Source: an alpha proteobacterium U9-1i (lineage in GTDB: Bacteria > Pseudomonadota > Alphaproteobacteria > Caulobacterales > Aquidulcibacteraceae). From it: a stretch of DNA of 64,000 nt. The stretch is taken from contig BBSY01000003.1 in the NCBI GenBank assembly GCA_000974665.1, forward strand, positions 930,001 to 994,000, written 5' to 3'. The notes under the pieces were generated by a model that had not been told where the DNA came from, did no database searches, and saw only the letters and a program-made list of their open reading frames with translations. Of the stretch, positions 1 to 64,000 are shown piece by piece (position 1 is the stretch's first letter; each line of letters starts with the position of its first letter). The position numbers and the translations under genes were made by a program.

Positions 1-1123
1 CGTCCAAAGCCTCACCTTCTCCAACAGCGGCCGCTATCGCGTCACCTCAATAAACGCCGATGGATCAACGCAAACCACAATCCTGGACACGCAGAGCAAT
101 AACGCTGTTGCGCTGTCAGGCTTGCCGAATGCCGACGTCACGGCCGTCCGCTTCAATCGCGATGAAACCCAGGCCGCACTGCTCGTCGTCTCCGACACGT
201 CGCCGCCGGACATCTACATGGCCGATCTCGCGAACGGCCAAACGCGCCGCCTCACCACCGCCCTTAACCCCGACATCAGCGAAGACATGTTGGTGAATGC
301 GGAGGTGACACGCTTTGCCGCCCGTGACGGCGTGCAAGTCCCCGGCATCCTTTATCGCCCGCGCACCGCAACAGCGGAGAACAAGGCGCCAGCGGTCGTG
401 TTCGTCCACGGCGGCCCCGGCGACCAAAGCCGCCGCGGCTACAACCCGACGGTCCAGCACCTCGTGAACCACGGCTACGCGGTGTACCTGATCAACAACC
501 GCGGCTCGTCGGGCTACGGCAAAACCTTCTACCACATGGACGATCGCCGCCACGGCGAAGTCGACCTCGCCGATGTCGTGGAGTCACGCGCGTATCTTTC
601 CTCGCTCGATTGGATCGACGGCAGCAACGTCGCCATCATGGGCGGCTCGTACGGCGGCTACATGGTCGCGGCCGCGCTCGCGTTCCAACCGGAAGCCTTC
701 GACGTAGGCATCAATCTCTATGGCGTGACCAACTGGCCGCGCACGCTGCTTTCGGTCCCTGCTTACTGGGCCGCGCAACGCCAGCGTCTCTATGACGAAC
801 TTGGCGATCCCAACACCGACGTCGAGCGCATGACGCGCATCTCGCCGTACTTCCACGCGGAGAACATTCGTCGGCCATTGCTTGTGTTGCAGGGCCTGAA
901 CGATCCCCGCGTGCTGCCGCCTGAAAGCGAGGAAATCGTTGCAAAGGTCCGCGCGAACAACGTTCCGGTGGAATACATAGCCTTCCCCGACGAAGGCCAC
1001 GGCTTCCAGCGGCGCGCCAATCGCATCACCGCCTCGGAGGCGTACCTGAGCTTCCTCGACCGATATCTCGTCGGCGACGGCACGGCGCCCGCGCCGGCGA
1101 GCGGCGAACAGCCCGCCAACTAG
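1..1123 (+). CDS. S9 family prolyl oligopeptidase-type peptidase, 5' end outside window
   Basis: About 373 codons of a serine peptidase of the S9 (prolyl oligopeptidase/acylaminoacyl peptidase) family are visible; the reading frame is open to the left edge, so the signal peptide and most of the beta-propeller are missing. The catalytic alpha/beta-hydrolase domain is complete: nucleophile Ser in GGSYGGY (codon 647-649), Asp in GLNDPRVLP (902-904) and His in EGHGF (998-1000). The protein is closely similar throughout to the next gene downstream, so the two are tandem duplicates. It probably cleaves short peptides in the cell envelope, by analogy with the lipobox seen in the neighbour. The tail is rich in Ala and Pro. 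Confidence 0.93.
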   Translation, partial: VQSLTFSNSGRYRVTSINADGSTQTTILDTQSNNAVALSGLPNADVTAVRFNRDETQAALLVVSDTSPPDIYMADLANGQTRRLTTALNPDISEDMLVNAEVTRFAARDGVQVPGILYRPRTATAENKAPAVVFVHGGPGDQSRRGYNPTVQHLVNHGYAVYLINNRGSSGYGKTFYHMDDRRHGEVDLADVVESRAYLSSLDWIDGSNVAIMGGSYGGYMVAAALAFQPEAFDVGINLYGVTNWPRTLLSVPAYWAAQRQRLYDELGDPNTDVERMTRISPYFHAENIRRPLLVLQGLNDPRVLPPESEEIVAKVRANNVPVEYIAFPDEGHGFQRRANRITASEAYLSFLDRYLVGDGTAPAPASGEQPAN

Positions 1124-1162
1124 GCCGCCGCGCACCAGTCCCGAGGCGCCAAATTGTGTCAA

Positions 1163-1209
1163 CCGCCGCGAAACCTCAAAAATATTGAGGTGTAGCGGCG
1201 GTTTTCTTT
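1163..1209 (+). terminator. Rho-independent terminator between the tandem S9 genes
   Basis: The outer stem CCGCCGC (1163-1169) pairs with GCGGCGG (1195-1201). Inside it lies a second stem, ACCTCAA with TTGAGGT, and the structure is followed by TTTTCTTTC. It starts about 40 bases after the stop of the first peptidase gene. This suggests the second copy has its own promoter rather than relying on readthrough. Confidence 0.75.
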
Positions 1210-1260
1210 CGGGGGCTTTGCCGCTAGCGTGCGCCCGCTCATCAAGGGAGGGCGCATTTT

Positions 1261-3204
1261 ATGCGACATGTGCGAACACTTGCGGCGAGCGCGATTATTG
1301 CGGCGGTTGGGCTTGGCCTGGCCGCGTGCAATCGTGAAACGCCGCACCAAACTTACACCGCGCAACAATTCTACGAGACAACCAGCTTCTCGCTCGCGTC
1401 GGGCGACGGCTATGCGTACTCGGCGGACGGCGCGAACATCCTGATCTCGGGAGACGCCACCGGCGTTTACAACGCCTATTCACTGCCAGCTGCTGGCGGC
1501 GATCCAACGGCGTTGACCAACTCGACGACCACCGCGACCTACGCGGTGACGTATTTCCCCAACGATGGTCGTGTTCTTTACTCGACCGACGGCGGCGGCG
1601 ACGAGCTCACGCACATCTACCTGCGCACGGAAGATGGCCAGACGCGCGATCTGACGCCCGGCGCGCGGGTTAAGGCCGCCTTCGCCGGTTGGCGTTCGGA
1701 CGGTTCGGTGTTTTACGTGACGACCAACGAGCGCAATCCAAGCGCGTTCGATCTCTATGCGTATGACGCCACCAGCTATCAGCGCACGCTCGTCTACCAA
1801 AATAACGAGGGCTACCACCTCGAAGACATTTCGAGCGACGGCCGTTGGGTCGCCTTGGTGCAAGACATCAGCAGCGCCAACAACAACATCCATCTCGTGG
1901 ATCTCAACGCGACCGGCGCCGCGCGCCGTCCGCGCTTGATCTCAGAGCATGCCGGCAACATCGAGCACGGCATCTACACGTTCACGCCGGACAATTCGGC
2001 GCTTGTGTACGGCACCGATGAGCATGGCGAGTTCACCCAAGCCTGGACGTACAATCTGACGTCCGGCGCGAAGGCCGTGCTCGTTCAAGCGGATTGGGAC
2101 GTTCAAAACGTTTCGTTCTCACGGTCGGGGCGCTATCGCGTTTCGTCGGTGAACGCCGACGCCTCCACGCAAATGACCATCACCGACACGCAATCGAACG
2201 CGGCGGTGGCGGTTTCCGGCTTGCCGGAAGGCGATATCACGCAAGTGCGCTTCAACCGCGACGAAACTCAAATCGCGGTGTTGGTTGCTTCGGACACCTC
2301 GCCCGCGAACGTGTTCGTGGCTGATCTGTCGGGCGGCGACGCGCGTCGTTTGACCAACGCGCTCAATCCGGCCATCGACGAGAACATGCTCGTCACCGCT
2401 TCGGTGGCGCGCTTCCCAAGCTATGACGGTCTGGAAATTCCCGGCATCCTCTATCGCCCACGTACGGCGACGGCCGAAAACCGCGTTCCGGCCATCGTGC
2501 TCGTGCACGGCGGACCGGGCGGCCAATCACGCCGCGGTTACAGCGCCCAGATCCAACACCTCGTGAACCACGGCTACGCGGTCTACGCGATCAACAACCG
2601 CGGCTCTTCGGGCTACGGCAAGACGTTCTACCATCTCGACGACCGCCGCCACGGCGACGTTGACCTGCAAGACGTCGTCGCCTCGCGCGCGTTCCTCGCT
2701 TCGCAGGATTGGGTCGATGGCGACAAAGTCGCGATCATGGGCGGTTCTTACGGCGGCTACATGGTCGCCGCGGCGTTGGCGTTCCAACCGGACGCATTCA
2801 ATGTTGGCATCAACATTTTCGGTGTCACCAACTGGACGCGTACGCTCAGCTCGATCCCGGCATGGTGGGGCGCTCAGCGCGCTTCCATGTTCGACGAACT
2901 GGGCGATCCGGCGACCGACAGCGAACGCCTGAACCGCATCTCGCCGCTCTTCCACGCCGCCAACATCACCAAGCCGTTGTTGGTCGTGCAGGGCGCGAAC
3001 GATCCGCGCGTGTTGCAAGCCGAAAGCGACGACCTCGTCGCCGCTGTTCGCGCCAACAACGTGCCGGTCGAGTACATCGTGTTCCCGGATGAGGGCCACG
3101 GCTTTCAACGGCGCGACAACCGCGTCACGGCCTCGGAAGCCTATCTCGCGTTCCTGAACCAGTACCTGAAGGGCGAAACGCCGGCGGAGCCATCTCCGTC
3201 GTAA
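1261..3204 (+). CDS. S9 family peptidase lipoprotein (tandem copy)
   Basis: A 647-residue serine peptidase of the S9 family. Residues 1-23 form a lipoprotein signal with lipobox GLAAC (Cys23), so the mature protein should be membrane-anchored in the periplasm. Residues ~35-370 are WD/TolB-like beta-propeller repeats; the C-terminal ~270 residues are the alpha/beta-hydrolase domain with Ser496 (GGSYGGY), Asp581 and His613. The ATG is supported by AAGGGAGG at 1244-1251, nine bases upstream. It likely degrades oligopeptides in the periplasm; the substrate cannot be read from sequence. A terminator separates it from its close paralogue upstream, so the duplication probably includes independent expression signals. 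Confidence 0.95.
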   Translation: MRHVRTLAASAIIAAVGLGLAACNRETPHQTYTAQQFYETTSFSLASGDGYAYSADGANILISGDATGVYNAYSLPAAGGDPTALTNSTTTATYAVTYFPNDGRVLYSTDGGGDELTHIYLRTEDGQTRDLTPGARVKAAFAGWRSDGSVFYVTTNERNPSAFDLYAYDATSYQRTLVYQNNEGYHLEDISSDGRWVALVQDISSANNNIHLVDLNATGAARRPRLISEHAGNIEHGIYTFTPDNSALVYGTDEHGEFTQAWTYNLTSGAKAVLVQADWDVQNVSFSRSGRYRVSSVNADASTQMTITDTQSNAAVAVSGLPEGDITQVRFNRDETQIAVLVASDTSPANVFVADLSGGDARRLTNALNPAIDENMLVTASVARFPSYDGLEIPGILYRPRTATAENRVPAIVLVHGGPGGQSRRGYSAQIQHLVNHGYAVYAINNRGSSGYGKTFYHLDDRRHGDVDLQDVVASRAFLASQDWVDGDKVAIMGGSYGGYMVAAALAFQPDAFNVGINIFGVTNWTRTLSSIPAWWGAQRASMFDELGDPATDSERLNRISPLFHAANITKPLLVVQGANDPRVLQAESDDLVAAVRANNVPVEYIVFPDEGHGFQRRDNRVTASEAYLAFLNQYLKGETPAEPSPS

Positions 3205-3263
3205 TTTGCCTGTCGAAATAGAGGGCGCGCAGGCGTCATAAGAGAAACCGTAAGGAGACTCTC

Positions 3264-3752
3264 ATGCGCCTGTTCGCCGCCCTCGCTTCAATCGCACTGA
3301 CAATCGGCTGCGCCACGGCAATGGCGCAGCCGCTTTCTTTTTCGGCGCTCGAAGGTCAATGGCGGGGTCAAGGCACATTCCGTGGCGCGCCTTCTGAAGT
3401 CACAGCGACGTTTGCGCCGATGTTTGAAGGCGCCGCCTATACGCTCGACATCGACGTGCGTTTCACCCCCGCCAACGGACAGCCGACGCGCTTCCAGGGC
3501 AAAGGCGGCTATGCGCTGCGCAACGGCGCGCCCGTAGGCGGCTCCTGGATCGACAATTTCGGCAACGGTTACGCGATCTCGCCGCGGTTTGAGGACAACG
3601 CCCTCATCGTCGATTGGGGCACGGCCACCTTCCATGGCCGCAGCGAATATCGGCTCGAAGCCGACGGCGATTTGCGCGTTGAGGATTTTGTCCAAGGCCA
3701 AGGCGGGCAATGGCAAAGCTTCGCGCTTGCCGAACTCCGCCGCGCGCACTGA
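3264..3752 (+). CDS. Small secreted protein, function unknown
   Basis: A 162-residue protein with a typical signal peptide (cleavage probably after ATAMA, residue ~21). The mature part alternates polar and aromatic residues with many Gly, consistent with a beta-barrel of lipocalin or DUF1579-like type, but I do not recognise a specific family. The motif LEGQWRGQGTF near the mature N terminus resembles the strand that opens lipocalin-like folds. TAAGGAG at 3251-3257 sits just ahead of the ATG. It is 60 bases behind the S9 peptidase and could be co-transcribed with it. Confidence 0.75.
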   Translation: MRLFAALASIALTIGCATAMAQPLSFSALEGQWRGQGTFRGAPSEVTATFAPMFEGAAYTLDIDVRFTPANGQPTRFQGKGGYALRNGAPVGGSWIDNFGNGYAISPRFEDNALIVDWGTATFHGRSEYRLEADGDLRVEDFVQGQGGQWQSFALAELRRAH

Positions 3753-3859
3753 TTCTTCGTTTCGGACAAGCACCAACCGGCGCAAGCCGCATCGGGATAA
3801 TCGTTTCGGGGCTGTGAGGAGCGCCGGGTCAGTAACCCGAATCGCGCCATGTTCGGGCC

Positions 3860-5329
3860 ATGTCGAACCCTGGTCTCACCCCCGTTCCGGCCACGCCTCA
3901 ACCGCGTGCCGCGCCGCATTCACTGGAGGCCGAACAAGCGCTGCTTGGCGCCATCCTGTTCGACAACGAAACCTACAATCGCATCACGCCGCTGTTGCAG
4001 GACAAGCACTTCTACGATCCGGTGCATGGCCGCATCTTCCTGGCGGCGTCGGAAATGATCGCCGCCGGTAACCTCGCCGACGGCGTCACGCTGAAGGAGC
4101 GCTTCGCGCGCGACGGCGGCGTGAAGGAAATCGGCGGCGCACTCTATTTGATGAAACTGCTGGAGCACGCGGCGCCACTCTCGACGCAGGCTCAAAGCTA
4201 CGCCGAGCTCATCTACGACCTCGCGCTGCGCCGTGAACTGATCCAGGTCGGCGGCGCCATCACCGACCTCGCGGAGAACCCGCCCGACGGCGCCGATGCG
4301 CGCGACATCATCGAAGAAGCAGAGCGCTCCCTCTTCTCGCTCGCGGAAAGCGGCACTGGCTCGTCGGGCTTTTCGCCCTTCTCCAAAGCGCTGGCGAACT
4401 CGATTGAAAGCGCGGCGGCGGCTTACGAAAGCACGACGGACATCTCTGGGATCGCCACCGGCCTGGAAGACCTCGACCGTATGCTTGGCGGCCTGCACTC
4501 GTCAGACCTGCTGATCCTCGCGGCCCGTCCTTCGATGGGTAAGACGTCACTCGCGGTCAACATTGCTTACAACATGGCCAAATCGCGCCTCGACGCGATG
4601 AACTCGGGCGACTTTGAAAACCACCCCAACAAGGGCGCGGTAGTCGCTTTCTTTTCGCTCGAAATGTCGGCCGAACAGCTCGCCACTCGTTTGCTCTCGG
4701 ACGCCGCCAACATCGAGTCCGACCGCATCCGGAAGGGCAAAATCCAGAAGCACGAATACGAGACGCTCGCGGACAAAGCCGCCGAGCTGTTCCAGTTACC
4801 CCTGCACATCGATGAAACCGGCGGCATCTCGATCGCTCAGCTCCAGGCGCGCTCACGCCGGCTGCAGCGCACGGTCGGCCTCGATTGCATCATCGTCGAC
4901 TACCTGCAGCTGGTGACGTCCTCGTCCCGCAAAAGTGAGGGCCGGGTGCAGGAAGTTTCGGAAATTACTCAAGGCCTCAAGGCTTTGGCCAAGGATCTCA
5001 AGGTCCCGATCATCGCCCTCTCCCAGCTCTCGCGTCAGGTCGAAAATCGCGACGACAAACGCCCGCAACTGTCCGACCTCCGAGAATCCGGCTCGATCGA
5101 ACAAGACGCGGACGTGGTGATGTTCGTTTACCGCGAAAGCTACTATCTAGAGCGGACCGAACCGCGCGAAGGCACGGAAGAGCACTTCGCCTGGATGCGC
5201 CAGATGGATGAGCTGCGCAATCAGGCCGAAGTGATCATCGGCAAACAGCGGCATGGACCCATCGGCAAGGTGAAGCTCTTCTTTGACAGCCGCTACACAA
5301 GATTCGGAAACCTCTCCTCGCGGACCTGA
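3860..5329 (+). CDS. dnaB: Replicative DNA helicase DnaB
   Basis: A 489-residue hexameric helicase that unwinds DNA 5' to 3' at the replication fork and recruits primase. The N-terminal primase-interacting domain (residues ~18-120, beginning PHSLEAEQALLGAILFD) is followed by the RecA-like motor with Walker A ARPSMGKTS (~222-230), Walker B IIVDYLQL (~343-350) and the Arg-containing SQLSRQVE motif. Length matches the family. There is no intein. The first ATG gives a short Pro-rich leader before the family start. Its 3' end overlaps the alr reading frame by 47 bases. Confidence 0.98.
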   Translation: MSNPGLTPVPATPQPRAAPHSLEAEQALLGAILFDNETYNRITPLLQDKHFYDPVHGRIFLAASEMIAAGNLADGVTLKERFARDGGVKEIGGALYLMKLLEHAAPLSTQAQSYAELIYDLALRRELIQVGGAITDLAENPPDGADARDIIEEAERSLFSLAESGTGSSGFSPFSKALANSIESAAAAYESTTDISGIATGLEDLDRMLGGLHSSDLLILAARPSMGKTSLAVNIAYNMAKSRLDAMNSGDFENHPNKGAVVAFFSLEMSAEQLATRLLSDAANIESDRIRKGKIQKHEYETLADKAAELFQLPLHIDETGGISIAQLQARSRRLQRTVGLDCIIVDYLQLVTSSSRKSEGRVQEVSEITQGLKALAKDLKVPIIALSQLSRQVENRDDKRPQLSDLRESGSIEQDADVVMFVYRESYYLERTEPREGTEEHFAWMRQMDELRNQAEVIIGKQRHGPIGKVKLFFDSRYTRFGNLSSRT

Positions 5330-6386
5330 CGCGCCGCGCCTCGCGCGCCTGCGCGTCGACGCCAGCGCGCTGGGGGCCAATTGGAAGACGTTTCAAAAAT
5401 TAGCGCGCGGCGCGGAAACCTCCGCCGTGGTCAAAGCCGATGGCTATGGCCTCGGTGCGGCGATGGCCGCGCGCGCTTTCGCGCAAGCCGGCGCGCGCGT
5501 TTTTTTCACCGCGACCTCTAGCGAAGCGCTGGAGGTCCGCGCCGCTCTCGGCGATGGACCGCAGATCTTTGTGCTGAACGGCCCAAGCGAGGCCGACGTC
5601 ACGCACTATGCCGGCGCGAAGCTCATTCCAGTGCTCAATTCACTGCCGCAGATCAATATCTGGAATGGTCGCGCACCGGCAGCACTTCACATCGACACCG
5701 GCATGAACCGCTTGGGCCTTGCCCCCAACGAACTGGCGCACGCCGCCGTGGCGCTCAAAGGCGCGCCGCTGGTTCTGGTGATGAGCCACCTCGCCTGCGC
5801 GTCCGACTTGAAGCACGAGTTGAACGCGCGGCAGCGCCGGCGTTTCGTGGACGCCGCAACACTTTTTCCGAAAGCCCCGCTCAGCCTCGCCGCGACGGCC
5901 GGTGCGCAAGTCGGCCCCGATTATCACTTCGATCTCATTCGCCCGGGCATCGGCCTCTATGGCTCCGCCGGCCTCGACACCACGGGCATCGCGCTCACGA
6001 CCGCCGCGATGGTTGAAGCTCCCATCCTGCAGGTCCGCGACGTTCCCGCTGGCGAAACGTTTGGCTACGGCGCGACGTTTACCGCCGACAAACCCATGCG
6101 CACCGCCACCGTGGCGATTGGCTACGCGGACGGTTACTTGCGTTCCCTCAGCGGGCGCGGCTATGGCGTGCTCGCGGGGGCCAAGCGCCCGATCCTGGGG
6201 CGCGTGAGCATGGATCTTGTGATCATCGACGTGACCCATTGCGCCGAAGCCAAGCCCGGCGCGATGGTCGAATTTCTCGGGCCGAACGCGATGATCGACG
6301 ACGTCGCCGATCGCGCGGGCACGGCGTCCTATGAATTGCTGACAACGCTCGCCGGCACAGTGCGCCGGCGCGGAATCGTCGCATGA
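5283..6386 (+). CDS. alr: Alanine racemase
   Basis: A PLP-dependent enzyme converting L-alanine to D-alanine for peptidoglycan. The PLP lysine is Lys51 in VVKADGYGLG; the C-terminal domain carries the GETFGYGATF segment and the GRVSMDL motif. The start shown is TTG at 5283, inside the end of dnaB. There is no ATG or GTG between it and the first conserved residues (LRVDASALGANW, from residue 23), so a start inside dnaB is almost forced, though the exact codon is uncertain. The overlap suggests translational coupling to dnaB. The stop overlaps the next gene in ATGA. Downstream neighbours mlaE and mlaF also serve the cell envelope. Confidence 0.95.
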   Translation: MTAATQDSETSPRGPDAPRLARLRVDASALGANWKTFQKLARGAETSAVVKADGYGLGAAMAARAFAQAGARVFFTATSSEALEVRAALGDGPQIFVLNGPSEADVTHYAGAKLIPVLNSLPQINIWNGRAPAALHIDTGMNRLGLAPNELAHAAVALKGAPLVLVMSHLACASDLKHELNARQRRRFVDAATLFPKAPLSLAATAGAQVGPDYHFDLIRPGIGLYGSAGLDTTGIALTTAAMVEAPILQVRDVPAGETFGYGATFTADKPMRTATVAIGYADGYLRSLSGRGYGVLAGAKRPILGRVSMDLVIIDVTHCAEAKPGAMVEFLGPNAMIDDVADRAGTASYELLTTLAGTVRRRGIVA

Positions 6387-7156
6387 ACAACCCGCTTGCT
6401 GTCATTGGCCGCTCGTTTCTCGCGCTGCTCGCCGAAATCGGGCAATTCTCGACGTTCGCCGGGCGCGCAATTGCGGCGTGCTTCACGCCACCCTTCTTTC
6501 CGGGGCAGTTCGCACGCCAAGCGATGCAGATCGGTTATTACTCGCTGCCTGTGATTGGCCTCACCGCTGTGTTCATCGGCGCTGCGCTCGCGCTGAATAT
6601 CTATGTCGGCGGCGCGCGCTTTAACGCCGAGCAATTCGTACCGAACATCGTCGTACTCGGCATCACACGCGAGCTTGGCCCGGTGCTCGCCGGCCTCATG
6701 CTTGCGGGGCGCGTCAGCGCCGGCATCGCCGCCGAAATCGGCACCATGCGCGTCACCGAACAGATCGACGCGATGAGCACACTCTCGACCGACCCGTTCA
6801 AATTCCTGATCGCGCCGCGCGTGATCGCCGCGGTGCTGACGCTGCCGATCCTCGTCGCCGTCGCTGACATTATCGGCGTCATGGGCGGATACCTCGTCGC
6901 CGTGAACAGCCTCGATTTCAACGGCGCCACCTATCTGCGCAACACGTTCGATTTCCTCGAACCGCAAGACGTCGCACTCGGCCTGACGAAAGCCGCTGTG
7001 TTCGGCTTCATCATCGCCGTCATGGGCGCTTACCAAGGCTATCGCTCTTCAGGCGGCGCCCTTGGCGTCGGCCGCGCGGCCACCAACGCCGTCGTCGGCG
7101 CTATCGTGCTGATCCTCGCCGTCAATTATCTCATCACAGCGTTCTTCGTCGAATGA
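6383..7156 (+). CDS. mlaE: ABC transporter permease, MlaE/TtgC family
   Basis: A 257-residue inner-membrane permease of the MlaE family, which with MlaF, MlaD and MlaB moves phospholipids between the membranes to keep the outer membrane asymmetric. The family signature is clear: ELGPVLAGLMLAGRVSAG followed by AEIGTMRVTEQIDA (residues ~94-130), with about five membrane segments. The start ATG overlaps the alr stop in ATGA. The ATPase follows after a gap occupied by a palindromic repeat. No mlaD, mlaC or mlaB is present nearby, so the partners must be elsewhere or the substrate may differ. Confidence 0.93.
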   Translation: MNNPLAVIGRSFLALLAEIGQFSTFAGRAIAACFTPPFFPGQFARQAMQIGYYSLPVIGLTAVFIGAALALNIYVGGARFNAEQFVPNIVVLGITRELGPVLAGLMLAGRVSAGIAAEIGTMRVTEQIDAMSTLSTDPFKFLIAPRVIAAVLTLPILVAVADIIGVMGGYLVAVNSLDFNGATYLRNTFDFLEPQDVALGLTKAAVFGFIIAVMGAYQGYRSSGGALGVGRAATNAVVGAIVLILAVNYLITAFFVE

Positions 7157-7171
7157 GCACGACGCTACTCT

Positions 7172-7275
7172 CGTCATTCCGGGGCTCGCGCAGCGAGAAC
7201 CCGGAACCCAGGGGCCAACGACGGGCCCTTCGATCCTCTGGATCCCGGATCACGCTCCGCGTGTCCGGGATGACG
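7172..7275. repeat. ~100-base palindromic intergenic repeat, copy A
   Basis: The arms CGTCATTCCGG (7172-7182) and CCGGGATGACG (7265-7275) are inverted. A second inner pair is built on CCGGAACCCAGGGG and GGATCCCGGA. Three related copies lie at 31091-31196, 43743-43844 and 46645-46746. This copy sits between mlaE and mlaF, within an otherwise contiguous operon. Confidence 0.85.
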
Positions 7276-7295
7276 CAGCTTTGGGAGCAACGCAG

Positions 7296-8057
7296 ATGAC
7301 TCCCAAACTCCAGCTTGTGAACCTTCGGAAAAAACTTCGCGGCCGCCAAGTGCTCGACGGCGTCGATCTCGATGTCGCGCCGGGCAAGTCACTCGTCATC
7401 ATCGGCGGTTCTGGGGTCGGAAAATCGGTGACGCTCAAATGCGCGCTCGGGCTGATGAAGCCCGATTCCGGCGAAGTCCGTGTCGATGGCGTTGACGTCA
7501 CCAAATTCAGCGGACGCGCGCGTGAGCCGGAGATGGCCAAGTTCGGGATGCTGTTCCAAGGCGGAGCGCTGTTCGACAGCTTGAGCGTTTGGGAAAACAT
7601 CGCCTTTCGCTTGATCTATTCCGACAAAATCCCTCGTGAAGAGGCCCGCTCGCGCGCGCTGGGCGTCATGCGCAAAGTGCGCCTCGCGCCCGAATTCGCC
7701 GACGTGCGTCCGATCGAGTTGTCGGGCGGCATGCAGAAACGCGCCGGCCTCGCCCGCGCGATCATCGCCAAGCCGGACATCATCTTCTTCGACGAGCCCA
7801 CCACCGGCCTCGACCCGATCACCGCAGACGCCATCAACGATCTGATCGTCGAGCAAGTGAAAGACCTCGGCTGCGCCGCCGTCTCGATCACCCACGACAT
7901 GGCGTCGGCCCGCAAGATCGCCGACGAAATCGCCATGCTCTATGCCGGGAAGATCGTCTGGCGCGGCCCTGCGAGCGCCATCGACGACAGCGGCAACGCG
8001 ATGGTCGATCAATTCGTCGCGGGCCGGGCGGATGGGCCGATCCAAGCTGTTGTTTGA
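7296..8057 (+). CDS. mlaF: ABC transporter ATP-binding protein, MlaF-like
   Basis: A 253-residue ATPase that powers the MlaE-type permease encoded just upstream. Walker A GGSGVGKSV, ABC signature LSGGMQKRAGLARAI and Walker B IIFFDEPTTGLDP are all intact, as is the switch His in SITHDM. The ATG at 7296 is preferred over an in-frame TTG five codons upstream because GGAG at 7283-7286 is correctly spaced for it. MlaF proteins have the family-typical KRAGLARAI signature with the extra basic residues seen here. Expression with mlaE would require transcription through the 104-base palindrome between the genes. Confidence 0.93.
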   Translation: MTPKLQLVNLRKKLRGRQVLDGVDLDVAPGKSLVIIGGSGVGKSVTLKCALGLMKPDSGEVRVDGVDVTKFSGRAREPEMAKFGMLFQGGALFDSLSVWENIAFRLIYSDKIPREEARSRALGVMRKVRLAPEFADVRPIELSGGMQKRAGLARAIIAKPDIIFFDEPTTGLDPITADAINDLIVEQVKDLGCAAVSITHDMASARKIADEIAMLYAGKIVWRGPASAIDDSGNAMVDQFVAGRADGPIQAVV

Positions 8058-8085
8058 ACAAGAGGCGGCGGGCTAGCCTGCCGCG

Positions 8086-8571
8086 ATGACCGCCCAGCCA
8101 CCCCTCCGCGAACCCTATTACTTCGACAACGAGACCTACGGATGGACGATCAAGGATTGCGCGCGCAATCTGATCGAAACGCTTGCCGGCTTCGTGCGTA
8201 CGCCGCGCGAGTTCAAAGGCGACGCCCACGGCCGTATCTGGCATTTCGGCGAGTATTTCGCGGGCCGTGCCACATTGCTCTTCACGTCGGACAAAGGCGA
8301 CGGTCGCATCGAGCTCGATCCGCACGAAAGCGGCTGGATAAAAGCCGAGCTGTTCATCGTCGACGAGCTCAAACTCCGCGTCTGGCTCGATGAGCCCTAC
8401 GAGGAAAAGGATTTCTGGCCCGACGGCGCTGACGGCATCGTCCCCGAGAACGGCGATCCGCCTGGCCGCATCTCCAAGCGCGGTCGCTGGCTACAGCTCC
8501 AGCGCGCTCACTTTCCCAGCGTGCCCGCAGGGGAAGGCGCGTGGTGGAGCGTCGAAGACCTAGCCGACTAA
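8086..8571 (+). CDS. Hypothetical cytosolic protein
   Basis: A 161-residue protein with no signal peptide, no membrane segment and no motif I recognise. It is rich in Trp, Asp and Glu; the tail has a WWSVEDL segment. It follows mlaF by 28 bases on the same strand and may belong to that transcript. Its stop overlaps the stop of the convergent amidohydrolase gene by four bases (CTAA at 8568-8571). Codon usage looks like that of its neighbours. Confidence 0.7.
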   Translation: MTAQPPLREPYYFDNETYGWTIKDCARNLIETLAGFVRTPREFKGDAHGRIWHFGEYFAGRATLLFTSDKGDGRIELDPHESGWIKAELFIVDELKLRVWLDEPYEEKDFWPDGADGIVPENGDPPGRISKRGRWLQLQRAHFPSVPAGEGAWWSVEDLAD

Positions 8572-10598
8572 TGCCGTCGCGCGCGCCCGAGCCCCAGCGC
8601 TTCGCGTAGCGGCTGCGCTTCAATCAAGCGATCGCCCTTCATCACCCACTCGACTTGCCGCAGATGCGCCAGATCGCGTGACGGATCGCCTTCGACCAGG
8701 AACAGATCCGCCGCCTTGCCGACCGCGATCGAGCCCGTCTCGCTCTCGCGCCCAACAACTCGCGCCGGCGCGATGGTGGCGGTTTGCAGCGCCTGCGCCG
8801 GCGTGAGGCCCGCGCGCACATAGGCTTCAAGCTCTCCCACGAGTTCGATCCCGCCGGTGCCATCCGTGCCCGCCAGGATAACGATGCCGCGGCGATGCAT
8901 TTCCGGGATCATCCGCAGCATATTGGTCGCGCTGCGCTCCGCATGCTCACGCGTAACGCCTTCCGGCAAGCGGAAGCCGCCGCCGCGAAGGCCGCGTTCC
9001 ATTTGCGCCGGCAACGCGCCCTCGTAATCGCGGTACGGCGCGGGAAGCTCGCCCGGTACGCCGAGCAACATGCGATCCATGATTTGGAAGGTTGGGTCCG
9101 AAGCAATGCCGCGCTCGGCCATCGTATCAAGCAGATCGGCCAGCACTCCGTCGCGATAATCGAGACCCGCGCCGAACTCCGCCGGGCCGAGGAATCGCAT
9201 CGAGCCGTTGCTCTCGGCCACCACATGGTCGGGCATGCCCTCCATGAGCGTGAAGTAGAAGTGCGTCAGCTCGTCATAGCCGTCTGCAATCGCCTGACTT
9301 GGACGCATGCCCGCCGGCACGTGACCGCTCAAGCGCATGCCAAGCCGCTCTGTTTCGGCGCCAATTGGCGCCACCAAAGCCGGATTGAGCGACCCATAAA
9401 GCTTGATGCCGATGTAGCCGCGCTCATGCGCGCTACGCACCAGCGCCACCGCTTCTTCGGGCGTTGTAACGAGCGGCGCCGATTGCGCGGCGCGCGGGCC
9501 AGGGCCGTCGATCAATAGCGACGCGTAGATGTTCGGACCAAGCAACGTGCCAGCCTCGATGCGGCGGCGGCGTTCTTCCAATTGCGCCGCGTCATTGCCG
9601 ATGTCGCGCACGGACGTCACGCCGTTCGCCAACAGCAAGGGACCATACGCGTCCTCGGAAATGTGCATGTGCGCGTCCCACAGGCCCGGCAGCAACGTAC
9701 GCCCAGCGCCGGAGATCACTTGCGCGCCCGCCGGAGCGCGCACGCTGCGCGCTGAGCCAACGGCGCTGATGCGGCCGTCCTCCACCAAAACGCTGCGTCC
9801 ATTTTGGAACCGGCCGCGTTCGGAATCGAAGATGCGCACGTTCTGGAACAGCACCGCGCTCGGGCGCGTGCCGGTTTGCGCCGCCAACGTCGCCGCGCGC
9901 GCCGCCAGCGCCTCGTTCTGCGTTGCGTTCAATTCCGGCACGACGCTTTCCCAACCTTCCTGCACGGTCGTCAGCCAGTCGCCGGTCGCGAAAATCTCGT
10001 TCGCCTCGTCAAACCACACGACGCGGGGCGTCCAGGACAAGCCCACGATCGCCCAGGCCGTCACCGTTTGTGAACGTCCGCCCGCGCTCACGCGGCGTTC
10101 CGCCAAGCGCTCCAGGCGCGCGCGCCCGCTCGGCAGAATGTCCAAAGTGTGATCGTCATCGGCCATCAATGCGCGCGTCAGCGCCGCGTACGCATCGAGC
10201 GAACCGCCAAGCGACAGATAATAACCGCCAAGGTTCGTGCTCTCGCCAGCATCGGCCACGCTGCGCCAGCTTGCGCGGCCATTGGCGCGCGTAAGGCTCT
10301 CGGAGGCCGGCCCACGCGGCGTCATACCTTCAAGCTGCAACTCAACCGGCAGGCCTTGCGCATCCAGCACCAGACGCTGCTCCGTGTTCGTGTTCATCCC
10401 GCGCAGAGACGAAGCGATGCGCGTACGATAAGCGCCGTCCGCGTCGCGCCAACGCCACTCGCGGCCGTGCTCGCTCGTGGTCGAGCGCAGCACCCAAACA
10501 CGCGCATCGGCTGGCGGCTCCGAAAATTCCTGCGCCTGCGCTAACGCGGCGAATCCCGCCGTCATCGCCAAAGCGATCGCCATCTTCGCCAATTGCAT
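8568..10598 (-). CDS. Secreted amidohydrolase family protein (imidazolonepropionase-like)
   Basis: A metal-dependent amidohydrolase of about 676 residues with a signal peptide. The start is set at the ATG at 10598, which begins a clean signal sequence (MQLAKMAIALAMTAG..., cleavage after AQAQ); an upstream GTG would add ten residues without improving it. The N-terminal ~250 residues are a long extra region. The TIM-barrel core follows: LWDAHMHIS provides the HxH metal ligands, GHVPAGM and ELTHFYF the later His ligands, and LAGTDGTGG the catalytic Asp. The closing segment around GSIAVGKAADLFLV is the usual composite beta domain. The likely role is hydrolysis of a cyclic amide or peptide substrate in the periplasm. 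Confidence 0.9.
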   Translation of the reverse strand: MQLAKMAIALAMTAGFAALAQAQEFSEPPADARVWVLRSTTSEHGREWRWRDADGAYRTRIASSLRGMNTNTEQRLVLDAQGLPVELQLEGMTPRGPASESLTRANGRASWRSVADAGESTNLGGYYLSLGGSLDAYAALTRALMADDDHTLDILPSGRARLERLAERRVSAGGRSQTVTAWAIVGLSWTPRVVWFDEANEIFATGDWLTTVQEGWESVVPELNATQNEALAARAATLAAQTGTRPSAVLFQNVRIFDSERGRFQNGRSVLVEDGRISAVGSARSVRAPAGAQVISGAGRTLLPGLWDAHMHISEDAYGPLLLANGVTSVRDIGNDAAQLEERRRRIEAGTLLGPNIYASLLIDGPGPRAAQSAPLVTTPEEAVALVRSAHERGYIGIKLYGSLNPALVAPIGAETERLGMRLSGHVPAGMRPSQAIADGYDELTHFYFTLMEGMPDHVVAESNGSMRFLGPAEFGAGLDYRDGVLADLLDTMAERGIASDPTFQIMDRMLLGVPGELPAPYRDYEGALPAQMERGLRGGGFRLPEGVTREHAERSATNMLRMIPEMHRRGIVILAGTDGTGGIELVGELEAYVRAGLTPAQALQTATIAPARVVGRESETGSIAVGKAADLFLVEGDPSRDLAHLRQVEWVMKGDRLIEAQPLREALGLGRARRH

Positions 10599-10684
10599 GC
10601 GCTTAACCCCACACCGTTGCGCACGCACGCTAGCGCACAGCGTCGCGGCCGGGCAACCGTCGTTCGATATTCAGTGTTGCAACT

Positions 10685-11164
10685 CTAGATCAGCCGCTCA
10701 ATCCGCGACTGCAGCGCCTCGGGCTTCGCAAGCGGCGAAAAGCGCGCGCGTACCTTGCCCTCGCGGTCGATCAGGAACTTCGTGAAGTTCCATTCGATGC
10801 TGCGCCGTCCCAGAAAATTTTTCCTTGCGCTCGTGAGATGTCTGTAGAGCGGATGGGCGCCGGCGCCCTTTACATCGATCTTTGCGAACATTGGAAATGT
10901 CACGTCATAGGTCAGCGAGCAGAAACTCTTGATCTCCTCGGCATCGCCCGGCTCTTGATGCTTGAACTGGTTGCATGGAAAGCCCAGCACCTCGACGCCT
11001 TTGTCGGCGTACTTTCGATGCAGCGCTTCAAGCCCCTCGTACTGATAAGTGAAGCCGCACTGGCTCGCCGTGTTGACGATCAACAGCACCTTGCCACGAA
11101 ACTCGCTCAAGCTGCGCTCGCGGCCATCGATGTCGCGCGCGGTGAAATCGTAGACGCTCGTCAC
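10685..11164 (-). CDS. Glutathione peroxidase
   Basis: A 159-residue thiol peroxidase of the GPx family that reduces hydroperoxides. The peroxidatic residue is Cys36 (NTASQCGFTYQ) in place of selenocysteine; the Gln in FPCNQFKHQEPG and the Trp in EWNFTKFLID complete the catalytic set. The start is GTG at 11164, which overlaps the stop of the upstream lipoprotein gene as GTGA; a longer TTG start would only add an Arg-rich stub. The GTGA overlap implies translational coupling with the lipoprotein gene. Confidence 0.93.
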   Translation of the reverse strand: MTSVYDFTARDIDGRERSLSEFRGKVLLIVNTASQCGFTYQYEGLEALHRKYADKGVEVLGFPCNQFKHQEPGDAEEIKSFCSLTYDVTFPMFAKIDVKGAGAHPLYRHLTSARKNFLGRRSIEWNFTKFLIDREGKVRARFSPLAKPEALQSRIERLI

Positions 11165-11625
11165 TCGCGATCCTCCACGTCGTCGCAACGCTTCGCGCCG
11201 ATCTCGCGGGCTTCGGCGCCATCGGCGCGGGCGAAATGGCCGATCAGGTCATCGGTCACCGCCGCTGTGACGCTGAGATTGTAAACGCTTGTCTCCGCAC
11301 CCATCGCGCCATCGGCGCCCAGAACCCGCGTCGTGAGCACCACGCGTTCACCATCAAGCGTCCACGTGCCGACATGCGAGACGACGACGTCGGCTGAATT
11401 GTCGTAATAGACGCCATCGCCATCCGCTTCGAACACGAGATCGAACAGGCCGCACGTCCGATCGAACGACCACAGGCCAACCAACGCTTCCGATTCCAAG
11501 GTGAACGCGGGCATCGCCACATTGCCGACGCCGGTTGAGCCTGCGCTCGCATCCACTGGCGGCGCGGCGCCGGTTTGTCCGCACGCGGCGGCCAACAGGG
11601 CAAAAGCGATGATGGCGTGACGCAA
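11161..11625 (-). CDS. Putative lipoprotein, function unknown
   Basis: About 154 residues. From a TTG start at 11625 the protein begins with a short lipoprotein signal ending in the lipobox LAAAC; GGGAGG lies just upstream of that TTG. Without this start the frame would have an unlikely 37-residue N-terminal extension. The mature part has a low-complexity Ala/Ser/Gly segment and then a beta-rich domain with the segment LVGLWSFDRTC. It is coupled by GTGA to the glutathione peroxidase gene, which might point to a shared stress role, but no function is evident. Confidence 0.75.
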   Translation of the reverse strand: MRHAIIAFALLAAACGQTGAAPPVDASAGSTGVGNVAMPAFTLESEALVGLWSFDRTCGLFDLVFEADGDGVYYDNSADVVVSHVGTWTLDGERVVLTTRVLGADGAMGAETSVYNLSVTAAVTDDLIGHFARADGAEAREIGAKRCDDVEDRE

Positions 11626-11819
11626 GGCGGCCTCCCAGGCTGATGCGCAAGCTAAGCGCGCCGACTGGGCCGCCGGCAAGTCGCGCATCACTCCTCGCAT
11701 CGGCGGAAAAAGCCGGAGCTTGTCACCCAAACGCATGTGTTCTATATTTGTTCCACCGCCACAACACGCAGCCGCAGCTAATCTCGCGGAAACAGATTCG
11801 AGCGCGAGACCCGCCCGTC

Positions 11820-13190
11820 ATGGCCAAGTCCGACCACGTCTATACCTGCCAGGCCTGCGGCGCGATTTGGCCGAAATGGGCCGGCAAATGCGATTCATGC
11901 GGCGAGTGGAACACGCTCGTGGAAGAGATTGCGGCGCGTCCCGTCGTGCCCGGAGCGCTCGCCGCGCCCACCGGCAAAAAATCTCGCGCTGTCGAGTTCG
12001 TTGAACTCACCGGCGAAAGCGAGCCCCCTCAACGCATCGCCACCGGCATCTCCGAGTTTGACCGTGTCTGCGGCGGCGGGCTCGTGCCGGCGTCCGCGAT
12101 CCTGATTGGCGGCGATCCAGGGGTGGGCAAATCCACGTTGTTGCTGCAAGCGGCGGCCGCGCTCGCGCGCAAAGGCGCGGTGACGGCTTACGTCACCGGC
12201 GAAGAAGCTGAAGCTCAAGTGCAGGAACGCGCCCGCCGCCTCGGCGCGGGCGACGCGCCCGTGAAGCTCGCGGCGGAAACGGATCTGCGCAAAATCCTCG
12301 AGGGCTTGAAGGCGTTGAAGCCCGATGTGGTCGTCGTCGATTCAATCCAAACCGTGTGGGCCGACGGCGTTGAGGCAGCACCCGGCACAGTCGCGCAGGT
12401 GCGCGCTTGCGCGCACGAACTGGTGCGCTTCGCCAAGAAGACCGGCGCAGTTTTGATCCTCGTGGGCCACGTCACCAAGGACGGCCAAATCGCCGGCCCG
12501 CGCGTGGTGGAACACCTTGTCGACGCCGTGATCTATTTCGAAGGCGAGCGCGGCATGCCGTTCCGCATCTTGCGCGCCGTAAAAAACCGCTTCGGCCCCA
12601 CAGACGAAATCGGCGTGTTCGAAATGGTGGAAGCGGGGCTGGTGGAAACGCCTAACCCCTCGGCGCTTTTCCTGGGCGCCAGCGGCGAGCGCGCGAGCGG
12701 CGCAGCCGTGTTCGCGGGCGTGGAAGGTTCGCGCCCGGTGCTGGTGGAGATCCAAGCGCTCGCCGCGCCCAGCGCGCTCGGCACGCCACGGCGCACCGTG
12801 GTCGGCTGGGATAGCCCGCGCCTCGCCATGATCCTGGCCGTGTTGGAAACGCGCTGCGGGCTCAGCTTCGCCGGCCGAGACGTTTATTTGTCCGTCGCTG
12901 GCGGATTGCGCATCACCGAGCCAGCCGCCGACCTCGCCGTCGCTGCGGCGCTTATCTCGTCGCTGGCCGACATCCCGCTGCCGAAGGATTGCGTCGCCTT
13001 CGGCGAAGTGGCGCTTTCCGGTGAAATCCGCCCGGCTGGGCGAAGCGATTTGCGCCTCAAGGAAGCGGCCAAGCTTGGTTTCTCCTCAGCGTTCGCGCCC
13101 ACGCCCAAGAAGGGCGTGAAGCACGACGGTGTCAAAGTACGCCCTATCGCCAACATCGCCGATCTCGTCGCCGCGATCGCGCCGCGTTAG
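11820..13190 (+). CDS. radA: DNA repair protein RadA (Sms)
   Basis: A 456-residue RecA-related ATPase that promotes branch migration and processing of recombination intermediates. It has the N-terminal C4 zinc finger (CQACGAIWPKWAGKC then DSCGEW), Walker A GGDPGVGKST, the RadA-specific KNRFG motif and a C-terminal Lon-protease-like domain (SVAGGLRITEPAADLAV). The ATG at 11820 directly precedes the conserved KSDHVYTCQACG start; the frame stays open for another 59 codons upstream, but that extension has no family similarity. It shares a four-base stop overlap (TTAG) with the convergent metallo-hydrolase gene. Confidence 0.97.
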   Translation: MAKSDHVYTCQACGAIWPKWAGKCDSCGEWNTLVEEIAARPVVPGALAAPTGKKSRAVEFVELTGESEPPQRIATGISEFDRVCGGGLVPASAILIGGDPGVGKSTLLLQAAAALARKGAVTAYVTGEEAEAQVQERARRLGAGDAPVKLAAETDLRKILEGLKALKPDVVVVDSIQTVWADGVEAAPGTVAQVRACAHELVRFAKKTGAVLILVGHVTKDGQIAGPRVVEHLVDAVIYFEGERGMPFRILRAVKNRFGPTDEIGVFEMVEAGLVETPNPSALFLGASGERASGAAVFAGVEGSRPVLVEIQALAAPSALGTPRRTVVGWDSPRLAMILAVLETRCGLSFAGRDVYLSVAGGLRITEPAADLAVAAALISSLADIPLPKDCVAFGEVALSGEIRPAGRSDLRLKEAAKLGFSSAFAPTPKKGVKHDGVKVRPIANIADLVAAIAPR

Positions 13191-14161
13191 TCCGCCAAGC
13201 AGGTTTGGCCTTTGCCGCCATTGCGCCGCAGGAAGCCTACGTAATAGTCAGCGTATTGGCGCGCTTCGTCACGCGCAGCGTCATCCGGCAGAAACTGGGC
13301 GACGCCATCAACCCATATTGTAGAGCATTGCGCGGGCTCCGCTTCGGTGGCCACGCAATCGACAAAGCCATTGAAGGCGCCGCGATACGCGTTGAACTGA
13401 TCACGATTCATCGGCGCGCCGTGACCCGGCACGGCGATCCGGAACGGCGTCTCCCAAACAGCGTCAAGCGCCGCGCGCCACCGGTTCGGGCACGCGCTTT
13501 CAAAGAATGGCGCGGGGAACGTCACCAGATCGCCCATCACCACGATGCGCGTGCGCCGATCATAGAGCCACACATCGGCATCCGTTACGGCGCCATCCGT
13601 GACGCGCACATCGAGCCGGCGCCCCGCCACGCGCATACGCTCCGAGCGCGTGATTTGCACATCGGGGCGCAATTGATCGGACGCGTCCATCGTCGCCAAG
13701 CCGTTGCGGATTTCGTCCTTGCGGATTTCCGGTACGTTTGGATCCTCAAGCATCGCTTGCAATTGCGCTTCGTTGCGATTGATGCGGAGAAACCCTTCCG
13801 GCGAAAGCGCACGATCGATAGCGTTCGTGGTGTAGACGCGCGCGTTCGGGAACACCGCTTTGATGCGCCGATTGCCGCTCGAATGGTCCAAATGCCAATG
13901 CGTGTTGAACATGGCTGCGATCGGGCGATCGTGCGCCTGCGCGAACGCAAGAATGGCGTCGCTGTGCCAAACGTGACGCCCGGTATCGACAACAATCAGC
14001 CCATCGGGGGCGTCGAAGATCACTGTGTTGCCGTCTGGCCCACGATTGGGAAGTATCCCGCCATAAATCATGTGCACGCCCCGCGCGAGTTCGACCGGCG
14101 GAGGCGACGCCTCCACGACGGCCGCCTGCAACGCAGCAGACAAGATCAAAGCTGAGATCAT
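13187..14161 (-). CDS. Secreted metallo-beta-lactamase-fold hydrolase
   Basis: A 324-residue protein with a signal peptide (cleavage probably around AVVEAS). It carries the MBL-fold metal-binding motif THWHLDHSSGN, a downstream VMGDLVTFPAP segment with the metal-bridging Asp, and PGHGAPM supplying the last His. This is the broad group of periplasmic MBL-fold hydrolases, which includes lactonases and quinoprotein-related proteins; true beta-lactamase activity cannot be inferred. The gene converges on radA with a four-base stop overlap. Confidence 0.88.
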   Translation of the reverse strand: MISALILSAALQAAVVEASPPPVELARGVHMIYGGILPNRGPDGNTVIFDAPDGLIVVDTGRHVWHSDAILAFAQAHDRPIAAMFNTHWHLDHSSGNRRIKAVFPNARVYTTNAIDRALSPEGFLRINRNEAQLQAMLEDPNVPEIRKDEIRNGLATMDASDQLRPDVQITRSERMRVAGRRLDVRVTDGAVTDADVWLYDRRTRIVVMGDLVTFPAPFFESACPNRWRAALDAVWETPFRIAVPGHGAPMNRDQFNAYRGAFNGFVDCVATEAEPAQCSTIWVDGVAQFLPDDAARDEARQYADYYVGFLRRNGGKGQTCLAD

Positions 14162-14392
14162 TTCGGCTCCCCAAGAACGTGTATTTCCAGCGCCTTGCTG
14201 CCACCTCTGAAGCCGCTTCGCGGGTAACGTTCGACTAGCCGCCGCCTCTGTCCGATGTTCTGCGCCGCGACAGCAGGCTAGGCTTTCAATCCGGCTGTCG
14301 CCCGGCTACCACGTGGACCTGTCGCACCGGCTGATTGGCGGTGCGTGACGCGGCTGCCAGGGCTGGGGCCGCACGAGCGGGGAGCGGTCAGA

Positions 14393-14998
14393 ATGGATCT
14401 GCATTTCACCTGGTTCGACGTAGCAGCGCTCGCGGTGCTGGGCTTGTCGGGCGTCATGGGCCTGTTTCGCGGCCTCATCCGAGAAGTGTTTTCCGTCATC
14501 GCCTTCATCGGCGCGGGCATCGGCGGTTATTATTTGGCGGGCGCGGTTGCACCGACGGTCGCCAGCCTCACGGGGCTCAATGGCGGCCTCGCCGGACTGG
14601 CGGCGGGCCTCGGTATCTTCCTGGCGATTTTCATCGCCATTACCCTGCTGACATCGGCGGTGGCGAAGAACGTTCATCAATCGACCGAGATCGGCAGCTT
14701 TGATCGCTCCGCCGGCCTAGCCTTCGGCGTTCTGCGCGGCGTTCTGGTCGTTGCGTTCCTAGTGATGTTGGTCCGGTCATTTCAGGATGTCTCCTCTCCA
14801 GGAGATCCTGCACAGGACGGCATTCGCAATGCCCGCACTTACCCTATCTATGAGAGCGTAGCGAAGGGACTGGAAGCAGTGCTGCCGCGCGCGGGCCAGC
14901 GGGCTCGTGATATTCTCGATCGACAGAAGGGCGAGTCGGCGCCGATCCCGCCCGCCGAACCAGCGGCGGACGCGCCGGCCGAAGCGCCCTCCAACTGA
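14393..14998 (+). CDS. cvpA: CvpA family membrane protein
   Basis: A 201-residue inner-membrane protein with four predicted membrane segments, opening with DLHFTWFDVAALAVL and followed by GLFRGLIREVFSV, the family hallmark. CvpA proteins affect envelope integrity and are linked to purF in many proteobacteria, as here. The ATG at 14393 has GGAG at 14381-14384; earlier in-frame codons lack support. The C-terminal ~30 residues are Pro/Ala/Glu-rich and probably cytosolic. purF starts seven bases after its stop. Confidence 0.93.
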   Translation: MDLHFTWFDVAALAVLGLSGVMGLFRGLIREVFSVIAFIGAGIGGYYLAGAVAPTVASLTGLNGGLAGLAAGLGIFLAIFIAITLLTSAVAKNVHQSTEIGSFDRSAGLAFGVLRGVLVVAFLVMLVRSFQDVSSPGDPAQDGIRNARTYPIYESVAKGLEAVLPRAGQRARDILDRQKGESAPIPPAEPAADAPAEAPSN

Positions 14999-15005
14999 GG
15001 ACCAG

Positions 15006-16526
15006 ATGATCCAACAGCGCCCTATCCTCAAATTCGATTTGGCGCCGGATCAATCCGCCGATTTTGAAGAGATCGACAAGCCGCGGGAGGAATGCGGCGT
15101 CTTTGGCGTGCTTGGAAGCGACGAAGCCTCAGTGCTCACCGCGCTCGGCCTTCACGGTCTTCAGCATCGCGGCCAGGAAGGCTGCGGCATCGTCACGTTC
15201 GACGGCGAACGATTTCACACCGAACGCCACCTAGGCCTCGTCGGTGAAAACTTCTCCGGCAACGATCTGCCAAAGCGTCTGCCCGGCTGGGCCGCGATCG
15301 GCCACACGCGTTACGCCACCCAAGGCGGCGCCATCCTGCGCAACGTACAACCCTTGTTCGCCGACATCGCCGTCGGCGGCTTTGCCGTCGCCCACAACGG
15401 CAACCTCACCAACTCACGCGCCTTGCGTGAGCAATTGGTCGAAGATGGCGCGATCTTCCAGTCCACGTCCGACACTGAGTGCGTGCTGCAATTGCTCGCC
15501 CGCTCGCGCCGCGCGAAGGTCGTCGATCGCCTGGTCGAAGCGCTGAAGCAACTGCAAGGCGCCTACGCGCTCGTTTGTCTCACGAACAACATGCTCATCG
15601 GCGCGCGCGATCCGCTCGGCATTCGCCCGCTCGTCCTGGGCGATCGCAACGGCGCTCCAATCCTTGCGTCGGAAACCTGCGCACTCGACATTATCGGCGC
15701 CACGTTCGTGAGATCGATCGAACCCGGCGAAGTGGTCGTCATCACCCGAGCGCGCGACGGCTCGGCCAAAATCGAAACCCATTTCCCGCTGCCGCGCCAG
15801 GCCGCGCGTCCGTGCGTGTTCGAGTTCGTCTACTTCTCACGGCCCGACAGCGTCATCGACGGCCGCTCCGTCTATGATGTGCGCAAACGGATGGGTCTAC
15901 GCCTGGCGCAGGAAGCCGCCGCTGACGTCGACGTCGTCGTGCCGGTGCCGGATTCAGGCGTGCCCGCCGCACTCGGCTTCGCACAGGCGAGTGGCTTGCC
16001 GTACGAACTGGGCATCATCCGCAACCATTATGTCGGCCGCACCTTCATCCAGCCGAAGCAGGAAACCCGCAACACTGGCGTTCGTATGAAACACGCCGCC
16101 AACCGTGCGGTGATCGCCGGCAAGCGCGTCGTGCTGGTGGACGACTCGATCGTGCGCGGCACCACATCGCGTAAAATCGTGCAGCTGGTGCGCGACGCCG
16201 GGGCCAAGGAGGTTCACCTCCGCAGCGCCTCGCCGCCGATCCGCTTTCCGGACTTCTACGGCATCGACATGCCCACCCAGGATCAGCTCATGGCCGCCAA
16301 TATGAGCCTTGAGGAAATGACCATGAGCCTCGGCGTCGACAGCCTCGGTTTCCTTTCGGTCGATGGGCTCTATTGGGCGATGGGCCAAGAACGCAACGCC
16401 GCTTTGCCGCAATTCACCGATCATTGCTTCACCGGCGAGTATCCAACGCCCTTGCTTGATCATTCTTCCGATCGCGCGGCCAAGGACTTTCAACTTTCGC
16501 TGCTTGTTGAAGGCGTCGGCAAATGA
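15006..16526 (+). CDS. purF: Amidophosphoribosyltransferase
   Basis: A 506-residue enzyme for the first committed step of purine synthesis, making phosphoribosylamine from PRPP and glutamine. The glutaminase nucleophile is Cys30 in EECGVFGV, so a 29-residue propeptide must be removed; such propeptides occur in the Bacillus-type PurF. The PRPP-binding loop is VVLVDDSIVRGTTSR, and the zinc/Fe-S type Cys residues of the Bacillus enzyme are not obvious. The start at 15006 lies just after the cvpA stop. The stop overlaps the next gene in ATGA. Confidence 0.97.
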   Translation: MIQQRPILKFDLAPDQSADFEEIDKPREECGVFGVLGSDEASVLTALGLHGLQHRGQEGCGIVTFDGERFHTERHLGLVGENFSGNDLPKRLPGWAAIGHTRYATQGGAILRNVQPLFADIAVGGFAVAHNGNLTNSRALREQLVEDGAIFQSTSDTECVLQLLARSRRAKVVDRLVEALKQLQGAYALVCLTNNMLIGARDPLGIRPLVLGDRNGAPILASETCALDIIGATFVRSIEPGEVVVITRARDGSAKIETHFPLPRQAARPCVFEFVYFSRPDSVIDGRSVYDVRKRMGLRLAQEAAADVDVVVPVPDSGVPAALGFAQASGLPYELGIIRNHYVGRTFIQPKQETRNTGVRMKHAANRAVIAGKRVVLVDDSIVRGTTSRKIVQLVRDAGAKEVHLRSASPPIRFPDFYGIDMPTQDQLMAANMSLEEMTMSLGVDSLGFLSVDGLYWAMGQERNAALPQFTDHCFTGEYPTPLLDHSSDRAAKDFQLSLLVEGVGK

Positions 16527-17230
16527 CCACCGCAACGGGGCGCGTTGCCCTCGTGACAGGCGCTTCGCGCGGCATCGGCCGCGCGGTCGCTGTGCAGCTC
16601 GCGCAGGAAGGCTGGCGCATTGTCGCCATGGCGCGAAGCGTCAAAGCGCTGGAGAAGCTAGACGACGAAATCACCAAAGCCGGCGGCGAAATTACGCTGG
16701 TGCCCGGTGATCTGCGCGATGGCGACAGCATCGATCGCCTCGGCGGGGCGCTGCACGAACGCTTCGGCAGGATCGATGGCTTGGCCGCGTGCGCTGGCGT
16801 GCTCGGGACGCTTACGCCCGCCCACCAAGCGACGCCGCAAATGATCGATGAAGTAATGGCCGTGAACTTCACCGCCAACTGGCGCCTCATCCGCTCGATG
16901 CACCCGCTGTTGAAGCTTTCGGACGCCGGCCGCGCCGTGTTTGTCACCTCCGGCGCGTCGCGCAACATCAAAGCGTATTGGGGCGGCTATTCGGCCAGCA
17001 AGGCCGCGCTCGACGCGCTGGTGACGAGCTACGCCGCTGAACTCAACGTCACCACCATCAAGGCCAATTTGTTCAATCCCGGCCCCACCCGCACCGCGAT
17101 GCGCGCCAAGGCGTTCCCCGGCGAAGACGAGATGACGTTGCCGCCACCCGAAGAGATCGCGCCGGCCATCACCGCGATGCTTGCGCCCAGCTACGCCGAA
17201 AATGGCGCGTGGGTGCAATTCAAGCGCTAG
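16523..17230 (+). CDS. SDR family oxidoreductase
   Basis: A 235-residue short-chain dehydrogenase/reductase. The NAD(P)-binding TGASRGIG motif is at residues ~13-20, the structural ACAGVLG equivalent of NNAG follows, and the catalytic YSASK is near residue 155. The Arg after the Gly-rich loop and the Arg in MARSVK favour NADP. It is translationally coupled to purF by ATGA. This arrangement, purF followed by an SDR, is common in Alphaproteobacteria, but the substrate is not known. Confidence 0.92.
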   Translation: MTTATGRVALVTGASRGIGRAVAVQLAQEGWRIVAMARSVKALEKLDDEITKAGGEITLVPGDLRDGDSIDRLGGALHERFGRIDGLAACAGVLGTLTPAHQATPQMIDEVMAVNFTANWRLIRSMHPLLKLSDAGRAVFVTSGASRNIKAYWGGYSASKAALDALVTSYAAELNVTTIKANLFNPGPTRTAMRAKAFPGEDEMTLPPPEEIAPAITAMLAPSYAENGAWVQFKR

Positions 17231-17239
17231 AGTGCGCGT

Positions 17240-18415
17240 GTGACCTTCGACAGCATCATCATCGGCGCCGGCGCCGCAGGGCTTTACGCCGCGTTTCAAG
17301 CCGGCCGGCGCGGGCGGCGTGTGTTGGTGCTGGAGCACAACACAGAGCCCGGCGCGAAGATCATCATTTCCGGCGGCGGCCGCTGTAATTTCACCAACCT
17401 CCACGCAGCGCCGGATCGCTTCCTAAGCGCCAATCCGCATTTCGCCCGCTCGGCGCTTGCGCGCCACACCCAACGTGACTTCATCGCGCTCATCGAGAAG
17501 CACGGCATCGCCTATTACGAAAAGACGCTTGGCCAGCTCTTCTGCGAAGGCGCGCGCGCTTCGCACAAGGTCGTGCGAATGCTGCTGGACGAATGCGACG
17601 CCGCTGGCGTTACGCTGCGAACAAACACGCGCGTCTCGAACGTCAGCCGCACTGAGCGCTTCCGCGTGGAGACCAGCACAGGCGCATTCGAAAGCGACAC
17701 GCTGCTCATCGCCACCGGCGCGCTTTCGATCCCGAAACTAGGTGCGACGTCGTTCGCCTACGACATCGCCAAACAATTCCACGTGCCGGTCACGACGACA
17801 CGCCCCGGCCTCGTCCCGCTTACCTTCAACGACGCCGATCTCACCTGGATGCGCCCGCTCTCCGGCGTGTCCGCCGACATCGTCGCGCGCGCAGCCAGCG
17901 GGCCAGCCTTTCGCGAAGCAGCTCTCTTCACCCATCGCGGCCTCTCCGGCCCAGCAATCTTGCAGGCGTCATCCTATTGGCGCGAGGGGGAGGAGATCGT
18001 CGTCGATTGGCTGCCCGACGCCACCGACCAAACCCTGATCGAACGCAAGCGCGCGCGCCCCAAGGCGCACATCAAAGCTGCGTTGGCGGAGATGCTGTCG
18101 GAACGCCTCGCCGCCGTACTCAGCGAAAATCTGCCGCAAGCGCCGCTCGGCGATCTCAAGGATGCGGCGCTCACCGAGGCCCTACGCGCGCTCAAAACGT
18201 TCACGCTCGCGCCGTCGGGCAGCGAAGGCTACGCCAAGGCTGAAGTTACGGTTGGCGGCATCGACACAAGCGCATTGTCACAGCAAACCATGGAAGTACG
18301 CGCCGTACCCGGCCTCTTTTTTGTAGGTGAAGCCGTCGACGTCACAGGCTGGCTGGGCGGCTATAACTTTCAGTGGGCGTGGTCGAGCGGCTGGGCCGCG
18401 GGACAAGCGATCTAA
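17240..18415 (+). CDS. NAD(P)/FAD-dependent oxidoreductase, HI0933/BaiN family
   Basis: A 391-residue flavoprotein. The N-terminal FAD-binding motif is IIIGAGAAGLYAA, and GAKIIISGGGRCNFTN is the signature of the HI0933-like family. The C terminus ends in the family segment VTGWLGGYNFQWAWSSG, which closes the FAD site. The start is GTG at 17240. Members of this family are poorly characterised reductases. It is nine bases downstream of the SDR gene and shares a four-base stop overlap with the convergent gene behind it. Confidence 0.92.
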   Translation: MTFDSIIIGAGAAGLYAAFQAGRRGRRVLVLEHNTEPGAKIIISGGGRCNFTNLHAAPDRFLSANPHFARSALARHTQRDFIALIEKHGIAYYEKTLGQLFCEGARASHKVVRMLLDECDAAGVTLRTNTRVSNVSRTERFRVETSTGAFESDTLLIATGALSIPKLGATSFAYDIAKQFHVPVTTTRPGLVPLTFNDADLTWMRPLSGVSADIVARAASGPAFREAALFTHRGLSGPAILQASSYWREGEEIVVDWLPDATDQTLIERKRARPKAHIKAALAEMLSERLAAVLSENLPQAPLGDLKDAALTEALRALKTFTLAPSGSEGYAKAEVTVGGIDTSALSQQTMEVRAVPGLFFVGEAVDVTGWLGGYNFQWAWSSGWAAGQAI

Positions 18416-18867
18416 GCAAACCGTTTCGCCGCGAGCGCAATCGGCAAACCGACGCCGAAGGCGTGGATCAGCAAACCAGCGAACAAGAATTGACCCTCAG
18501 GACCACCGCCAGCGCCCTCTGTCGCCGACATTGGCAGCACCACAACCTGCATGATCGCGAAAATCGCCAAGCCGTACGTCGTGCCTGAGAGCAGCGGCCA
18601 TTTGTTCAGATCGGGAACCATCCGCGTCCACGCGACGAAGAACGCCGCCATGATCGTCGTGAGCACGAAGTGCGCGCCGAGACCAAGCATCGCCGTGTTC
18701 CAGCCGCCGCCCGTCGCCGCTTCACGGCCTATCAGTCCTGCCGCCACCGATTGAAAGATGCGCTCTGGCGGCACGCCATAGACGAGCCCGTAGTGAATGC
18801 ACGCGTACGCAATATCCAACGCGCCCGCCAACACGCCGCCGATCAGAATGGCCAAAACAATGCGCAT
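18412..18867 (-). CDS. Hypothetical membrane protein
   Basis: A 151-residue protein with four hydrophobic segments (residues ~3-20, ~60-85, ~98-115, ~125-147). The pattern ILIGGVLAGALDIAYA at the start resembles the YagU/DUF1440-type family of inner-membrane proteins, but the match is not firm. Its stop overlaps that of the convergent flavoprotein gene by four bases. It follows der on the minus strand after an 80-base gap, so readthrough from der is possible. Confidence 0.72.
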   Translation of the reverse strand: MRIVLAILIGGVLAGALDIAYACIHYGLVYGVPPERIFQSVAAGLIGREAATGGGWNTAMLGLGAHFVLTTIMAAFFVAWTRMVPDLNKWPLLSGTTYGLAIFAIMQVVVLPMSATEGAGGGPEGQFLFAGLLIHAFGVGLPIALAAKRFA

Positions 18868-18946
18868 ATGATCCCCACTTCTGGACGCGCGTTAGGCCTC
18901 AACGCACTACGCGGCCAGGGGATTCTTGCGCCACGTAGACGAGGCG

Positions 18947-20281
18947 TCAGCCGCCTTCGTCGAACGGGTTCTTGCCCTGCTTCACAATCAATCGCACAGG
19001 TGCGGCGTGCAAATTGAACGCCTCGCGAATGCCGTTCACCAGATAGCGTTTGTAGCTCTCCGGCAAATCGTCCGCGCGTGAGCACAGCATCACGAAGGTC
19101 GGCGGGCGGGCTTTGATCTGGGTAATGTAGCGCGGCTTGATGCGCTTGCCGTGCACGGCGGGCGGGGGATGCTTGCCCATGGTCGCGTGCAGCCAGGCGT
19201 TCAGATCGCTCGTCTTCACGCGCGCGGTCCAATCGCCATGCGCTTCGAGGACGGCCCTCATCAAGCGGTCGAGACCGACGCCCGCCATCGCCGAGATCGT
19301 CACCAGCGGCGCGCCGCGCGCTTGCGGCAAGCTTTCCTTGGCGACGAGTTTCATTTCCTCGAAATGCGCGCGCGTATCCTCAATTTTGTCCCACTTCGCT
19401 AAGGCAAACACGATCGCGCGTCCTTCGCGCACAACGAGATCGGCAATGGTGAGATCCTGTTTCTCGAACGCTTCGTTCGCGTCCATCACCAGCACGCACA
19501 CATCCGCAAAGCGGATCGCATGCAGCGTTTCGCCAACCGACAAGCGCTCGAGCTTCGCTTGCACCTTCGCCTTCTTGCGCATGCCCGCGGTATCGACGAG
19601 ACGGAACGAGCGGTCGTTCCAAGTCCAGTCCACCGAGATTGCATCGCGCGTGATGCCCGCCTCCGGGCCTACCAGCAAACGATCCTCGCCGATCAGAGCG
19701 TTCACCAAGGTGGACTTACCGGCGTTCGGCCGGCCGATGATGGCGATGCGGATAGGCTTCTTGGCGGGATCGATTTCTTCGTCATTGGCCGCTGGCTCTG
19801 CGAGCCGGATGGCCTGATAAAGCTCAGCCATCCCTTCGCCATGCTCGGCGGAAAGCGCGATCGGCTCGCCCAGGCCCAATTCGTAAGCCTCGTTGACGCC
19901 CGCTTCGCCGGCTTTGCCCTCGGCCTTGTTGGCCGCGAGGATCACCGGCTTGTCTGCGCGGCGTAGCAAAGCAGCAAACGTTTCATCGAGCGGCGTCAGC
20001 CCAGCGCGCGCGTCCACGAGGAACAGCACAACATCCGCGTCAGCGATCGCCGCTTCGGTTTGCGCACGCATGCGCGCTTCGAGGGACGCGTCATGCACGT
20101 CCTCGAAACCGGCGGTGTCGATCAATGTCATGTCGATATCGCCCAGCCGGCCCTCGGCCTCGCGGCGATCGCGGGTCACGCCCGGCGCGTCATCGACGAT
20201 GGCGAGTTTCTTACCCGCCAGCCGATTGAACAGCGTGGACTTGCCCACATTGGGCCGGCCGACAATGGCGAGCTTCAGCAT
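18947..20281 (-). CDS. der: GTPase Der (EngA), ribosome assembly
   Basis: A 444-residue protein with two consecutive GTPase domains and a C-terminal KH-like domain, needed for 50S subunit maturation. The first P-loop is GRPNVGKS (residues 8-15) and the second GRPNAGKS (~185-192); both are followed by the expected DTAG and NKxD-type motifs (AANKAEG in the first, FALAKWDK in the second). The C-terminal segment PPTFVMLCSRADDLPESYKR is characteristic. It is the last gene of a panB-yfgM-bamB-der run, a common arrangement for the last three. Confidence 0.97.
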   Translation of the reverse strand: MLKLAIVGRPNVGKSTLFNRLAGKKLAIVDDAPGVTRDRREAEGRLGDIDMTLIDTAGFEDVHDASLEARMRAQTEAAIADADVVLFLVDARAGLTPLDETFAALLRRADKPVILAANKAEGKAGEAGVNEAYELGLGEPIALSAEHGEGMAELYQAIRLAEPAANDEEIDPAKKPIRIAIIGRPNAGKSTLVNALIGEDRLLVGPEAGITRDAISVDWTWNDRSFRLVDTAGMRKKAKVQAKLERLSVGETLHAIRFADVCVLVMDANEAFEKQDLTIADLVVREGRAIVFALAKWDKIEDTRAHFEEMKLVAKESLPQARGAPLVTISAMAGVGLDRLMRAVLEAHGDWTARVKTSDLNAWLHATMGKHPPPAVHGKRIKPRYITQIKARPPTFVMLCSRADDLPESYKRYLVNGIREAFNLHAAPVRLIVKQGKNPFDEGG

Positions 20282-20374
20282 TTCAAGTGTCAGGTATCAG
20301 GTTTCAGCGCCCTTTGGCGCAGGATCGGCGTCAGCGCGCAAGCTTTGACACCTCAACCTGACACTTAGGCGGCA

Positions 20375-21736
20375 TTAACGATAAGCGACGAGCCTCGCGT
20401 CGTCAGTGACAATGTAAATCGTGCCGTTGGCCGTGATCGGCGGGATAAAGACCGACGCGTCCACGTCGGCGCGGCTCACGATGGTGCCGTTTTCCGGCGC
20501 CACCGCCACCATCTCGCCGAGCGAATTCACCAGCACCAGATTGCCGCCGACCATGATCGGTCCCGACCAGGAGAGGCGATCCTCGCGATCGGCTTCATCC
20601 TCATAGCGGCGCAATTGGATCACCCAGAACACGCCGCCGGTTTCGCGATCGAACGCGGCAAGCTCGCCATCCACGCTCACTGCAAACAGCGCGTCGCCTG
20701 AAACCCAAGGCGTCTGCGTCGATGCAAACCCACGCGCCCAGACGCGCTGTCCCGAGCGCATGTCGAGCGCAGCAAGCACGCCGGAATGGCTGACCGCATA
20801 GGCAACGCCGCCGTCGACGACCGGACGCCCGGCGATATCGTTGATCGCCGAGAGCGACGTCAGGCGGCCCGTGCGCGAAAGCGAGTCCGTCCAGAGGCGG
20901 CGGCCGTTCGGCGCAAGCAGCGCGACCAGTTCGCCAGAGGCGAACGGCGCAACAACTGTATCGCCATCAATCGCAACGCTGGATGCTGACAAAATGCGCG
21001 CCGGCTCGGCGATGGCTTGGTGCGTCCACGCAACTTCGCCTGTGTTGGCGTCCATCGCCACCAATTCACTGTCGTTGGTGGTTGCAAACACACGCCCACC
21101 CGAGACGGTCGGAGCGGAGTGGAAGGGCGCACCCGCGCTGGTGCGCCAAACTTCGGTGCCTGTATTGGCGTCGAGCGCAACCGCAAAGCCGAAGCCGGTC
21201 GTCACGTAGACGCGTCCACCGACTGCGGCGACACCGCCGCCGCGCCCACCACGGTCGCCGCCGCTCTCGGGACGTAGCCGCTCGCTCCACATCCGGGCGC
21301 CGGTCTGCGCGTCTATCGCATGCACACGGTGCTCGGCATCGAGAAAGAAGAGCTTGCCTTCGGAAATAACCGGCGGCGCGGCGATGCGCGATTGATTGGT
21401 GGAGCCTGCGCCCAAATCCGCACGCCACGCGCGTTCGAAATTCGTTGTGCCAGTGGCGTTCGGCGGCGAATTGTCGGCGGCGCCACCGGGCTGGGGCCAA
21501 TCCACGACCGTGCTCGCTGGCGTCGATTGCGGGCGCCGCGAGGCCAAGGCGGGGTCGGGCGTCAATTGCTGCTCGAACGTCAGGATCGAAACGCGCCCGT
21601 CTTGCGGCGCGGTTTGCGAGGGCGTGTTGTCGTCATTGAACGGGTTAACCGCGTCGCTGATGCGCGACACTGTCGAACACGCCGAGAGAGCTGCAGCTGC
21701 GGCGAGCACAGCGGCGATTGGACCCAAACGATTCAT
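20375..21736 (-). CDS. bamB: Outer-membrane assembly lipoprotein BamB-like
   Basis: A 453-residue PQQ-type beta-propeller lipoprotein. The signal ends in the lipobox LSAC (Cys20). At least six propeller blades are recognisable by repeated A-x-D-x-x-T/S-G motifs (for example ALDANTGTEVW, AMDANTGEVAW, ALDMRSGQRVW, AFDRETGGVFW). BamB supports the BAM complex in folding outer-membrane proteins; here it is longer than the E. coli protein because of a Pro/Ser/Gln-rich linker at residues ~35-90. The position between the YfgM-like gene and der is the conserved one. Confidence 0.93.
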   Translation of the reverse strand: MNRLGPIAAVLAAAAALSACSTVSRISDAVNPFNDDNTPSQTAPQDGRVSILTFEQQLTPDPALASRRPQSTPASTVVDWPQPGGAADNSPPNATGTTNFERAWRADLGAGSTNQSRIAAPPVISEGKLFFLDAEHRVHAIDAQTGARMWSERLRPESGGDRGGRGGGVAAVGGRVYVTTGFGFAVALDANTGTEVWRTSAGAPFHSAPTVSGGRVFATTNDSELVAMDANTGEVAWTHQAIAEPARILSASSVAIDGDTVVAPFASGELVALLAPNGRRLWTDSLSRTGRLTSLSAINDIAGRPVVDGGVAYAVSHSGVLAALDMRSGQRVWARGFASTQTPWVSGDALFAVSVDGELAAFDRETGGVFWVIQLRRYEDEADREDRLSWSGPIMVGGNLVLVNSLGEMVAVAPENGTIVSRADVDASVFIPPITANGTIYIVTDDARLVAYR

Positions 21737-21750
21737 GCGTTTCTCTCTCC

Positions 21751-22461
21751 CTACTGCGCGGGCGCGGCAGGCGCCGGCGCGGTGGTTTCTTGTTCAGCCG
21801 TCGCGGGAGCTGGACCAATCACGGCCAACGCCACCTGCGCACGTTGACGGACGGATTCTGGCGCCTCGAAGGCAAGCGCGATCGCGTCCAGTGTCTGGCG
21901 CGCGAGATCGACCTCGCCAGCCTCCCAGGCCTCCACCGCCAGCAATTCTTGCGCGAGCGTCGCCAGCTGGCCGCCGCCTTCGATGATCGGCGTCAACCGC
22001 GCCTGAACAGCGGCGAAATCCTGTGTCTCGGCCACAAGGTAAGCAGCGCGCATTTGCGCCGTGCGCTTCATCAGCGGATCGGTCGCCGCTTCCGCGGCAG
22101 CGTCGAACTCGGCGAGCGCGCCTTGCAGATCGCCTTGCGCTTCAAGCACCGCGGCATGCTCCAACTGCGCCATCACGCGATAGGTGCGCGGGCCCTCATT
22201 GGTAAGGTTCTCGAACGCGGCCTTGGCGTCGTCGAGATTTCCGGCGCGCGCCAATTCCTGTGCGGCCACATAGGCCTCGGCCTGCGAACGCGCGGACTCG
22301 GTTTGTTGGGCCCGCCACAATTGCCAACCGCCTATGCCAACCAGCACGACCACCAAAGCGCCGCCGAGCCAAAGCCCCCAGCGCTTGAAGAAGGTCATCA
22401 CGCGGTCCTCACGGACGCGCTCGTCAACTTCCTGAATAAAACTGTCGGTTTCGTTGCTCAC
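21751..22461 (-). CDS. YfgM-like TPR membrane protein
   Basis: A 236-residue protein with a short cytosolic N terminus, one membrane segment (residues ~30-50, LWLGGALVVVLVGIGGWQL) and a periplasmic TPR domain built from Ala-rich helical pairs. It matches the TPR_21/YfgM group associated in E. coli with the SecYEG translocon and periplasmic chaperones. The C terminus is an Ala/Pro/Thr tail. The gene is 14 bases ahead of bamB and is surely co-transcribed with it. Confidence 0.9.
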   Translation of the reverse strand: MSNETDSFIQEVDERVREDRVMTFFKRWGLWLGGALVVVLVGIGGWQLWRAQQTESARSQAEAYVAAQELARAGNLDDAKAAFENLTNEGPRTYRVMAQLEHAAVLEAQGDLQGALAEFDAAAEAATDPLMKRTAQMRAAYLVAETQDFAAVQARLTPIIEGGGQLATLAQELLAVEAWEAGEVDLARQTLDAIALAFEAPESVRQRAQVALAVIGPAPATAEQETTAPAPAAPAQ

Positions 22462-22551
22462 GCGACCACCCTACGCGCCCAAAAACGGGGCCCAAACCAC
22501 GGGCCTCGCGCCTCCAGCCGAGCCGCGCATCCCCCGAAAATCGGCGGCAAC

Positions 22552-23412
22552 CTATCCGCGCTTGTCGCTGCCGGCAACGCGCGGACGCTGCGGCTTCCCG
22601 CCCAGCGCATACGTCTCGGCTGCGGCAGGAAAACGGCGGGCGCGGACATCCGACGCATAAGCCGCTACCGATGCCGAAATGACACCCTTTAGGTCCCCGT
22701 AACGGCGGACAAACTTGGGCGTCCACTCGAAAAGGCCGAGCATGTCGTCGGTAACCAGGATCTGGCCGTCGCACTGGGCCGAAGCGCCAATGCCGATGGT
22801 GGGGGCCTTCACCGCGGCCGTGATCTCCGGCGCCAGGGTCTCGTCAACGCCTTCGACCACGATGGCGAACGCACCCGCTGCGTCGGCAGCTTTGGCCTCC
22901 GCCAGAACCCGCGTGCGCTCTTCCTTTGTTCGGCCCTTGGCGCGGAATTTCCCGTCCACGTTCACCGCCTGCGGCCGAAGCCCCACGTGCCCCATGACGG
23001 GGATCCCGCGCTCAACCAGATAAGCGATCGTGTCGCCTACATAGGTGCCCGCCTCGACCTTCACCGCCTGAGCGCCGGTTTCCTTGAGGATGCGCGTGGC
23101 GTTGGCGAAGGCGAGCTCGGCGCTGGCCTCATAAGAGCCAAACGGCATGTCGACGACCACCAGGGCATGCTTGGAGGCCCGCATCACGGCTTGGCCGTGC
23201 ATGATCATCATTTCCATGGTCACGCCGACGGTGTTCGGCAGCCCGTGGACCACCATGCCAACGCTGTCGCCCACGAGAAGCAGGTCGCAGTGGGGATCGA
23301 GGATTTCGGCCATCGGCGCGGTGTAGGCGGTCAAACACACGACCGGCTCACCGCCTTTGCGGCTGCGAATGTCGGGCGCTGTCACGCGGCGGGTGATGTT
23401 GTGCTGGGACAT
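22552..23412 (-). CDS. panB: 3-methyl-2-oxobutanoate hydroxymethyltransferase
   Basis: A 286-residue TIM-barrel enzyme catalysing the first step of pantothenate synthesis, transfer of a hydroxymethyl group to 2-oxoisovalerate. Conserved segments include LLVGDSVGMVVHG with the metal-binding Asp, VDMPFGSY, VKVEAG, MGHVGLRPQ and the catalytic Glu in AIVVEGV. The C terminus is a little longer than usual. It heads the run towards bamB and der on the minus strand, with a 90-base gap before the YfgM-like gene. panC is not in the window. Confidence 0.97.
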   Translation of the reverse strand: MSQHNITRRVTAPDIRSRKGGEPVVCLTAYTAPMAEILDPHCDLLLVGDSVGMVVHGLPNTVGVTMEMMIMHGQAVMRASKHALVVVDMPFGSYEASAELAFANATRILKETGAQAVKVEAGTYVGDTIAYLVERGIPVMGHVGLRPQAVNVDGKFRAKGRTKEERTRVLAEAKAADAAGAFAIVVEGVDETLAPEITAAVKAPTIGIGASAQCDGQILVTDDMLGLFEWTPKFVRRYGDLKGVISASVAAYASDVRARRFPAAAETYALGGKPQRPRVAGSDKRG

Positions 23413-23504
23413 GGTCAGCCTCCCGGGAGCGCCAAAAAGCGTTCGGAGGTCAGCCGTTTAGGCGCTCGGATGAGCCCGATCCAGCTTGATCTCCTGTCGG
23501 GAGC

Positions 23505-23888
23505 TTAGTCTTGTGCGTTGCGGAAAGCCACCGCACCGGCAGCCACTGCGGCCGTCACCAGCAGCACTTGGCTGAGGCCTGCGCCCAGCGATTGAACGAC
23601 GTCGGTAAATGACACCGAGGGGCCACCGCTCATCGCGCCGTGCACCCGCGCAAGCTCAAGGCCAGCCGTCGCCGCGACCTCAGGGCCAAGCACTGACGCT
23701 AGCGCATAGAGACCGTAAGACACCGCCGCCAAGCCGACGCCGAGGCCAGCCATCTGCATCCCAAATCGGGCCTGCGCAGCTTTCTCCCGCTTCGCGACGC
23801 GATGCGTCACCGCAACCGTAAAGCCATCATCGGCCGGTTCGTGCGCTTCCGCGAAGGAGCGTTTCAGGAGGGCGTCGAATTCACTCAT
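23505..23888 (-). CDS. Small membrane protein of ECF module 2, candidate anti-sigma factor
   Basis: A 127-residue protein with a cytosolic N-terminal ~45 residues and two or three hydrophobic segments (~45-65, ~75-85, ~105-122). The N-terminal pattern D-x-L-L-x(3)-F...P-x(2)-D-x-x-F-T-x-A-V recurs in the equivalent gene of the neighbouring module (24933-25232), so the two are homologous. Its ATG shares bases with the sigma factor stop (TAATG at 23886-23890), implying coupled translation. Size, topology and position fit an anti-sigma factor, but there is no zinc-binding anti-sigma motif, and the role is inferred. Confidence 0.72.
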   Translation of the reverse strand: MSEFDALLKRSFAEAHEPADDGFTVAVTHRVAKREKAAQARFGMQMAGLGVGLAAVSYGLYALASVLGPEVAATAGLELARVHGAMSGGPSVSFTDVVQSLGAGLSQVLLVTAAVAAGAVAFRNAQD

Positions 23889-24442
23889 TATGCCGCCTCC
23901 AACATGCGGCGAAGCTTTTCCGTTCCCCTTAGAACGTGGGACTTAACGGTGCCAAGGGGAAGCCCCGTCATATCGACGATCTCAGAATGACTCAGTCCCT
24001 CACCGTGATTCAAGGTCACACACAGCCTTTCCGCGTCAGAAAGCTTCGCCATTGCACGTTCCAGGTCAATCTTAGCGCCCGCTTGGTGTTCCGGGGATGA
24101 ATCCTCGGAGGCAATTGGTGACGCATCGTCAATTTCCTCGAATATTGCCTTCTGCTTCCGTCTCGCCATCAAGAAGGTCGTCACCGCGATCCTTCTGAAC
24201 CATCCAGGAAACGCCGCCGGCGTCTCCAAATCTCGCATCCGGTCCCAGGCCTTCATAAACGCGTCCTGAGCCAAATCATCCGCTTCCGCCGCGCTCTGGC
24301 ACATTCGCCTGAGGAGAGCCCTGGCCCAGCCTTGCCGCCGGCGCACCAGTTCTCCGAACGCTGCCTGGTTCCTCGCCTGGGAGGCCACGATCAACGCAGC
24401 CTCCGTCGCCGAAGCCAGATCTGAGAACCCCCGCGCCGCCAC
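23888..24442 (-). CDS. ECF-type RNA polymerase sigma factor (module 2)
   Basis: A 184-residue group 4 sigma factor. Region 2 contains DLAQDAFMKAWDRM (region 2.2) and PGWFRRIAVTTFL (2.3-2.4); region 4 ends in the helix-turn-helix GLPLGTVKSHVLRG. The linker of about 30 residues between the domains is acidic. It lies 12 bases downstream of the DUF6249-like gene and is coupled to the small membrane protein after it. The same gene order recurs immediately upstream at 24933-26152. Confidence 0.95.
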   Translation of the reverse strand: MAARGFSDLASATEAALIVASQARNQAAFGELVRRRQGWARALLRRMCQSAAEADDLAQDAFMKAWDRMRDLETPAAFPGWFRRIAVTTFLMARRKQKAIFEEIDDASPIASEDSSPEHQAGAKIDLERAMAKLSDAERLCVTLNHGEGLSHSEIVDMTGLPLGTVKSHVLRGTEKLRRMLEAA

Positions 24443-24454
24443 GCGTCACCAATC

Positions 24455-24853
24455 TCAGCCTTTCTTTTTCGCTGAATAATCAACGACAGCCAGCAGGATG
24501 AAGGCGATCCCCAGGGCGCCCAGAATGGCCGCGGCCGTCATCATGCCGTCGCCTGAAAAGCCGGAGGGGTCAAAGCCGTTGCTCATCAGGCTCGCCACCA
24601 CGAAACCTATGGCCAGCGCCAACAGAACCACGCCACTGCCAAGCGTGCGGCGCGGCCGGTCTGGCTGATGCTTTTGCGTCTCGGTAAGCTGATGCAGCAG
24701 CGCCGGATCAAGCTGCTGACCCTTTTCCAGGGCCTGCGAGATCAGCGCGTGCGCCGATTGCTTGGTCTTTTCCTTGAGCCAGATCGGCACCAGGATGACA
24801 GCTGCCAAGAAAACAAAAAATGTAAACGGAACAAATACTTCGGCGTCCATCAC
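24455..24853 (-). CDS. DUF6249-like membrane protein (module 2)
   Basis: A 132-residue protein with one N-terminal membrane segment (~8-25), a cytosolic helical stretch with KEKTKQSAHALISQALEKG, and two C-terminal membrane segments (~72-90, ~105-125). This one-plus-two topology is seen in proteins annotated DUF6249, which often sit beside ECF sigma genes. It opens the second ECF module. The candidate promoter with CTGCATCCA is 67 bases upstream of its ATG. The family assignment is from recall and not certain. Confidence 0.75.
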   Translation of the reverse strand: MMDAEVFVPFTFFVFLAAVILVPIWLKEKTKQSAHALISQALEKGQQLDPALLHQLTETQKHQPDRPRRTLGSGVVLLALAIGFVVASLMSNGFDPSGFSGDGMMTAAAILGALGIAFILLAVVDYSAKKKG

Positions 24854-24896
24854 TTAACTCCATAGGCCCATGTCGAGGGCCTGCCCCATTGCAGAC

Positions 24897-24928
24897 ATAG
24901 ATGCGCGGAGTCGGCGGTCTGGATGCAG
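24897..24928 (-). promoter_or_regulatory. Candidate ECF promoter upstream of module 2
   Basis: On the minus strand, CTGCATCCA (24928-24920) is followed after 18 bases by TCTAT (24901-24897). The same 9-mer, with CCTAT after 19 bases, precedes module 1 at 26208-26176. ECF sigma factors commonly activate their own operons, so this could be a shared -35/-10 pair. The role is inferred. Confidence 0.45.
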
Positions 24929-24932
24929 GCCC

Positions 24933-25232
24933 TTAGGTCCTTTGCAGCCGCCCCCGGAACCTGCGCGCGCCTCCGAATACCACCACCAACCCCGCCGCGG
25001 TCAAAAGCGCCAACATCCCAGCCTCCGGCGCGGCATTGACCCAGAACCCTAACCCCAACGCCGCCGAAGCCGCCATCGCCGAGATGCCCGCGCCGCGAAG
25101 CAGGGCCGCGTGCCGCGCCGCCCGCCAGCGCTCCGCCTCCGCGCGCTCCAGCACGGCCAGGGTAAAGCGGGGATCACGTGAGGGCGCACGGTCCGCCTCG
25201 AAGGCGCGCATCAATCTGTCGTCATTACTCAT
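24933..25232 (-). CDS. Small membrane protein of ECF module 1, candidate anti-sigma factor
   Basis: About 99 residues, starting at the ATG at 25232 whose first bases overlap the end of the sigma gene by eight. The N-terminal ~45 residues are charged and contain DDRLMRAFEADRAPSRDPRF, followed by TLAV; two membrane segments follow (~50-68 and ~72-88) with a basic tail. It is homologous in its N-terminal motif to the 127-residue protein of module 2, though it lacks that protein's extra C-terminal segment. The overlapping start and the topology suggest an anti-sigma role; this has not been shown. Confidence 0.7.
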   Translation of the reverse strand: MSNDDRLMRAFEADRAPSRDPRFTLAVLERAEAERWRAARHAALLRGAGISAMAASAALGLGFWVNAAPEAGMLALLTAAGLVVVFGGARRFRGRLQRT

Positions 25233-25755
25233 CGCCGGCCTCCAGCGCGCGAAGCACTTTCTCACGTCCTCGCGTCACATGCGACTTCACCGTCCCAAGC
25301 GGCAGATCCAGGATCGCAGCCGCCTCGCCGTGCGAAAAGCCTTCGCCCAAACACAGCGCCACCGCCGCGCGTTGATCCTCCGGCAGCGCCGCCATCGCCG
25401 CGGCAAGCGCCAACCGATCCTCGATGGGCGCCACCGCTGCGCACGCAGACTGCTCAAGCCATTGCGCGTCTCGCGTGGCGGCGCGTCCGCGCGCGCGGCG
25501 CGCATCGCGCGCTAAGCGATAGCCGATACCGCACACCCACGACGCAAAGCTCGAGCGGCCCTCAAAGCGCGAAAGTCGCGACCAAGCGACCACGAACGCC
25601 TCTTGTGAAAGGTCGTCAGCGTCGCTCCAATCCCCGGTGTAGCGCCTCAGGAAGCCGCGCACCTTTTGCTGCGCTTGGTCGACCAGCGCCGCGAAAGCGC
25701 GGCTTTCGCCGCGTCGTGCGGCCGCGATGAGGCGCTCTTCCTCATCGCCCCTCAT
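25225..25755 (-). CDS. ECF-type RNA polymerase sigma factor (module 1)
   Basis: A 176-residue group 4 sigma factor. Region 2 has DLSQEAFVVAWSRLSRF and FASWVCGIGYRLARD; region 4 has the recognition helix-turn-helix DLPLGTVKSHVTRGREKV. It overlaps the upstream DUF6249-like gene by 14 bases and the downstream small membrane gene by eight, so the three are one transcript. It is a paralogue of the sigma factor at 23888-24442: the region 4 motif is nearly the same, while region 2 is more divergent. Confidence 0.95.
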   Translation of the reverse strand: MRGDEEERLIAAARRGESRAFAALVDQAQQKVRGFLRRYTGDWSDADDLSQEAFVVAWSRLSRFEGRSSFASWVCGIGYRLARDARRARGRAATRDAQWLEQSACAAVAPIEDRLALAAAMAALPEDQRAAVALCLGEGFSHGEAAAILDLPLGTVKSHVTRGREKVLRALEAGDE

Positions 25756-26152
25756 TGGAAGGCTTGTCCCGATTGCGGCCCGGACGGAACAGCGCCAGCA
25801 ACAAGCAGCCGATCGCCGACGCCACCATCGTTACGCCGATGACGAGGAACGGCATACGCGGCTCGCCCGTCTCGGCGCTGGGCATCACGCCGTAGGCAAG
25901 CAAGAAGCCAATGCCGAGCGCGGTGAACACAACCACCTCGGTCCATGGCGGCTTGTTGTTCAGGTCGCTCGAGCTCTTACGCAGGATCTCGTAGATTTCC
26001 GCCGGTGGCTCGCGGCCCGCTTCAATGGCGGTCTTTATCACATCCATCGCCTGCTTGCGCTGATGATGCTCGAGCAACGACACCCAACCTTGCCCCACCA
26101 TTCCAACCACTACGGCGGCGAAGATGAAGAAGGCGATTCCAAATTGGTCCAT
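25742..26152 (-). CDS. DUF6249-like membrane protein (module 1)
   Basis: About 136 residues from the ATG at 26152. There is one N-terminal membrane segment (~5-22), then a cytosolic stretch with HHQRKQAMDVIKTAIEAG, and two C-terminal membrane segments (~62-80, ~93-112). The topology and the amphipathic Q-A-x-x-x-I-x-x-A-I/L-E motif match the module 2 counterpart at 24455-24853. The 3' end overlaps the sigma factor gene by 14 bases. An earlier in-frame start would add only eight residues. Confidence 0.75.
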   Translation of the reverse strand: MDQFGIAFFIFAAVVVGMVGQGWVSLLEHHQRKQAMDVIKTAIEAGREPPAEIYEILRKSSSDLNNKPPWTEVVVFTALGIGFLLAYGVMPSAETGEPRMPFLVIGVTMVASAIGCLLLALFRPGRNRDKPSNEGR

Positions 26153-26175
26153 CGAACGCGCTCCTGGCTTTGCCA

Positions 26176-26208
26176 ATAGGTAGCCGCAGGAAGGGGCGAT
26201 GGATGCAG
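26176..26208 (-). promoter_or_regulatory. Candidate ECF promoter upstream of module 1
   Basis: On the minus strand, CTGCATCCA (26208-26200) is followed after 19 bases by CCTAT (26180-26176), 48 bases ahead of the module 1 start codon. It matches the element ahead of module 2. It lies in the 67-base gap behind the glutathione transferase gene. Confidence 0.45.
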
Positions 26209-26219
26209 TGATTTGAGCG

Positions 26220-26963
26220 CTAAGGCTTCGCGACCGTGCTGGCGGCGGTCTGACCGAAGAGCGCCTTCGCCGCTTCTTTCAGCTCAGCGGAGCCGGGCGC
26301 GGGCGGAGACCGGCGCAGCTCTGCGCCAACGGCGAAGCCGCGTTGCACTGCCGGCCGCGCCGCGATGCGGTCAAGCCAAGCCTGCAAGCGCGGGAAATCC
26401 TCGAGGGCTTGTCCGAATAATCCGGCCAGTTTGACCCATGGGTAAGTAGCGATGTCGGCGATCGAATAATCGCCGGCGAGATAGTCACGCCCGTCGAGCC
26501 GTCGATCGAGCACGCCGCAAAGACGGTTCACCTCGTTGTTGTAACGCGTGACGCTATATTCAATCTTGCTCGGATCATCGACGAGCCCCGGCGCGTAGTT
26601 CTTGAAATGGCTGGCCTGGCCAAACATCGGACCAACGCCGCTCATCTGCCAAAAAAGCCACTCATCCACCGCAACCCGCGCGCGTTCATCTTTTGGATAA
26701 AGCTTGCCGGTCTTGCGCCCAAGGTACTGAAGGATGGCGCCGGACTCGAAAACGGAAATCGGTTTGCCGTCCGGACCATCCGGATCGACGATCGCGGGCA
26801 TGCGGTTGTTCGGTGAGATGGCCAGAAACGCAGGCTTGAATTGTTCGCCTTTACCAATCGCGACCGGCTTCATCACATAGGGAAGTTCAAGCTCTTCCAA
26901 CGCGACCGAAATTTTCCAGCCGTTCGGGGTCGGCCAGAAATAAAGCTCAATCGGTTGCGTCAT
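26220..26963 (-). CDS. Glutathione S-transferase family protein (YghU/YfcG-like)
   Basis: A 247-residue GST. The N-terminal thioredoxin-like domain begins IELYFWPTPNGWKISVALEE; the TPNGWK segment matches the Thr/Asn catalytic motif of the nu-class enzymes YghU and YfcG, which act as disulfide-bond reductases. The glutathione-binding cis-Pro lies in NNRMPAIVD and the Ser in VFESGAI. The all-helical C-terminal domain contains the N-capping DYSIADIATYPWV motif. The start ATG at 26963 is unambiguous. The candidate module 1 promoter lies directly behind it. Confidence 0.93.
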   Translation of the reverse strand: MTQPIELYFWPTPNGWKISVALEELELPYVMKPVAIGKGEQFKPAFLAISPNNRMPAIVDPDGPDGKPISVFESGAILQYLGRKTGKLYPKDERARVAVDEWLFWQMSGVGPMFGQASHFKNYAPGLVDDPSKIEYSVTRYNNEVNRLCGVLDRRLDGRDYLAGDYSIADIATYPWVKLAGLFGQALEDFPRLQAWLDRIAARPAVQRGFAVGAELRRSPPAPGSAELKEAAKALFGQTAASTVAKP

Positions 26964-27066
26964 GGGGCGTCCTTGCTTTCGCCCAAGGTGGGCAATTCAC
27001 GTCGTGCAGGCAACCAGCGGCCCCTTTAGCTCTTCTGCGCTGCGTTTCAGCCTGGATAATGTTTTT

Positions 27067-27154
27067 CACAAACTGGTGAAGTTGAGCCGTTCCCCCAGTT
27101 TGTGGCGCCAAGGTTAGTCATTGCGCTTGGTTTGACAAACACTGTCACAAACTG
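27067..27154. promoter_or_regulatory. Three CACAAACTG boxes ahead of the first RcnB-like gene
   Basis: CACAAACTG occurs at 27067-27075 and 27146-27154, and its exact complement CAGTTTGTG at 27096-27104. The first two could form a hairpin; the third overlaps a TTGACA hexamer (27132-27137) at the position of a -35/-10 spacer. They sit in the 312-base gap between the GST and the RcnB-like gene, where no gene was found. A repressor or activator operator is the simplest reading. Confidence 0.5.
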
Positions 27155-27174
27155 ATGTTTCGGCGGAGGATTCA

Positions 27175-27192
27175 TTCAGCCAGAGTTCAGCG
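27175..27192 (+). promoter_or_regulatory. TTCAGC direct repeat, RcnB-like gene 1
   Basis: TTCAGC (27175-27180) and TTCAGCG (27186-27192) are spaced 11 bases start to start, about one helical turn, as in sites for OmpR-type response regulators. A matching pair precedes the second RcnB-like gene at 27994-28011, at nearly the same distance from its start codon. Confidence 0.45.
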
Positions 27193-27275
27193 ACGCCATC
27201 CCATCTTGCACGCACTGAGGGAGCAGAAGCCGCGCCAGGGAGTTGGCTCGGTGGAAGCAGGAAGGAAGGACGAAG

Positions 27276-27764
27276 ATGAAACGTATCGCTCTAGCTGCGA
27301 TCGCTGCGGCGACCTTCGCCGCCCCGCTCGCGATTTCCACGCCAGCAATGGCTGACGATCATCGTGGCCGCCATGAGCGTGGCTGGGATCGTCACGACCG
27401 CGACTATGACAACCGCGATGACCGCCGTGACGAACGACGCGCCTATCGCGAAGGCCGCCGTGACGAACGTCGTGCCGATCGTTGGGATGATCGCCGCTAC
27501 AACGGCTATCATTATCAAGGCCGCTGGCACTACGGCCCGCCGCCGCGCCACTATCGCGATGTCCGCTACGATTATCGTAGCTGGCGCCGTGGCGACCGTC
27601 TGCCGGCCTATTATCGCGATCGTTACTACGACGTAGATTATCGCGACTATCGCCACCTCCGCCCGCCGCCGCGTGGTTATCGCTACTACCGCGATGACCG
27701 TGGCGACATCATCCTCGCCGCGATCGCGACGGGCATCATCGCGAGCGTGATCCTCAACAACTAA
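27276..27764 (+). CDS. RcnB-family secreted protein, copy 1
   Basis: A 162-residue periplasmic protein. The signal peptide is cleaved after PAMA; residues ~28-80 are a low-complexity Asp/Arg/Glu-rich region (repeats of DDR, DER, RRDERR), and residues ~95-162 are the RcnB domain with WRRGDRLPAYYRDRYY, then RPPPRGYRY and a hydrophobic C-terminal helix IILAAIATGIIASVIL. In E. coli RcnB modulates nickel/cobalt export, but the Arg-rich alphaproteobacterial members are uncharacterised. The ATG at 27276 has GAAGGAAGGA five bases upstream. It is paralogous to the next gene. Confidence 0.9.
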   Translation: MKRIALAAIAAATFAAPLAISTPAMADDHRGRHERGWDRHDRDYDNRDDRRDERRAYREGRRDERRADRWDDRRYNGYHYQGRWHYGPPPRHYRDVRYDYRSWRRGDRLPAYYRDRYYDVDYRDYRHLRPPPRGYRYYRDDRGDIILAAIATGIIASVILNN

Positions 27765-27784
27765 GGATACACGCCTCGCTTAAG

Positions 27785-27825
27785 CCGCCCCGGAGGTTTC
27801 CCCCCGCCTCCGGGGCGGTGCTTTA
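27785..27825 (+). terminator. Hairpin terminator after RcnB-like gene 1
   Basis: A perfect 12-base stem, CCGCCCCGGAGG (27785-27796) with CCTCCGGGGCGG (27807-27818), loop of ten bases, followed by TGCTTTAT. It lies 20 bases after the stop codon. Confidence 0.7.
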
Positions 27826-27836
27826 TCAAGCAAACG

Positions 27837-27864
27837 AAAAGCCGCCTCCAGGCGGCTTTTTTTT
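27837..27864 (+). terminator. Rho-independent terminator
   Basis: AAAAGCCGCC (27837-27846) pairs with GGCGGCTTTT (27851-27860) around a TCCA loop and runs into eight T residues. It is the second terminator behind the first RcnB-like gene, which isolates it from copy 2. The remaining part of the 335-base gap up to 28099 holds only the regulatory repeats listed below. Confidence 0.85.
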
Positions 27865-27933
27865 CTGCGCTGACAGACATTTTTGTCCGCTTTGCCGCCC
27901 CTGCTGCTGAAAACGAAAATTGTTGCGCCGATG

Positions 27934-27958
27934 TGTGTCAGGCGGGCTCGCTGACACA
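27934..27958. promoter_or_regulatory. Inverted repeat ahead of RcnB-like gene 2
   Basis: TGTGTCAG (27934-27941) and CTGACACA (27951-27958) form a perfect eight-base inverted repeat with a nine-base spacer. This is typical of a dimeric regulator site. It differs from the CACAAACTG boxes of copy 1, so the two paralogues may respond to different signals. Confidence 0.4.
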
Positions 27959-27993
27959 GCTTGGCGCCGACGCCTTGATTTGAGGGCTTTTCG

Positions 27994-28011
27994 TTCAGCG
28001 GACCCTCAGCG
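27994..28011 (+). promoter_or_regulatory. TTCAGC/CTCAGC direct repeat, RcnB-like gene 2
   Basis: TTCAGC (27994-27999) and CTCAGCG (28005-28011) are again 11 bases apart, 95 bases ahead of the start codon, matching the pair at 27175-27192. The following leader bases (CTTCCACGCA versus CTTGCACGCA) are also alike. Confidence 0.45.
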
Positions 28012-28099
28012 CCAGCACCCTACCTTCCACGCAAGAGGAACGCAGAAACCCTCTACAAACCTCGAGAGCTTCTCGCGGTACGACTGGAAGGAACATCCC

Positions 28100-28621
28100 A
28101 TGAAACCCATCGCAATGGCCGCGCTTGCAGCAGCGACGTTCGCTGCGCCGATCGCCCTCGCCGCACCGGCCTATGCCGATCCGCCGCGCCACGAACGCGG
28201 CGACCGCGACAACGACCGCGGTGAATACCGCGGCGACCGCAACGATCGCCGTGACCGCGATTGGGACCGCCGTGACGACCGCCGTAACGAACGTGACGCC
28301 TATCGCGATGGCCGCCGTGACGAACGTCGCGCCGACCGATGGGACGATCGCCGCCACAACGGCTACATGTCGAACGGCCGCTGGTATTATGGCCGCCCGG
28401 GCGCCGATGTTCGCGACGCGCGCTACGAGTATCGCCAATGGCGCCGTGGCGACCGTCTGTCGAACTACCACCGTGGCCGCGTGCAACGCGTCGACTATCG
28501 CCGCGAACACCTGCGCGCCCCGCCGCGTGGCTACCACTACGTCCGTGACGATCGTGGCGACATCATCCTCGCCGGCATCGCCACCGGCATCATCTTGAGC
28601 GTGATCCTCGCCAACAACTAA
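28100..28621 (+). CDS. RcnB-family secreted protein, copy 2
   Basis: A 173-residue paralogue of the preceding gene. The signal peptide (cleaved after PAYA) is followed by an Asp/Arg/Asn-rich region (residues ~28-85) and the RcnB domain (~100-173) with WRRGDRLSNYHRGR, APPRGYHYV and the C-terminal hydrophobic helix IILAGIATGIILSVIL. GGAAGGAA precedes the ATG by six bases. An upstream in-frame start would add 60 residues and destroy the signal peptide. It has its own terminator and leader, so it forms a separate transcription unit. Confidence 0.9.
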   Translation: MKPIAMAALAAATFAAPIALAAPAYADPPRHERGDRDNDRGEYRGDRNDRRDRDWDRRDDRRNERDAYRDGRRDERRADRWDDRRHNGYMSNGRWYYGRPGADVRDARYEYRQWRRGDRLSNYHRGRVQRVDYRREHLRAPPRGYHYVRDDRGDIILAGIATGIILSVILANN

Positions 28622-28638
28622 GGCGAGCCGCTCACAGA

Positions 28639-28683
28639 CCGCCCCGGAGCTCCCTCCCCCCGGCTCCGGGGCGGCGCTTTGTT
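28639..28683 (+). terminator. Hairpin terminator after RcnB-like gene 2
   Basis: CCGCCCCGGAGC (28639-28650) pairs with GCTCCGGGGCGG (28663-28674), followed by CGCTTTGTTT. The stem is almost the same as that behind copy 1, so the terminator was duplicated with the gene. Confidence 0.75.
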
Positions 28684-28702
28684 TACGATCACGAAACCAA
28701 AC

Positions 28703-28734
28703 GCGCGCACCTTCGCTCTCTCGGAGGTGCGCGC
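28703..28734 (+). promoter_or_regulatory. Hairpin covering the Shine-Dalgarno of a small protein
   Basis: GCGCGCACCT (28703-28712) pairs perfectly with AGGTGCGCGC (28725-28734); the loop is 12 bases. The right arm contains most of the Shine-Dalgarno GGAGGT (28723-28728) and ends at the base before the ATG at 28735. When folded, the ribosome site would be blocked. Confidence 0.6.
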
Positions 28735-28920
28735 ATGCTTGTGTTCATTTGGATGTGTGTGATGACGCAAGCGTTCATGCCGGGCGGCCTCGCCATCGCG
28801 CAGGCACACGCGACCGCGTACGAAGCGCGCCTGCGCGCCGAGTTGGACAACCCGCCGCTCATTGGCGCCGCCAGCCACGTGGCGCGCCCATTGCGCCCGC
28901 TGAAAGCGCTCGCGGCTTAA
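28735..28920 (+). CDS. Small membrane protein, 61 residues
   Basis: A short protein with an N-terminal hydrophobic stretch (residues ~2-24, [18 protein letters not shown] at its start) and a polar, Ala/Leu-rich remainder ending in [11 protein letters not shown] strong Shine-Dalgarno, GGAGGT, lies seven bases ahead of the ATG, inside a ten-base-pair hairpin. The hydrophobic part could be a signal peptide cleaved after AIAQA or a membrane anchor. I recognise no family. Its stop overlaps the gatB stop by four bases, as do several other genuine convergent pairs here, which supports it being a real gene. Confidence 0.6.
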
Positions 28921-30401
28921 ACGCCGAGCTTCTTCTTCAGAATCTCGTTGACGACCGCCGGGTTGGCCTTGCCGCCCGTGGCCTTCATCGTCTGACCGAC
29001 CCACCAGCCGAACGCTTTCGGGTTCTTCTGCACGTCCGCGACCTTGTCGGCGTTGGCAGCCATCAGATCGTCGATGGCCTTTTCGATCGCGCCGGTGTCG
29101 GTGACCTGCTTCAGGCCTTCGCGCTCGACGATCGAGCCCGGCGCGTCGCCGGTTTCAAACATCTTGGCGAACACGTCCTTGGCGATCTTGCCGTTGATGG
29201 TGCCGTCCGTGATCAGATCAAGCAGCCCGCCCAGCGCCTCGGCCTTCACCGGCGACGCTGACAGCTCCAGCCCCGCTTTGTTCAACGCCGCCGCGAGTTC
29301 TTGCGTCACCCAATTCGCCGCGGCCTTCGCGTCGCGGCCCTTGGCGACGGTTTCAAAGTACGCAGCGGCTTCCGTGTCACCCGAGAGCACGCGCGCGTCG
29401 TAAGGCGTGAGCCCGTAATCGGCCATGAACCGCTTCTTCTTCGCGTCCGGCAATTCCGGCAGCGATTTGCGGATGTCCTCGATCCACTTTTCATCCAGCA
29501 CCAGCGGCAGCAAATCCGGATCGGGGAAGTAGCGATAATCGTGCGCGTCTTCCTTCGAGCGCATCGTACGCGTTTCGCCGGCGTTCGGATCGAATAGACG
29601 CGTTTCCTGATCGATTTTGCCACCGTCTTCGAGAATGCCGATTTGACGGCGGCTCTCGTACTCGATCGCTTGCATCATGAAGCGCGTCGAGTTGACGTTC
29701 TTGATCTCGCAACGCGTGCCCCAGTCGCGCGTCCCTGCCTTGCGCACCGAGACATTCACGTCCGCGCGCATGGAGCCTTCCTCCATGTTGCCGTCGCAGG
29801 TGCCGAGCGCGCGCACGATGGCGCGCAGCTTGTTGAAATAGGCCGCAGCCTCTTTCGCCGAGCGCATATCCGGCCGCGAGACGATTTCCATCAAAGCGAC
29901 GCCGGAGCGGTTCAGATCGACAAACGTCTCCGTCGGCGACAGATCATGGATCGACTTGCCGGCGTCTTGCTCCAGATGCAGCCGCTCGATGCGGATCGTG
30001 AGTGGCTCCTCGCCGTCCGGCTCCACTTCGATCTCGCCTTCGCCGACGATCGGCATTTGGAATTGCGAGATTTGGTAGCCTTGCGGCAAGTCGGGATAGA
30101 AATAGTTCTTCCGATCGAAGCGGCTCTCGCGATGGATCTCGGCGTTGAGGCCGAGCCCCGTGCGGATCGCCTGCTCGACGCAGAATTTGTTGATCACCGG
30201 CAACATGCCCGGCATCGCCGCGTCGACGAGCGAGACATGCGCGTTCGGCTCGCCGCCATAGGCCGCGCTCGCGCCCGAAAACAGCTTCGCGTTCGACGTC
30301 ACCTGCGCGTGGACTTCGAGCCCGACAATGATCTCCCAATCGGACTTCGCCCCCGACACAAGCTGGTCAGGGCGGGCGTTGCGAATGTCTAGTTCAGCCA
30401 T
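28917..30401 (-). CDS. gatB: Asp-tRNA(Asn)/Glu-tRNA(Gln) amidotransferase subunit B
   Basis: A 494-residue subunit of the GatCAB complex that amidates mischarged Glu-tRNA(Gln) and Asp-tRNA(Asn). Conserved segments: [12 protein letters not shown] (start of the kinase-like domain), [35 protein letters not shown], and the C-terminal helical tail (YqeY-like) ending [17 protein letters not shown]. The gene is alone here; gatA and gatC lie about 15 kb away, so the complex is encoded at two loci. Upstream of its start is an 821-base gap. Confidence 0.97.
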
Positions 30402-30990
30402 GGCCCCGATCTAAGGCGCTTGGCGACGGCATGCAACGGCGGCCAATCGCGCCCCGTTTGGGCATGCGTTATCCTTGTGGCCTGGCGGCGGAAAACTTGA
30501 ACTCCACGCGTGGGAGTCCGGGGCGCGCGATCCGCGCTGAGTGGTCTCTGTTAGGGTGCGCTGAACGTCTCCGTTCAACGCCGCGCGCTTCGCGCGCCCC
30601 GTTCTTCGATCGTTTTTCCCGGCTTGGGACCGAGGAGTTGTACAAGGCCGCTTGCGCGGCTCGCCTCCTGAACGATGGACCTTCCGGCTTCACGCGCCAT
30701 CGACACGTGTTACGCCTTGGGGCTTAGCTCCATGCCCTTTTTGCCGGTGCTGGATGCAGCGTTTCCGTGACGCTGGGCCTTTCGGTTTCACTCCCCGAAA
30801 GCAGAACCATCCCGACCGATCCTCACACCCTTCGAAGGTTCGGACGTCTCCGAAGGCTCCTTGTGTGAGGCGGAGCAATGATACGGGCGGCGCAAGTCGG
30901 TCGGATAGATTTCGCGGGAATGATTGTGTTTCAGCGATTTGCGCGCGGAATTTGTTGGATAGACCGCGCTTATCCAGCATGTCTCCGAGA
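30402..30990. other. Gene-free, hairpin-rich stretch of the 821-base gap
   Basis: The interval from the gatB start to the gene at 31223 holds no convincing gene; the short open frames lack ribosome sites and family features. It contains compact hairpins: TGAACG-TCTC-CGTTCA (30562-30577), GCGCGC-TTC-GCGCGC (30583-30597) and GCCGC-TTGC-GCGGC (30647-30660), plus many short runs that look unlike coding sequence. The composition is less GC-biased towards its right end. It could be a structured RNA or the remains of a mobile element. I have an unverified impression of having seen similar stretches repeated in rhizobial genomes. Confidence 0.4.
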
Positions 30991-31075
30991 ACCGCCGGCT
31001 TCCAGCCGGCATACCTGTTGGAACCTTCTCGGACGGCGCCAAGCTGAACCTGCGTACCAGCTGGAAGCCGGCGGT
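30991..31075. repeat. Inverted repeat with 16-base arms
   Basis: ACCGCCGGCTTCCAGC (30991-31006) and GCTGGAAGCCGGCGGT (31060-31075) are perfect inverted copies separated by 53 bases. It directly adjoins palindrome copy B (31091-31196), so two repeat types are stacked in one gap. Confidence 0.85.
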
Positions 31076-31090
31076 CCCCGCAGTTTTATC

Positions 31091-31196
31091 CTCAGTCATT
31101 CCGGGCGAAGCGAAGCGGAGACCCGGAACCCAGGGCCACAAGCGCGTCGTTTGCCCTGGGTTCCGGATCGCGCTTCACGCGTCCGGAATGACTGAG
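31091..31196. repeat. ~100-base palindromic intergenic repeat, copy B
   Basis: Terminal arms CTCAGTCATTCCGG (31091-31104) and CCGGAATGACTGAG (31183-31196) are a perfect 14-base inverted repeat. Inner arms ACCCGGAACCCAGGGC and GCCCTGGGTTCCGG also pair. This is the most regular of the four copies. Confidence 0.9.
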
Positions 31197-31222
31197 TGTC
31201 TGTTTTTCGCCGAGAGCGGACA

Positions 31223-31855
31223 CTACACAGGTTGCGCCGCAAGCCATTCCGAGAACTTCGTTGGCTTCCAAAGGTCGTGAGGATCGCGTTGGCGAACCTG
31301 CTCCAGAATGGCCTCGGACCTTTGCACGAAATTCTGTGGCTGACGGAGCCAAACCAGTGCGAGTGCCCGCAGCGCTGTAGCCGACACCGATGGATATGCC
31401 CATTCCGGCGAGCTTAAGGATTCGATGTTTTGCTCGATCTGGGTGCTCGTTGTCGCGGAGCAAACTCCAAATTCGGCGGCCAGCTTTTCGAGAAAAGCGC
31501 TGGGCTCGTCGCCATGGTCCAAGCCGCGATTTGACCCCTTACTTCCATCGATTCTAAACGTCAGTTGCGGAAATCGTTTCAGGCCGCGCGGAAAAAACTT
31601 CTGCGATCCGATGAGTTCGAATCGTTCAAGACAGTCCTCTACGCTTGGCAGACGACAACCAGTTTCGACGACAAAAACTCGCCGTTTCCCAGGCTCGTGC
31701 GCGCCGACACACCAAAAGCCAACTTCTGACTGATCAGTCTTGGTTACGAGAAGCGATGAGCGCGCCTCAGGCACGGCAATTTCAGTAAACTCGGTCGCGG
31801 GAAATCGATCCCGAATACACTGAACAAGGTCACGCAATGTGCTTACGGCGCGCAT
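31223..31855 (-). CDS. Hypothetical protein, likely accessory
   Basis: A 210-residue protein without signal peptide or membrane segment. It is richer in Phe, Ser, Thr and Asn codons and visibly lower in GC than the surrounding genes. Segments such as VGFWCVGAHEPGKRRVFVVE and LRALALVWLRQPQNFVQ suggest a mixed alpha/beta N-terminal half and a helical C-terminal half. I recognise no family. Together with the repeat cluster on its 3' side this looks like an acquired gene. No Shine-Dalgarno is obvious ahead of the ATG at 31855, so the start could be later. Confidence 0.65.
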   Translation of the reverse strand: MRAVSTLRDLVQCIRDRFPATEFTEIAVPEARSSLLVTKTDQSEVGFWCVGAHEPGKRRVFVVETGCRLPSVEDCLERFELIGSQKFFPRGLKRFPQLTFRIDGSKGSNRGLDHGDEPSAFLEKLAAEFGVCSATTSTQIEQNIESLSSPEWAYPSVSATALRALALVWLRQPQNFVQRSEAILEQVRQRDPHDLWKPTKFSEWLAAQPV

Positions 31856-31904
31856 GCTGGATCAATAAGGCGAAAGCCTGCTTCGGGCCAATCTCAGACT
31901 CCCC

Positions 31905-31933
31905 AAAAACAAAAACCCCCGCCGAAGCGGGGG
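31905..31933 (-). terminator. Rho-independent terminator with TTCG tetraloop
   Basis: On the minus strand, CCCCCGC (31933-31927) pairs with GCGGGGG (31922-31916) around TTCG, followed by TTTTTGTTTTT (31915-31905). It terminates the Cys/Pro-rich protein gene that ends at 31998 and separates it from the accessory gene downstream. Confidence 0.92.
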
Positions 31934-31997
31934 CTGGCCGAGGGGATTGGCCTAGGGAACGTGTTCGGTCAGCGGCCTTGCGGCCAGACCGTGAAAA

Positions 31998-32807
31998 TCA
32001 CCAAACAGTCGCGCCGACGCCGCCATCCATTGTCATGGCGCCGTTGAACGTCGTTTCGCGGCGCGCTTGGCGGGTTTCGGTGTCGCGCACGAGCGCTTGC
32101 TTATCGCCCGCACCATAGCGCCGGAGCAGCGAACGTTCGTTGCATGGACGGCGCGCGATCTGCGGCCGGCAGGCGACGCGCCCGCCTTCGTACCAAAGCG
32201 CTTCACCTTGGGCGCAGTCGGTCGAGAGGCCGTCAACGGTGTAGCGCATCCGCGTGCCGGCGACGCAGCGATAAATTTCGCCACGATAATCGGTCGGCAC
32301 GTCGCGCCCGCCAAACGTTTGCGATGCGGGGTGCGGATTGTCGCTCGTGTCCACGCAGATCGCACGGATCAGTAATGAGCGCTCCCGGGCGATGGTTTCC
32401 ATTTCGATCGCGGAGTCGGTCACCGCGAATGCCGAACTCGTGACCGCGGCAGCGGCGCCGCCGCCGTCAACGATCATGTTCTGGCGGATGATGGTGTCGC
32501 CGGTGCGGGCGTTCGCGATAGCGATGGCCGTCGCGCTCGCCTGCGCCGAAGCGCGCGCGCCTGCGTTCACCACGACAATATTCGGCGGCGGCACGTTTGG
32601 CGGCGGCACAACGATCGTCGGCGGCGTGCAGCGGTTGCAATGCTGCGGCGGGGGCGGCTGGTTGCAGCCCGAATGACATGCCGGCGGCGGCGGGCGCTGG
32701 CAGCCATTGCAATCGAAAGCGTTGGCGTCCGTCGGCAACAAGAAAAAGCCGAGCGCCGCAATCCCAAACGCAATCGCCGCCAATATGTACCGTGTTGGAA
32801 CGGCCAT
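31998..32807 (-). CDS. Cys- and Pro-rich secreted protein, function unknown
   Basis: About 269 residues from the ATG at 32807, which has GGAGAG upstream. The signal peptide (cleaved after ANA) leads into a Cys/Pro region (residues ~32-75) with CNGC, the run PPPPACHSGC, CNQPPPPQHC and NRCTPPTIVVPPP. Residues ~80-105 are an Ala-rich stretch (ASAQASATAIAIANA), and the rest contains six more Cys. The spacing of CxxC pairs suggests disulfide or metal binding at the cell surface. I do not recognise the family. A strong terminator follows. Confidence 0.72.
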   Translation of the reverse strand: MAVPTRYILAAIAFGIAALGFFLLPTDANAFDCNGCQRPPPPACHSGCNQPPPPQHCNRCTPPTIVVPPPNVPPPNIVVVNAGARASAQASATAIAIANARTGDTIIRQNMIVDGGGAAAAVTSSAFAVTDSAIEMETIARERSLLIRAICVDTSDNPHPASQTFGGRDVPTDYRGEIYRCVAGTRMRYTVDGLSTDCAQGEALWYEGGRVACRPQIARRPCNERSLLRRYGAGDKQALVRDTETRQARRETTFNGAMTMDGGVGATVW

Positions 32808-32971
32808 GGAGCGTCTCTCCTGAAACTCCCCAGCCATGGTGCAGCAACCGGGCCAAGCTTCGCCCTCAACGGGAAAACCGACCTCTGCGGCGCATTTGCC
32901 GAGGCCCAGCCCTTGCGTCTCAACGCTTCGCGCTGGGGAGCGCTCGGAAGGACGCGGCGTCAGTAACCATC

Positions 32972-33508
32972 ATGATGGGCGAAGAGACATTTCATCCCGA
33001 TACGCGCGCGCTGCTCGCGTACGGGCGCACGCTCGCCGGAACGGGCGCGCCCAACCCGCGCAAGCACGGCCGCGCCGATCAAGTGCTCGAGCGCCTGTTC
33101 GTGATTGAACGCGCGCGCGATAATCGCTGGCCCATCCGCACCTTCGGCGCCGACCTGGTTAAGGTGTTTGGGCGCGACATGAAGGACCACGACTTCGCGC
33201 GCTTCTGGCTTGAACCTGATCTTGCGCTCGTCATGGCGCTGATTGATTCCTGCGCGGCCGCGGGCGAGCCTGGCATTGCCCGTGTCACCGCCGAAACCGC
33301 GTGCGGCAAAATCCTGGGTGCGGAAATCCTAATCACGCCGCTCAAAGTGGAGCAGGCTTTAGGTGAACGTTATCTCGGCCTCTTCCAGACGCTCGGCGGC
33401 GAAGCTTTCCTGGACGCGCGCCCGATTCAGCGCCTGCGCCTCGGTTCGCTCCACCCACCGCAAGCAAAGACGCCGAAAGGCGTGCGGCTGGTGGTTTCAA
33501 ACACCTAG
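32972..33508 (+). CDS. PAS_5-like domain protein
   Basis: A 178-residue protein whose central part (RWPIRTFGADLVKVFGRDMK, then DHDFARFWLEPDLALVMALI) resembles the PAS_5 domain family of short alphaproteobacterial proteins, which are often regulators without an output domain. No transmitter or GGDEF domain follows. Two adjacent ATG codons (32972, 32975) compete as start; a GGAAGGA lies rather far upstream. The frame stays open further upstream, but the sequence there is unlike coding. The stop overlaps the convergent hydrolase gene by four bases (CTAG). Confidence 0.75.
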   Translation: MMGEETFHPDTRALLAYGRTLAGTGAPNPRKHGRADQVLERLFVIERARDNRWPIRTFGADLVKVFGRDMKDHDFARFWLEPDLALVMALIDSCAAAGEPGIARVTAETACGKILGAEILITPLKVEQALGERYLGLFQTLGGEAFLDARPIQRLRLGSLHPPQAKTPKGVRLVVSNT

Positions 33509-34911
33509 TCGACGGCGAAGGGCGGCGGGCGCATCTGCGCCAAACACGCCGGATTAACGCGTTGCAGGTCGGGGTTGTCGTAAAAGCCCTGCACCAGCGG
33601 ATCGAAACAGGTGCTCACATTGCTCAGTCCGCCGTTGGTGTGCGCGGCCGCTGGGATGAGAAACTGGCGCGCGTTCGGCAGCGCACGCTGCGCTTCCGCC
33701 GCCCATTGTGGCGGCGTCACCGGGTCGATGTAGCCAGACAGTAACAGCACCGGCGCGCGCACTCGCCGTAAGCTCGGCGCGCGATCAGAAGCGCGGCGGC
33801 TGCTCCAATCGCTGCACGCCGCACGTTGGAAACGAAGGCGGTAGTCACCGAACGAAGTCGATCGCGCCTGCCGCGCGGCGCTTTCGTATTCCATCCGCAG
33901 AATGCTTTCCGCGCATGTGATGGACAGATAAAGACCTTCGGAGAACGTCAGCGGGTCGGGCTGCGGCAATGGCGCGGCCGATGGGGCAGTATCCGGTTCG
34001 AGACCATCGCGCGCTGCGTTGTGGATCACCTTCGGGGTTTGGCGCGCGCCCGCCGGCGAGTACATCGCACGGCGCACTTGCTCCATGAACATCTCGCGGC
34101 GCGGCGAACGTTCGCTTGACGGCAAACGCGCCAGCGCCCGGTCAAGGTCGCCTGGCAGGTCGGGATAGGCCGCGTGGCAAGCGGCATCCGCGGCGCATTC
34201 AGCGAACACGAGACGCAGAGCCCGTTCAGCCGCGACCGCATGTTGTCTCGGCGGCATCGCCCACCAAGGTGCTGCGCCCACAAGCACCGCTGCGCGCACG
34301 CGTGCCGGCGACATGCCCATGTAATAGAGCGACAGGGTTGTCCCGTAGGATGCTGCGTAAATATCGATCTGTTCGTGCCCGAGCGTGGCGCGCACCACGT
34401 CAATATCGCGCGCCGACGCCGCCGTCGTGTAGAGGGAAAGATCGGCGCCGACTGAAAGCGCGTCGCGGCAGCGCGCGACGCTTCCCTCTGGGTACATGGG
34501 ATCGGCCGGGTTGGGCGCAAACGAAATTTCTGGGCAATGCAGCGGGTTCGACGATCCCGCTCCGCGCTGATCGAACAACACGACGTCGCGGCGTTGGCGA
34601 TAAAGAGCGCCCTCGCCAAGATAGAAGCCAATGCGGCGCGTCGCCGGCGAACCCGGCCCGCCATCAATGAAATAGAGAGGCGCCGCGTGGGGCTGCGGCG
34701 TCACAGCTGGGATGATCACCACATGCAGCGAGATTAAGCGTCCATCCGGGCGCGTGTGATCTTCCGGCGTCAGAATGCGCCCGCAGCGCACTTGGCCTTC
34801 AAAACGCTGATCCAGACACGGCGCCGGCTCAAAGCCTGACGCAAAGATTGGCGCTTCGGGCGCCGTTGCGCATCCAGCCAACGCCACCAAACCCAATAGC
34901 CAATGCCGCAT
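33505..34911 (-). CDS. Alpha/beta hydrolase lipoprotein, TAP-like
   Basis: A 468-residue hydrolase of the prolyl aminopeptidase/tripeptidyl aminopeptidase-like group. From the ATG at 34911 the signal ends in lipobox LAGC. The oxyanion-hole motif is IDGGPGSPA, the nucleophile Ser is in AASYGTTLSLYY, and the C-terminal TAP-like domain has VLLLSGYIDPVTPP with the Asp and AAAHTNGGLSN with the His. It probably releases residues from peptides in the periplasm, a role shared with the S9 lipoproteins at the left end of the window. Confidence 0.9.
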   Translation of the reverse strand: MRHWLLGLVALAGCATAPEAPIFASGFEPAPCLDQRFEGQVRCGRILTPEDHTRPDGRLISLHVVIIPAVTPQPHAAPLYFIDGGPGSPATRRIGFYLGEGALYRQRRDVVLFDQRGAGSSNPLHCPEISFAPNPADPMYPEGSVARCRDALSVGADLSLYTTAASARDIDVVRATLGHEQIDIYAASYGTTLSLYYMGMSPARVRAAVLVGAAPWWAMPPRQHAVAAERALRLVFAECAADAACHAAYPDLPGDLDRALARLPSSERSPRREMFMEQVRRAMYSPAGARQTPKVIHNAARDGLEPDTAPSAAPLPQPDPLTFSEGLYLSITCAESILRMEYESAARQARSTSFGDYRLRFQRAACSDWSSRRASDRAPSLRRVRAPVLLLSGYIDPVTPPQWAAEAQRALPNARQFLIPAAAHTNGGLSNVSTCFDPLVQGFYDNPDLQRVNPACLAQMRPPPFAVD

Positions 34912-34989
34912 AGCCGCCCCGCCCGTCGCCACGGCGCGAATTATCGTCGGCCGCCCGCCGTCAGCAATGCCACCGCGACGAAACGCGGT

Positions 34990-35493
34990 TCACTTCTTCG
35001 CGGCTTTCAGGCTGATTTCGACGCGGCGGTTCTGCGCCCGGCCCCATTCGTCGGCGTTCGAGGCGATCGGCTGCCACTCGCCCATGCCGCGTGCGGCCAA
35101 GCGTGAATAGTCAACACCGTATTCCCTGAGCATGGACCCAACGGCGCGCGCCCGCCGTTCCGACAAATCCTGATTGTAGCCATCTGAACCCACTGCATCG
35201 GCGTGGCCCACGATCTCGACGCTCATCCCCCGATGCTGATTGAGGGTCCGCGCGAGGGACGTCAGACGCGGCAAGAACTCACGCCGTACGTACGCTTGAT
35301 CAAAGCCAAAAGTGATGTCCGAAGGCATGACGAGGCGGATTTCGTCTGGCGCAACTCGTTCCACCGCGACACCTGCCGGCGCCATGTCGGAACGAAGCTC
35401 GGCCTCGGCGCGGTCCATTTCCTGAGGCGTCTGCGCGGCGGCCACGCCCGTAAGCGCAAACACTGCAACGACAGCGACAATAAACTGGCGCAT
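34990..35493 (-). CDS. OmpA family protein
   Basis: A 167-residue periplasmic protein: signal peptide (cleaved after VAAAQ), a short linker and an OmpA-like peptidoglycan-binding domain (~60-163) with ITFGFDQAYVR, VEIVGHADAVGSDGYNQDLS and RRVEISL. The Asp and Arg residues that bind diaminopimelate are present (NQDLSERRARAV and the later RRVEI). No membrane barrel is present, so it may tether an envelope complex to the cell wall or act alone. Confidence 0.9.
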   Translation of the reverse strand: MRQFIVAVVAVFALTGVAAAQTPQEMDRAEAELRSDMAPAGVAVERVAPDEIRLVMPSDITFGFDQAYVRREFLPRLTSLARTLNQHRGMSVEIVGHADAVGSDGYNQDLSERRARAVGSMLREYGVDYSRLAARGMGEWQPIASNADEWGRAQNRRVEISLKAAKK

Positions 35494-35527
35494 CGGAATC
35501 TCCCCTGCGCCAAAAGCTGGTCCCGGC

Positions 35528-36175
35528 TTATGTCAATTTCGCGGCTGCCCTGCGGGCCATCGCGCCGTCCAGCGTTAGAAACGCAAACGCGCCGATCACG
35601 AAAGCGAGACTGAGGCCCGCGACATTGAGCCAAAGCTCCGGCCACGTAAGCGTCGTGGGGTCCATGAAGAAATAGGCGTAGAAGCCGTCGAACTGGCCGC
35701 GCGTCAGCGCGTAAGCGGCGTAAGATGTAGGCCAGAGCGCACAGAACAACGCGTCGCGCCATGTGTGGTGACCGTGCGGACGCAGCAACCAGTAGAGAAC
35801 GCCAAGGATGGGCGCGGCGTCGTGAACGCCAAGGTCAGCGATCTTCTGCAGCCCCTGCGGATTCCAACGCGACGCCAGAAGCAAATTGTACACAACGCCC
35901 ACGAACGTGATCGACACCGCCATCATCAACTCGATGCGCGGCGCGTTCAGGCCGCGCTCGTCTCCCGGCTTCAACGCCCCGCGTGCCAGCACCGCGAAGA
36001 CCAGCGAATTTGTTAAGATGGTGAAGTAAGCGAAATAGCGCCACACGGCTTCGGCGACGGTCGCACCTTCAGCAGTCATGTTGCGGACAATCAGGTAAAG
36101 TTGCAGCGCGAGCGCCGCGCCCACCACCCCTGCCCCAATCGTCGCGACCCAGCGCGCAGCCTTCATCCCACCCAT
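35528..36175 (-). CDS. Pr6Pr family membrane protein
   Basis: About 215 residues with six membrane segments. The motif YFTILTNSLVF in the second loop is typical of the Pr6Pr/FAR-17a/AIG1-like family, known only as six-helix integral membrane proteins; an intramembrane hydrolase role has been proposed for eukaryotic relatives. Two close ATG codons (36175 and 36166) could serve as start and neither has a clear ribosome site. The gene is 35 bases upstream of the OmpA-family gene on the same strand. Confidence 0.82.
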   Translation of the reverse strand: MGGMKAARWVATIGAGVVGAALALQLYLIVRNMTAEGATVAEAVWRYFAYFTILTNSLVFAVLARGALKPGDERGLNAPRIELMMAVSITFVGVVYNLLLASRWNPQGLQKIADLGVHDAAPILGVLYWLLRPHGHHTWRDALFCALWPTSYAAYALTRGQFDGFYAYFFMDPTTLTWPELWLNVAGLSLAFVIGAFAFLTLDGAMARRAAAKLT

Positions 36176-36264
36176 GCGGTCAACTAAACGCCACCGCGAC
36201 CGTGTCCGCAAGGTGGACGCCCGGGGATGCTTGGCGTTGAATGCGACTCGCCCAGGGGGAAACG

Positions 36265-37932
36265 ATGAGTGAAGACGCCGCCGCGCTGCCGAAGCACCAT
36301 AAGGCCACGTCTGACGAGAAACTCGTCATCGGCGCGTCATCGCTCGGCACTGTGTTCGAGTGGTACGATTTCTACCTCTACGGGTCTCTGGCCACCTACA
36401 TCTCGGCGCACTTTTTTTCGGGCGTCAACGAAACAACCGCGTTCATCTTCGCGCTCGCCGCGTTCGCCGCCGGCTTTGCAGTGCGCCCGTTCGGCGCGCT
36501 CTTGTTTGGACGAATCGGCGACATTGTCGGCCGCAAAAACACGTTCCTGGTGACAATGGCGATCATGGGGCTCTCGACATTCGTCGTCGGCCTGCTGCCC
36601 GGATACGACCAGATCGGCGTCGCCGCGCCAATCATCCTCGTCGCAATGCGCTTGCTTCAAGGGCTTGCGCTCGGCGGCGAATATGGCGGCGCCGCGACGT
36701 ACGTCGCTGAGCACGCGCCCAACAACAAGCGCGGCCTCTATACAAGCTGGATTCAAACCACCGCCACGCTAGGCTTATTCCTGTCGCTCGCGGTGATCAT
36801 GCTCACCCGCACGCAACTCTCGGCGGAAGATTTCGCCGCGTGGGGTTGGCGCATTCCATTTCTGGCGTCGATCATTTTGCTGGTCGTGTCGCTTTGGATT
36901 CGCCTCCAGCTGAACGAGAGCCCCGTATTCCAGCGCATGAAGGACGAGGGCTCGACTTCAAATGCGCCGCTCGCGGAATCGTTCACGCGGTGGCCCAACC
37001 TCCGGCTCGTGCTAATCGCGCTGTTTGGCGCGGTCGCTGGTCAAGCCGTCGTTTGGTACACGGGGCAATTCTACGCGCTGTTTTTCCTCGAACGGATGCT
37101 GAAGGTCGACGGCCTCACGGCCAATGCGATGGTCGCCATCGCGCTGCTGATCGCAACACCCTTCTTCATCTTTTTCGGCTGGCTATCCGACAAAATCGGC
37201 CGCAAGCCCATCATTCTCGCCGGCTGTGCGCTGGCGGCGCTGACTTATTTTCCGCTCTTTAACGCGCTCACCGCAGCCGCCAACCCGATGCTCGCGCACG
37301 CCCAAAGGGTAGCGCCCGTGACGGTGTCCGCCGATCCCGCGACCTGCTCGTTCCAGTTCGATCCGGTCGGGCGCAATCGGTTCGACACACAATCCTGCGA
37401 CGTCGCGCGCGCGTTCCTCAGCCGCGCCGGGGTGAGTTACAACAACAACCCATTGCCACCCGGCTCGATTGCGCACATGCAGATCGGCGGCGCTATCGTG
37501 CCAGCGCCGGACGTAGCCCCGCTGGCCGGGGAAGAGCGCACTGCGGCGATTGCCGACTTTCAAACACGCGCGCGCGCAGCGCTCGACGCCGCCGGCTATC
37601 CGGCGGCGGCCGACGACGCGTTGATCAACAAGCCGCTCGTGGTCGGTATTCTCGCGCTGCTCGTCTTCTACGTGACGATGGTCTACGGCCCGATCGCCGC
37701 GCTGTTGGTGGAACTTTTTCCGCCGCGCATCCGCTACACGTCGATGTCGCTGCCGTATCATATCGGCAATGGCTGGTTCGGCGGCTTTTTGCCGACAACC
37801 GCGTTCGCCATCGTCGCCGCGACCGGCAACATCTATTCTGGACTCTGGTATCCCATCATCATCGCGGTGGTGACATTGGTGCTGGGCCTGGCGCTGCTGC
37901 CGGAAACCCACAAACGCAATATCGACGCTTGA
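36265..37932 (+). CDS. MFS transporter, metabolite:H+ symporter (MHS) type
   Basis: A 555-residue transporter of the MHS family, which imports organic acids or osmolytes. The opening SSLGTVFEWYDFYLYGSLA is diagnostic, followed by VRPFGALLFGRIGDIVGRK (motif A), RLLQGLALGGEYGGAA and the second-half motif WLSDKIGRKPII. Between membrane segments 8 and 9 (residues ~345-460) is an extra periplasmic domain with two Cys, absent from typical 430-residue members such as ProP or KgtP. The ATG at 36265 has AGGGGGA five bases upstream. The substrate cannot be told. Confidence 0.92.
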   Translation: MSEDAAALPKHHKATSDEKLVIGASSLGTVFEWYDFYLYGSLATYISAHFFSGVNETTAFIFALAAFAAGFAVRPFGALLFGRIGDIVGRKNTFLVTMAIMGLSTFVVGLLPGYDQIGVAAPIILVAMRLLQGLALGGEYGGAATYVAEHAPNNKRGLYTSWIQTTATLGLFLSLAVIMLTRTQLSAEDFAAWGWRIPFLASIILLVVSLWIRLQLNESPVFQRMKDEGSTSNAPLAESFTRWPNLRLVLIALFGAVAGQAVVWYTGQFYALFFLERMLKVDGLTANAMVAIALLIATPFFIFFGWLSDKIGRKPIILAGCALAALTYFPLFNALTAAANPMLAHAQRVAPVTVSADPATCSFQFDPVGRNRFDTQSCDVARAFLSRAGVSYNNNPLPPGSIAHMQIGGAIVPAPDVAPLAGEERTAAIADFQTRARAALDAAGYPAAADDALINKPLVVGILALLVFYVTMVYGPIAALLVELFPPRIRYTSMSLPYHIGNGWFGGFLPTTAFAIVAATGNIYSGLWYPIIIAVVTLVLGLALLPETHKRNIDA

Positions 37933-38355
37933 TTACTTCATCCCGCGCACAGCGTTGAAACTGAAAATCCAATCAGAGCGGCTCTTCAGGATTCCGTCGC
38001 GACATGTGAGGATCAAACGGTCGTCCTCGATACGGCCGCGATAGTTGATTTCGCCGTCGGGGACCTTGTCGTTGTACAGCGGCGCCGACTTATCCTGCTT
38101 CAAATGAAACGTGAATTCGATGCGCTTGTCGGTGATCGAATAAGCGCCGTCCGCATTCCAGGGGCCAGCGCGGAAGCCCTTCACCAACCACTTAGCCACA
38201 TCGTCGGCCGGCGCGGTGCTCGTGGTGCGCAGCACAACGCCGTCTGGGTAAAAGCGCAGATAGGCTGTGACCCCATCTACGCGGTGGGCCATGCTGACCG
38301 CGCTATAAAGGCCGTCAAACCGAACGGGAGATTTTGTCGTCATGGCGGCGTCCAT
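37933..38355 (-). CDS. Hypothetical protein
   Basis: A 140-residue soluble protein with no recognised domain; alternating hydrophobic residues (AYLRFYPDGVVLR, GEINYRGRIEDDRLILTC) suggest a small beta-barrel. The start may be at 38355 or at the ATG four codons later; neither has a clear ribosome site, and a GCCGC-TTTC-GCGGC hairpin lies just upstream. Its stop directly abuts the stop of the convergent transporter gene. Confidence 0.65.
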   Translation of the reverse strand: MDAAMTTKSPVRFDGLYSAVSMAHRVDGVTAYLRFYPDGVVLRTTSTAPADDVAKWLVKGFRAGPWNADGAYSITDKRIEFTFHLKQDKSAPLYNDKVPDGEINYRGRIEDDRLILTCRDGILKSRSDWIFSFNAVRGMK

Positions 38356-38388
38356 AGCCGCGAAAGCGGCCCTGGTCCACCCGCCAGC

Positions 38389-40059
38389 CTATACCGCGAC
38401 CCGTTCGTCTTCCGCGATCGGCGCATGATCCTGGGGTAGCGGCGGGGGGCCGCGGAGCAGGTCGGAGAGCTTTTCCGCGATCATAATCGTCGGCGCATTG
38501 GTGTTGCCCCCGATCAGGGTGGGCATCACGCTCGCGTCGATGACGCGCAGGCTATCGATGCCGCGCACGCGCAGCTCTTCGTCAACAGGCGCTCTGGCGT
38601 CTACGCCCATCCGCACCGTACCGACCGGGTGATAAATGGTCTCGGCGTTTTGCCGTATCCAAGCGTCGATCTCCGCATCGGTGCGGACGTTCTCGCCGGG
38701 CCGCATTTCCGGCCCCCGCAGAATGTCCAGCGCTTGGCGCCCGCAAATGTCGCGCACCATGCGCACGCTGTCACGCATCGTGCGGCGGTCATTCTCTTCG
38801 GCCAGGTAGCGGGGATCGATCGCAGGCGGCGCAAACGGATCGCGCGATGTGAGTGTCACCGTGCCTTTGCTCTCGGGGCGCAACTGGCACGCGTGAATAG
38901 TAAACCCATCGCGATCCGCCTTCACGCGCGCATGGTCGATCATCGCCGCGTTCACGAGATGTAATTGAATGTCAGGCCGATCGAGCTCACCGCGCGACTT
39001 CAAGAATGCGCCCGCGTGCAAATGATTGGTTCGGCCGTGACCTTGTTTGGTGAACAGATATTGCAGCCCGATCATGGGCTGCTTGATGCCCTTGGTTTTT
39101 GAAAACATCGAGATGGGCTTGGTCATCTCGTGGATGATCGAAACGTCGAGATGGTCCTGCAGATTGCGACCGACTTCGGGTAGATCGGCCTCAACTGGAA
39201 TACCGAGCTTCTTCAGTTCATCGGCCGGCCCAATGCCGGAGAGCAACAGCAATTGCGGCGATTGGAACGCGCCGCCTGCGAGCAACACTTCACGCTGCGC
39301 AAAAATGCTCTGCACCGGCTTGCCGGGCCCGGCGGAATATTCAACGCCCACCGCCACACCGCGCTCGATAATCAAGCGTCCCGCGTGCGCGTTGGAAATG
39401 ATCTTCAAATTCGGCCGGATCGACGCAACGGGGCGCAGATAAGCCGCCGCCGCGCTCCATCGTTCACCATCCTTGATCGTCAGATGGTAGGGGCCAGCGC
39501 CTTCCTGCTGATGGCCATTAAAATCGCGCGTTACCGGAAAGCCTGCCTGTGCGGCGGCCTGAATGAACGCCTTGTAGACGGGATCGCCCGGGGGCCCGCG
39601 CGACACCCAGAGCGGACCACCCTCTGCATTCCATGCATCGGCGCCATCTTCGTGGTGCTGCGATCGTTTGAAGTACGGCAACACGTCGGCGTAGCCCCAA
39701 CCCGTGAGGCCCATCTGGCGCCATTGATCATAGTCTCGTGCGTGGCCACGAATGTAGATCATGCCGTTAATGGAGGACGAACCACCCCAGCCGCGCCCGC
39801 GCGGTTGGTAAAGCCGGCGCCCATCCATGTGCGCCTGGGGAACAGTTTCAAAGCCCCAATTCGACGCCCCCTTAGAGGCGATCAGATTGCCGACACCCGC
39901 GGGCATCTTCACCAACAAGCCGGCATTCGCGCCGCCCGCTTCGAGGATCGCCACCTTTACGGTCGGATCCTCGCTCAGCCGGTTCGCCAGCACGCAGCCA
40001 GCGCTGCCCGCGCCGACAATCACATAGTCAAACCGCTCGCCGCTCTCACTGACCGCCAA
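38389..40059 (-). CDS. GMC family oxidoreductase (choline dehydrogenase-like)
   Basis: A 556-residue FAD enzyme. The ADP-binding motif YVIVGAGSAGCVLANRL, the GMC signature 1 region (PRGRGWGGSSSINGMIYIRG) and the catalytic His in IYHPVGTVRMG with Asn in GGNTNAPTIM are intact. GMC enzymes oxidise alcohols; the choline-dehydrogenase-like group also includes alkanol and polyethylene-glycol dehydrogenases. The start is TTG at 40059, supported by AGGGAGG six bases upstream. No bet operon partner (aldehyde dehydrogenase, regulator) is adjacent, so choline is not assured as substrate. Confidence 0.93.
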   Translation of the reverse strand: MAVSESGERFDYVIVGAGSAGCVLANRLSEDPTVKVAILEAGGANAGLLVKMPAGVGNLIASKGASNWGFETVPQAHMDGRRLYQPRGRGWGGSSSINGMIYIRGHARDYDQWRQMGLTGWGYADVLPYFKRSQHHEDGADAWNAEGGPLWVSRGPPGDPVYKAFIQAAAQAGFPVTRDFNGHQQEGAGPYHLTIKDGERWSAAAAYLRPVASIRPNLKIISNAHAGRLIIERGVAVGVEYSAGPGKPVQSIFAQREVLLAGGAFQSPQLLLLSGIGPADELKKLGIPVEADLPEVGRNLQDHLDVSIIHEMTKPISMFSKTKGIKQPMIGLQYLFTKQGHGRTNHLHAGAFLKSRGELDRPDIQLHLVNAAMIDHARVKADRDGFTIHACQLRPESKGTVTLTSRDPFAPPAIDPRYLAEENDRRTMRDSVRMVRDICGRQALDILRGPEMRPGENVRTDAEIDAWIRQNAETIYHPVGTVRMGVDARAPVDEELRVRGIDSLRVIDASVMPTLIGGNTNAPTIMIAEKLSDLLRGPPPLPQDHAPIAEDERVAV

Positions 40060-40173
40060 GCGCGCCTCCCTTGATCATTGCCCGCACCTGACACCCGACA
40101 CCCGCGGCCTTCAACCCCTGCCCTAAAGTCAAAGCTAAGGAAGTGTTTACGGTGAGCGTCCATTAAGGAAGCC

Positions 40174-40800
40174 ATGAGCGCCTCTGTCCGCAAGCTTGAC
40201 CTCGCAAATGCCGTCGAACGCCTCCGCGCCAACGCGGCGCTGGCTGGGCCAGAGCGCCGCCGGTTTCGGCGGATGCCGCTGGTCATTGGCGGGCGCATGC
40301 TCGATCCGCTTGGGCGCGAACATGATTGCCGCACCACAGACATCTCGCCTGGCGATGTGCGCCTTGCGGCGCCGATCCTTCCTGGCGTCGGCGACCGCAT
40401 CGTCATTTACCTGGAAGGCCTCGGCCGTATGTCGGGCGCGGTCGCACGCAGGTGCGGCGAGGGCGAAGTCGCTGTGATTTTCGACTTCAGCGCCCACAAA
40501 CGTGAAAAACTGGCCGAGCAACTCACCTTCGCCGTTAACAAAGATCAGCTCGGATTGTCCGATGCCCCGCGCATCATCGGCGAAGGCGTGCAGCGGGCGC
40601 GCATTGAAGTTGAAGGCCTGCCGGCGTTTGAAGGCGAAGTGCTCGATTTTTCCTTGACTGGCATGACCTTGAAGAGCCCGCGTACGCCGCCTTTGATCGG
40701 CTCCTGGGTTCGCGTCGGCGGCATATTCGGCCGCGTCGCGCGCGTCATCGATGGCGGTTTCGCAGTCGATTTCGAGGCGCGCGGACCGACGGCAGCTTAA
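40174..40800 (+). CDS. Protein with two PilZ domains
   Basis: A 208-residue cytosolic protein. The first PilZ domain (residues ~27-100) has the c-di-GMP-binding Arg cluster ERRRFRRMP and the DISPGDVRL equivalent of D/NxSxxG. The second (~130-205) has DFSLTGMTLKSP but a weaker Arg motif (RARIEVEG), so it may not bind the ligand. This tandem arrangement is common in Caulobacterales, where such proteins tune motility or polarity. No flagellar or cyclase genes lie beside it. Confidence 0.85.
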   Translation: MSASVRKLDLANAVERLRANAALAGPERRRFRRMPLVIGGRMLDPLGREHDCRTTDISPGDVRLAAPILPGVGDRIVIYLEGLGRMSGAVARRCGEGEVAVIFDFSAHKREKLAEQLTFAVNKDQLGLSDAPRIIGEGVQRARIEVEGLPAFEGEVLDFSLTGMTLKSPRTPPLIGSWVRVGGIFGRVARVIDGGFAVDFEARGPTAA

Positions 40801-40929
40801 CCTCTACCCCAAATCCTAGCCGCGTAAACTTAACCCTAAATCCGTTTACCTCTTCGCCGGCATGGCGATTGCAGCTGGCTTCATTCGTGAAGCGCGCGAA
40901 CTGCGCTTCGTGTCGAATTGGAGCCGATC

Positions 40930-41451
40930 GTGAGTGACGTCGCCGTTCCCGCCAACACCAATACGCCAGCGTCGCACTGGTGGGTGCAGGTGCGCGGACA
41001 GGCCTACGGCCCGTACGCGCTCGATCAATTGCATCGCTTTGTTGAAGAGGGCCGCATCCGCCCCGCGACGCCGGTTTCAGACAAACCCGAAGCCGGCTGG
41101 GTCGAAGCCCGCCGCGTCCCCGGCCTGCTTGCACCCTTGATGATGCCGAAAGACACAAAGGCCGACGCGGCCGACGAACTCGCCAACGTGTTTGTGTCGG
41201 CCGAGTTGCTCTCCGGCGCCTGGCCGCGTTTCATGGCGGCGATGAAAGGCATGGGCTCAGTCTGCGATCTCTCCCCTGGTCTGTGGCTAGTGCGCACGCG
41301 CTTTTCAGCGGGCGTGATCCGCAACACGTTGAGCCAAACGCTCGATCGCGGCGACCGCTTCGTTGTCATCGACGCAACCCGCGACCGTCTCGCTTGGTTT
41401 AACCTCGGCCCTGAGGTCGATGTGAAAATCAATCAGGTGTGGAACAAGTAG
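40930..41451 (+). CDS. GYF_2 domain protein
   Basis: A 173-residue protein whose N-terminal part (residues ~17-60, beginning WWVQVRGQAYGPYALDQLHR) is a GYF_2 domain, a module often used for protein contacts in bacteria. The C-terminal ~90 residues (ELLSGAWPRFMAAMKGMG onward) are unassigned and could be a compact alpha/beta domain. The start is GTG at 40930 with GGAG six bases upstream; an earlier TTG is less likely. Upstream, GTAAAC and GTTTAC form an inverted repeat at 40824-40849. Confidence 0.82.
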   Translation: MSDVAVPANTNTPASHWWVQVRGQAYGPYALDQLHRFVEEGRIRPATPVSDKPEAGWVEARRVPGLLAPLMMPKDTKADAADELANVFVSAELLSGAWPRFMAAMKGMGSVCDLSPGLWLVRTRFSAGVIRNTLSQTLDRGDRFVVIDATRDRLAWFNLGPEVDVKINQVWNK

Positions 41452-41664
41452 CGCGCGGTGCGCGCGATACTGCGACACAAATCGTACAAACATTTCACGT
41501 TCCCGTATGTCGCGCACAACCAGCGCTTCGTCGCGCCCGCGTGCCGCGTTTGTCGCGCCGTTCGCGCGTCTCGCCGCATCATTCACCATACGCCACCGTA
41601 CCGCCTGATTTGAAAGGCGTCTTCGCTCCCAGGTGTGACGTCACCACTGGAGCAAGATACCATT

Positions 41665-41952
41665 ATGAAAGCGCGTTACCTCACAGCAGCCGCGGCGATT
41701 CTTGCGGCGCTTTCCTTCACCGCGCCGAGCATCGCAGTCGCGCAAACAACTTCGGGCGCAACGAGCCAGCTTAACGCTGTCGCGCGCGCGCAAACAAAGC
41801 TTACAGAACTCGGCCTCTATAGCGGCGAAATCACCGGACGCATGAACCGCGCGACGGAACGTGCGCTCGACCGCTTCCAAAGCCGCAACAATCTCGAGCC
41901 CACCGGGACCCTCACCCCGGAAACGCTAAGCCTTCTCTTCAGAGAAGCTTAA
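41665..41952 (+). CDS. Small secreted peptidoglycan-binding protein
   Basis: A 95-residue protein with a signal peptide (cleaved after VAVAQ) and a single PG_binding_1-type domain (residues ~38-92): VARAQTKLTELGLYSGEITG followed by RMNRATERALDRFQ and LEPTGTLTPETLSLL. Such domains anchor proteins to the cell wall; with nothing else in the chain its role is unclear. A GTGACGTCAC palindrome lies 20 bases ahead of the ATG and may be an operator. A GC-rich hairpin follows. Confidence 0.85.
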   Translation: MKARYLTAAAAILAALSFTAPSIAVAQTTSGATSQLNAVARAQTKLTELGLYSGEITGRMNRATERALDRFQSRNNLEPTGTLTPETLSLLFREA

Positions 41953-41961
41953 GGGCGAGAA

Positions 41962-41998
41962 GCGCGCCGGCGGGGACCCGCACCCCTCGCCGGCGCGC
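41962..41998. terminator. GC-rich hairpin between convergent genes
   Basis: GCGCGCCGGCG (41962-41972) pairs with CGCCGGCGCGC (41988-41998). There is no T-run, so intrinsic termination is uncertain, but its place between convergent genes fits a bidirectional terminator. Confidence 0.5.
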
Positions 41999-42003
41999 GC
42001 ACC

Positions 42004-42540
42004 TTATTCTGCCTTGCTTGCGCGCATGTCGCGTTTGTAGCGCCGCCAATTTTCCACGTAGTGCAACGCTGAGAATTTGATCAGCTGCTTTTGCTGATCC
42101 TCTAACGCCCGCGCCGCGCGAGCGGGCACGCCGGTCACCAGATGCCCTGGCTCGAACACCTTGCGCTCCGTCACCAAAGCATGCGCACCAACGAGGCATT
42201 GCGTGCCGATGCGCGCATGATTGAGCACCGTCGACTTGATGCCGATCAGCGCCTCATCTTCGATCGTGCAGCCATGCAGCATGACGTGATGGCCGATTGT
42301 CACGTTGGCGCCGATTGTCAGCGGCGCGCCCATATCGGTGTGCAGCACGCTGCAATCTTGAACGTTTGAATTCTCACCCACGATGATCGGCTCATTATCG
42401 CCGCGCAGCACAGCGCCAAACCAAACCGAGGCATTGCGCTTCAGCACCACACGCCCCACCAGAACCGCGTTTGGCGCTACCCAATAGGCTTCGGGATCCT
42501 CGACTTCGAGGTCGGCGTCGGCGAGCGCGTAAATCGGCAT
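42004..42540 (-). CDS. Gamma carbonic anhydrase family protein
   Basis: A 178-residue left-handed beta-helix protein of the YrdA/PaaY/CaiE group. The hexapeptide repeats are visible throughout; the metal-binding His residues lie in LHTDMGAP and in TIGHHVMLHGC. Whether this member hydrates CO2 is uncertain, as many family members act as thioesterases or accessory proteins. The C-terminal helix (residues ~145-178) is basic and probably packs on the trimer. Confidence 0.92.
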   Translation of the reverse strand: MPIYALADADLEVEDPEAYWVAPNAVLVGRVVLKRNASVWFGAVLRGDNEPIIVGENSNVQDCSVLHTDMGAPLTIGANVTIGHHVMLHGCTIEDEALIGIKSTVLNHARIGTQCLVGAHALVTERKVFEPGHLVTGVPARAARALEDQQKQLIKFSALHYVENWRRYKRDMRASKAE

Positions 42541-42840
42541 CGGGGCGGTCCTTCGCGAAATTTCTGTGACTGACGGCGTCTCTAACGCGTCGTTAACCGG
42601 CTTCCGTTGTCATGTGAACCATCGGATCAACCGGTCCGACCCGTCTCCATGAGGCTCAGCCTCTAAGTGGGGGAGAGCGTGGCCCAATTGCGCAAGCGCG
42701 CACAACGCCCTGGCTCACCGAGCCGCTCCGAAGCGGCCACCGAATCGACTCTCACGCATCATCCAAATCAGTTTTTCGACCCGCCCGCTTCCGGCAGCGG
42801 CGCGGCATCCTCCCCTGTCCGGTCCAAGAAGGAGATCGCA
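42541..42840. other. Gap between gamma carbonic anhydrase and phoH
   Basis: This 300-base divergent gap holds no separate gene that I can support. An in-frame GTG at 42667 would extend PhoH by 58 low-complexity residues, but the ribosome site just before 42841 argues against it. A small GAGGC-TCA-GCCTC hairpin lies at 42651-42663. Confidence 0.5.
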
Positions 42841-43611
42841 ATGGCGAAACGCACCGCCAAGCGCAGGCAGAACGTCCGCGAAGGCGTACTGAACGTGCAG
42901 GAATTCCAACGTGAGGACCGCCGGACACGCAACCTGCAGGTTCTGGATGGTGGCTGGCAGCCGGCAAATGACGGCGGCCGCGACCAGGCCTTCGTCAAAA
43001 ACGTCCGCCCGAAATCAAAGGGCCAGACCGCGCTCATGGAAGCGATCGACGCGCATTCACTCGTGCTGGCGCTCGGCCCCGCCGGCACCGGCAAAACCTA
43101 TCTCGCGATCGCCAAAGCCGTCGAAGCGCTTGAGAGCGGCAAGGTCGGCCGCATCGTTCTCTCGAGGCCTGCTGTCGAAGCCGGCGAATCGCTTGGCTAT
43201 CTGCCCGGCGCGATGGAAGACAAGCTCGCCCCCTATCTGCGCCCGCTTTACGACGCGCTCACCGATCGCCTTTCCGCCAAGCGCCTCAAAGCGCTCATGG
43301 CTGAAGGTCTGATTGAGATCGCGCCGGTCGGCTTCATGCGCGGCCGTACGCTCAACAACGCCTTCGTGGTCATCGACGAAGCCCAGAACTGCACTTACGG
43401 CCAGATCAAGATGCTGCTGACGCGTTTGGGCTGGCATTCGACCATGGTCGTCACCGGCGACCCCGCGCAAACCGATTTGTTGCCGGATTTATCTGGCCTT
43501 CACGCTGTCGCCGATAAACTCGAAAGCGTCGAAAACATCGCCGTCGTCCGCTTGGGTGACGTCGACATCGTCCGCCATCCTCTTGTCGCCAGCATGTTGG
43601 GAGTGTTGTAG
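42841..43611 (+). CDS. PhoH family ATPase
   Basis: A 256-residue P-loop ATPase. Walker A is GPAGTGKT, and Walker B with the following Asn-Cys is DEAQNCT. The chain opens with a basic segment (AKRTAKRRQNVREG) that may bind RNA. PhoH proteins are thought to be RNA-related ATPases induced by stress in some bacteria; the job here is not defined, and the common partner ybeY is not adjacent. The ATG at 42841 has AAGGAG just upstream. A clear terminator follows. Confidence 0.93.
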   Translation: MAKRTAKRRQNVREGVLNVQEFQREDRRTRNLQVLDGGWQPANDGGRDQAFVKNVRPKSKGQTALMEAIDAHSLVLALGPAGTGKTYLAIAKAVEALESGKVGRIVLSRPAVEAGESLGYLPGAMEDKLAPYLRPLYDALTDRLSAKRLKALMAEGLIEIAPVGFMRGRTLNNAFVVIDEAQNCTYGQIKMLLTRLGWHSTMVVTGDPAQTDLLPDLSGLHAVADKLESVENIAVVRLGDVDIVRHPLVASMLGVL

Positions 43612-43671
43612 CCGCATCTTCGCCGCGCGGGCGGCGTGTTGGAATTGGGTTTAATTCAACGAAATGACTCA

Positions 43672-43704
43672 CGCCCCGGTTTGAAGCCGGGGCGTTTTTC
43701 TTTT
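43672..43704 (+). terminator. Rho-independent terminator after phoH
   Basis: CGCCCCGG (43672-43679) pairs with CCGGGGCG (43687-43694), followed by TTTTTCTTTT. It is 60 bases after the stop. Confidence 0.92.
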
Positions 43705-43742
43705 GTTGGGAAATGGGCAATGGGCAACAGAGCGAAACTCGT

Positions 43743-43844
43743 CGTCATCCCGGCCGAGTAGAGCGAGAGCCGGGACCTGGGGGGTCGTAGGGCTCTTCGT
43801 TTGCCTCTGGGTCCCGGATGCCGCTTCGCGGCTCCGGGATGACG
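43743..43844. repeat. ~100-base palindromic intergenic repeat, copy C
   Basis: Arms CGTCATCCCGG (43743-43753) and CCGGGATGACG (43834-43844), with inner CGGGACCTGGGG and CTGGGTCCCGG pairing. It fills most of the gap between the phoH terminator and the end of the DUF3126 gene. Confidence 0.88.
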
Positions 43845-43851
43845 AGTGGGC

Positions 43852-44304
43852 TCACTCCCCGTCGAGATCGATATCGAGAATGCTCATCGTCAACACTTGG
43901 CCCTCGTCCTCATCCACCGACACCGTGCCGACGAACTCGCCATGCACATACACTTCCGCTGAATCCGTCTTGCGCGGACGCGCGCGCACGTCGAGATCGG
44001 CTGCATGCAGCACCTGGCGCAGCGCGCCCTGCAAACGAACGCGTTCCGGCTCGTCTATGGGCGCGTTTTTCTTGGCGCCGGGCGCGCGCGGCACGGCCAA
44101 GCTAATCGAATAACTCAATTCGCCCTCATCCTCGTCGCGCAGGAGTTCAGCGACCGATTTCCCGTCCACCAGCACATCGGCAAGGTCAGCGCTTTTCGAC
44201 ACCACCGACACGGTGGGCGAGCCGAGCAGCTTCGAGAGATAGGCGCCGAGGCGCGCGGTTTCGTTGGCGTTCACGGTGTGCGGTCCTTCTGGATAGACCC
44301 GCAA
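43852..44304 (-). CDS. Protein with two DUF3126-like repeats
   Basis: A 150-residue cytosolic protein. The second half (residues ~88-148: RLQGALRQVLHAADLDVRAR, DSAEVYVHGEFVGTVSVDED) fits DUF3126, normally a stand-alone ~70-residue alphaproteobacterial protein. The first half (~14-72: RLGAYLSKLLGSPTVSVVS, ADVLVDGKSVAEL, DEGELSYSISL) is a diverged copy of the same fold. The duplication therefore looks internal. The function of DUF3126 is unknown. Its 3' end lies eight bases from palindrome copy C. Confidence 0.8.
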   Translation of the reverse strand: MRVYPEGPHTVNANETARLGAYLSKLLGSPTVSVVSKSADLADVLVDGKSVAELLRDEDEGELSYSISLAVPRAPGAKKNAPIDEPERVRLQGALRQVLHAADLDVRARPRKTDSAEVYVHGEFVGTVSVDEDEGQVLTMSILDIDLDGE

Positions 44305-44328
44305 ACTAGCCCGCGATTATGGCTAGGC

Positions 44329-44610
44329 CTAGTCGAAATCCCAATGGGTCGCCTGCCGCCGCAGATGTCGGCCAACCATAAACGCCGCCAGCCCCAACAC
44401 GCCGAACGTACCAACGACCGCCAGGTAATCCCACATGCCGTCGTAGATCGCGCCCATCAGCGAAAACGGCGTAATCAGCGCGATCAGCACCAAGGCCACG
44501 CCGACCGCCGTGCCCGTCTTGATCAGCACATCGCCAAAATAATAATTGCGGTCGATCTCGCCGCGGGGGCGGCGTTGAGCTTTCTGCGGAGCGCGTTTGC
44601 GTTTGGCCAT
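44329..44610 (-). CDS. Small membrane protein
   Basis: About 93 residues from the ATG at 44610. The N-terminal ~28 residues are strongly basic (AKRKRAPQKAQRRPRGEIDR), followed by two membrane segments (~35-55 and ~62-80) and a short polar tail. A cytosolic basic N terminus followed by a helical hairpin is expected. I recognise no family. It lies 24 bases upstream of the DUF3126 gene on the same strand and may share its transcript. Confidence 0.7.
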   Translation of the reverse strand: MAKRKRAPQKAQRRPRGEIDRNYYFGDVLIKTGTAVGVALVLIALITPFSLMGAIYDGMWDYLAVVGTFGVLGLAAFMVGRHLRRQATHWDFD

Positions 44611-44655
44611 GCGCGCCAACTTAGCCGGATTCGCGCGCCGGCTTCGCCGTTCCGC

Positions 44656-45060
44656 CTAGCGAACGATCTCGAACTGGCCTGTCGCGCCCGGCAACGTCCA
44701 CGTGCCAACAATGCGGCGATCCGAAACGACTTGGCCCGCGTACGTCACCGCATGCGACACGCCCCCGGCGCCGTCATAGGTTTTCAGCATCGCGAACTGC
44801 CCGTTGCGCACATTGCCCTGCAATGTCGCTTGCAAGAAGCGCGTGCTGTTGTCGCCGAAGGTGTTGGGCTCCGCCGACGACCCGACGAAATCACCGCCGG
44901 GCTGGCCATCGTCAAACGTGACTTGGAAACCTGTCCCGGCGCCATCGGCGCCCCAGAACGCACCCTGCCACACGCCGCTAAGATCAATGGCCTGCTGCGC
45001 CGACGCACCCGGCGCAAACGCCAACGCACCCGCGATCATCAGTGCTTTCGCGATCCGCAT
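44656..45060 (-). CDS. Small secreted protein, function unknown
   Basis: A 134-residue protein from the ATG at 45060, preceded by GGGGAG. The signal peptide is cleaved after GASAQ. The mature part is beta-rich, opening with AIDLSGVWQGAFWG and ending in RIVGTWTLPGATGQFEI, both reminiscent of lipocalin-like strand patterns and of the secreted protein at 3264-3752. A longer frame would add 26 residues without a signal sequence. It follows gatA on the minus strand with 85 bases between. Confidence 0.7.
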   Translation of the reverse strand: MRIAKALMIAGALAFAPGASAQQAIDLSGVWQGAFWGADGAGTGFQVTFDDGQPGGDFVGSSAEPNTFGDNSTRFLQATLQGNVRNGQFAMLKTYDGAGGVSHAVTYAGQVVSDRRIVGTWTLPGATGQFEIVR

Positions 45061-45145
45061 CGCACTCCCCTTTTTGCCGGGCAATCCTGGCCGATGAAGT
45101 CCAGCGCAAGCAAGACCAAACAGCGCCGCCCCCCTCAACCGAGTG

Positions 45146-46621
45146 TCACCACCATTTCGCGGGCTTGGCGCGGAAGTTCGCGGCTTTTTCCAAGGCAGCG
45201 CTGACGGCGAACACGCTCTCTTCGTCGAGCGCTTTGCCGATCACCTGCAAGCCAAGCGGCAAGCCGTTCGCATCGGTCGCCGCCGGCAGCGCAAGCCCCG
45301 GAAGGCCCGCGAGGTTCGCGGTCACCGTGAAGATGTCGTTCAAATACATCGCCACCGGATCGGCGCTCTTCTCGCCGAGCGCGAAAGCGGCCGACGGCGT
45401 CGCCGGCGTTAGAATAGCGTCGACACTCTCAAACGCATCGCGGAAATCTTGGGCGATGCGCTGACGCACCTTTTGCGCGCGCAGATAATAGGCGTCGTAG
45501 TAACCCGCGCTCAGCACGTAGGTGCCAATGAGGATACGGCGCTGCACTTCCTTACCAAATCCGGACGCGCGCGTGTTTTCATACGTCGCGTTCAAATCCT
45601 TGCCGTCGACGCGCGCGCCGTATCGCATGCCATCATAACGCGCGAGGTTGGACGACGCCTCGGCGGGCGCTACGATGTAATAGGTCGGCAGCGCATATTT
45701 TGTGTGCTTAAGCGAGATCGGCTTGATCTTCGCGCCAGCGTCCTTCGCCCATGCGATGCCTTGCTGCCAAAGCGCCTCGATCTCGGGCGGCATGCCATCG
45801 ACGCGATATTCTTCCGGAACGCCGATCGTCATACCTTTGATCGACTTGCCGCACGCCGCGCGGAAATCCGGAAGCTTGTCGGGCAACGACGTTGAATCCT
45901 TCGGATCATGCCCGGCCATCGATTGCAGCAGCATCGCGCTGTCTTCGACGGTCTTGGCAATCGGCCCCGCTTGATCGAGCGACGACGCGAACGCCACCAC
46001 GCCCCAGCGCGAACAGCGCCCGTAAGTTGGCTTCATCCCCACTGTGCCGGTAAACGCCGCCGGCTGGCGGATTGAGCCGCCAGTATCGGTGGCCGTCGCG
46101 CCCAGGCACAAATCCGCGCTCACAGCCGCAGCGGAACCGCCAGACGAACCACCCGGCGTGAGTTTTGCGTCCTCGTTGCCGCGCCGCCAGGGCGACACAA
46201 CCGGGCCGAACTTCGACGTCTCGTTTGACGAGCCCATCGCGAACTCGTCCATGTTGAGTTTGCCCAACATCAGCGCCCCGTCGCCGAACAAATTCGCGGT
46301 GACTGTGCTTTCGTAAGTGGGTGTGAACTCGCCGAGCACGCCTGAACACGCCGTCGTGCGCACGCCTTCGGTGCAGAACAAATCCTTGATGCCGAGCGGC
46401 GCGCCCTCAAGCGGCCCAGCTTTGCCGGCGGCGCGCTTGGCGTCAGACGCCTTCGCGGCGGCGCGCGCCTTTTCGGGTGTCGTCACAACAAACGCATTCA
46501 AATGCGGGTTCGCCTTATCGATCGCGGCGATGAACGCGTCCGTAAGCTCAACGGAGGAGAATTGCTTCTTCTCCATGCCATCGAGCGCGTTGGCGAGAGT
46601 GAGGGAGGTCAGGTCGGTCAT
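45146..46621 (-). CDS. gatA: Asp-tRNA(Asn)/Glu-tRNA(Gln) amidotransferase subunit A
   Basis: The 491-residue amidase subunit of GatCAB, which releases ammonia from glutamine for tRNA-bound Glu or Asp. The amidase-signature triad is complete: Lys79 (GIKDLF), cis-Ser159 ([10 protein letters not shown]) and Ser183 ([10 protein letters not shown]). The C-terminal part (GLPGLALPA) is typical. It is on the same strand as gatC but separated from it by a GNAT gene and palindrome copy D. gatB is about 15 kb to the left. Confidence 0.97.
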
Positions 46622-46644
46622 GTGTTTCGCTTCAATTTGAACTT

Positions 46645-46746
46645 CGTCATTCCGGACGCGCGGAGCGCGATCCGGAACCCAGGGGCAAACACGCAGCTGG
46701 CGGCCCCTGGGTTCCGGGTTCGGCCTGCGGCCGCCCCGGAATGACG
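46645..46746. repeat. ~100-base palindromic intergenic repeat, copy D
   Basis: Arms CGTCATTCCGG (46645-46655) and CCGGAATGACG (46736-46746); inner arms CCGGAACCCAGGGGC and GCCCCTGGGTTCCGG pair perfectly. It lies between the GNAT gene and gatA, inside what would be the gatC-gatA operon. Confidence 0.9.
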
Positions 46747-46762
46747 ATGATGTTTTGTGAAC

Positions 46763-47227
46763 TCATGCGCTCAACGATTTCGCGTAGAACGCCGTCCAAG
46801 CGCTCGGCGGATAATCCAGCACCGGCTCGCACGGAACGAACGCGCCGCGTTCGTATACGCGCTTGGCGGCGTCGAAATTGGCGCCGGTTTCGAGCACGAC
46901 GCGTGTCAGGCCTTCCTGTCGCGCCAGCGCTTCAATGCGCGAAAGGATCGCCCCGCCTACGCCAAGCCCACGCGCTTGCGGCGTTACGAACATGCGCTTC
47001 ACTTCGCCAATCCCGCCCACGTGCCGGCGCAGCGCGCCCATGCCAAGCGCCGCGCCGTCAGCGTCGCGCGCGACAAACACCGTCGTATCGTCCCCCGCCA
47101 TCTGCTCGACCGTCATATGATGGCGAAATTCAGCCGGCGTCAGCCCGTAGGTGAACTCGTTCAGCGCTTGCACGAGCGCACGCACGTCGTCCTGCAACGG
47201 CGTTTCGGTGGCGATGGCGAAGCTCAC
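46763..47227 (-). CDS. GNAT family N-acetyltransferase
   Basis: A 154-residue acetyltransferase starting at GTG 47227, which overlaps the gatC stop as GTGA. The acetyl-CoA-binding motif A is GEVKRMFVTPQARGLGVGGA, followed by the ETG and RVYERGAF segments of motif B. The closest broad type is the small PhnO/RimI-like GNAT group that modifies amines or small molecules. Its tight coupling to gatC is striking, but a role in tRNA amidation is only a guess. Confidence 0.92.
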   Translation of the reverse strand: MSFAIATETPLQDDVRALVQALNEFTYGLTPAEFRHHMTVEQMAGDDTTVFVARDADGAALGMGALRRHVGGIGEVKRMFVTPQARGLGVGGAILSRIEALARQEGLTRVVLETGANFDAAKRVYERGAFVPCEPVLDYPPSAWTAFYAKSLSA

Positions 47228-47514
47228 TCCACAACCTTCGGCACGACGAAGAACCCGTCTTCGCTCTTCGGCGCATTCTTCAACACCCGGTCGGGGTCGG
47301 CGCCATCGTTCACGACGTCCTCGCGCATCGGCAGGCGCATGCCCTCGACGGCGCTGGTCATCGGCGTCACGCCGTCGACGTCCACCTCGTTCAACTGTTC
47401 GATCCAAGCCATGATGCCGTTGAGTTCAGCCGCCATCGGCGCCACGCGCTCCTCGGGCAGCGCCAAACGCGCCAGTTTGGCCACTTTGCGGACGGTTTTT
47501 TCATCGATCGACAT
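47224..47514 (-). CDS. gatC: Asp-tRNA(Asn)/Glu-tRNA(Gln) amidotransferase subunit C
   Basis: The 96-residue GatC subunit, which wraps around the A-B interface. It begins with the conserved KTVRKVAKLARLALPEE and contains LNGIMAWIEQLNEVDVDGV and MTSAVEGMRLPMREDVV. Length and ending (FFVVPKVVE) are typical. It is divergently oriented from ruvX; a strong hairpin sits in the shared 115-base upstream region. Confidence 0.96.
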   Translation of the reverse strand: MSIDEKTVRKVAKLARLALPEERVAPMAAELNGIMAWIEQLNEVDVDGVTPMTSAVEGMRLPMREDVVNDGADPDRVLKNAPKSEDGFFVVPKVVE

Positions 47515-47565
47515 GACGCTGCGAGCTACCAGCCGGCGGACCCCGCTTCAACCCCTCTGGACCTC

Positions 47566-47609
47566 CGGCGCCCCGCCGGCCTACGCCAAAGCTGGCCGGC
47601 GGGGCGCCG
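47566..47609. repeat. 16-base-arm hairpin in the gatC/ruvX divergent region
   Basis: CGGCGCCCCGCCGGCC (47566-47581) and GGCCGGCGGGGCGCCG (47594-47609) are perfect inverted copies with a 12-base loop. Since the genes diverge, it cannot be a terminator of either. It may be an insertion of a palindromic repeat or a regulatory structure in the ruvX leader. Confidence 0.75.
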
Positions 47610-47629
47610 CTGGTGCATAGAGGCGCGGA

Positions 47630-48106
47630 TTGCCCCAACTTGACCTTGCCCAATTCGCCGCGGCCCTCCCGCCGACGGGCGCCGTTCTCGGGCTTGATCC
47701 CGGCGAGAAACGCATCGGCATCGGCGTGAGCGACACCACGCGCATGATCGCGTCATCGATCGACACCATCGCGCGCAAGAAATTCTCCATCGACGCGCAA
47801 GCCATCCTCGCCGCCTACGATCATCGCGCTTGCGTCGGCATGGTTGTCGGCCATCCGCTCAACATGGATGGCAGCACCGGCCCTTCCGCTCAGGCCGCAC
47901 GCGCCTTCGCGCGCAATTTGCTGGCGCTACGCGATGTGCCGCTGCTGCTCTGGGACGAGCGCCTCTCAACCGCCGCCGTCACCCGCACCTTGATTGCGGG
48001 CGACATGAGCCGCCGTCGTCGCGGCGAAGTCGTCGACAAAGTCGCCGCCGGCTACATGCTGCAAGGTGCGCTCGACGCCATGAAGGAGCGGCTGGCCGGT
48101 GGGTGA
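47630..48106 (+). CDS. ruvX: Putative Holliday junction resolvase / pre-16S rRNA nuclease (YqgF)
   Basis: A 158-residue RNase H-fold protein. GAVLGLDPGEKRIGIGVSD gives the first catalytic Asp, VGHPLNMDGSTGPSAQ the conserved strand motif and WDERLSTAA the second acidic site. In E. coli YqgF processes 16S rRNA 5' ends. The start is TTG at 47630 with AGAGG seven bases upstream; no ATG precedes the conserved region. The stop overlaps the transporter gene downstream. Confidence 0.93.
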   Translation: MPQLDLAQFAAALPPTGAVLGLDPGEKRIGIGVSDTTRMIASSIDTIARKKFSIDAQAILAAYDHRACVGMVVGHPLNMDGSTGPSAQAARAFARNLLALRDVPLLLWDERLSTAAVTRTLIAGDMSRRRRGEVVDKVAAGYMLQGALDAMKERLAGG

Positions 48107-49016
48107 GGTCGTCTCCGCGCTCGCGCCGGTGTTCTTGATTATCGCGCTTGGCTGGGCCGCGCGCGCCAGCCGGATCGCCACGCCTGAATCGTTCGGCGCG
48201 GTGAACCGATTCGGCTATTTCGTTCTCTATCCGGCGTTTCTCTTCACAACCGTAACCAGCGCGGATTTCTCAAGCGGCGACGCTTTGCCGTTCGTGCTGG
48301 GCGTGCTCGCCGGCTTTTCCGTGATGATCGCCATCGGCCTCGCATTGCGCTTGGTGTTTCGCGGCGACGGGCCGTCTTACACCAGCGTTTTCCAGGGCAC
48401 GGTGCGTTGGAACGGCTTTCCGTTGCTCGCAGCCGCCACCGCACTCTATGGCCCGCAAGGTTTGCAACTCATCGGCCTCGCGTTTGGGCCGCTCGTGTTT
48501 CTCGTCAACGTTGTGTCGGTGATGGTGCTCGCACGCTGGGGCGCGGCGAGAGCGACCAGCTGGCGCGCTGTGCTTGATCAGATCATCGCCAACCCGCTCA
48601 TCCTCTCATGCGCGGCGGGCCTGCTCGCGCAAGCGCTTGGCCTCACGCATCTGGGCCCTGTCAGCGAAGCGCTGCGCCTCGTGGGGCAAGCGGCGATGCC
48701 CGTCGCGCTGATGACGGTCGGCGCCGGGCTCGATTTCAAATCTCTGCGGGCTGACAGCGTTAAGGTCGGCGTGGCGAGTTTCTTCAAGCTGCTCATCGCG
48801 CCCATCGTCTTGTGGGGATCGGCGACCTTGTGCGGCGCAAGCCCGATGGCGGCCGCCGTCGCCGCCGGCATTGGCGCGACGCCGGTCGCGGCCGCCGGCT
48901 ACACACTCGCGCGCGAGATGGGCGGCGACGTGCGCCTCATGGCCGCTTTAATCACCGCAACCACGCTGATTTCCTTCATTACCATGCCGCTCGTGATCGG
49001 CTTGGCGCTGCCCTGA
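48099..49016 (+). CDS. AEC family (auxin efflux carrier-like) transporter
   Basis: A 305-residue inner-membrane transporter with ten predicted segments. The opening ALAPVFLIIALGWAARASRI and the central NPLILSCAAGLLAQALG are typical of AEC proteins, which export malonate, malate or other carboxylates in the few characterised bacteria. The start is GTG at 48099, eight bases inside ruvX, so translation may be coupled. The two functions have no obvious link. Confidence 0.9.
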   Translation: MGEVVSALAPVFLIIALGWAARASRIATPESFGAVNRFGYFVLYPAFLFTTVTSADFSSGDALPFVLGVLAGFSVMIAIGLALRLVFRGDGPSYTSVFQGTVRWNGFPLLAAATALYGPQGLQLIGLAFGPLVFLVNVVSVMVLARWGAARATSWRAVLDQIIANPLILSCAAGLLAQALGLTHLGPVSEALRLVGQAAMPVALMTVGAGLDFKSLRADSVKVGVASFFKLLIAPIVLWGSATLCGASPMAAAVAAGIGATPVAAAGYTLAREMGGDVRLMAALITATTLISFITMPLVIGLALP

Positions 49017-49056
49017 TTTGGGAACCGGCCCGCGGGCCTGCGCCTTTTCGTGAGGC

Positions 49057-50103
49057 ATGAAAGCCAAGGCCATCCCGCCAGAGCGCGCCGCCAGGCAGGC
49101 TGGCTTGACCTACGTCACCGACCAGGCGGCCGGCATTCGCCGGCAGCGCACGCGCTCCGGCTTTTCCTACCGCAACGCGCGCGGCGCAGCCGTGCGCGAC
49201 AAAGCGACACTCATGCGCATCAAAAGCCTCGCCGTGCCGCCGGCCTGGGAGGACGTGTGGATCTGTCCAAACGCGCGCGGGCACCTCCAAGCCACTGGCC
49301 GCGACGCCCGCGGACGCAAGCAGCATCGCTATCATCCACGCTTCCGCGAGGTGCGCGACGAAGCCAAGTACGATGGGCTGGTTCAGTTCGCCAAAGCGCT
49401 GCCAAAGCTCCGCGCTCACGTCGCGCGCGACATGCGCCGCAAAGGCGTGCCGCGCGAGAAAGTGCTCGCGGCGGTGACCCACCTGCTCGACACCTCGCTC
49501 ATCCGCGTTGGCAATGACGATTACGCCAAGAGCAACAATTCCTACGGCCTGACGACGCTGAAGGATCGTCATGCGGAAGTGAAGGGCGAAACACTGCGCT
49601 TCATCTTCACCGGCAAGTCGGGCAAAAGCTGGCGGCTTACGCTGAAGGATCGGCGCGTCGCCAAGATCGTGAAGGCCGCGCAGGATTTGCCAGGCCAACG
49701 CCTTTTCCAATATCGCAAGGACAACGGCGAAATCGGCCAGATCACCTCAACCGACGTGAACGCGTATCTGCGCGAAGTCAGCGGCGCCGATCTCACGGCC
49801 AAGCACTTTCGCACCTGGGCAGGCACGGTGATCGCGGCGGCGTCGCTGAAACGGCTCGGCCGCGCCGATACGCAAACTTTAGCACGCGCGAACATCAAGC
49901 AGGCGATCGAAGAGGTGTCGCACACCTTGGGCAACACGCCCGCCGTCTGCCGGAAGAGCTACGTGCATCCGGTCCTTCTCGAAAGCTACGAAGCGGGCGC
50001 ACTCAGTCTCCACGTCGCGCGCCACGCCGGCCTTTCGGCGCACGAAGCGTCATTGCTTGCATTCCTCAGCCGCACGAAGCGCGCCTCGAAAGCGCGCGGC
50101 TGA
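49057..50103 (+). CDS. DNA topoisomerase IB (poxvirus-type)
   Basis: A 348-residue type IB topoisomerase that relaxes supercoils through a 3'-phosphotyrosine. The N-terminal beta domain (AGLTYVTDQAAGIRRQRTRSGF) and the catalytic domain are present: Arg and Lys in VGNDDYAKSNNSYGLTTL and LRFIFTGKSGK, His in KHFRTWAGT, and the nucleophile Tyr in CRKSYVHPVLLESY. Such bacterial TopIB genes are scattered among Alphaproteobacteria, often of poxvirus/mimivirus type. Its stop abuts that of the next convergent gene. Confidence 0.95.
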   Translation: MKAKAIPPERAARQAGLTYVTDQAAGIRRQRTRSGFSYRNARGAAVRDKATLMRIKSLAVPPAWEDVWICPNARGHLQATGRDARGRKQHRYHPRFREVRDEAKYDGLVQFAKALPKLRAHVARDMRRKGVPREKVLAAVTHLLDTSLIRVGNDDYAKSNNSYGLTTLKDRHAEVKGETLRFIFTGKSGKSWRLTLKDRRVAKIVKAAQDLPGQRLFQYRKDNGEIGQITSTDVNAYLREVSGADLTAKHFRTWAGTVIAAASLKRLGRADTQTLARANIKQAIEEVSHTLGNTPAVCRKSYVHPVLLESYEAGALSLHVARHAGLSAHEASLLAFLSRTKRASKARG

Positions 50104-50385
50104 TCATTCGAACAGGTCGCCCTGCTTCTTCTTCGGCGTCGAGAACGGCGCGACCGGCTCGCTGGCTTCCACCACAAAGCTCGCATCTTCCTCGAAACTC
50201 GGATGGTTCGTCGGATCCCACACGTACGTGTTGGATTGCGCCGCAGGTTCAAGCGGCGCGCCGGCATGCGCCACAGGCGCCGCGTCAGCCTTCGCCGGGC
50301 CGATGCCCGCCACCACCGCCGCAAACGCCAAGCCCACGGGCCGCAGCGGCGCGAAATCGTCTCGTTTGGGGTGGGCGTTTTTCAT
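50104..50385 (-). CDS. Small hypothetical protein
   Basis: A 93-residue protein with a moderately hydrophobic N-terminal stretch (residues ~15-38, Ala-rich, VGLAFAAVVAGIGPAKADA) that could be a signal or membrane segment, and an acidic, Pro-rich remainder ending KKKQGDLFE. I recognise no family. It abuts the topoisomerase gene stop to stop. Its upstream gap towards pyrB (211 bases) contains GTTCC...GGAAC dyads but no clear promoter. Confidence 0.55.
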   Translation of the reverse strand: MKNAHPKRDDFAPLRPVGLAFAAVVAGIGPAKADAAPVAHAGAPLEPAAQSNTYVWDPTNHPSFEEDASFVVEASEPVAPFSTPKKKQGDLFE

Positions 50386-50596
50386 CTCAGGCGCCTCGTG
50401 CTTAGCCTTTGCTCAATCGGCCGTTCCGCCAGAACAGTCCGACGGAACAAAACCAGTACAATACGGAGTCCAAGGCCGCAATACGCTGCGATTAGGGCGC
50501 TTTCGCCACATGGCTTAAGCCCAGGCTGGTCGTTCCGGGGGAGAATCACTGTCTATGGGGCGCTCGGCGCGGCGATAGGCTAGATGTTGAGCCGGA

Positions 50597-51982
50597 ATGC
50601 AGATGACCCCGCTTCGCCACATCGCCTCGATCAATGATCTCACCAACGAAGAGATCGCTGCTGTGTTCGATACAGCACAATCGTTCCTCGACACTTTGGG
50701 CGATCCGCACATTCCCCATCGCATCGCGCGCGGCGCGGAGCTCGCCAACGGCATGATGCTGGCGACACTCTTTCACGAGCCCTCGACGCGCACGCGCCTT
50801 TCCTTTGAAAGCGCGATGAATCGCCTTGGCGGGCGCGTCATCACCAGCGCCGATCCCGCCACATCCTCCACCGCCAAAGGCGAGAGCCTCGCCGACAGCG
50901 TGCGCGTCGTCTCCAACTACGCCGACCTCATCGTCATCCGTCACCCGCGCGACGGCGCAGCGCGGCTCGCGGCGGAGTACGCGCACATCCCCGTCATCAA
51001 TGGCGGCGACGGCGCGCACGAGCATCCGACGCAAACGCTTTGCGATCTCTTCACGCTGAAAAAGAAGAACACCTCACTGCGTGGCCTCAACATCGCCATC
51101 GCCGGCGATCTGCGGGGCAGCCGCACCATCCATTCGTTCGTCTACGCGCTCGCACGCTTTGGCGCGAACCTGGTGCTGATGCCTGCTAAGGGTCTCGAAT
51201 TGCCTGCGCACGTGGATCGTCGCCTGCGCGAGGAATTCCGCTGCACCATGGCCAAACCGCCCGCGGAAGCTGGCGAAACCAATGTCGATGCGCTCTACGT
51301 CACCGCGAAAGAGCCGCATCAACTCTCGCTGATCCCCGAAGCGCTCGACATTCACGTCAAGCTCACCAGCCGCATCGACGCCGTCTATGTCACGCGCTTC
51401 CAAAAGGAACGTGAGCCCGGCCGCAATTACGGCGCCTACCCCACCGTCGACGCTGAGTTCCTCAAGGACGCGAAATACGCCAAGGCGAGCGTGATGCACC
51501 CGCTCCCGCGCGTGGGAGAATTGGCGCACGCGCTCGATACCGACGCCCGCGCATCCTATTTCGAGCAAGCCTCCTATGGCGTGCCGATCCGCATGGCGTT
51601 GATCGCCATGAGCCTTGGCCTCGTCAAAGACAAATCGCTCGCCCGCTTCCCCGGCGGGTTCGCGACCACAAAGGGTGCGCACTACGAGGACAGCGCGCGC
51701 ATCGGCCTGCGCTGCCGCAACCCGAACTGCATCACCCACGATCCGCTCGAAGGATCAACCACGCGCAACCTGTTCGCGTTGGTGCCCGCCCCGACCAGCA
51801 GCAAATCCGTGCTCCGCTGCCACTATTGTGAGACGGATATCGACACCTTCATCGTCGGCGACAAAGCCAATCGCAAAGTGCAGCACGACGCTGAGGCCAT
51901 CCACAACATGACAACAAAAGATCTGACGCAGTTCGTGATGTTCACGGACGCAACCGTCGCGAAAGAGTCCGGCTTCACCTAA
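50597..51982 (+). CDS. pyrB: Aspartate carbamoyltransferase with C-terminal PyrI-type zinc knuckle
   Basis: A 461-residue enzyme for the second step of pyrimidine synthesis. Residues ~5-345 are a complete catalytic chain: carbamoyl-phosphate loop FHEPSTRTRLSFE (60-71), the STAKGES loop (91-97), HPTQTLCD (143-150) and VMHPLPRVGE (299-308). Residues ~365-461 add CRNPNC (Cys373, Cys378) and CHYC (Cys408, Cys411), the Cx4C...Cx2C zinc site of the regulatory chain PyrI. The nucleotide-binding allosteric domain of PyrI is absent. The zinc part of PyrI normally joins regulatory to catalytic chains, so here it may stabilise an unusual oligomer. Start could also be the second ATG at 50603. Confidence 0.93.
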   Translation: MQMTPLRHIASINDLTNEEIAAVFDTAQSFLDTLGDPHIPHRIARGAELANGMMLATLFHEPSTRTRLSFESAMNRLGGRVITSADPATSSTAKGESLADSVRVVSNYADLIVIRHPRDGAARLAAEYAHIPVINGGDGAHEHPTQTLCDLFTLKKKNTSLRGLNIAIAGDLRGSRTIHSFVYALARFGANLVLMPAKGLELPAHVDRRLREEFRCTMAKPPAEAGETNVDALYVTAKEPHQLSLIPEALDIHVKLTSRIDAVYVTRFQKEREPGRNYGAYPTVDAEFLKDAKYAKASVMHPLPRVGELAHALDTDARASYFEQASYGVPIRMALIAMSLGLVKDKSLARFPGGFATTKGAHYEDSARIGLRCRNPNCITHDPLEGSTTRNLFALVPAPTSSKSVLRCHYCETDIDTFIVGDKANRKVQHDAEAIHNMTTKDLTQFVMFTDATVAKESGFT

Positions 51983-51993
51983 GGAGCAAACGC

Positions 51994-52146
51994 ATGTGGA
52001 TGTTCCTGCTCTGGTGGTGCATCGACGACCACCTCGCGGCGGCGATGGAAATGCCGGGCCTCGGCACGCTGCCAATCTGGGTCCCTGCGATCATCGCCTT
52101 TGCGTTCTCGACCACCTTTTCCGTCGTCGCCCGTCCGCGCCGTTGA
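51994..52146 (+). CDS. Small Trp-rich membrane protein, 50 residues
   Basis: This short gene follows pyrB by 11 bases with AAGGAG seven bases ahead of the ATG. It encodes 50 residues: a hydrophobic, Trp-rich start (MWMFLLWWCIDD), a short Met/Gly-rich linker, then a membrane segment (IWVPAIIAFAFSTTFSVV) and a basic end (ARPRR). The positive-inside rule puts the C terminus in the cytosol. The next gene starts 12 bases after its stop. I know no family; its position in a pyrB operon is the only clue. Confidence 0.65.
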   Translation: MWMFLLWWCIDDHLAAAMEMPGLGTLPIWVPAIIAFAFSTTFSVVARPRR

Positions 52147-52157
52147 GGAGACCAAAC

Positions 52158-52475
52158 ATGCGCATCGCCATCGTCGCTCTCGTGTTCGCTCTCGCCGCGT
52201 GCAATGGCGGTTCAATCCTCAATCCGCTTCCGCCCGCGCCAGGCCCGCTTCCCGCCGACGGCCCCATCGCCTATCGCTGCAGCGACGGCACGCAATTGAT
52301 GGTCGATCTTCAGGACAACCAAGCGCGCGTCGCCATTATCGGCGGCCCGAGCATGGTGCTGCCAAACGCGGGCGACGCGTTCTACTCGAATGGTCGCTAC
52401 GGCTTCCGCGGCGGTGGCCGCAACGCGCAATGGGAAGTCGGCCGCGCAGCGCCGGTGCAGTGCCAGGGCGGTTAG
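52158..52475 (+). CDS. MliC-like lipoprotein (C-type lysozyme inhibitor family)
   Basis: A 105-residue lipoprotein. GAGGAG precedes the ATG; the signal ends in lipobox LAAC (Cys15). After a Pro-rich linker the mature part has AYRCSDGTQLMVDL, then VLPNAGDAF and YGFRGGGRNAQW and a final Cys, which fits the MliC/PliC fold (eight-stranded barrel, one disulfide) of periplasmic lysozyme inhibitors. Similarity is moderate, so the function is likely but not sure. It overlaps the convergent methyltransferase gene by four bases. Confidence 0.8.
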   Translation: MRIAIVALVFALAACNGGSILNPLPPAPGPLPADGPIAYRCSDGTQLMVDLQDNQARVAIIGGPSMVLPNAGDAFYSNGRYGFRGGGRNAQWEVGRAAPVQCQGG

Positions 52476-53359
52476 TTGCGCCGCAGGAGCGCGCGCGCCT
52501 TTGAGCGCACCCGCCACATGAGGTTCACCGCGCCCTCGCCGGCCGTCGTGTAACGCAGGCGATCGACCGCCTCGTAAAAAGCGCGCTTGGCGCCGGAAAG
52601 CTCGGCGCGTTCGAACACAAACATCTCGCCTATCTTGTCGCGCCGCTCGAAGCCCATGCCGCGGAGCGCGCGAAGCACGGGAAATGCAGAGCCGTGGAAG
52701 AACCACTCATTTCCGCGCGTACGCTTGCGTGTATCGATGTCGAAGATCAACAAACCGCCCGGACGCAGCGCCCGGCGCAGGTCGATCAGCGTCGGCGCCA
52801 AGTCAGGGATATGCGCAAACGTGTTGAAGGCGGTGATGAGATCGTACTGGTTTTCACCAACACCTTCGTCGTTGAGATCAATGAAGCGCGCCGTCACGCC
52901 TGCACGCGCGCAGCGCCAACGCGCAAACTCAAGCAGCGATGGCGACACGTCCGAAATGATGGGCCGCCATCCCTGCCGTGCGAACAGCAGGCTCGCCGTG
53001 GCGACCCCGGCGCCAAAATCCAAATGGTCTCCTGGCGGGCGCTCACTCAATCTGGCGAGCACCTGAACCGGGAGCGGGTAATCTTTCGCCTCGGCCTGTT
53101 TGGCATGGTAGTTCAGCGTACCGAACACCCAACTTGATACGCTTCGATAGAATTCGCGCAGACCTTCCGGCGTGGAGCGGTCCGCCTCGTCCCATTTCTG
53201 GGCGGAAATCTCCTGCGAAGAGGTGGCGAGCTTACGCACCTCCGCCTCCGGCAATCCTGAAAACTCCATCAGTTCGCGAACGATGGCTTCAGTGGGACGA
53301 ATTTCGCTCCCACCGGTGAGAATTTCAGTCCAAAGCGTTTTCGCTTGATCGAGGTTCAC
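52472..53359 (-). CDS. Class I SAM-dependent methyltransferase
   Basis: A 295-residue protein. The SAM-binding domain (residues ~100-225) has motif I HLDFGAGVATAS, an acidic end of strand 2 (ISDVSPS), and motif IV DLITAFNTFAHIPD, with the post-motif LRPGGLLIFDIDT. An N-terminal helical part (~1-90) may be the substrate-binding or dimer region. The start is GTG at 53359 with GGAAGG upstream. The substrate is unknown. Confidence 0.88.
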   Translation of the reverse strand: MNLDQAKTLWTEILTGGSEIRPTEAIVRELMEFSGLPEAEVRKLATSSQEISAQKWDEADRSTPEGLREFYRSVSSWVFGTLNYHAKQAEAKDYPLPVQVLARLSERPPGDHLDFGAGVATASLLFARQGWRPIISDVSPSLLEFARWRCARAGVTARFIDLNDEGVGENQYDLITAFNTFAHIPDLAPTLIDLRRALRPGGLLIFDIDTRKRTRGNEWFFHGSAFPVLRALRGMGFERRDKIGEMFVFERAELSGAKRAFYEAVDRLRYTTAGEGAVNLMWRVRSKARALLRRN

Positions 53360-53460
53360 GCAACCTTCCTATCACAAACGGCGCCATCGCCGAAGAACGC
53401 TTCGCGACAGCGCGACGAAAGCATCTCCCCAGCCGCGCGAAGCCCTGTTACAGACGGGCG

Positions 53461-54198
53461 ATGGTTGTACTTTATTTCATCTTGGCGGCGGTGGGCGGCT
53501 ATCTGCTTGGCTCGATCCCGTTCGGCTTGGTGCTGACGCGCGCAGCGGGCCTCGGCGACATCCGCGGGATCGGCTCCGGAAACATCGGCGCAACCAACGT
53601 GCTGCGGACGGGACGCCGCGACATCGCGCTTGCAACATTGCTGCTCGACGCCGGCAAAGCAGCGATCGCCCTCTTGATCACGCGCGCGATCGTCGGTGAC
53701 GGCGCATATTGGACTGAACTGGGCCTTGTTGCCGGCGGCGCCGCGTTCATTGGTCATTGCTTCCCGGTTTGGCTAGGCTTTAAGGGCGGCAAGGGCGTCG
53801 CGACGTACTTCGGCGTACTGTTCGCGGGCGCATGGCCGCTGGGCCTCGCGGCGGGTGTCGTTTGGCTCGCTGTCGCGACCATGTTCCGGATGTCTTCGCT
53901 GGCCGCTTTATGCGCCGCGGCCATCGCTCCCGTGCTGGCGCTGATCGCTGGCTTCAGCTGGTCGGAAGTTATTTTCACGCTGGTGTTGGCGGCGCTCATC
54001 TTCTGGCGCCACAGCGCCAACATCACCCGCATCCGCAACGGCACAGAGCCAAAGATCGGCGCCAGCAAGGATAAGCCCGCGGAAGCTTCAGACGTCGCGC
54101 CAAGCGCCCCTGCGCCCAATTCGCCGGCGCCGCCGGAGGCGCCAGTGGTCGCGCCAAGCGCGCCTGCGCCCGAACCGCCACCGTCGGCGGGCCCATGA
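53461..54198 (+). CDS. plsY: Glycerol-3-phosphate acyltransferase PlsY
   Basis: A 245-residue integral membrane enzyme that acylates glycerol-3-phosphate from acyl-phosphate to start phospholipid synthesis. Conserved motifs are LLGSIPFGLVL, GSGNIGATNVLRTG (phosphate loop) and GHCFPVWLGFKGGKGVAT. The family ends near residue 200; here a Pro/Ala-rich tail of about 45 residues follows, containing the octapeptide VAPSAPAP twice. The stop overlaps dprA in ATGA. Confidence 0.96.
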   Translation: MVVLYFILAAVGGYLLGSIPFGLVLTRAAGLGDIRGIGSGNIGATNVLRTGRRDIALATLLLDAGKAAIALLITRAIVGDGAYWTELGLVAGGAAFIGHCFPVWLGFKGGKGVATYFGVLFAGAWPLGLAAGVVWLAVATMFRMSSLAALCAAAIAPVLALIAGFSWSEVIFTLVLAALIFWRHSANITRIRNGTEPKIGASKDKPAEASDVAPSAPAPNSPAPPEAPVVAPSAPAPEPPPSAGP

Positions 54199-55286
54199 AA
54201 CGAACTTTAGCGCGCCCGGAAAAAATCGCCTGGGCCCGCTTGGCGCGTACGCCGCGCATCGGCCCCGTCACGTTTCACCAACTCATCTCGCGGTTTCGCT
54301 CACCGAACGCGGCGCTGCAGAACCTGCCAGGCCTCGCGGCCTTGGCGCCGCCGAGCGCCGACCTGGTCGAAGCTGAAATGTCAGCCGTCGAGCAACTCGG
54401 TGCACGCCTGATCGCCTCGTGTGAGCCCGACTATCCACCGTTGTTGGCCGAACTCGACGCACCACCCCCGATCATCGCCATACGCGGCGACGCAAAACTA
54501 CTTGCACGCCCCACCGTTGCACTCGTGGGCGCGCGCGAGGGATCAGCCGCTGGCCTGATGCTGGCTGAGCGCATCGCCGCCGATCTTGGAGAAGCGGGCT
54601 ACGTCGTCGTCTCGGGCCTTGCACGCGGCATCGACGCCGCCGCCCATAAAGGCGCGCTCGCCACCGGCACAGCCGCCGTCCTCGCCGGCGGGTTGGACAA
54701 ACCGTACCCGCCACAGAACTACAAGCTGCACGAGGCCATCTGCGAACGTGGCGCTGTCATCAGCGAAGCGCCCTTCGGCACGGTGGCGCGCGCGCGTGAC
54801 TTCCCGCGTCGCAACAACATCATCTCAGGCTTGTCGCGCGCCGTGGTCGTCATCGAAGCGGCTTTGCGTTCGGGCTCGCTGATCACGGCCCGTGCCGCCG
54901 CCGATCAGGGCCGCGATGTGATGGCTGCGCCCGGCTCACCGCTCGATCCACGGGCGCGCGGCTCCAACGCGCTGATCAAACAGGGCGCAACATTGGTGGA
55001 AAGCGCGGAAGACGTGATCGCCGCGCTCGAAACACTCGGCCAGGCGCCACGCAGGTTGGCCAGCGCCGCGCCTCTGTTCGCGGCGGCGACGCCGCCCGCG
55101 CCTGGTCTGGCGGGCAAGATCGCGGCGCTACTTTCCCCAACCCCCGTCCACATCAACGATCTCGCGCGCATGCTGGAGCAGCCGGCGGGCGTCGTGGCGG
55201 CATCTTTGATGGAACTGGAGATGGACGGCCGCGCCGCGTCCTTGCCAGGCGGCTTTGCAGCCACCGCCGGGGCAGCATTTCGTTAA
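54195..55286 (+). CDS. dprA: DNA processing protein DprA
   Basis: A 363-residue protein that loads RecA on incoming single-stranded DNA in transformation. The SAM-like N-terminal domain is followed by the Rossmann-like core: VALVGAREGSAAG, VVSGLARGIDAAAHKGAL, LAGGLDKPYPPQN and FPRRNNIISGL. The last ~60 residues are the DML1-type winged helix (HINDLARMLEQPAGVVAASL). It is coupled to plsY. The stop overlaps the next convergent gene by four bases (TTAA). Confidence 0.95.
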   Translation: MKRTLARPEKIAWARLARTPRIGPVTFHQLISRFRSPNAALQNLPGLAALAPPSADLVEAEMSAVEQLGARLIASCEPDYPPLLAELDAPPPIIAIRGDAKLLARPTVALVGAREGSAAGLMLAERIAADLGEAGYVVVSGLARGIDAAAHKGALATGTAAVLAGGLDKPYPPQNYKLHEAICERGAVISEAPFGTVARARDFPRRNNIISGLSRAVVVIEAALRSGSLITARAAADQGRDVMAAPGSPLDPRARGSNALIKQGATLVESAEDVIAALETLGQAPRRLASAAPLFAAATPPAPGLAGKIAALLSPTPVHINDLARMLEQPAGVVAASLMELEMDGRAASLPGGFAATAGAAFR

Positions 55287-55495
55287 GGCCGCTTGCGGCT
55301 GGTTTGCGCCATAGCTTCGGCCGCCAGATCGCGCGCCAGTTCCAACGCCGCGGCCACCCGCGGCAGGCTCGCGCCACCGGCCATCGCGGCCATTTCCCGG
55401 CTCATCTCGTGGATGTAATTGGCGGCGTCAAAAGGGGTGAGCGGTTCTGCCCAATCGGACTCGGCAGACTCGGATGCGGCATCGGATTCAATCAT
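55283..55495 (-). CDS. Small hypothetical protein
   Basis: A 70-residue acidic then basic protein (start ESDAASESAESDWAEPLTP, end QTSRKRP). No signal or membrane segment. A single amphipathic helical region, LPRVAAALELARDLAAEAMA, dominates the second half. The four-base stop overlap with dprA resembles that of other real pairs in the window. I recognise no family. A 207-base gap towards topA follows upstream; it has an A/T-richer stretch at 55500-55580 but no confident promoter. Confidence 0.55.
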   Translation of the reverse strand: MIESDAASESAESDWAEPLTPFDAANYIHEMSREMAAMAGGASLPRVAAALELARDLAAEAMAQTSRKRP

Positions 55496-55702
55496 AAGGT
55501 GTTTTTCGCATCCTCTAATTGTATTCGGAAGCCCTGGCCGCGAATAGTCTAAACATTTGTTTGCCTTTGTCTTTTACGCTGGTCTGCAGCCCTTCGATCG
55601 TCCGACGTGCGCCTGGGCGCGTTGACATGGCCGGGCGCCGCCCCCAGTTTCCCGGCCCTTCAAGCCCCCACACAGGCCAGAGAATAAAGAGAGCCCCGCC
55701 TC

Positions 55703-58366
55703 GTGAGCAATGTCGTCGTCGTTGAATCCCCGGCGAAAGCCAAGACGATCAACAAATACCTGGGCGCCGATTACACGGTGTTGGCCAGCTATGGCCACAT
55801 CCGCGATCTGCCGCCCAAGGACGGCTCGGTGCGCCCGGACGAGGATTTCGCGCTCGAATGGGAAATCGACACGAAGAGCGCCAAGCGCGTGAAGGATATC
55901 GCCGACGCCCTGAAGGGCGCCGATCGCCTCATCCTCGCAACCGACCCTGATCGTGAAGGCGAAGCCATTTCCTGGCACGTGCTCGAAGCGCTCAACAATC
56001 GCCGCGCCCTCAAGGGCAAGGATGTTCAGCGCGTCACCTTCAACGCCATCACCAAGGACGCCGTGCGCACGGCGATGGCGAACCCGCGCGATATCGACAT
56101 GCAGCTGGTGGACGCCTACCTCGCCCGTCGCGCGCTTGATTATCTCGTCGGCTTCACGCTTTCGCCGGTGCTGTGGCGCAAGCTTCCCGGCGCACGCTCC
56201 GCGGGCCGCGTGCAGTCTGTGGCGCTGCGCATCATCTCTGACCGCGAACTCGAGATCGAAAAATTCAAACCGCAAGAATATTGGCAGATCTTCGCTGACC
56301 TGCTGACGCCGCGCGGCGAAGCCGTGCAGGCGCGCATTTCCGCGTTTGACGGCAAGAAGCTGAAGCGCCTCGACATCACCGACAAAGACATGGCCGATCG
56401 CGCGCTCGCCGCCGTGAAGGCCGGCCAGTTCGCCGTGTCCGAACTTGAAGCCAAGCCAACGCGTCGCAATCCGCCGCCGCCGTTCACCACCTCGACTCTG
56501 CAGCAAGAAGCCGCGCGCAAACTCGGCTTCAACGCCTCGCGCACCATGCAAGTCGCGCAGCGCCTGTATGAAGGCGTCGACATCGGCGGCGAGACCGTCG
56601 GCCTCATCACCTATATGCGGACCGACGGCGTCCAGATGGACGAGAGCGCCTATCGCGATCTGCGCGGCGTCATCGGCAAGGATTTCGGCGACAAGTACGT
56701 GCCCGAGCAGGTGCGCCGCTATTCGTCGAAGGCCAAGAACGCGCAGGAAGCGCACGAAGCCATCCGCCCAACCGACCCGACCAAGCGCCCCGGCAAGATC
56801 CGGCTCGATGGCGATCAGGCGCGGCTTTACGAACTGATCTGGAAGCGGGCGATGGCCTCGCAGATGGAAGCAGCCTCGATCGAACGCACGACCGTCGATT
56901 TCACCGAGCCGAAGGGCCAAGTTGAACTGCGCGCCACTGGCCAAGTTGTCCTGTTCGACGGCTTCCTCGCGCTTTACCAAGAAGGCCGCGACGACGAGGA
57001 AGACGAAGAAAACCGCCGCCTGCCGCAGATGCGTGTGGGCGATGCGATGAAAGTGGCCGACGCCAAGTCGAGCCAGCATTTCACCGAGCCGCCGCCACGC
57101 TTCTCCGAAGCAAGCCTTGTGAAGCGCCTCGAAGAACTCGGCATCGGCCGGCCGTCCACCTACGCGGCGATCCTCGAAAAGCTGCGCGAGCGGAATTACG
57201 TCCGCACCGACAAGAATCGCTTCATCCCCGAAGACCGCGGACGCGTACTGACGGCGTTTCTGGAAAACTTCTTCGGCCGTTATGTCGAATACGATTTCAC
57301 CGCCGACCTGGAAGAGAAGCTCGATCTGGTCTCCTCCGGCGACATGCCGTGGAAGAAACTGATGCGCGAATTCTGGACGGATTTCGACCAAGCCATCCAA
57401 GGCATCGGCGAGTTGCGCATCCGCGACGTGCTCGACGCGCTCAACGAAGCGCTGGCGCCGCACATCTTCGCGCCGCGCGAGGACGGCTCCGATCCGCGCT
57501 CCTGCCCGACGTGCAAAACCGGCACGATCTCGCTGCGTCTGGGCAAAGCCGGCGCCTTCCTCGGCTGCTCGAACTATCCTGAGTGCAAGTTCACGCGCGC
57601 GCTGACGCCGGGCGAAAACGACGAATCCGGCATCACCGCCGACGGCAAGCTGCTCGGCCAGAACGATGAAGGTGTGGACGTCTTCCTGAAGAACGGCCGC
57701 TTCGGCCCGTATTTCGAGATGGCGAACGGCGGCGATAAGCCCAAGCGCGCCAGCGTGCCGAAAGGCAAAGCCCTCGATGAACTCGATCTCGCCGACGCGC
57801 TCAAATTTTTGCAGCTGCCCCGCGAAGTCGGCATGCACCCGAGCGAAGGCAAAATGGTAAGCGCCAATATCGGGCGCTACGGGCCCTACATTCAGATGGA
57901 GAAAACCTACGTCAATCTGCCGAGCGTGGAGGACGTATTCGAAATCCAGATGAACCGCGCGGTGGCGCTGTTCGAGGAAAAAAAGAACAATCCTGGCAAA
58001 GGCCGCTTCGGCCGCGCAGCGCCCGCGGCACTGAAGGAACTCGGTGAAAGCCCCGTGACAGGCAAGCCGATCAAAGTGATGAACGGCCGCTACGGCGCCT
58101 ATGTCACCGACGGTGAGACGAACGCCACGTTGCCGAAGGAGCAAAAACCGGAAGACGTCACGCTAGACATCGCGCTGCCGCTCCTCGCCGCCCGCGCCGA
58201 AGCCGGCGGCGGCAAGAAAAAACGCCCGGCGAAGAAGGCCGCGGCGAAGAAAGAAGCGCCGACGAAAAAGGAAGCGGCCAAACCGAAGGCCAAGAAAGCG
58301 CCAGCGAAGAAGGCGCCGGCGAAAAAAGCTGTTGCGAAGAAGGCAGCGGCGAAGAAGGCTTCTTAG
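55703..58366 (+). CDS. topA: DNA topoisomerase I
   Basis: An 887-residue type IA topoisomerase that removes negative supercoils. The N-terminal Toprim domain has VVESPAKAKTI and LATDPDREGEAISWH; the nucleophile Tyr is in TYMRTDG. Zinc-finger-like repeats follow (SCPTCKTGTISLRLGKAGAF, then GCSNYPEC), then diverged repeats of the TopoI C-terminal type. The last ~75 residues are Lys/Ala-rich repeats (KKAAAKK, KKAPAKK), a basic tail seen in several alphaproteobacteria. The start is GTG at 55703. The opposite strand is open for 856 codons because of GC-rich codon use and is not a gene. Confidence 0.97.
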   Translation: MSNVVVVESPAKAKTINKYLGADYTVLASYGHIRDLPPKDGSVRPDEDFALEWEIDTKSAKRVKDIADALKGADRLILATDPDREGEAISWHVLEALNNRRALKGKDVQRVTFNAITKDAVRTAMANPRDIDMQLVDAYLARRALDYLVGFTLSPVLWRKLPGARSAGRVQSVALRIISDRELEIEKFKPQEYWQIFADLLTPRGEAVQARISAFDGKKLKRLDITDKDMADRALAAVKAGQFAVSELEAKPTRRNPPPPFTTSTLQQEAARKLGFNASRTMQVAQRLYEGVDIGGETVGLITYMRTDGVQMDESAYRDLRGVIGKDFGDKYVPEQVRRYSSKAKNAQEAHEAIRPTDPTKRPGKIRLDGDQARLYELIWKRAMASQMEAASIERTTVDFTEPKGQVELRATGQVVLFDGFLALYQEGRDDEEDEENRRLPQMRVGDAMKVADAKSSQHFTEPPPRFSEASLVKRLEELGIGRPSTYAAILEKLRERNYVRTDKNRFIPEDRGRVLTAFLENFFGRYVEYDFTADLEEKLDLVSSGDMPWKKLMREFWTDFDQAIQGIGELRIRDVLDALNEALAPHIFAPREDGSDPRSCPTCKTGTISLRLGKAGAFLGCSNYPECKFTRALTPGENDESGITADGKLLGQNDEGVDVFLKNGRFGPYFEMANGGDKPKRASVPKGKALDELDLADALKFLQLPREVGMHPSEGKMVSANIGRYGPYIQMEKTYVNLPSVEDVFEIQMNRAVALFEEKKNNPGKGRFGRAAPAALKELGESPVTGKPIKVMNGRYGAYVTDGETNATLPKEQKPEDVTLDIALPLLAARAEAGGGKKKRPAKKAAAKKEAPTKKEAAKPKAKKAPAKKAPAKKAVAKKAAAKKAS

Positions 58367-58388
58367 GGCTTTTGGCGGCGCCCCATCC

Positions 58389-58420
58389 GGCGCCTCCCTG
58401 AGCTTGTCGAAGGGCGGCGC
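58389..58420 (+). repeat. Left 32-base inverted repeat of the GIY-YIG element
   Basis: GGCGCCTCCCTGAGC, then TTGTCGAAGGGCGGCGC. Its inverted copy at 58716-58747 differs at one base. The core CCCTGAGCTTGTCGAAGGG is itself partly palindromic and is of the type known as an abundant REP in sphingomonads and relatives. Confidence 0.9.
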
Positions 58421-58437
58421 TTGCGCCTATCTGAGAC

Positions 58438-58715
58438 ATGCCCTCTTGGGTCTACATCCTCCGTTGCGGCGATGACTCGTGCTACACCGGCGTCAGCACC
58501 AACTTGGAGCAGCGCCTCGATCAGCACCATCACGGCAAGGTCGGTTACACCGCGAAGCGAAAGCCGATCGAGTTCTTGTGGTCAGCTGAATTCGCGCACC
58601 TTGATGACGCATATGCGTTTGAGAGACAGGTCAAAGGCGCGCGAAGAAGGAAGCGCTCATGCGCAGCGACTGGGCTGAAGTGCAGCGATTGGCGCGGTTG
58701 AAGCGCAAGAGCTAG
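58438..58715 (+). pseudogene. GIY-YIG endonuclease gene with frameshifted 3' end
   Basis: A single-domain GIY-YIG protein. In frame from the ATG at 58438 come the catalytic elements VYILRCGDDSCYTGVS (GIY...YIG), the Arg in LEQRLDQHHHG and the Glu in ERQVKG. After VKG the frame shifts: the family tail (W-S-R-A-K-K-E-A-L-x-R-x-D-W...) is found one frame away, as AKKEALMRSDWAEVQRLAR to a stop at 58713-58715. Read straight, the frame runs on to 58701 with an unrelated tail. About seven bases seem to be lost at the GGCGCGCG tract (58636-58643). The catalytic core is intact, so some function may remain. The intact-frame stop directly abuts the right repeat. Confidence 0.7.
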
Positions 58716-58747
58716 GCGCCGCCCTTCGACAAGCTCAGGGTGGCGCC
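58716..58747 (-). repeat. Right 32-base inverted repeat of the GIY-YIG element
   Basis: GCGCCGCCCTTCGAC, then AAGCTCAGGGTGGCGCC, the reverse complement of 58389-58420 with a single mismatch. With the left copy it encloses a 359-base element between topA and rnr. Confidence 0.9.
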
Positions 58748-58777
58748 CTGTCCACCGCCTGAGTTATTCAGCTCCTG

Positions 58778-61063
58778 ATGCCAAAAAAACCACCCCGCCC
58801 CTTCGAACCTCTGACCCGCGAGCGTGTGCTCGAAGCCATCCGCGCCTCCGGCGGCACGGCGCAGAAGAACGATCTTGCGCGTGTCCTTGGCGTCGGGCCG
58901 GAAGACAAAAAGGCGCTGCGAGAAATCCTGCGCGCGCTCGAGGAAGACGGCACGCTCGGCCGCACTGGGCGGCGGCGCTACGCTGACGCGCAAGCCTTGC
59001 CTGAACGCGGCGTGATGGAAGTGATCGACCGTGACGCGGACGGCGAAATGCTCGCCCGCATGCGCGGCGAGGACGGCCTCTTCGGCCCGCACGTGCGCCT
59101 TGCTCCCGGCGATGGCGCCGGGCGCGCGGGTGAAGCGGCGATCGGCATCGGCGACCGCGTTCTTGCGCGGATTGAGCAAACACCGGACGGCGCACAAGCG
59201 CGTGTGATTAAGCGCCTTGGCCAAAGCGCGCATCGCATCCTCGGCGTCTATCGCACCATCAAGGATCGCCACGGCCGCGATTTCAGTGGCGGCCGCGTCG
59301 TGCCGGCGGATCGCAAAGCGCGCAACGAGCTGCTGATCCATCCCGAGCACGTGGGCGCGGCGAAAGACGGTGACCTCGTGCTTGTCGAACTCGCGAGCGG
59401 CCAGCGCGATCGCGCGCATGGGCCCAAACGCGGCATCATCAAAGAAGTCGTCGGCCGCGAGTCCGATCCACGCGCCGCGTCAATTCTCGCGATGCACACG
59501 CATGGCATCCACGAAGGCTTCAGCGCCGACGAACAAGGCCAGGCCGATAGCGCAGAGCCCGCGTCGCTCAAAGGGCGCACCGACCTGCGCAAGCTGCCGC
59601 TGATCACCATCGATCCTGAAGACGCGCGCGACCACGACGACGCGGTGTTCGCGCAAGCTGACGATGACGCCAACAACAAAGGCGGCTGGCGCGTGTGGGT
59701 GGCGATCGCCGATGTCTCCCACTACGTGACGCCCGGCTCCGCGCTCGACCGCGGCGCTTTCAAGCGCGGCAATTCCACTTACTTCCCCGATCGCGTCGCG
59801 CCGATGCTGCCGGAATCGCTCTCCGCTGATCTGTGCTCACTGCGCGAGAACGAGGATCGCGCCTGCCTGGTGGCGGAAATGGTGTTCGACAGCGAAGGCC
59901 GCAAACGCTCGCACCGCTTCACGCGGGCGTTGATGCGATCGGCCGCAAAGCTCTCCTACGAGCAAGCGCAGGCGGCGATCGACGGCAAACCAAATGAGAA
60001 GACAGCGCCGCTGCTCGAGACGATCCTCAAACCGCTTTGGGCCGCGTACGCCTGCGTGTGGAGCGCGCGCGAACATCGCCAGCCGCTCGACATCGACGCA
60101 CCGGAACACAAGATCATCTTCAAGGACGGCAAAGTGGCCGGCGTGAAACGGCGCGAGCGTTTCGATGCGCATAAGCTGATCGAAGAATTCATGATCCAGG
60201 CCAATGTGTGCGCGGCGGAAACTTTAGAAAAACACAAGCGCCCGCTGATCTACCGCATCCACGACAAACCAAGCGACGAGAAGATCGCCGCCCTCACGGA
60301 TTTTCTGCCCACGGTCGATATGAGTTGGGCCAAGGGCCAAAACGTCACTGCAGGGCGCTTCAATCGCATCCTGCACCTCGCGGAAACATCACCAAACAAG
60401 GATATCATCAACGAGGTCGTGCTGCGCACGCAATCGCAAGCCGTCTACTCGCCGCACAATATCGGCCACTTTGGCCTAAACCTCGCGCACTACGCTCACT
60501 TCACTTCGCCCATCCGCCGCTACGCCGATCTCACGGTGCACCGCGCCTTGATCCGGGCGCTCAAGCTTGGCGATGATGGCGTCAGCGACAAGGACGAAGC
60601 GCGCTACGACGAAACGGCTCAGCACATCAGCGAAACCGAGCGCAAGAGCATGGCGGCCGAGCGCGACGCGACCTCGCGCTACATCGCGTCGTTCCTGGCT
60701 GACCGTGTCGGCTCTACCTTCGAAGGCCGCGTCACCGGCGTCACACGCTTTGGCTTGTTCATTCGGTTGGATGAAACCCAGGCTGATGGCCTCGCACCGA
60801 TCCGCTCGCTCGGCGACGAGCACTGGAACCACGATGAGACAGCCCACGCCCTCGTTGGCGACCAAACCGGCGCCCGCTTCCCGCTCGGCATGCGGGTGGA
60901 GGTGCGCCTGGAAGAAGCAACGCCCATTAGCGGCGGGCTCCTGTTCAGCGTGCTGACCGACCCTCAACCGCCCGCGCCAGGCTGGCGGAAATCGCGGCTG
61001 AGCAAGCAGACGCGCGGCGGACCGCGCGAGAGCGATACGAAACGCGGCAAACGTCGCCGCTGA
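58778..61063 (+). CDS. rnr: Ribonuclease R
   Basis: A 761-residue 3'-5' exoribonuclease that degrades structured RNA. An N-terminal winged-helix segment (RERVLEAIRASGGTAQKN) and cold-shock domains precede the RNB catalytic core with DARDHDDAVF, where the Asp residues bind metal, and HFTSPIRRYADLTVHRAL. The S1 domain (~640-720) begins STFEGRVTGVTRFGLFIRLD, and the C terminus is basic. It starts 30 bases behind the right repeat of the GIY-YIG element, so any topA-rnr co-transcription would pass through that element. Confidence 0.97.
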   Translation: MPKKPPRPFEPLTRERVLEAIRASGGTAQKNDLARVLGVGPEDKKALREILRALEEDGTLGRTGRRRYADAQALPERGVMEVIDRDADGEMLARMRGEDGLFGPHVRLAPGDGAGRAGEAAIGIGDRVLARIEQTPDGAQARVIKRLGQSAHRILGVYRTIKDRHGRDFSGGRVVPADRKARNELLIHPEHVGAAKDGDLVLVELASGQRDRAHGPKRGIIKEVVGRESDPRAASILAMHTHGIHEGFSADEQGQADSAEPASLKGRTDLRKLPLITIDPEDARDHDDAVFAQADDDANNKGGWRVWVAIADVSHYVTPGSALDRGAFKRGNSTYFPDRVAPMLPESLSADLCSLRENEDRACLVAEMVFDSEGRKRSHRFTRALMRSAAKLSYEQAQAAIDGKPNEKTAPLLETILKPLWAAYACVWSAREHRQPLDIDAPEHKIIFKDGKVAGVKRRERFDAHKLIEEFMIQANVCAAETLEKHKRPLIYRIHDKPSDEKIAALTDFLPTVDMSWAKGQNVTAGRFNRILHLAETSPNKDIINEVVLRTQSQAVYSPHNIGHFGLNLAHYAHFTSPIRRYADLTVHRALIRALKLGDDGVSDKDEARYDETAQHISETERKSMAAERDATSRYIASFLADRVGSTFEGRVTGVTRFGLFIRLDETQADGLAPIRSLGDEHWNHDETAHALVGDQTGARFPLGMRVEVRLEEATPISGGLLFSVLTDPQPPAPGWRKSRLSKQTRGGPRESDTKRGKRRR

Positions 61064-61139
61064 ATCGCCACATGACGACTGCGTAAAGAATAGGAACGGC
61101 GCGCTTACGCGCACGTTGGCCCGGTGAAGGACCAATGTC

Positions 61140-61442
61140 ATGCGCACGCACATCATAGCTGCAATTCTTCTCGCTTCCGCCTCAACGGCTTCCGCACAAA
61201 CGGCGCCGGAGCGCCCAATCGCGGCGCCACCAGCCGTCAATGCGAGCTTCGAGCAGCGCAACGATTGGTGTCAAAAATACGCCGAGTGGTACGTCTCGCG
61301 CGTTCCCGACAAGGAGCCCACGCCAGCTGATGTTCGCCCCACGCATCGCCTTGAGGTGGAGGTGCAGTTCTGCCAACCGAACCCGCCTGAGTATCAGCGG
61401 CTGACCATTGCGGAGCTGAACGGTACGACCAGTGCGTCTTAG
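61140..61442 (+). CDS. Small secreted protein, function unknown
   Basis: A 100-residue protein with a signal peptide (cleaved after ASAQ) and a mature part with two Cys (NDWCQKYAEWYV and VQFCQPNPPEY) that could form one disulfide. GAAGGA lies about eight bases ahead of the ATG. It is 77 bases behind rnr. I recognise no family. Three bases separate its stop from that of the convergent gene. Confidence 0.7.
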   Translation: MRTHIIAAILLASASTASAQTAPERPIAAPPAVNASFEQRNDWCQKYAEWYVSRVPDKEPTPADVRPTHRLEVEVQFCQPNPPEYQRLTIAELNGTTSAS

Positions 61443-61445
61443 CAC

Positions 61446-62597
61446 TCAACTCTTCTTGAATGGCGTGTGGTCCGCGAGGATTTCCGCCTCTTCGACCACT
61501 GCTGGCGTTTCGGCTTGCAGATAGCGCGCGACGGCGTCGCGCAAGCCGCCGTGCGAAATCCAATGCGCGCTGTAAGTAGGCGCGGGCACGTAGCCGCGCG
61601 CAAGCTTGTGTTCGCCCTGAGCGCCCGCCTCTACGCGTGGGAGGCCAAGCTCAATCGCAAGCTCGATTGCCTGATAATAGCAGAGCTCAAAATGCAGGAA
61701 CGGCGCATCAGCCACGCGGCCCCAATAGCGCCCATAAAGCGCCTCGCCGCCGATCAGGTTTAGCGCGCTCGCCAGCGGGCGGCCGTCAGCCTCAGCGACG
61801 AATAGCACGCACGTGTCGCTCATGCGTTCGCCCAGCAGCGCGAAGAAATCGCGGTTGAGATAGGGCGAGCCCCATTTCCGCGAGCCGGTGTCCATGTAGC
61901 AACGGAAGAAAAAATCCCAATCCTGCGACGTGATCTCCGCGCCGCGTAAACGTTTGATCGTCAAGCCGTCGCACGCGCGCTGGCGTTCGCGGCGAATGGT
62001 CTTGCGCTTCTGCGAGGAGAGGTCCGCGAGAAAGTCTGCAAACGTCGCGTAGCCACGATTGTGCCAATGATATTGCAGCCCGACGCGCCGAAGGTAGCGC
62101 TGCCCGCGCAGCGCGGCGGCTGTTTCAGCCGGCGCGAAGGTCACGTGGACGGAGGACGCGTCCATACGCTGCGCCACACTGACCGCCGCGCGCCCCAACG
62201 CCTCGCGTACATCGGCGTCGCGCGCCAGCAAGCGCCGCCCGGGCACAGGCGTGAACGGGACGGCGCATTGGAGCTTTGGGTAATAGCGACCGCCCGCGCG
62301 TTCATAAGCATCCGCCCAGGCATGATCGAACACGTACTCGCCGTAGGAATGCCCCTTGGCGTACATCGGCATCGCCCCCACGGCCGCGCCGCGCGCGTCG
62401 CGCGCAATCAGATGCGCCGGCGCCCACCCTTTTGCCGCGCTGACGCAGCCGCTCTCTTCAATCGCTTGAAGAAAATCCCAGGAGAGAAACGGATCAAAGG
62501 GTGCGTCCGCCGGATTGGCGAGGCTATCCCATGTCTCGCGCGCAATGTCGGTCAGGCCGTCGAGGACCTGAAAACTGAGCGCGTCGGAGCCGTCCAT
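61446..62597 (-). CDS. FemAB-like / GNAT-fold family protein
   Basis: A 383-residue protein of the family once annotated as 'peptidoglycan biosynthesis protein' (DUF482/FemAB_like). Characteristic parts are PFLSWDFLQAIEESGCV near the start, QYHWHNRGYATFADFLADL (residues ~178-196), SQKRKTIRRERQ and RVEAGAQGEHKLARGY near residue 330. Despite the name, no peptidoglycan role has been shown for this branch; the fold suggests an acyl or aminoacyl transferase. Confidence 0.88.
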   Translation of the reverse strand: MDGSDALSFQVLDGLTDIARETWDSLANPADAPFDPFLSWDFLQAIEESGCVSAAKGWAPAHLIARDARGAAVGAMPMYAKGHSYGEYVFDHAWADAYERAGGRYYPKLQCAVPFTPVPGRRLLARDADVREALGRAAVSVAQRMDASSVHVTFAPAETAAALRGQRYLRRVGLQYHWHNRGYATFADFLADLSSQKRKTIRRERQRACDGLTIKRLRGAEITSQDWDFFFRCYMDTGSRKWGSPYLNRDFFALLGERMSDTCVLFVAEADGRPLASALNLIGGEALYGRYWGRVADAPFLHFELCYYQAIELAIELGLPRVEAGAQGEHKLARGYVPAPTYSAHWISHGGLRDAVARYLQAETPAVVEEAEILADHTPFKKS

Positions 62598-62637
62598 GCG
62601 TCCAATCTAGGCGCGCCATCGGGGCGCCGCCAGCGGG

Positions 62638-63099
62638 CTAGTCCAGTTCGAACAGCCCATCGACTTCCACCGCATAATTGAGCGGCAGATTGGCCATGCC
62701 GACAGCTGAGCGGGCGTGCCGCCCTGCATCCCCGAACACCGACACCATGAGATCGGAGCATCCGTTCATCACCTGAGGGATCGGGTCGAAATCGGCCGTC
62801 ACGTTCACAAACCCGTTCAGCTTCACCACGCGCTTGACGCGATCAAGATCGCCGCCGCATGCGGCACGCACTTGCGCCAACAGGTTGAGCCCGCACAGCC
62901 GCGCCGCGGCCTGGCCTTGCTCCACTTCGATCGCGTCGCCGAGCTTGCCCTTGATACCGCCCGACGCATCGACAGAAACCTGCCCCGACACATGCACAAG
63001 ATTGCCGACGATCACGAACGGCACGTAAGACGCCACCGGCGCCGGCGGCGTCGGCAAGGTGATGTTCAATTCCTGCAAGCGCGTATCAATCCGGCCCAT
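62638..63099 (-). CDS. RidA family protein
   Basis: A 153-residue protein of the RidA/YER057c/UK114 superfamily, in which the archetype hydrolyses reactive enamine/imine intermediates. This belongs to the longer alphaproteobacterial subgroup: GNLVHVSGQVSVDASG, the central KLNGFVNVTADFDPIPQVM and the end RSAVGMANLPLNYAVEVDGLFEL. The ATG at 63099 is preferred over one five codons earlier. It is oriented with dinB, which starts outside the window; 56 bases separate them. Confidence 0.92.
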   Translation of the reverse strand: MGRIDTRLQELNITLPTPPAPVASYVPFVIVGNLVHVSGQVSVDASGGIKGKLGDAIEVEQGQAAARLCGLNLLAQVRAACGGDLDRVKRVVKLNGFVNVTADFDPIPQVMNGCSDLMVSVFGDAGRHARSAVGMANLPLNYAVEVDGLFELD

Positions 63100-63155
63100 G
63101 CCCCGCTCCCTCAATGTTGCCGCGTTGTAGCGTCCGGCGAACGCGCCGTCACGCG

Positions 63156-64000
63156 CTACTCGTCGTCCTCGTACTGTGATTTGAACGCGCGCCCGGTCAC
63201 CACCGCACCCTTGCCGAATTTATCGCGCGCCTTAGCGATGGCGGCCTCGGCGGCCGCGCGTTTGGGCGTCTCTGTGTCAAGCATATCGCCTTTGTCGGCC
63301 AGCGCCGCGTCCGAGAAATCGGCGAGGCCAATACCGATCAGGCGGAATCTGGTGCGTCCGTCGGCGTCCGCGGCCAACAACTCACGCGCGGTGTCAAAGA
63401 TGCGATGCGCCAACAAAGTCGGCTCCGGCAATTGGCGCCGGCGCGTGATGATCTTGAACTTCGCATCCTTGAGCTTCAGCGTCAGCGTTCGCCCAGCGCT
63501 TTCGCTCGCGCGGCAACGGGCGGCGACCTTTTCGCAGAGCGGCCAAAGGATGTCTTCAAGCTCGGCAACTTGCGAGACGTCCTCAAAAAAAGTCGTTTCA
63601 GCTGAGATGCTCTTGCGTTCGCCATGGGGATCAACCCGGCGCGTATCGTGCGCCATTGAAAGCGCGAACAGGTGCCCGCCCCAATCGCCCATCAAAGCCC
63701 GCATGCGCTTTTCGCCTACGATGCGGATGTCGCCGATCCTGCGCAGATTGTGTTTCTCGAGCGACGCCGCCCCCGCCGGCCCCACCCCCGGCAGCGTTGA
63801 AACCGAACGGCCTGCAAGGAAGTCCAGCGCCTCGGCTTTGCCGATCACCGAAAACCCGCGCGGCTTGTCGAGGTCGCTGGCGGTCTTGGCCAGGAATTTA
63901 TTGAAGCTGAGCCCGATCGAAACCGTGAGATTGCGTTCGCGCTCGATCTGGTTCTGCAGCTTGATAAGGGATTGCGCAGGCGCGCCGCCGTGCAACGCTT
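63156..64000 (-). CDS. dinB: DNA polymerase IV, N-terminal part outside window
   Basis: About 281 codons of a Y-family translesion polymerase, open to the right window edge. Visible are the end of the palm (IERERNLTVSIGLSFNKFLAK), with the KPRGFSV segment, the helix-hairpin-helix thumb (LPGVGPAGAASLEKHNLRRIG) and the little finger domain. The catalytic DxD and SxDE motifs lie outside. The C terminus ends KSQYEDDE without a clear beta-clamp-binding motif, which is unusual for DinB and may mean binding occurs elsewhere. Confidence 0.93.
   Translation of the reverse strand, partial: ALHGGAPAQSLIKLQNQIERERNLTVSIGLSFNKFLAKTASDLDKPRGFSVIGKAEALDFLAGRSVSTLPGVGPAGAASLEKHNLRRIGDIRIVGEKRMRALMGDWGGHLFALSMAHDTRRVDPHGERKSISAETTFFEDVSQVAELEDILWPLCEKVAARCRASESAGRTLTLKLKDAKFKIITRRRQLPEPTLLAHRIFDTARELLAADADGRTRFRLIGIGLADFSDAALADKGDMLDTETPKRAAAEAAIAKARDKFGKGAVVTGRAFKSQYEDDE

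Follow-up and report, generated by a model that had tools for sequence, protein, structure and literature searches.

The unit between topA and rnr in U9-1i is probably one copy of a small REP/REPIN replicator, analogous to REPIN-RAYT systems, in which an Slx1-like GIY-YIG nuclease would act as the dedicated partner of its cognate REP. The unit lies in a 64-kb stretch of U9-1i DNA (the window), and its gene family and repeats were followed into other bacterial genomes. There, GIY-YIG genes are paired with REPs, the kind of REP is specific to the GIY-YIG subfamily, the prevailing geometry is inverted, the unit is gained or lost as a block, and the nuclease is under purifying selection. We infer from these comparisons that the GIY-YIG nuclease cleaves and mobilizes its REPs.

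The unit in the window and its nuclease

The original prediction described a GIY-YIG gene between topA and rnr that is framed by near-perfect 32-base inverted repeats, and the description held. The left REP arm (58389–58420, forward strand) and the inverted right arm (58716–58747, reverse strand) each span 32 nt, are 97% complementary, and enclose 295 nt. Between them, an open reading frame of 87 aa (58438–58701, forward) encodes a nuclease of the group that we call subfamily A, with residues 3–71 matching Pfam GIY-YIG (PF01541; E 4.7e-15). The flanking 887-aa ORF upstream (55703–58366, forward) and 761-aa ORF downstream (58778–61063, forward) are taken to be topA and rnr, as first named in that prediction. 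The arms hold the core CCCTGAGCTTGTCGAAGGG at 58396–58414 and 58722–58740, and these are the only two sites in the 64-kb window at up to two mismatches, compared with a mean of 0.00 in 100 shuffles; a third copy was not found elsewhere in the window at that threshold. The REP is laid out as GCGCC[A/T]CCC, followed by TGAGCTTGTCGAA and GGGCGGCGC, with GCGCC[A/T]CCC being the tag in the U9-1i genome. Both arms are predicted to fold into DNA hairpins, at −9.2 kcal/mol (z −2.2) for the left and −10.6 kcal/mol (z −2.85) for the right.

The frame of the window gene shifts after the conserved ..QVKG (about 58640), inside the ..VKG.. segment, so this copy is probably broken, if the shift is not a sequencing error. 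Translation of the continuing family frame ends at a TAG (58713–58715, forward) that the right arm follows directly (from 58716), as had been proposed. We regard the window as a decayed A copy with few REPs left. In the 4.05-Mb U9-1i genome the core is rare, with six copies at up to two mismatches, and four small GIY-YIG genes accompany a 721-aa GIY-YIG frame that we take for uvrC by its size. Another of the U9-1i GIY-YIG genes lies between REPIN-like elements with GTCATCCCGG ends, and a further one is followed by a CCCATCCCCGG palindrome.

Membership of the window family in the GIY-YIG superfamily is evident from the domain together with the conserved Tyr, Tyr, Gly, Arg and Glu residues. Those five columns are invariant in the 62 aligned A proteins, which are the ones with open frames of 80–170 aa among the best 80 of at least 560 candidates (a set to which the copy in the congener G002 does not belong). 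In the same set, dN/dS was 0.05–0.17 in 10 close pairs, some with high dS, and A genes are thus under purifying selection. An AlphaFold model of an A protein (mean pLDDT 87) matched UPF0213 proteins as the nearest solved structures (E 1.7e-6 and 4.9e-4; PDB 1zg2, 1ywl) and, weakly, Slx1-Slx4, nucleases of branched DNA (E about 0.02). The modeled fold would fit a hairpin or junction substrate, with the activity itself putative. The standalone A and B proteins scanned carry no Pfam domain other than GIY-YIG, and no NCBIfam model was found for the five subfamily proteins supplied.

In several loci, the A frame runs on without a stop to 350–501 aa (L134, L147, L158, L176, L156, L181, L189, L198, L204, L209, L166). 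A domain scan found a MeaB GTPase in L134 (E 2.3e-106), a SpoU methylase in L204 (1.1e-21), and an FGGY kinase in L166 (2.8e-21); by eye, L147, L158 and L176 resemble one another, as do L156, L181 and L209. The linker of the betaproteobacterial run-on frames resembles translated REPs (VRPEPVEG, LRQAQPER). Genuine gene fusions, created by REPs that happen to be in frame, could account for them.

Framing repeats and their pairing with GIY-YIG subfamilies

For subfamily A, we took the best 80 of at least 560 confirmed candidates from bacterial genomes, picked by protein only and falling into 57 synteny clusters. Record titles in this sample include Sphingomonas, Bradyrhizobium, Acidovorax, Thiocapsa, Thermodesulfobacteriota, Flavobacterium and Pedobacter, as well as Ignavibacteriae, Nitrospinaceae, Candidatus Binatia and Leptolyngbya. 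The core TGAGCTTGTCGAA, at up to one mismatch, occurs within 600 bp of the gene in 57 of these best 80 loci, and its density falls from 4.54/kb at 0–150 bp to 0.04/kb at 4–10 kb, a difference of about 110-fold. The reversed core, used as a control, had no match within 600 bp of the A genes in the same best 80 loci. Random scatter of the repeats with respect to the gene, the outcome that would have spoken against the original prediction, is therefore not what is seen.

The repeats also enclose the gene. Inverted arms that score at least 13 between one 200-bp flank and the other frame 59 of the best 80 A genes; when placements were drawn at random within these loci, 1 of 320 was framed. A further 20 A loci, comprising the best match of each of the first 18 listed A-bearing Alphaproteobacteria genomes plus the chosen G070 and G333, gave 16 of 20 versus 1 of 126. 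The exact core stands on both flanks in the expected orientation at 31 of the best 80 loci; counted by synteny cluster, 24 of the 57 contain one or more such loci. In the prevailing geometry, a plus-strand core lies about 20–50 bp before the gene and a minus-strand core at or just after the stop, with tags, mostly CCGTTCG or CCGCTCA, aimed away from the gene; TGTC is the other common tag of A-type REPs.

Tag orientation is uneven across subfamilies A and B: for A, tags point outward in 31 of 42 cases upstream and 40 of 50 downstream, and for B in 20 of 26 upstream and 15 of 29 downstream. We also considered whether dispersed REP pairs mostly have their tags inside, and rejected the idea on finding 21 tags-inside versus 31 tags-outside neighbor pairs in the best 80 of at least 560 A loci. 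Several GIY-YIG genes from the genus, family and order of the window lie between two whole REPINs.

The labels A to E are motif-based and were set in the present analysis. We compared 61 GIY-YIG genes from the window's genus, family and order at 60 loci, of which 46 are small GIY-YIG genes among the matches listed for G000–G019 and 14 were chosen out of 72 kept for more distant genomes; one locus (L127) carries two GIY-YIG genes. In this set of listed and chosen loci, inverted repeats frame 6 of 7 A, 13 of 23 B and 4 of 6 E genes, compared with 4 of 310 random placements. Because locus choice leaned to core-bearing genomes, the A figure is to be read together with the 80- and 20-locus sets. 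In the same genus, family and order, framing inverted repeats were absent from all 16 C and all 9 D genes (0 of 25 together). Some 16-mers recur among the fetched loci of a genome. With first-pass subfamily labels and four genes unlabeled, they cover 27% (A), 18% (B) and 34% (E) of the 100 bp next to the gene, 7% next to C genes and 0% next to D genes; at 4–10 kb the figure is roughly 1–4%.

B genes were matched in 64 of the Pseudomonadota genomes searched, and we sampled 40 loci from 40 of them (best match per genome, handles above G060, in listing order). Inverted arms frame 31 of these 40 versus 3 of 254 random placements. The motif CGTCATYCC lies within 300 bp of the gene in 23 of the 40 loci, its density declines with distance from 4.17/kb to 0.10/kb, and its reverse does not occur within 1.5 kb of the B genes in these loci. 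B-adjacent REPs can have a CGTC tag, an 8-bp stem starting with AT, a 4-nt loop and a CCA tail, with all elements complete in some (L278, L280, L282, L291).

As judged from the hairpins beside the genes, subfamily A goes with REPs whose TGAG..CGAA stem contains two adjacent G·A mismatches, and subfamily B with perfect-stem, CGTC-tagged REPs. In the sequence outside the gene, a TGAG..CGAA hairpin adjoins 98 of 107 A genes and one of the 16 C genes, and none of the 63 B, 6 E or 9 D genes; a GTC-tagged perfect hairpin adjoins 38 of 63 B genes, six of the 16 C genes, 3 of 107 A genes and one of the 6 E genes, and none of the 9 D genes. When the final 60 bp of the gene are counted as well, the A-type hairpin accompanies 99 of 107 A and 0 of 63 B genes and the B-type 3 of 107 A and 41 of 63 B (p about 1e-32, a value that is too small because related loci are counted). 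Random sites in the same loci have the A-type hairpin in 12 of 498 cases and the B-type in 33 of 498. Among ordinary predicted ORFs with intergenic room, the A-type is found at 45 of 690 versus 91 of 100 A genes in the same windows, and the B-type at 46 of 319 (14.4%) versus 28 of 40 B genes.

On a quick tree of 199 proteins with many unresolved forks, hairpin type, where single, requires two changes; subfamilies A, C, D and E each fall on one side of a branch, and B requires two changes. The A and B genes of a single genome keep their own hairpin types in the printed flanks of G000, G047 and G049, although G049 also has two A cores near a B gene, at distances of about 0.3 and 0.6 kb. Lying close to such repeats is not in itself peculiar to A, B and E, since 6 of 16 C genes have a B-type hairpin beside them and recurring 16-mers take up 7% of the 100 bp next to C genes.

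Within the window's family, the REPINs that accompany subfamily E genes (L074, L078, L088, L101, L112, L117) are of a third type, marked by CCCATTCCCGG / CCCATCCCCGG ends and by GTTTATGGGTCCCGG.

Turnover of the unit, REP number and competing explanations

We searched 30 genomes of the window's genus with the first 208 aa of its rnr ORF and compared 28 rnr loci in 27 genomes, some of them cut by contig ends. Only the window locus carries the gene or the core; neither was seen at rnr in the 26 congeners, and the gene was likewise not encountered there without its repeats, as it might have been had the original prediction erred. No long upstream ORF was found at four of the 25 other rnr sites compared. 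In several congeners (L213–L235) the topA-rnr gap holds another palindromic repeat (like CCTTCTCCC..GGAGAAGGTGGCCCGAAGGGCCGGATGAGG) and assorted small ORFs, which give it the look of a hot spot for insertions.

The congeners G002, G004 and G025 carry A units at other loci. In blastn comparisons of 20-kb loci, the G002 locus (L076) is 73.7% identical to the window locus (L073) over L073 9733–10103, which corresponds to 58376–58746 of the window (forward) and delimits the whole unit, while the G004 locus (L085) is 72.6% identical over L073 9754–10104. In both, homology spans the unit and ends at the REPs, and otherwise only repeat copies align. The match of the G025 locus (66%) takes in most of the gene but, of the left arm, only a part. 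No neighboring proteins are common to the window locus and these three loci at E 1e-20. The G004 copy leaves the family frame; those of G002 and G025 are open, and in the G002 protein the second motif has Ser where Gly is conserved.

Reciprocal empty and occupied sites for the A unit were found in a genus other than the window's, next to genes that we take, from their first codons, to be accC-like (site 1) and gatB-like (site 2). At site 1, G304 has a 574-nt REPIN-gene-REPIN insert before the accC-like gene, the site is occupied too in G131 and in G288 (another family), and G226 has only 2 nt. At site 2, before the gatB-like gene, G226 (490 nt) and G304 (a copy with a stop) are occupied, and the intergenic sequence is 22 nt in G131 and 33 nt in G288. 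None of these three empty sites (2, 22 and 33 nt) contains a REP pair, which implies that gene and REPs are gained and lost together at these sites. The unit had been proposed to be a tiny mobile or homing cassette. The unit-sized insertions and the empty sites favor the mobile part, with mobility deduced from presence and absence; homing in the strict sense is less probable.

In Betaproteobacteria, the gene occupies one syntenic site in 9 loci, with smaller syntenic groups of 6, 4, 3 and 2 among the best 80 of at least 560 candidates; the fixed site indicates that mobility is rare there, and the syntenic groups that the unit is also inherited vertically. At E ≤ 1e-5, relatives of the G002 protein were found in 12 of 72,556 plasmid records, so plasmid-borne spread is not prominent.

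At the genome level, gene and REP number go together. An A gene is present in 41 of 337 Alphaproteobacteria (53 genes, 1–4 per genome), and at least 10 cores, with a maximum of 255, in 23 of 337. Read by eye from tables and with kinship ignored, the counts place an A gene in 15 of 23 core-rich versus 26 of 314 other genomes (odds ratio 21, p 3.6e-10). At least five copies of one CGTC REP pattern occur in 15 of 249 Pseudomonadota, and a B gene in 12 of these 15 versus 52 of the 234 others (p 8e-6, likewise by eye and with kinship ignored; five of the 12 belong to one family). An A gene was undetected in 8 of the 23 core-rich Alphaproteobacteria, with up to 69 cores (G163, G317 and G367: 58–69), and a B gene in G473, G430 and G445 in the presence of 193, 34 and 25 CGTC REPs. 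Such genomes may reflect gene loss, gaps in the many draft assemblies, or another partner, and REPs may persist without the gene. In one genome (G597 C1:3034550–3037228), ten copies of a CGTC REP lie in one orientation, 165–361 bp apart, as a tandem-like array.

The A-type gene is probably the missing enzyme that moves or tends these REPs. In the mechanism that we propose, the nuclease would recognize the REP hairpin and its tag in single-stranded or extruded DNA and cut at the base of the hairpin; host repair would then copy the cut REPIN, and rarely a whole REP-gene-REP unit, into another intergenic site. Decayed copies, such as those in the window and G004, are to be expected from a cut-and-copy life cycle of this kind.

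The main competing explanation, which we consider unlikely, is that the protein is a host maintenance nuclease that trims REP hairpins or cruciforms at replication, the adjoining REPs being its regulatory or terminator sites and something else being the mover. The Slx1-like fold, the low copy number (53 genes in 41 genomes), the purifying selection on A genes, the REP hairpins near gene start and stop, and the stable betaproteobacterial site with its smaller companion groups (best 80 of at least 560) would all suit such a role. Presence or absence as a block with the repeats, and differing positions in congeners whose homology stops at the REPs, would not be expected of a housekeeping gene; presence of the nuclease gene also accompanies high REP number.

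Still less probable is a homing cassette, in which the gene would invade REPINs already in place: its product would cut an uninterrupted REP pair and recombination would copy the gene in, with REPs as its target and not its dependants. I-TevI-type enzymes are GIY-YIG homing endonucleases. That the GIY-YIG family includes such enzymes (PMC1564403) and that the gene lies between REPs make the idea natural, and selfish use of a GIY-YIG nuclease is a likeness that we retain. Empty alleles of a homing element keep an intact recognition site; however, the three empty sites lack a REP pair, on which ground we rejected simple homing into REPINs, and a recognition site of another type is possible. In addition, several genes have a whole REPIN on either side, Pfam detects nothing but GIY-YIG in the standalone A and B proteins, and the repeats travel with the gene. 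That REPs merely gather in roomy intergenic regions where GIY-YIG genes land by chance is very improbable and already disfavored: B-type hairpins do occur at 14.4% of ordinary gene flanks in B loci and near 6 of 16 C genes, but framing repeats are absent from all 25 C and D paralogues, the association is subfamily-specific with arms on both sides, and 91 of 100 A genes stand against 45 of 690 control ORFs.

Relation to known REP systems and implications

In REPIN-RAYT systems, RAYT transposases go with GTAG-tagged REPs (PMC3116915, PMC3733652). The comparison with REP-associated transposases drawn in the original prediction is apt, as A and B genes are framed by inverted REPs of their own family that are also dispersed in the genome. 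In both cases, a nuclease gene is flanked by inverted REPs, many REPs or REPINs are dispersed and non-autonomous, and particular REP families are paired with particular enzymes. The enzymes differ, a GIY-YIG nuclease here and an HUH Y1 transposase in RAYTs, and so do the tags, which here are CGTC, CCGTTCG, CCGCTCA, TGTC and similar. RAYTs have low copy number and long persistence. As a candidate partner of the A and B REPs, a RAYT was rejected: the sole Y1_Tnp gene found in U9-1i lies at another locus (L211, G000 C2:1064003–1064320), and its 1.5-kb flanks contain no copy of the REPs tested, a single bare GTCATTCC octamer apart. It has GGGTGACATACAC upstream and GTGTGTGTCACCC downstream, which look like inverted repeats of its own.

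CGTC-tagged REPs predominate among alphaproteobacterial REPs, and their superfamily is defined by a CGTC tag, an 8–9 bp stem beginning with AT, a 4–5 nt loop and a CCA tail (PMC3733652). Di Nocera et al. (2013) describe them, in the sections of that paper covered here, as having neither a dedicated transposase nor an association with transposase genes (PMC3733652). Some B-adjacent REPs match tag, 8-bp stem, 4-nt loop and tail exactly; in contrast to that description, a GIY-YIG gene is framed by such REPs here. The window REP differs from the superfamily in lacking the CGTC tag and having a TGAG..CGAA stem. Because CGTC or TGTC tags are present on some A-type REPs outside U9-1i, kinship between A-type and CGTC REPs is likely, though not settled.

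The protein shares its fold and catalytic residues with standalone Slx1-like and UPF0213 proteins (1zg2, 1ywl), but is set apart by its REP framing; C and D, also small GIY-YIG proteins, are not framed by inverted repeats. A classical insertion sequence combines terminal inverted repeats with a target-site duplication; the unit has inverted REPs at its ends, and at two sites whose flanks are 76–88% identical no duplication of the target could be seen. A 2006 survey of the GIY-YIG superfamily grouped standalone bacterial proteins with Slx1 and reported a SPOUT methyltransferase fusion in Erythrobacter (PMC1564403); the portion of its text covered here makes no link to REPs, and the word stem "palindrom" does not occur in the paper. 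Within open-licence PMC literature, where broader topics were searched by title among the top matches listed, we found no paper linking GIY-YIG nucleases to REPs, which leaves absence from print unproven, and no later answer, after 2013, on the enzyme of CGTC REPs.

We lean toward a broader reading, held less firmly than that of the unit itself: GIY-YIG nucleases may serve as dedicated mobilizers of CGTC-type REPs and their TGAG..CGAA relatives in Pseudomonadota, Bacteroidota and other phyla, with one subfamily per hairpin type, as a second REPIN system that is independent of RAYTs and the source of most alphaproteobacterial REPs. A specific, testable partner turns the open question of the CGTC REP enzyme into a bench experiment. 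REP-derived linkers may, in addition, have joined the nuclease in frame to host genes. The 2006 survey left open, in the part covered here, whether further GIY-YIG members are molecular parasites (PMC1564403), and our proposal, if true, would bear on that question. It would imply, too, at least two origins of the REPIN lifestyle, based on unrelated nucleases.
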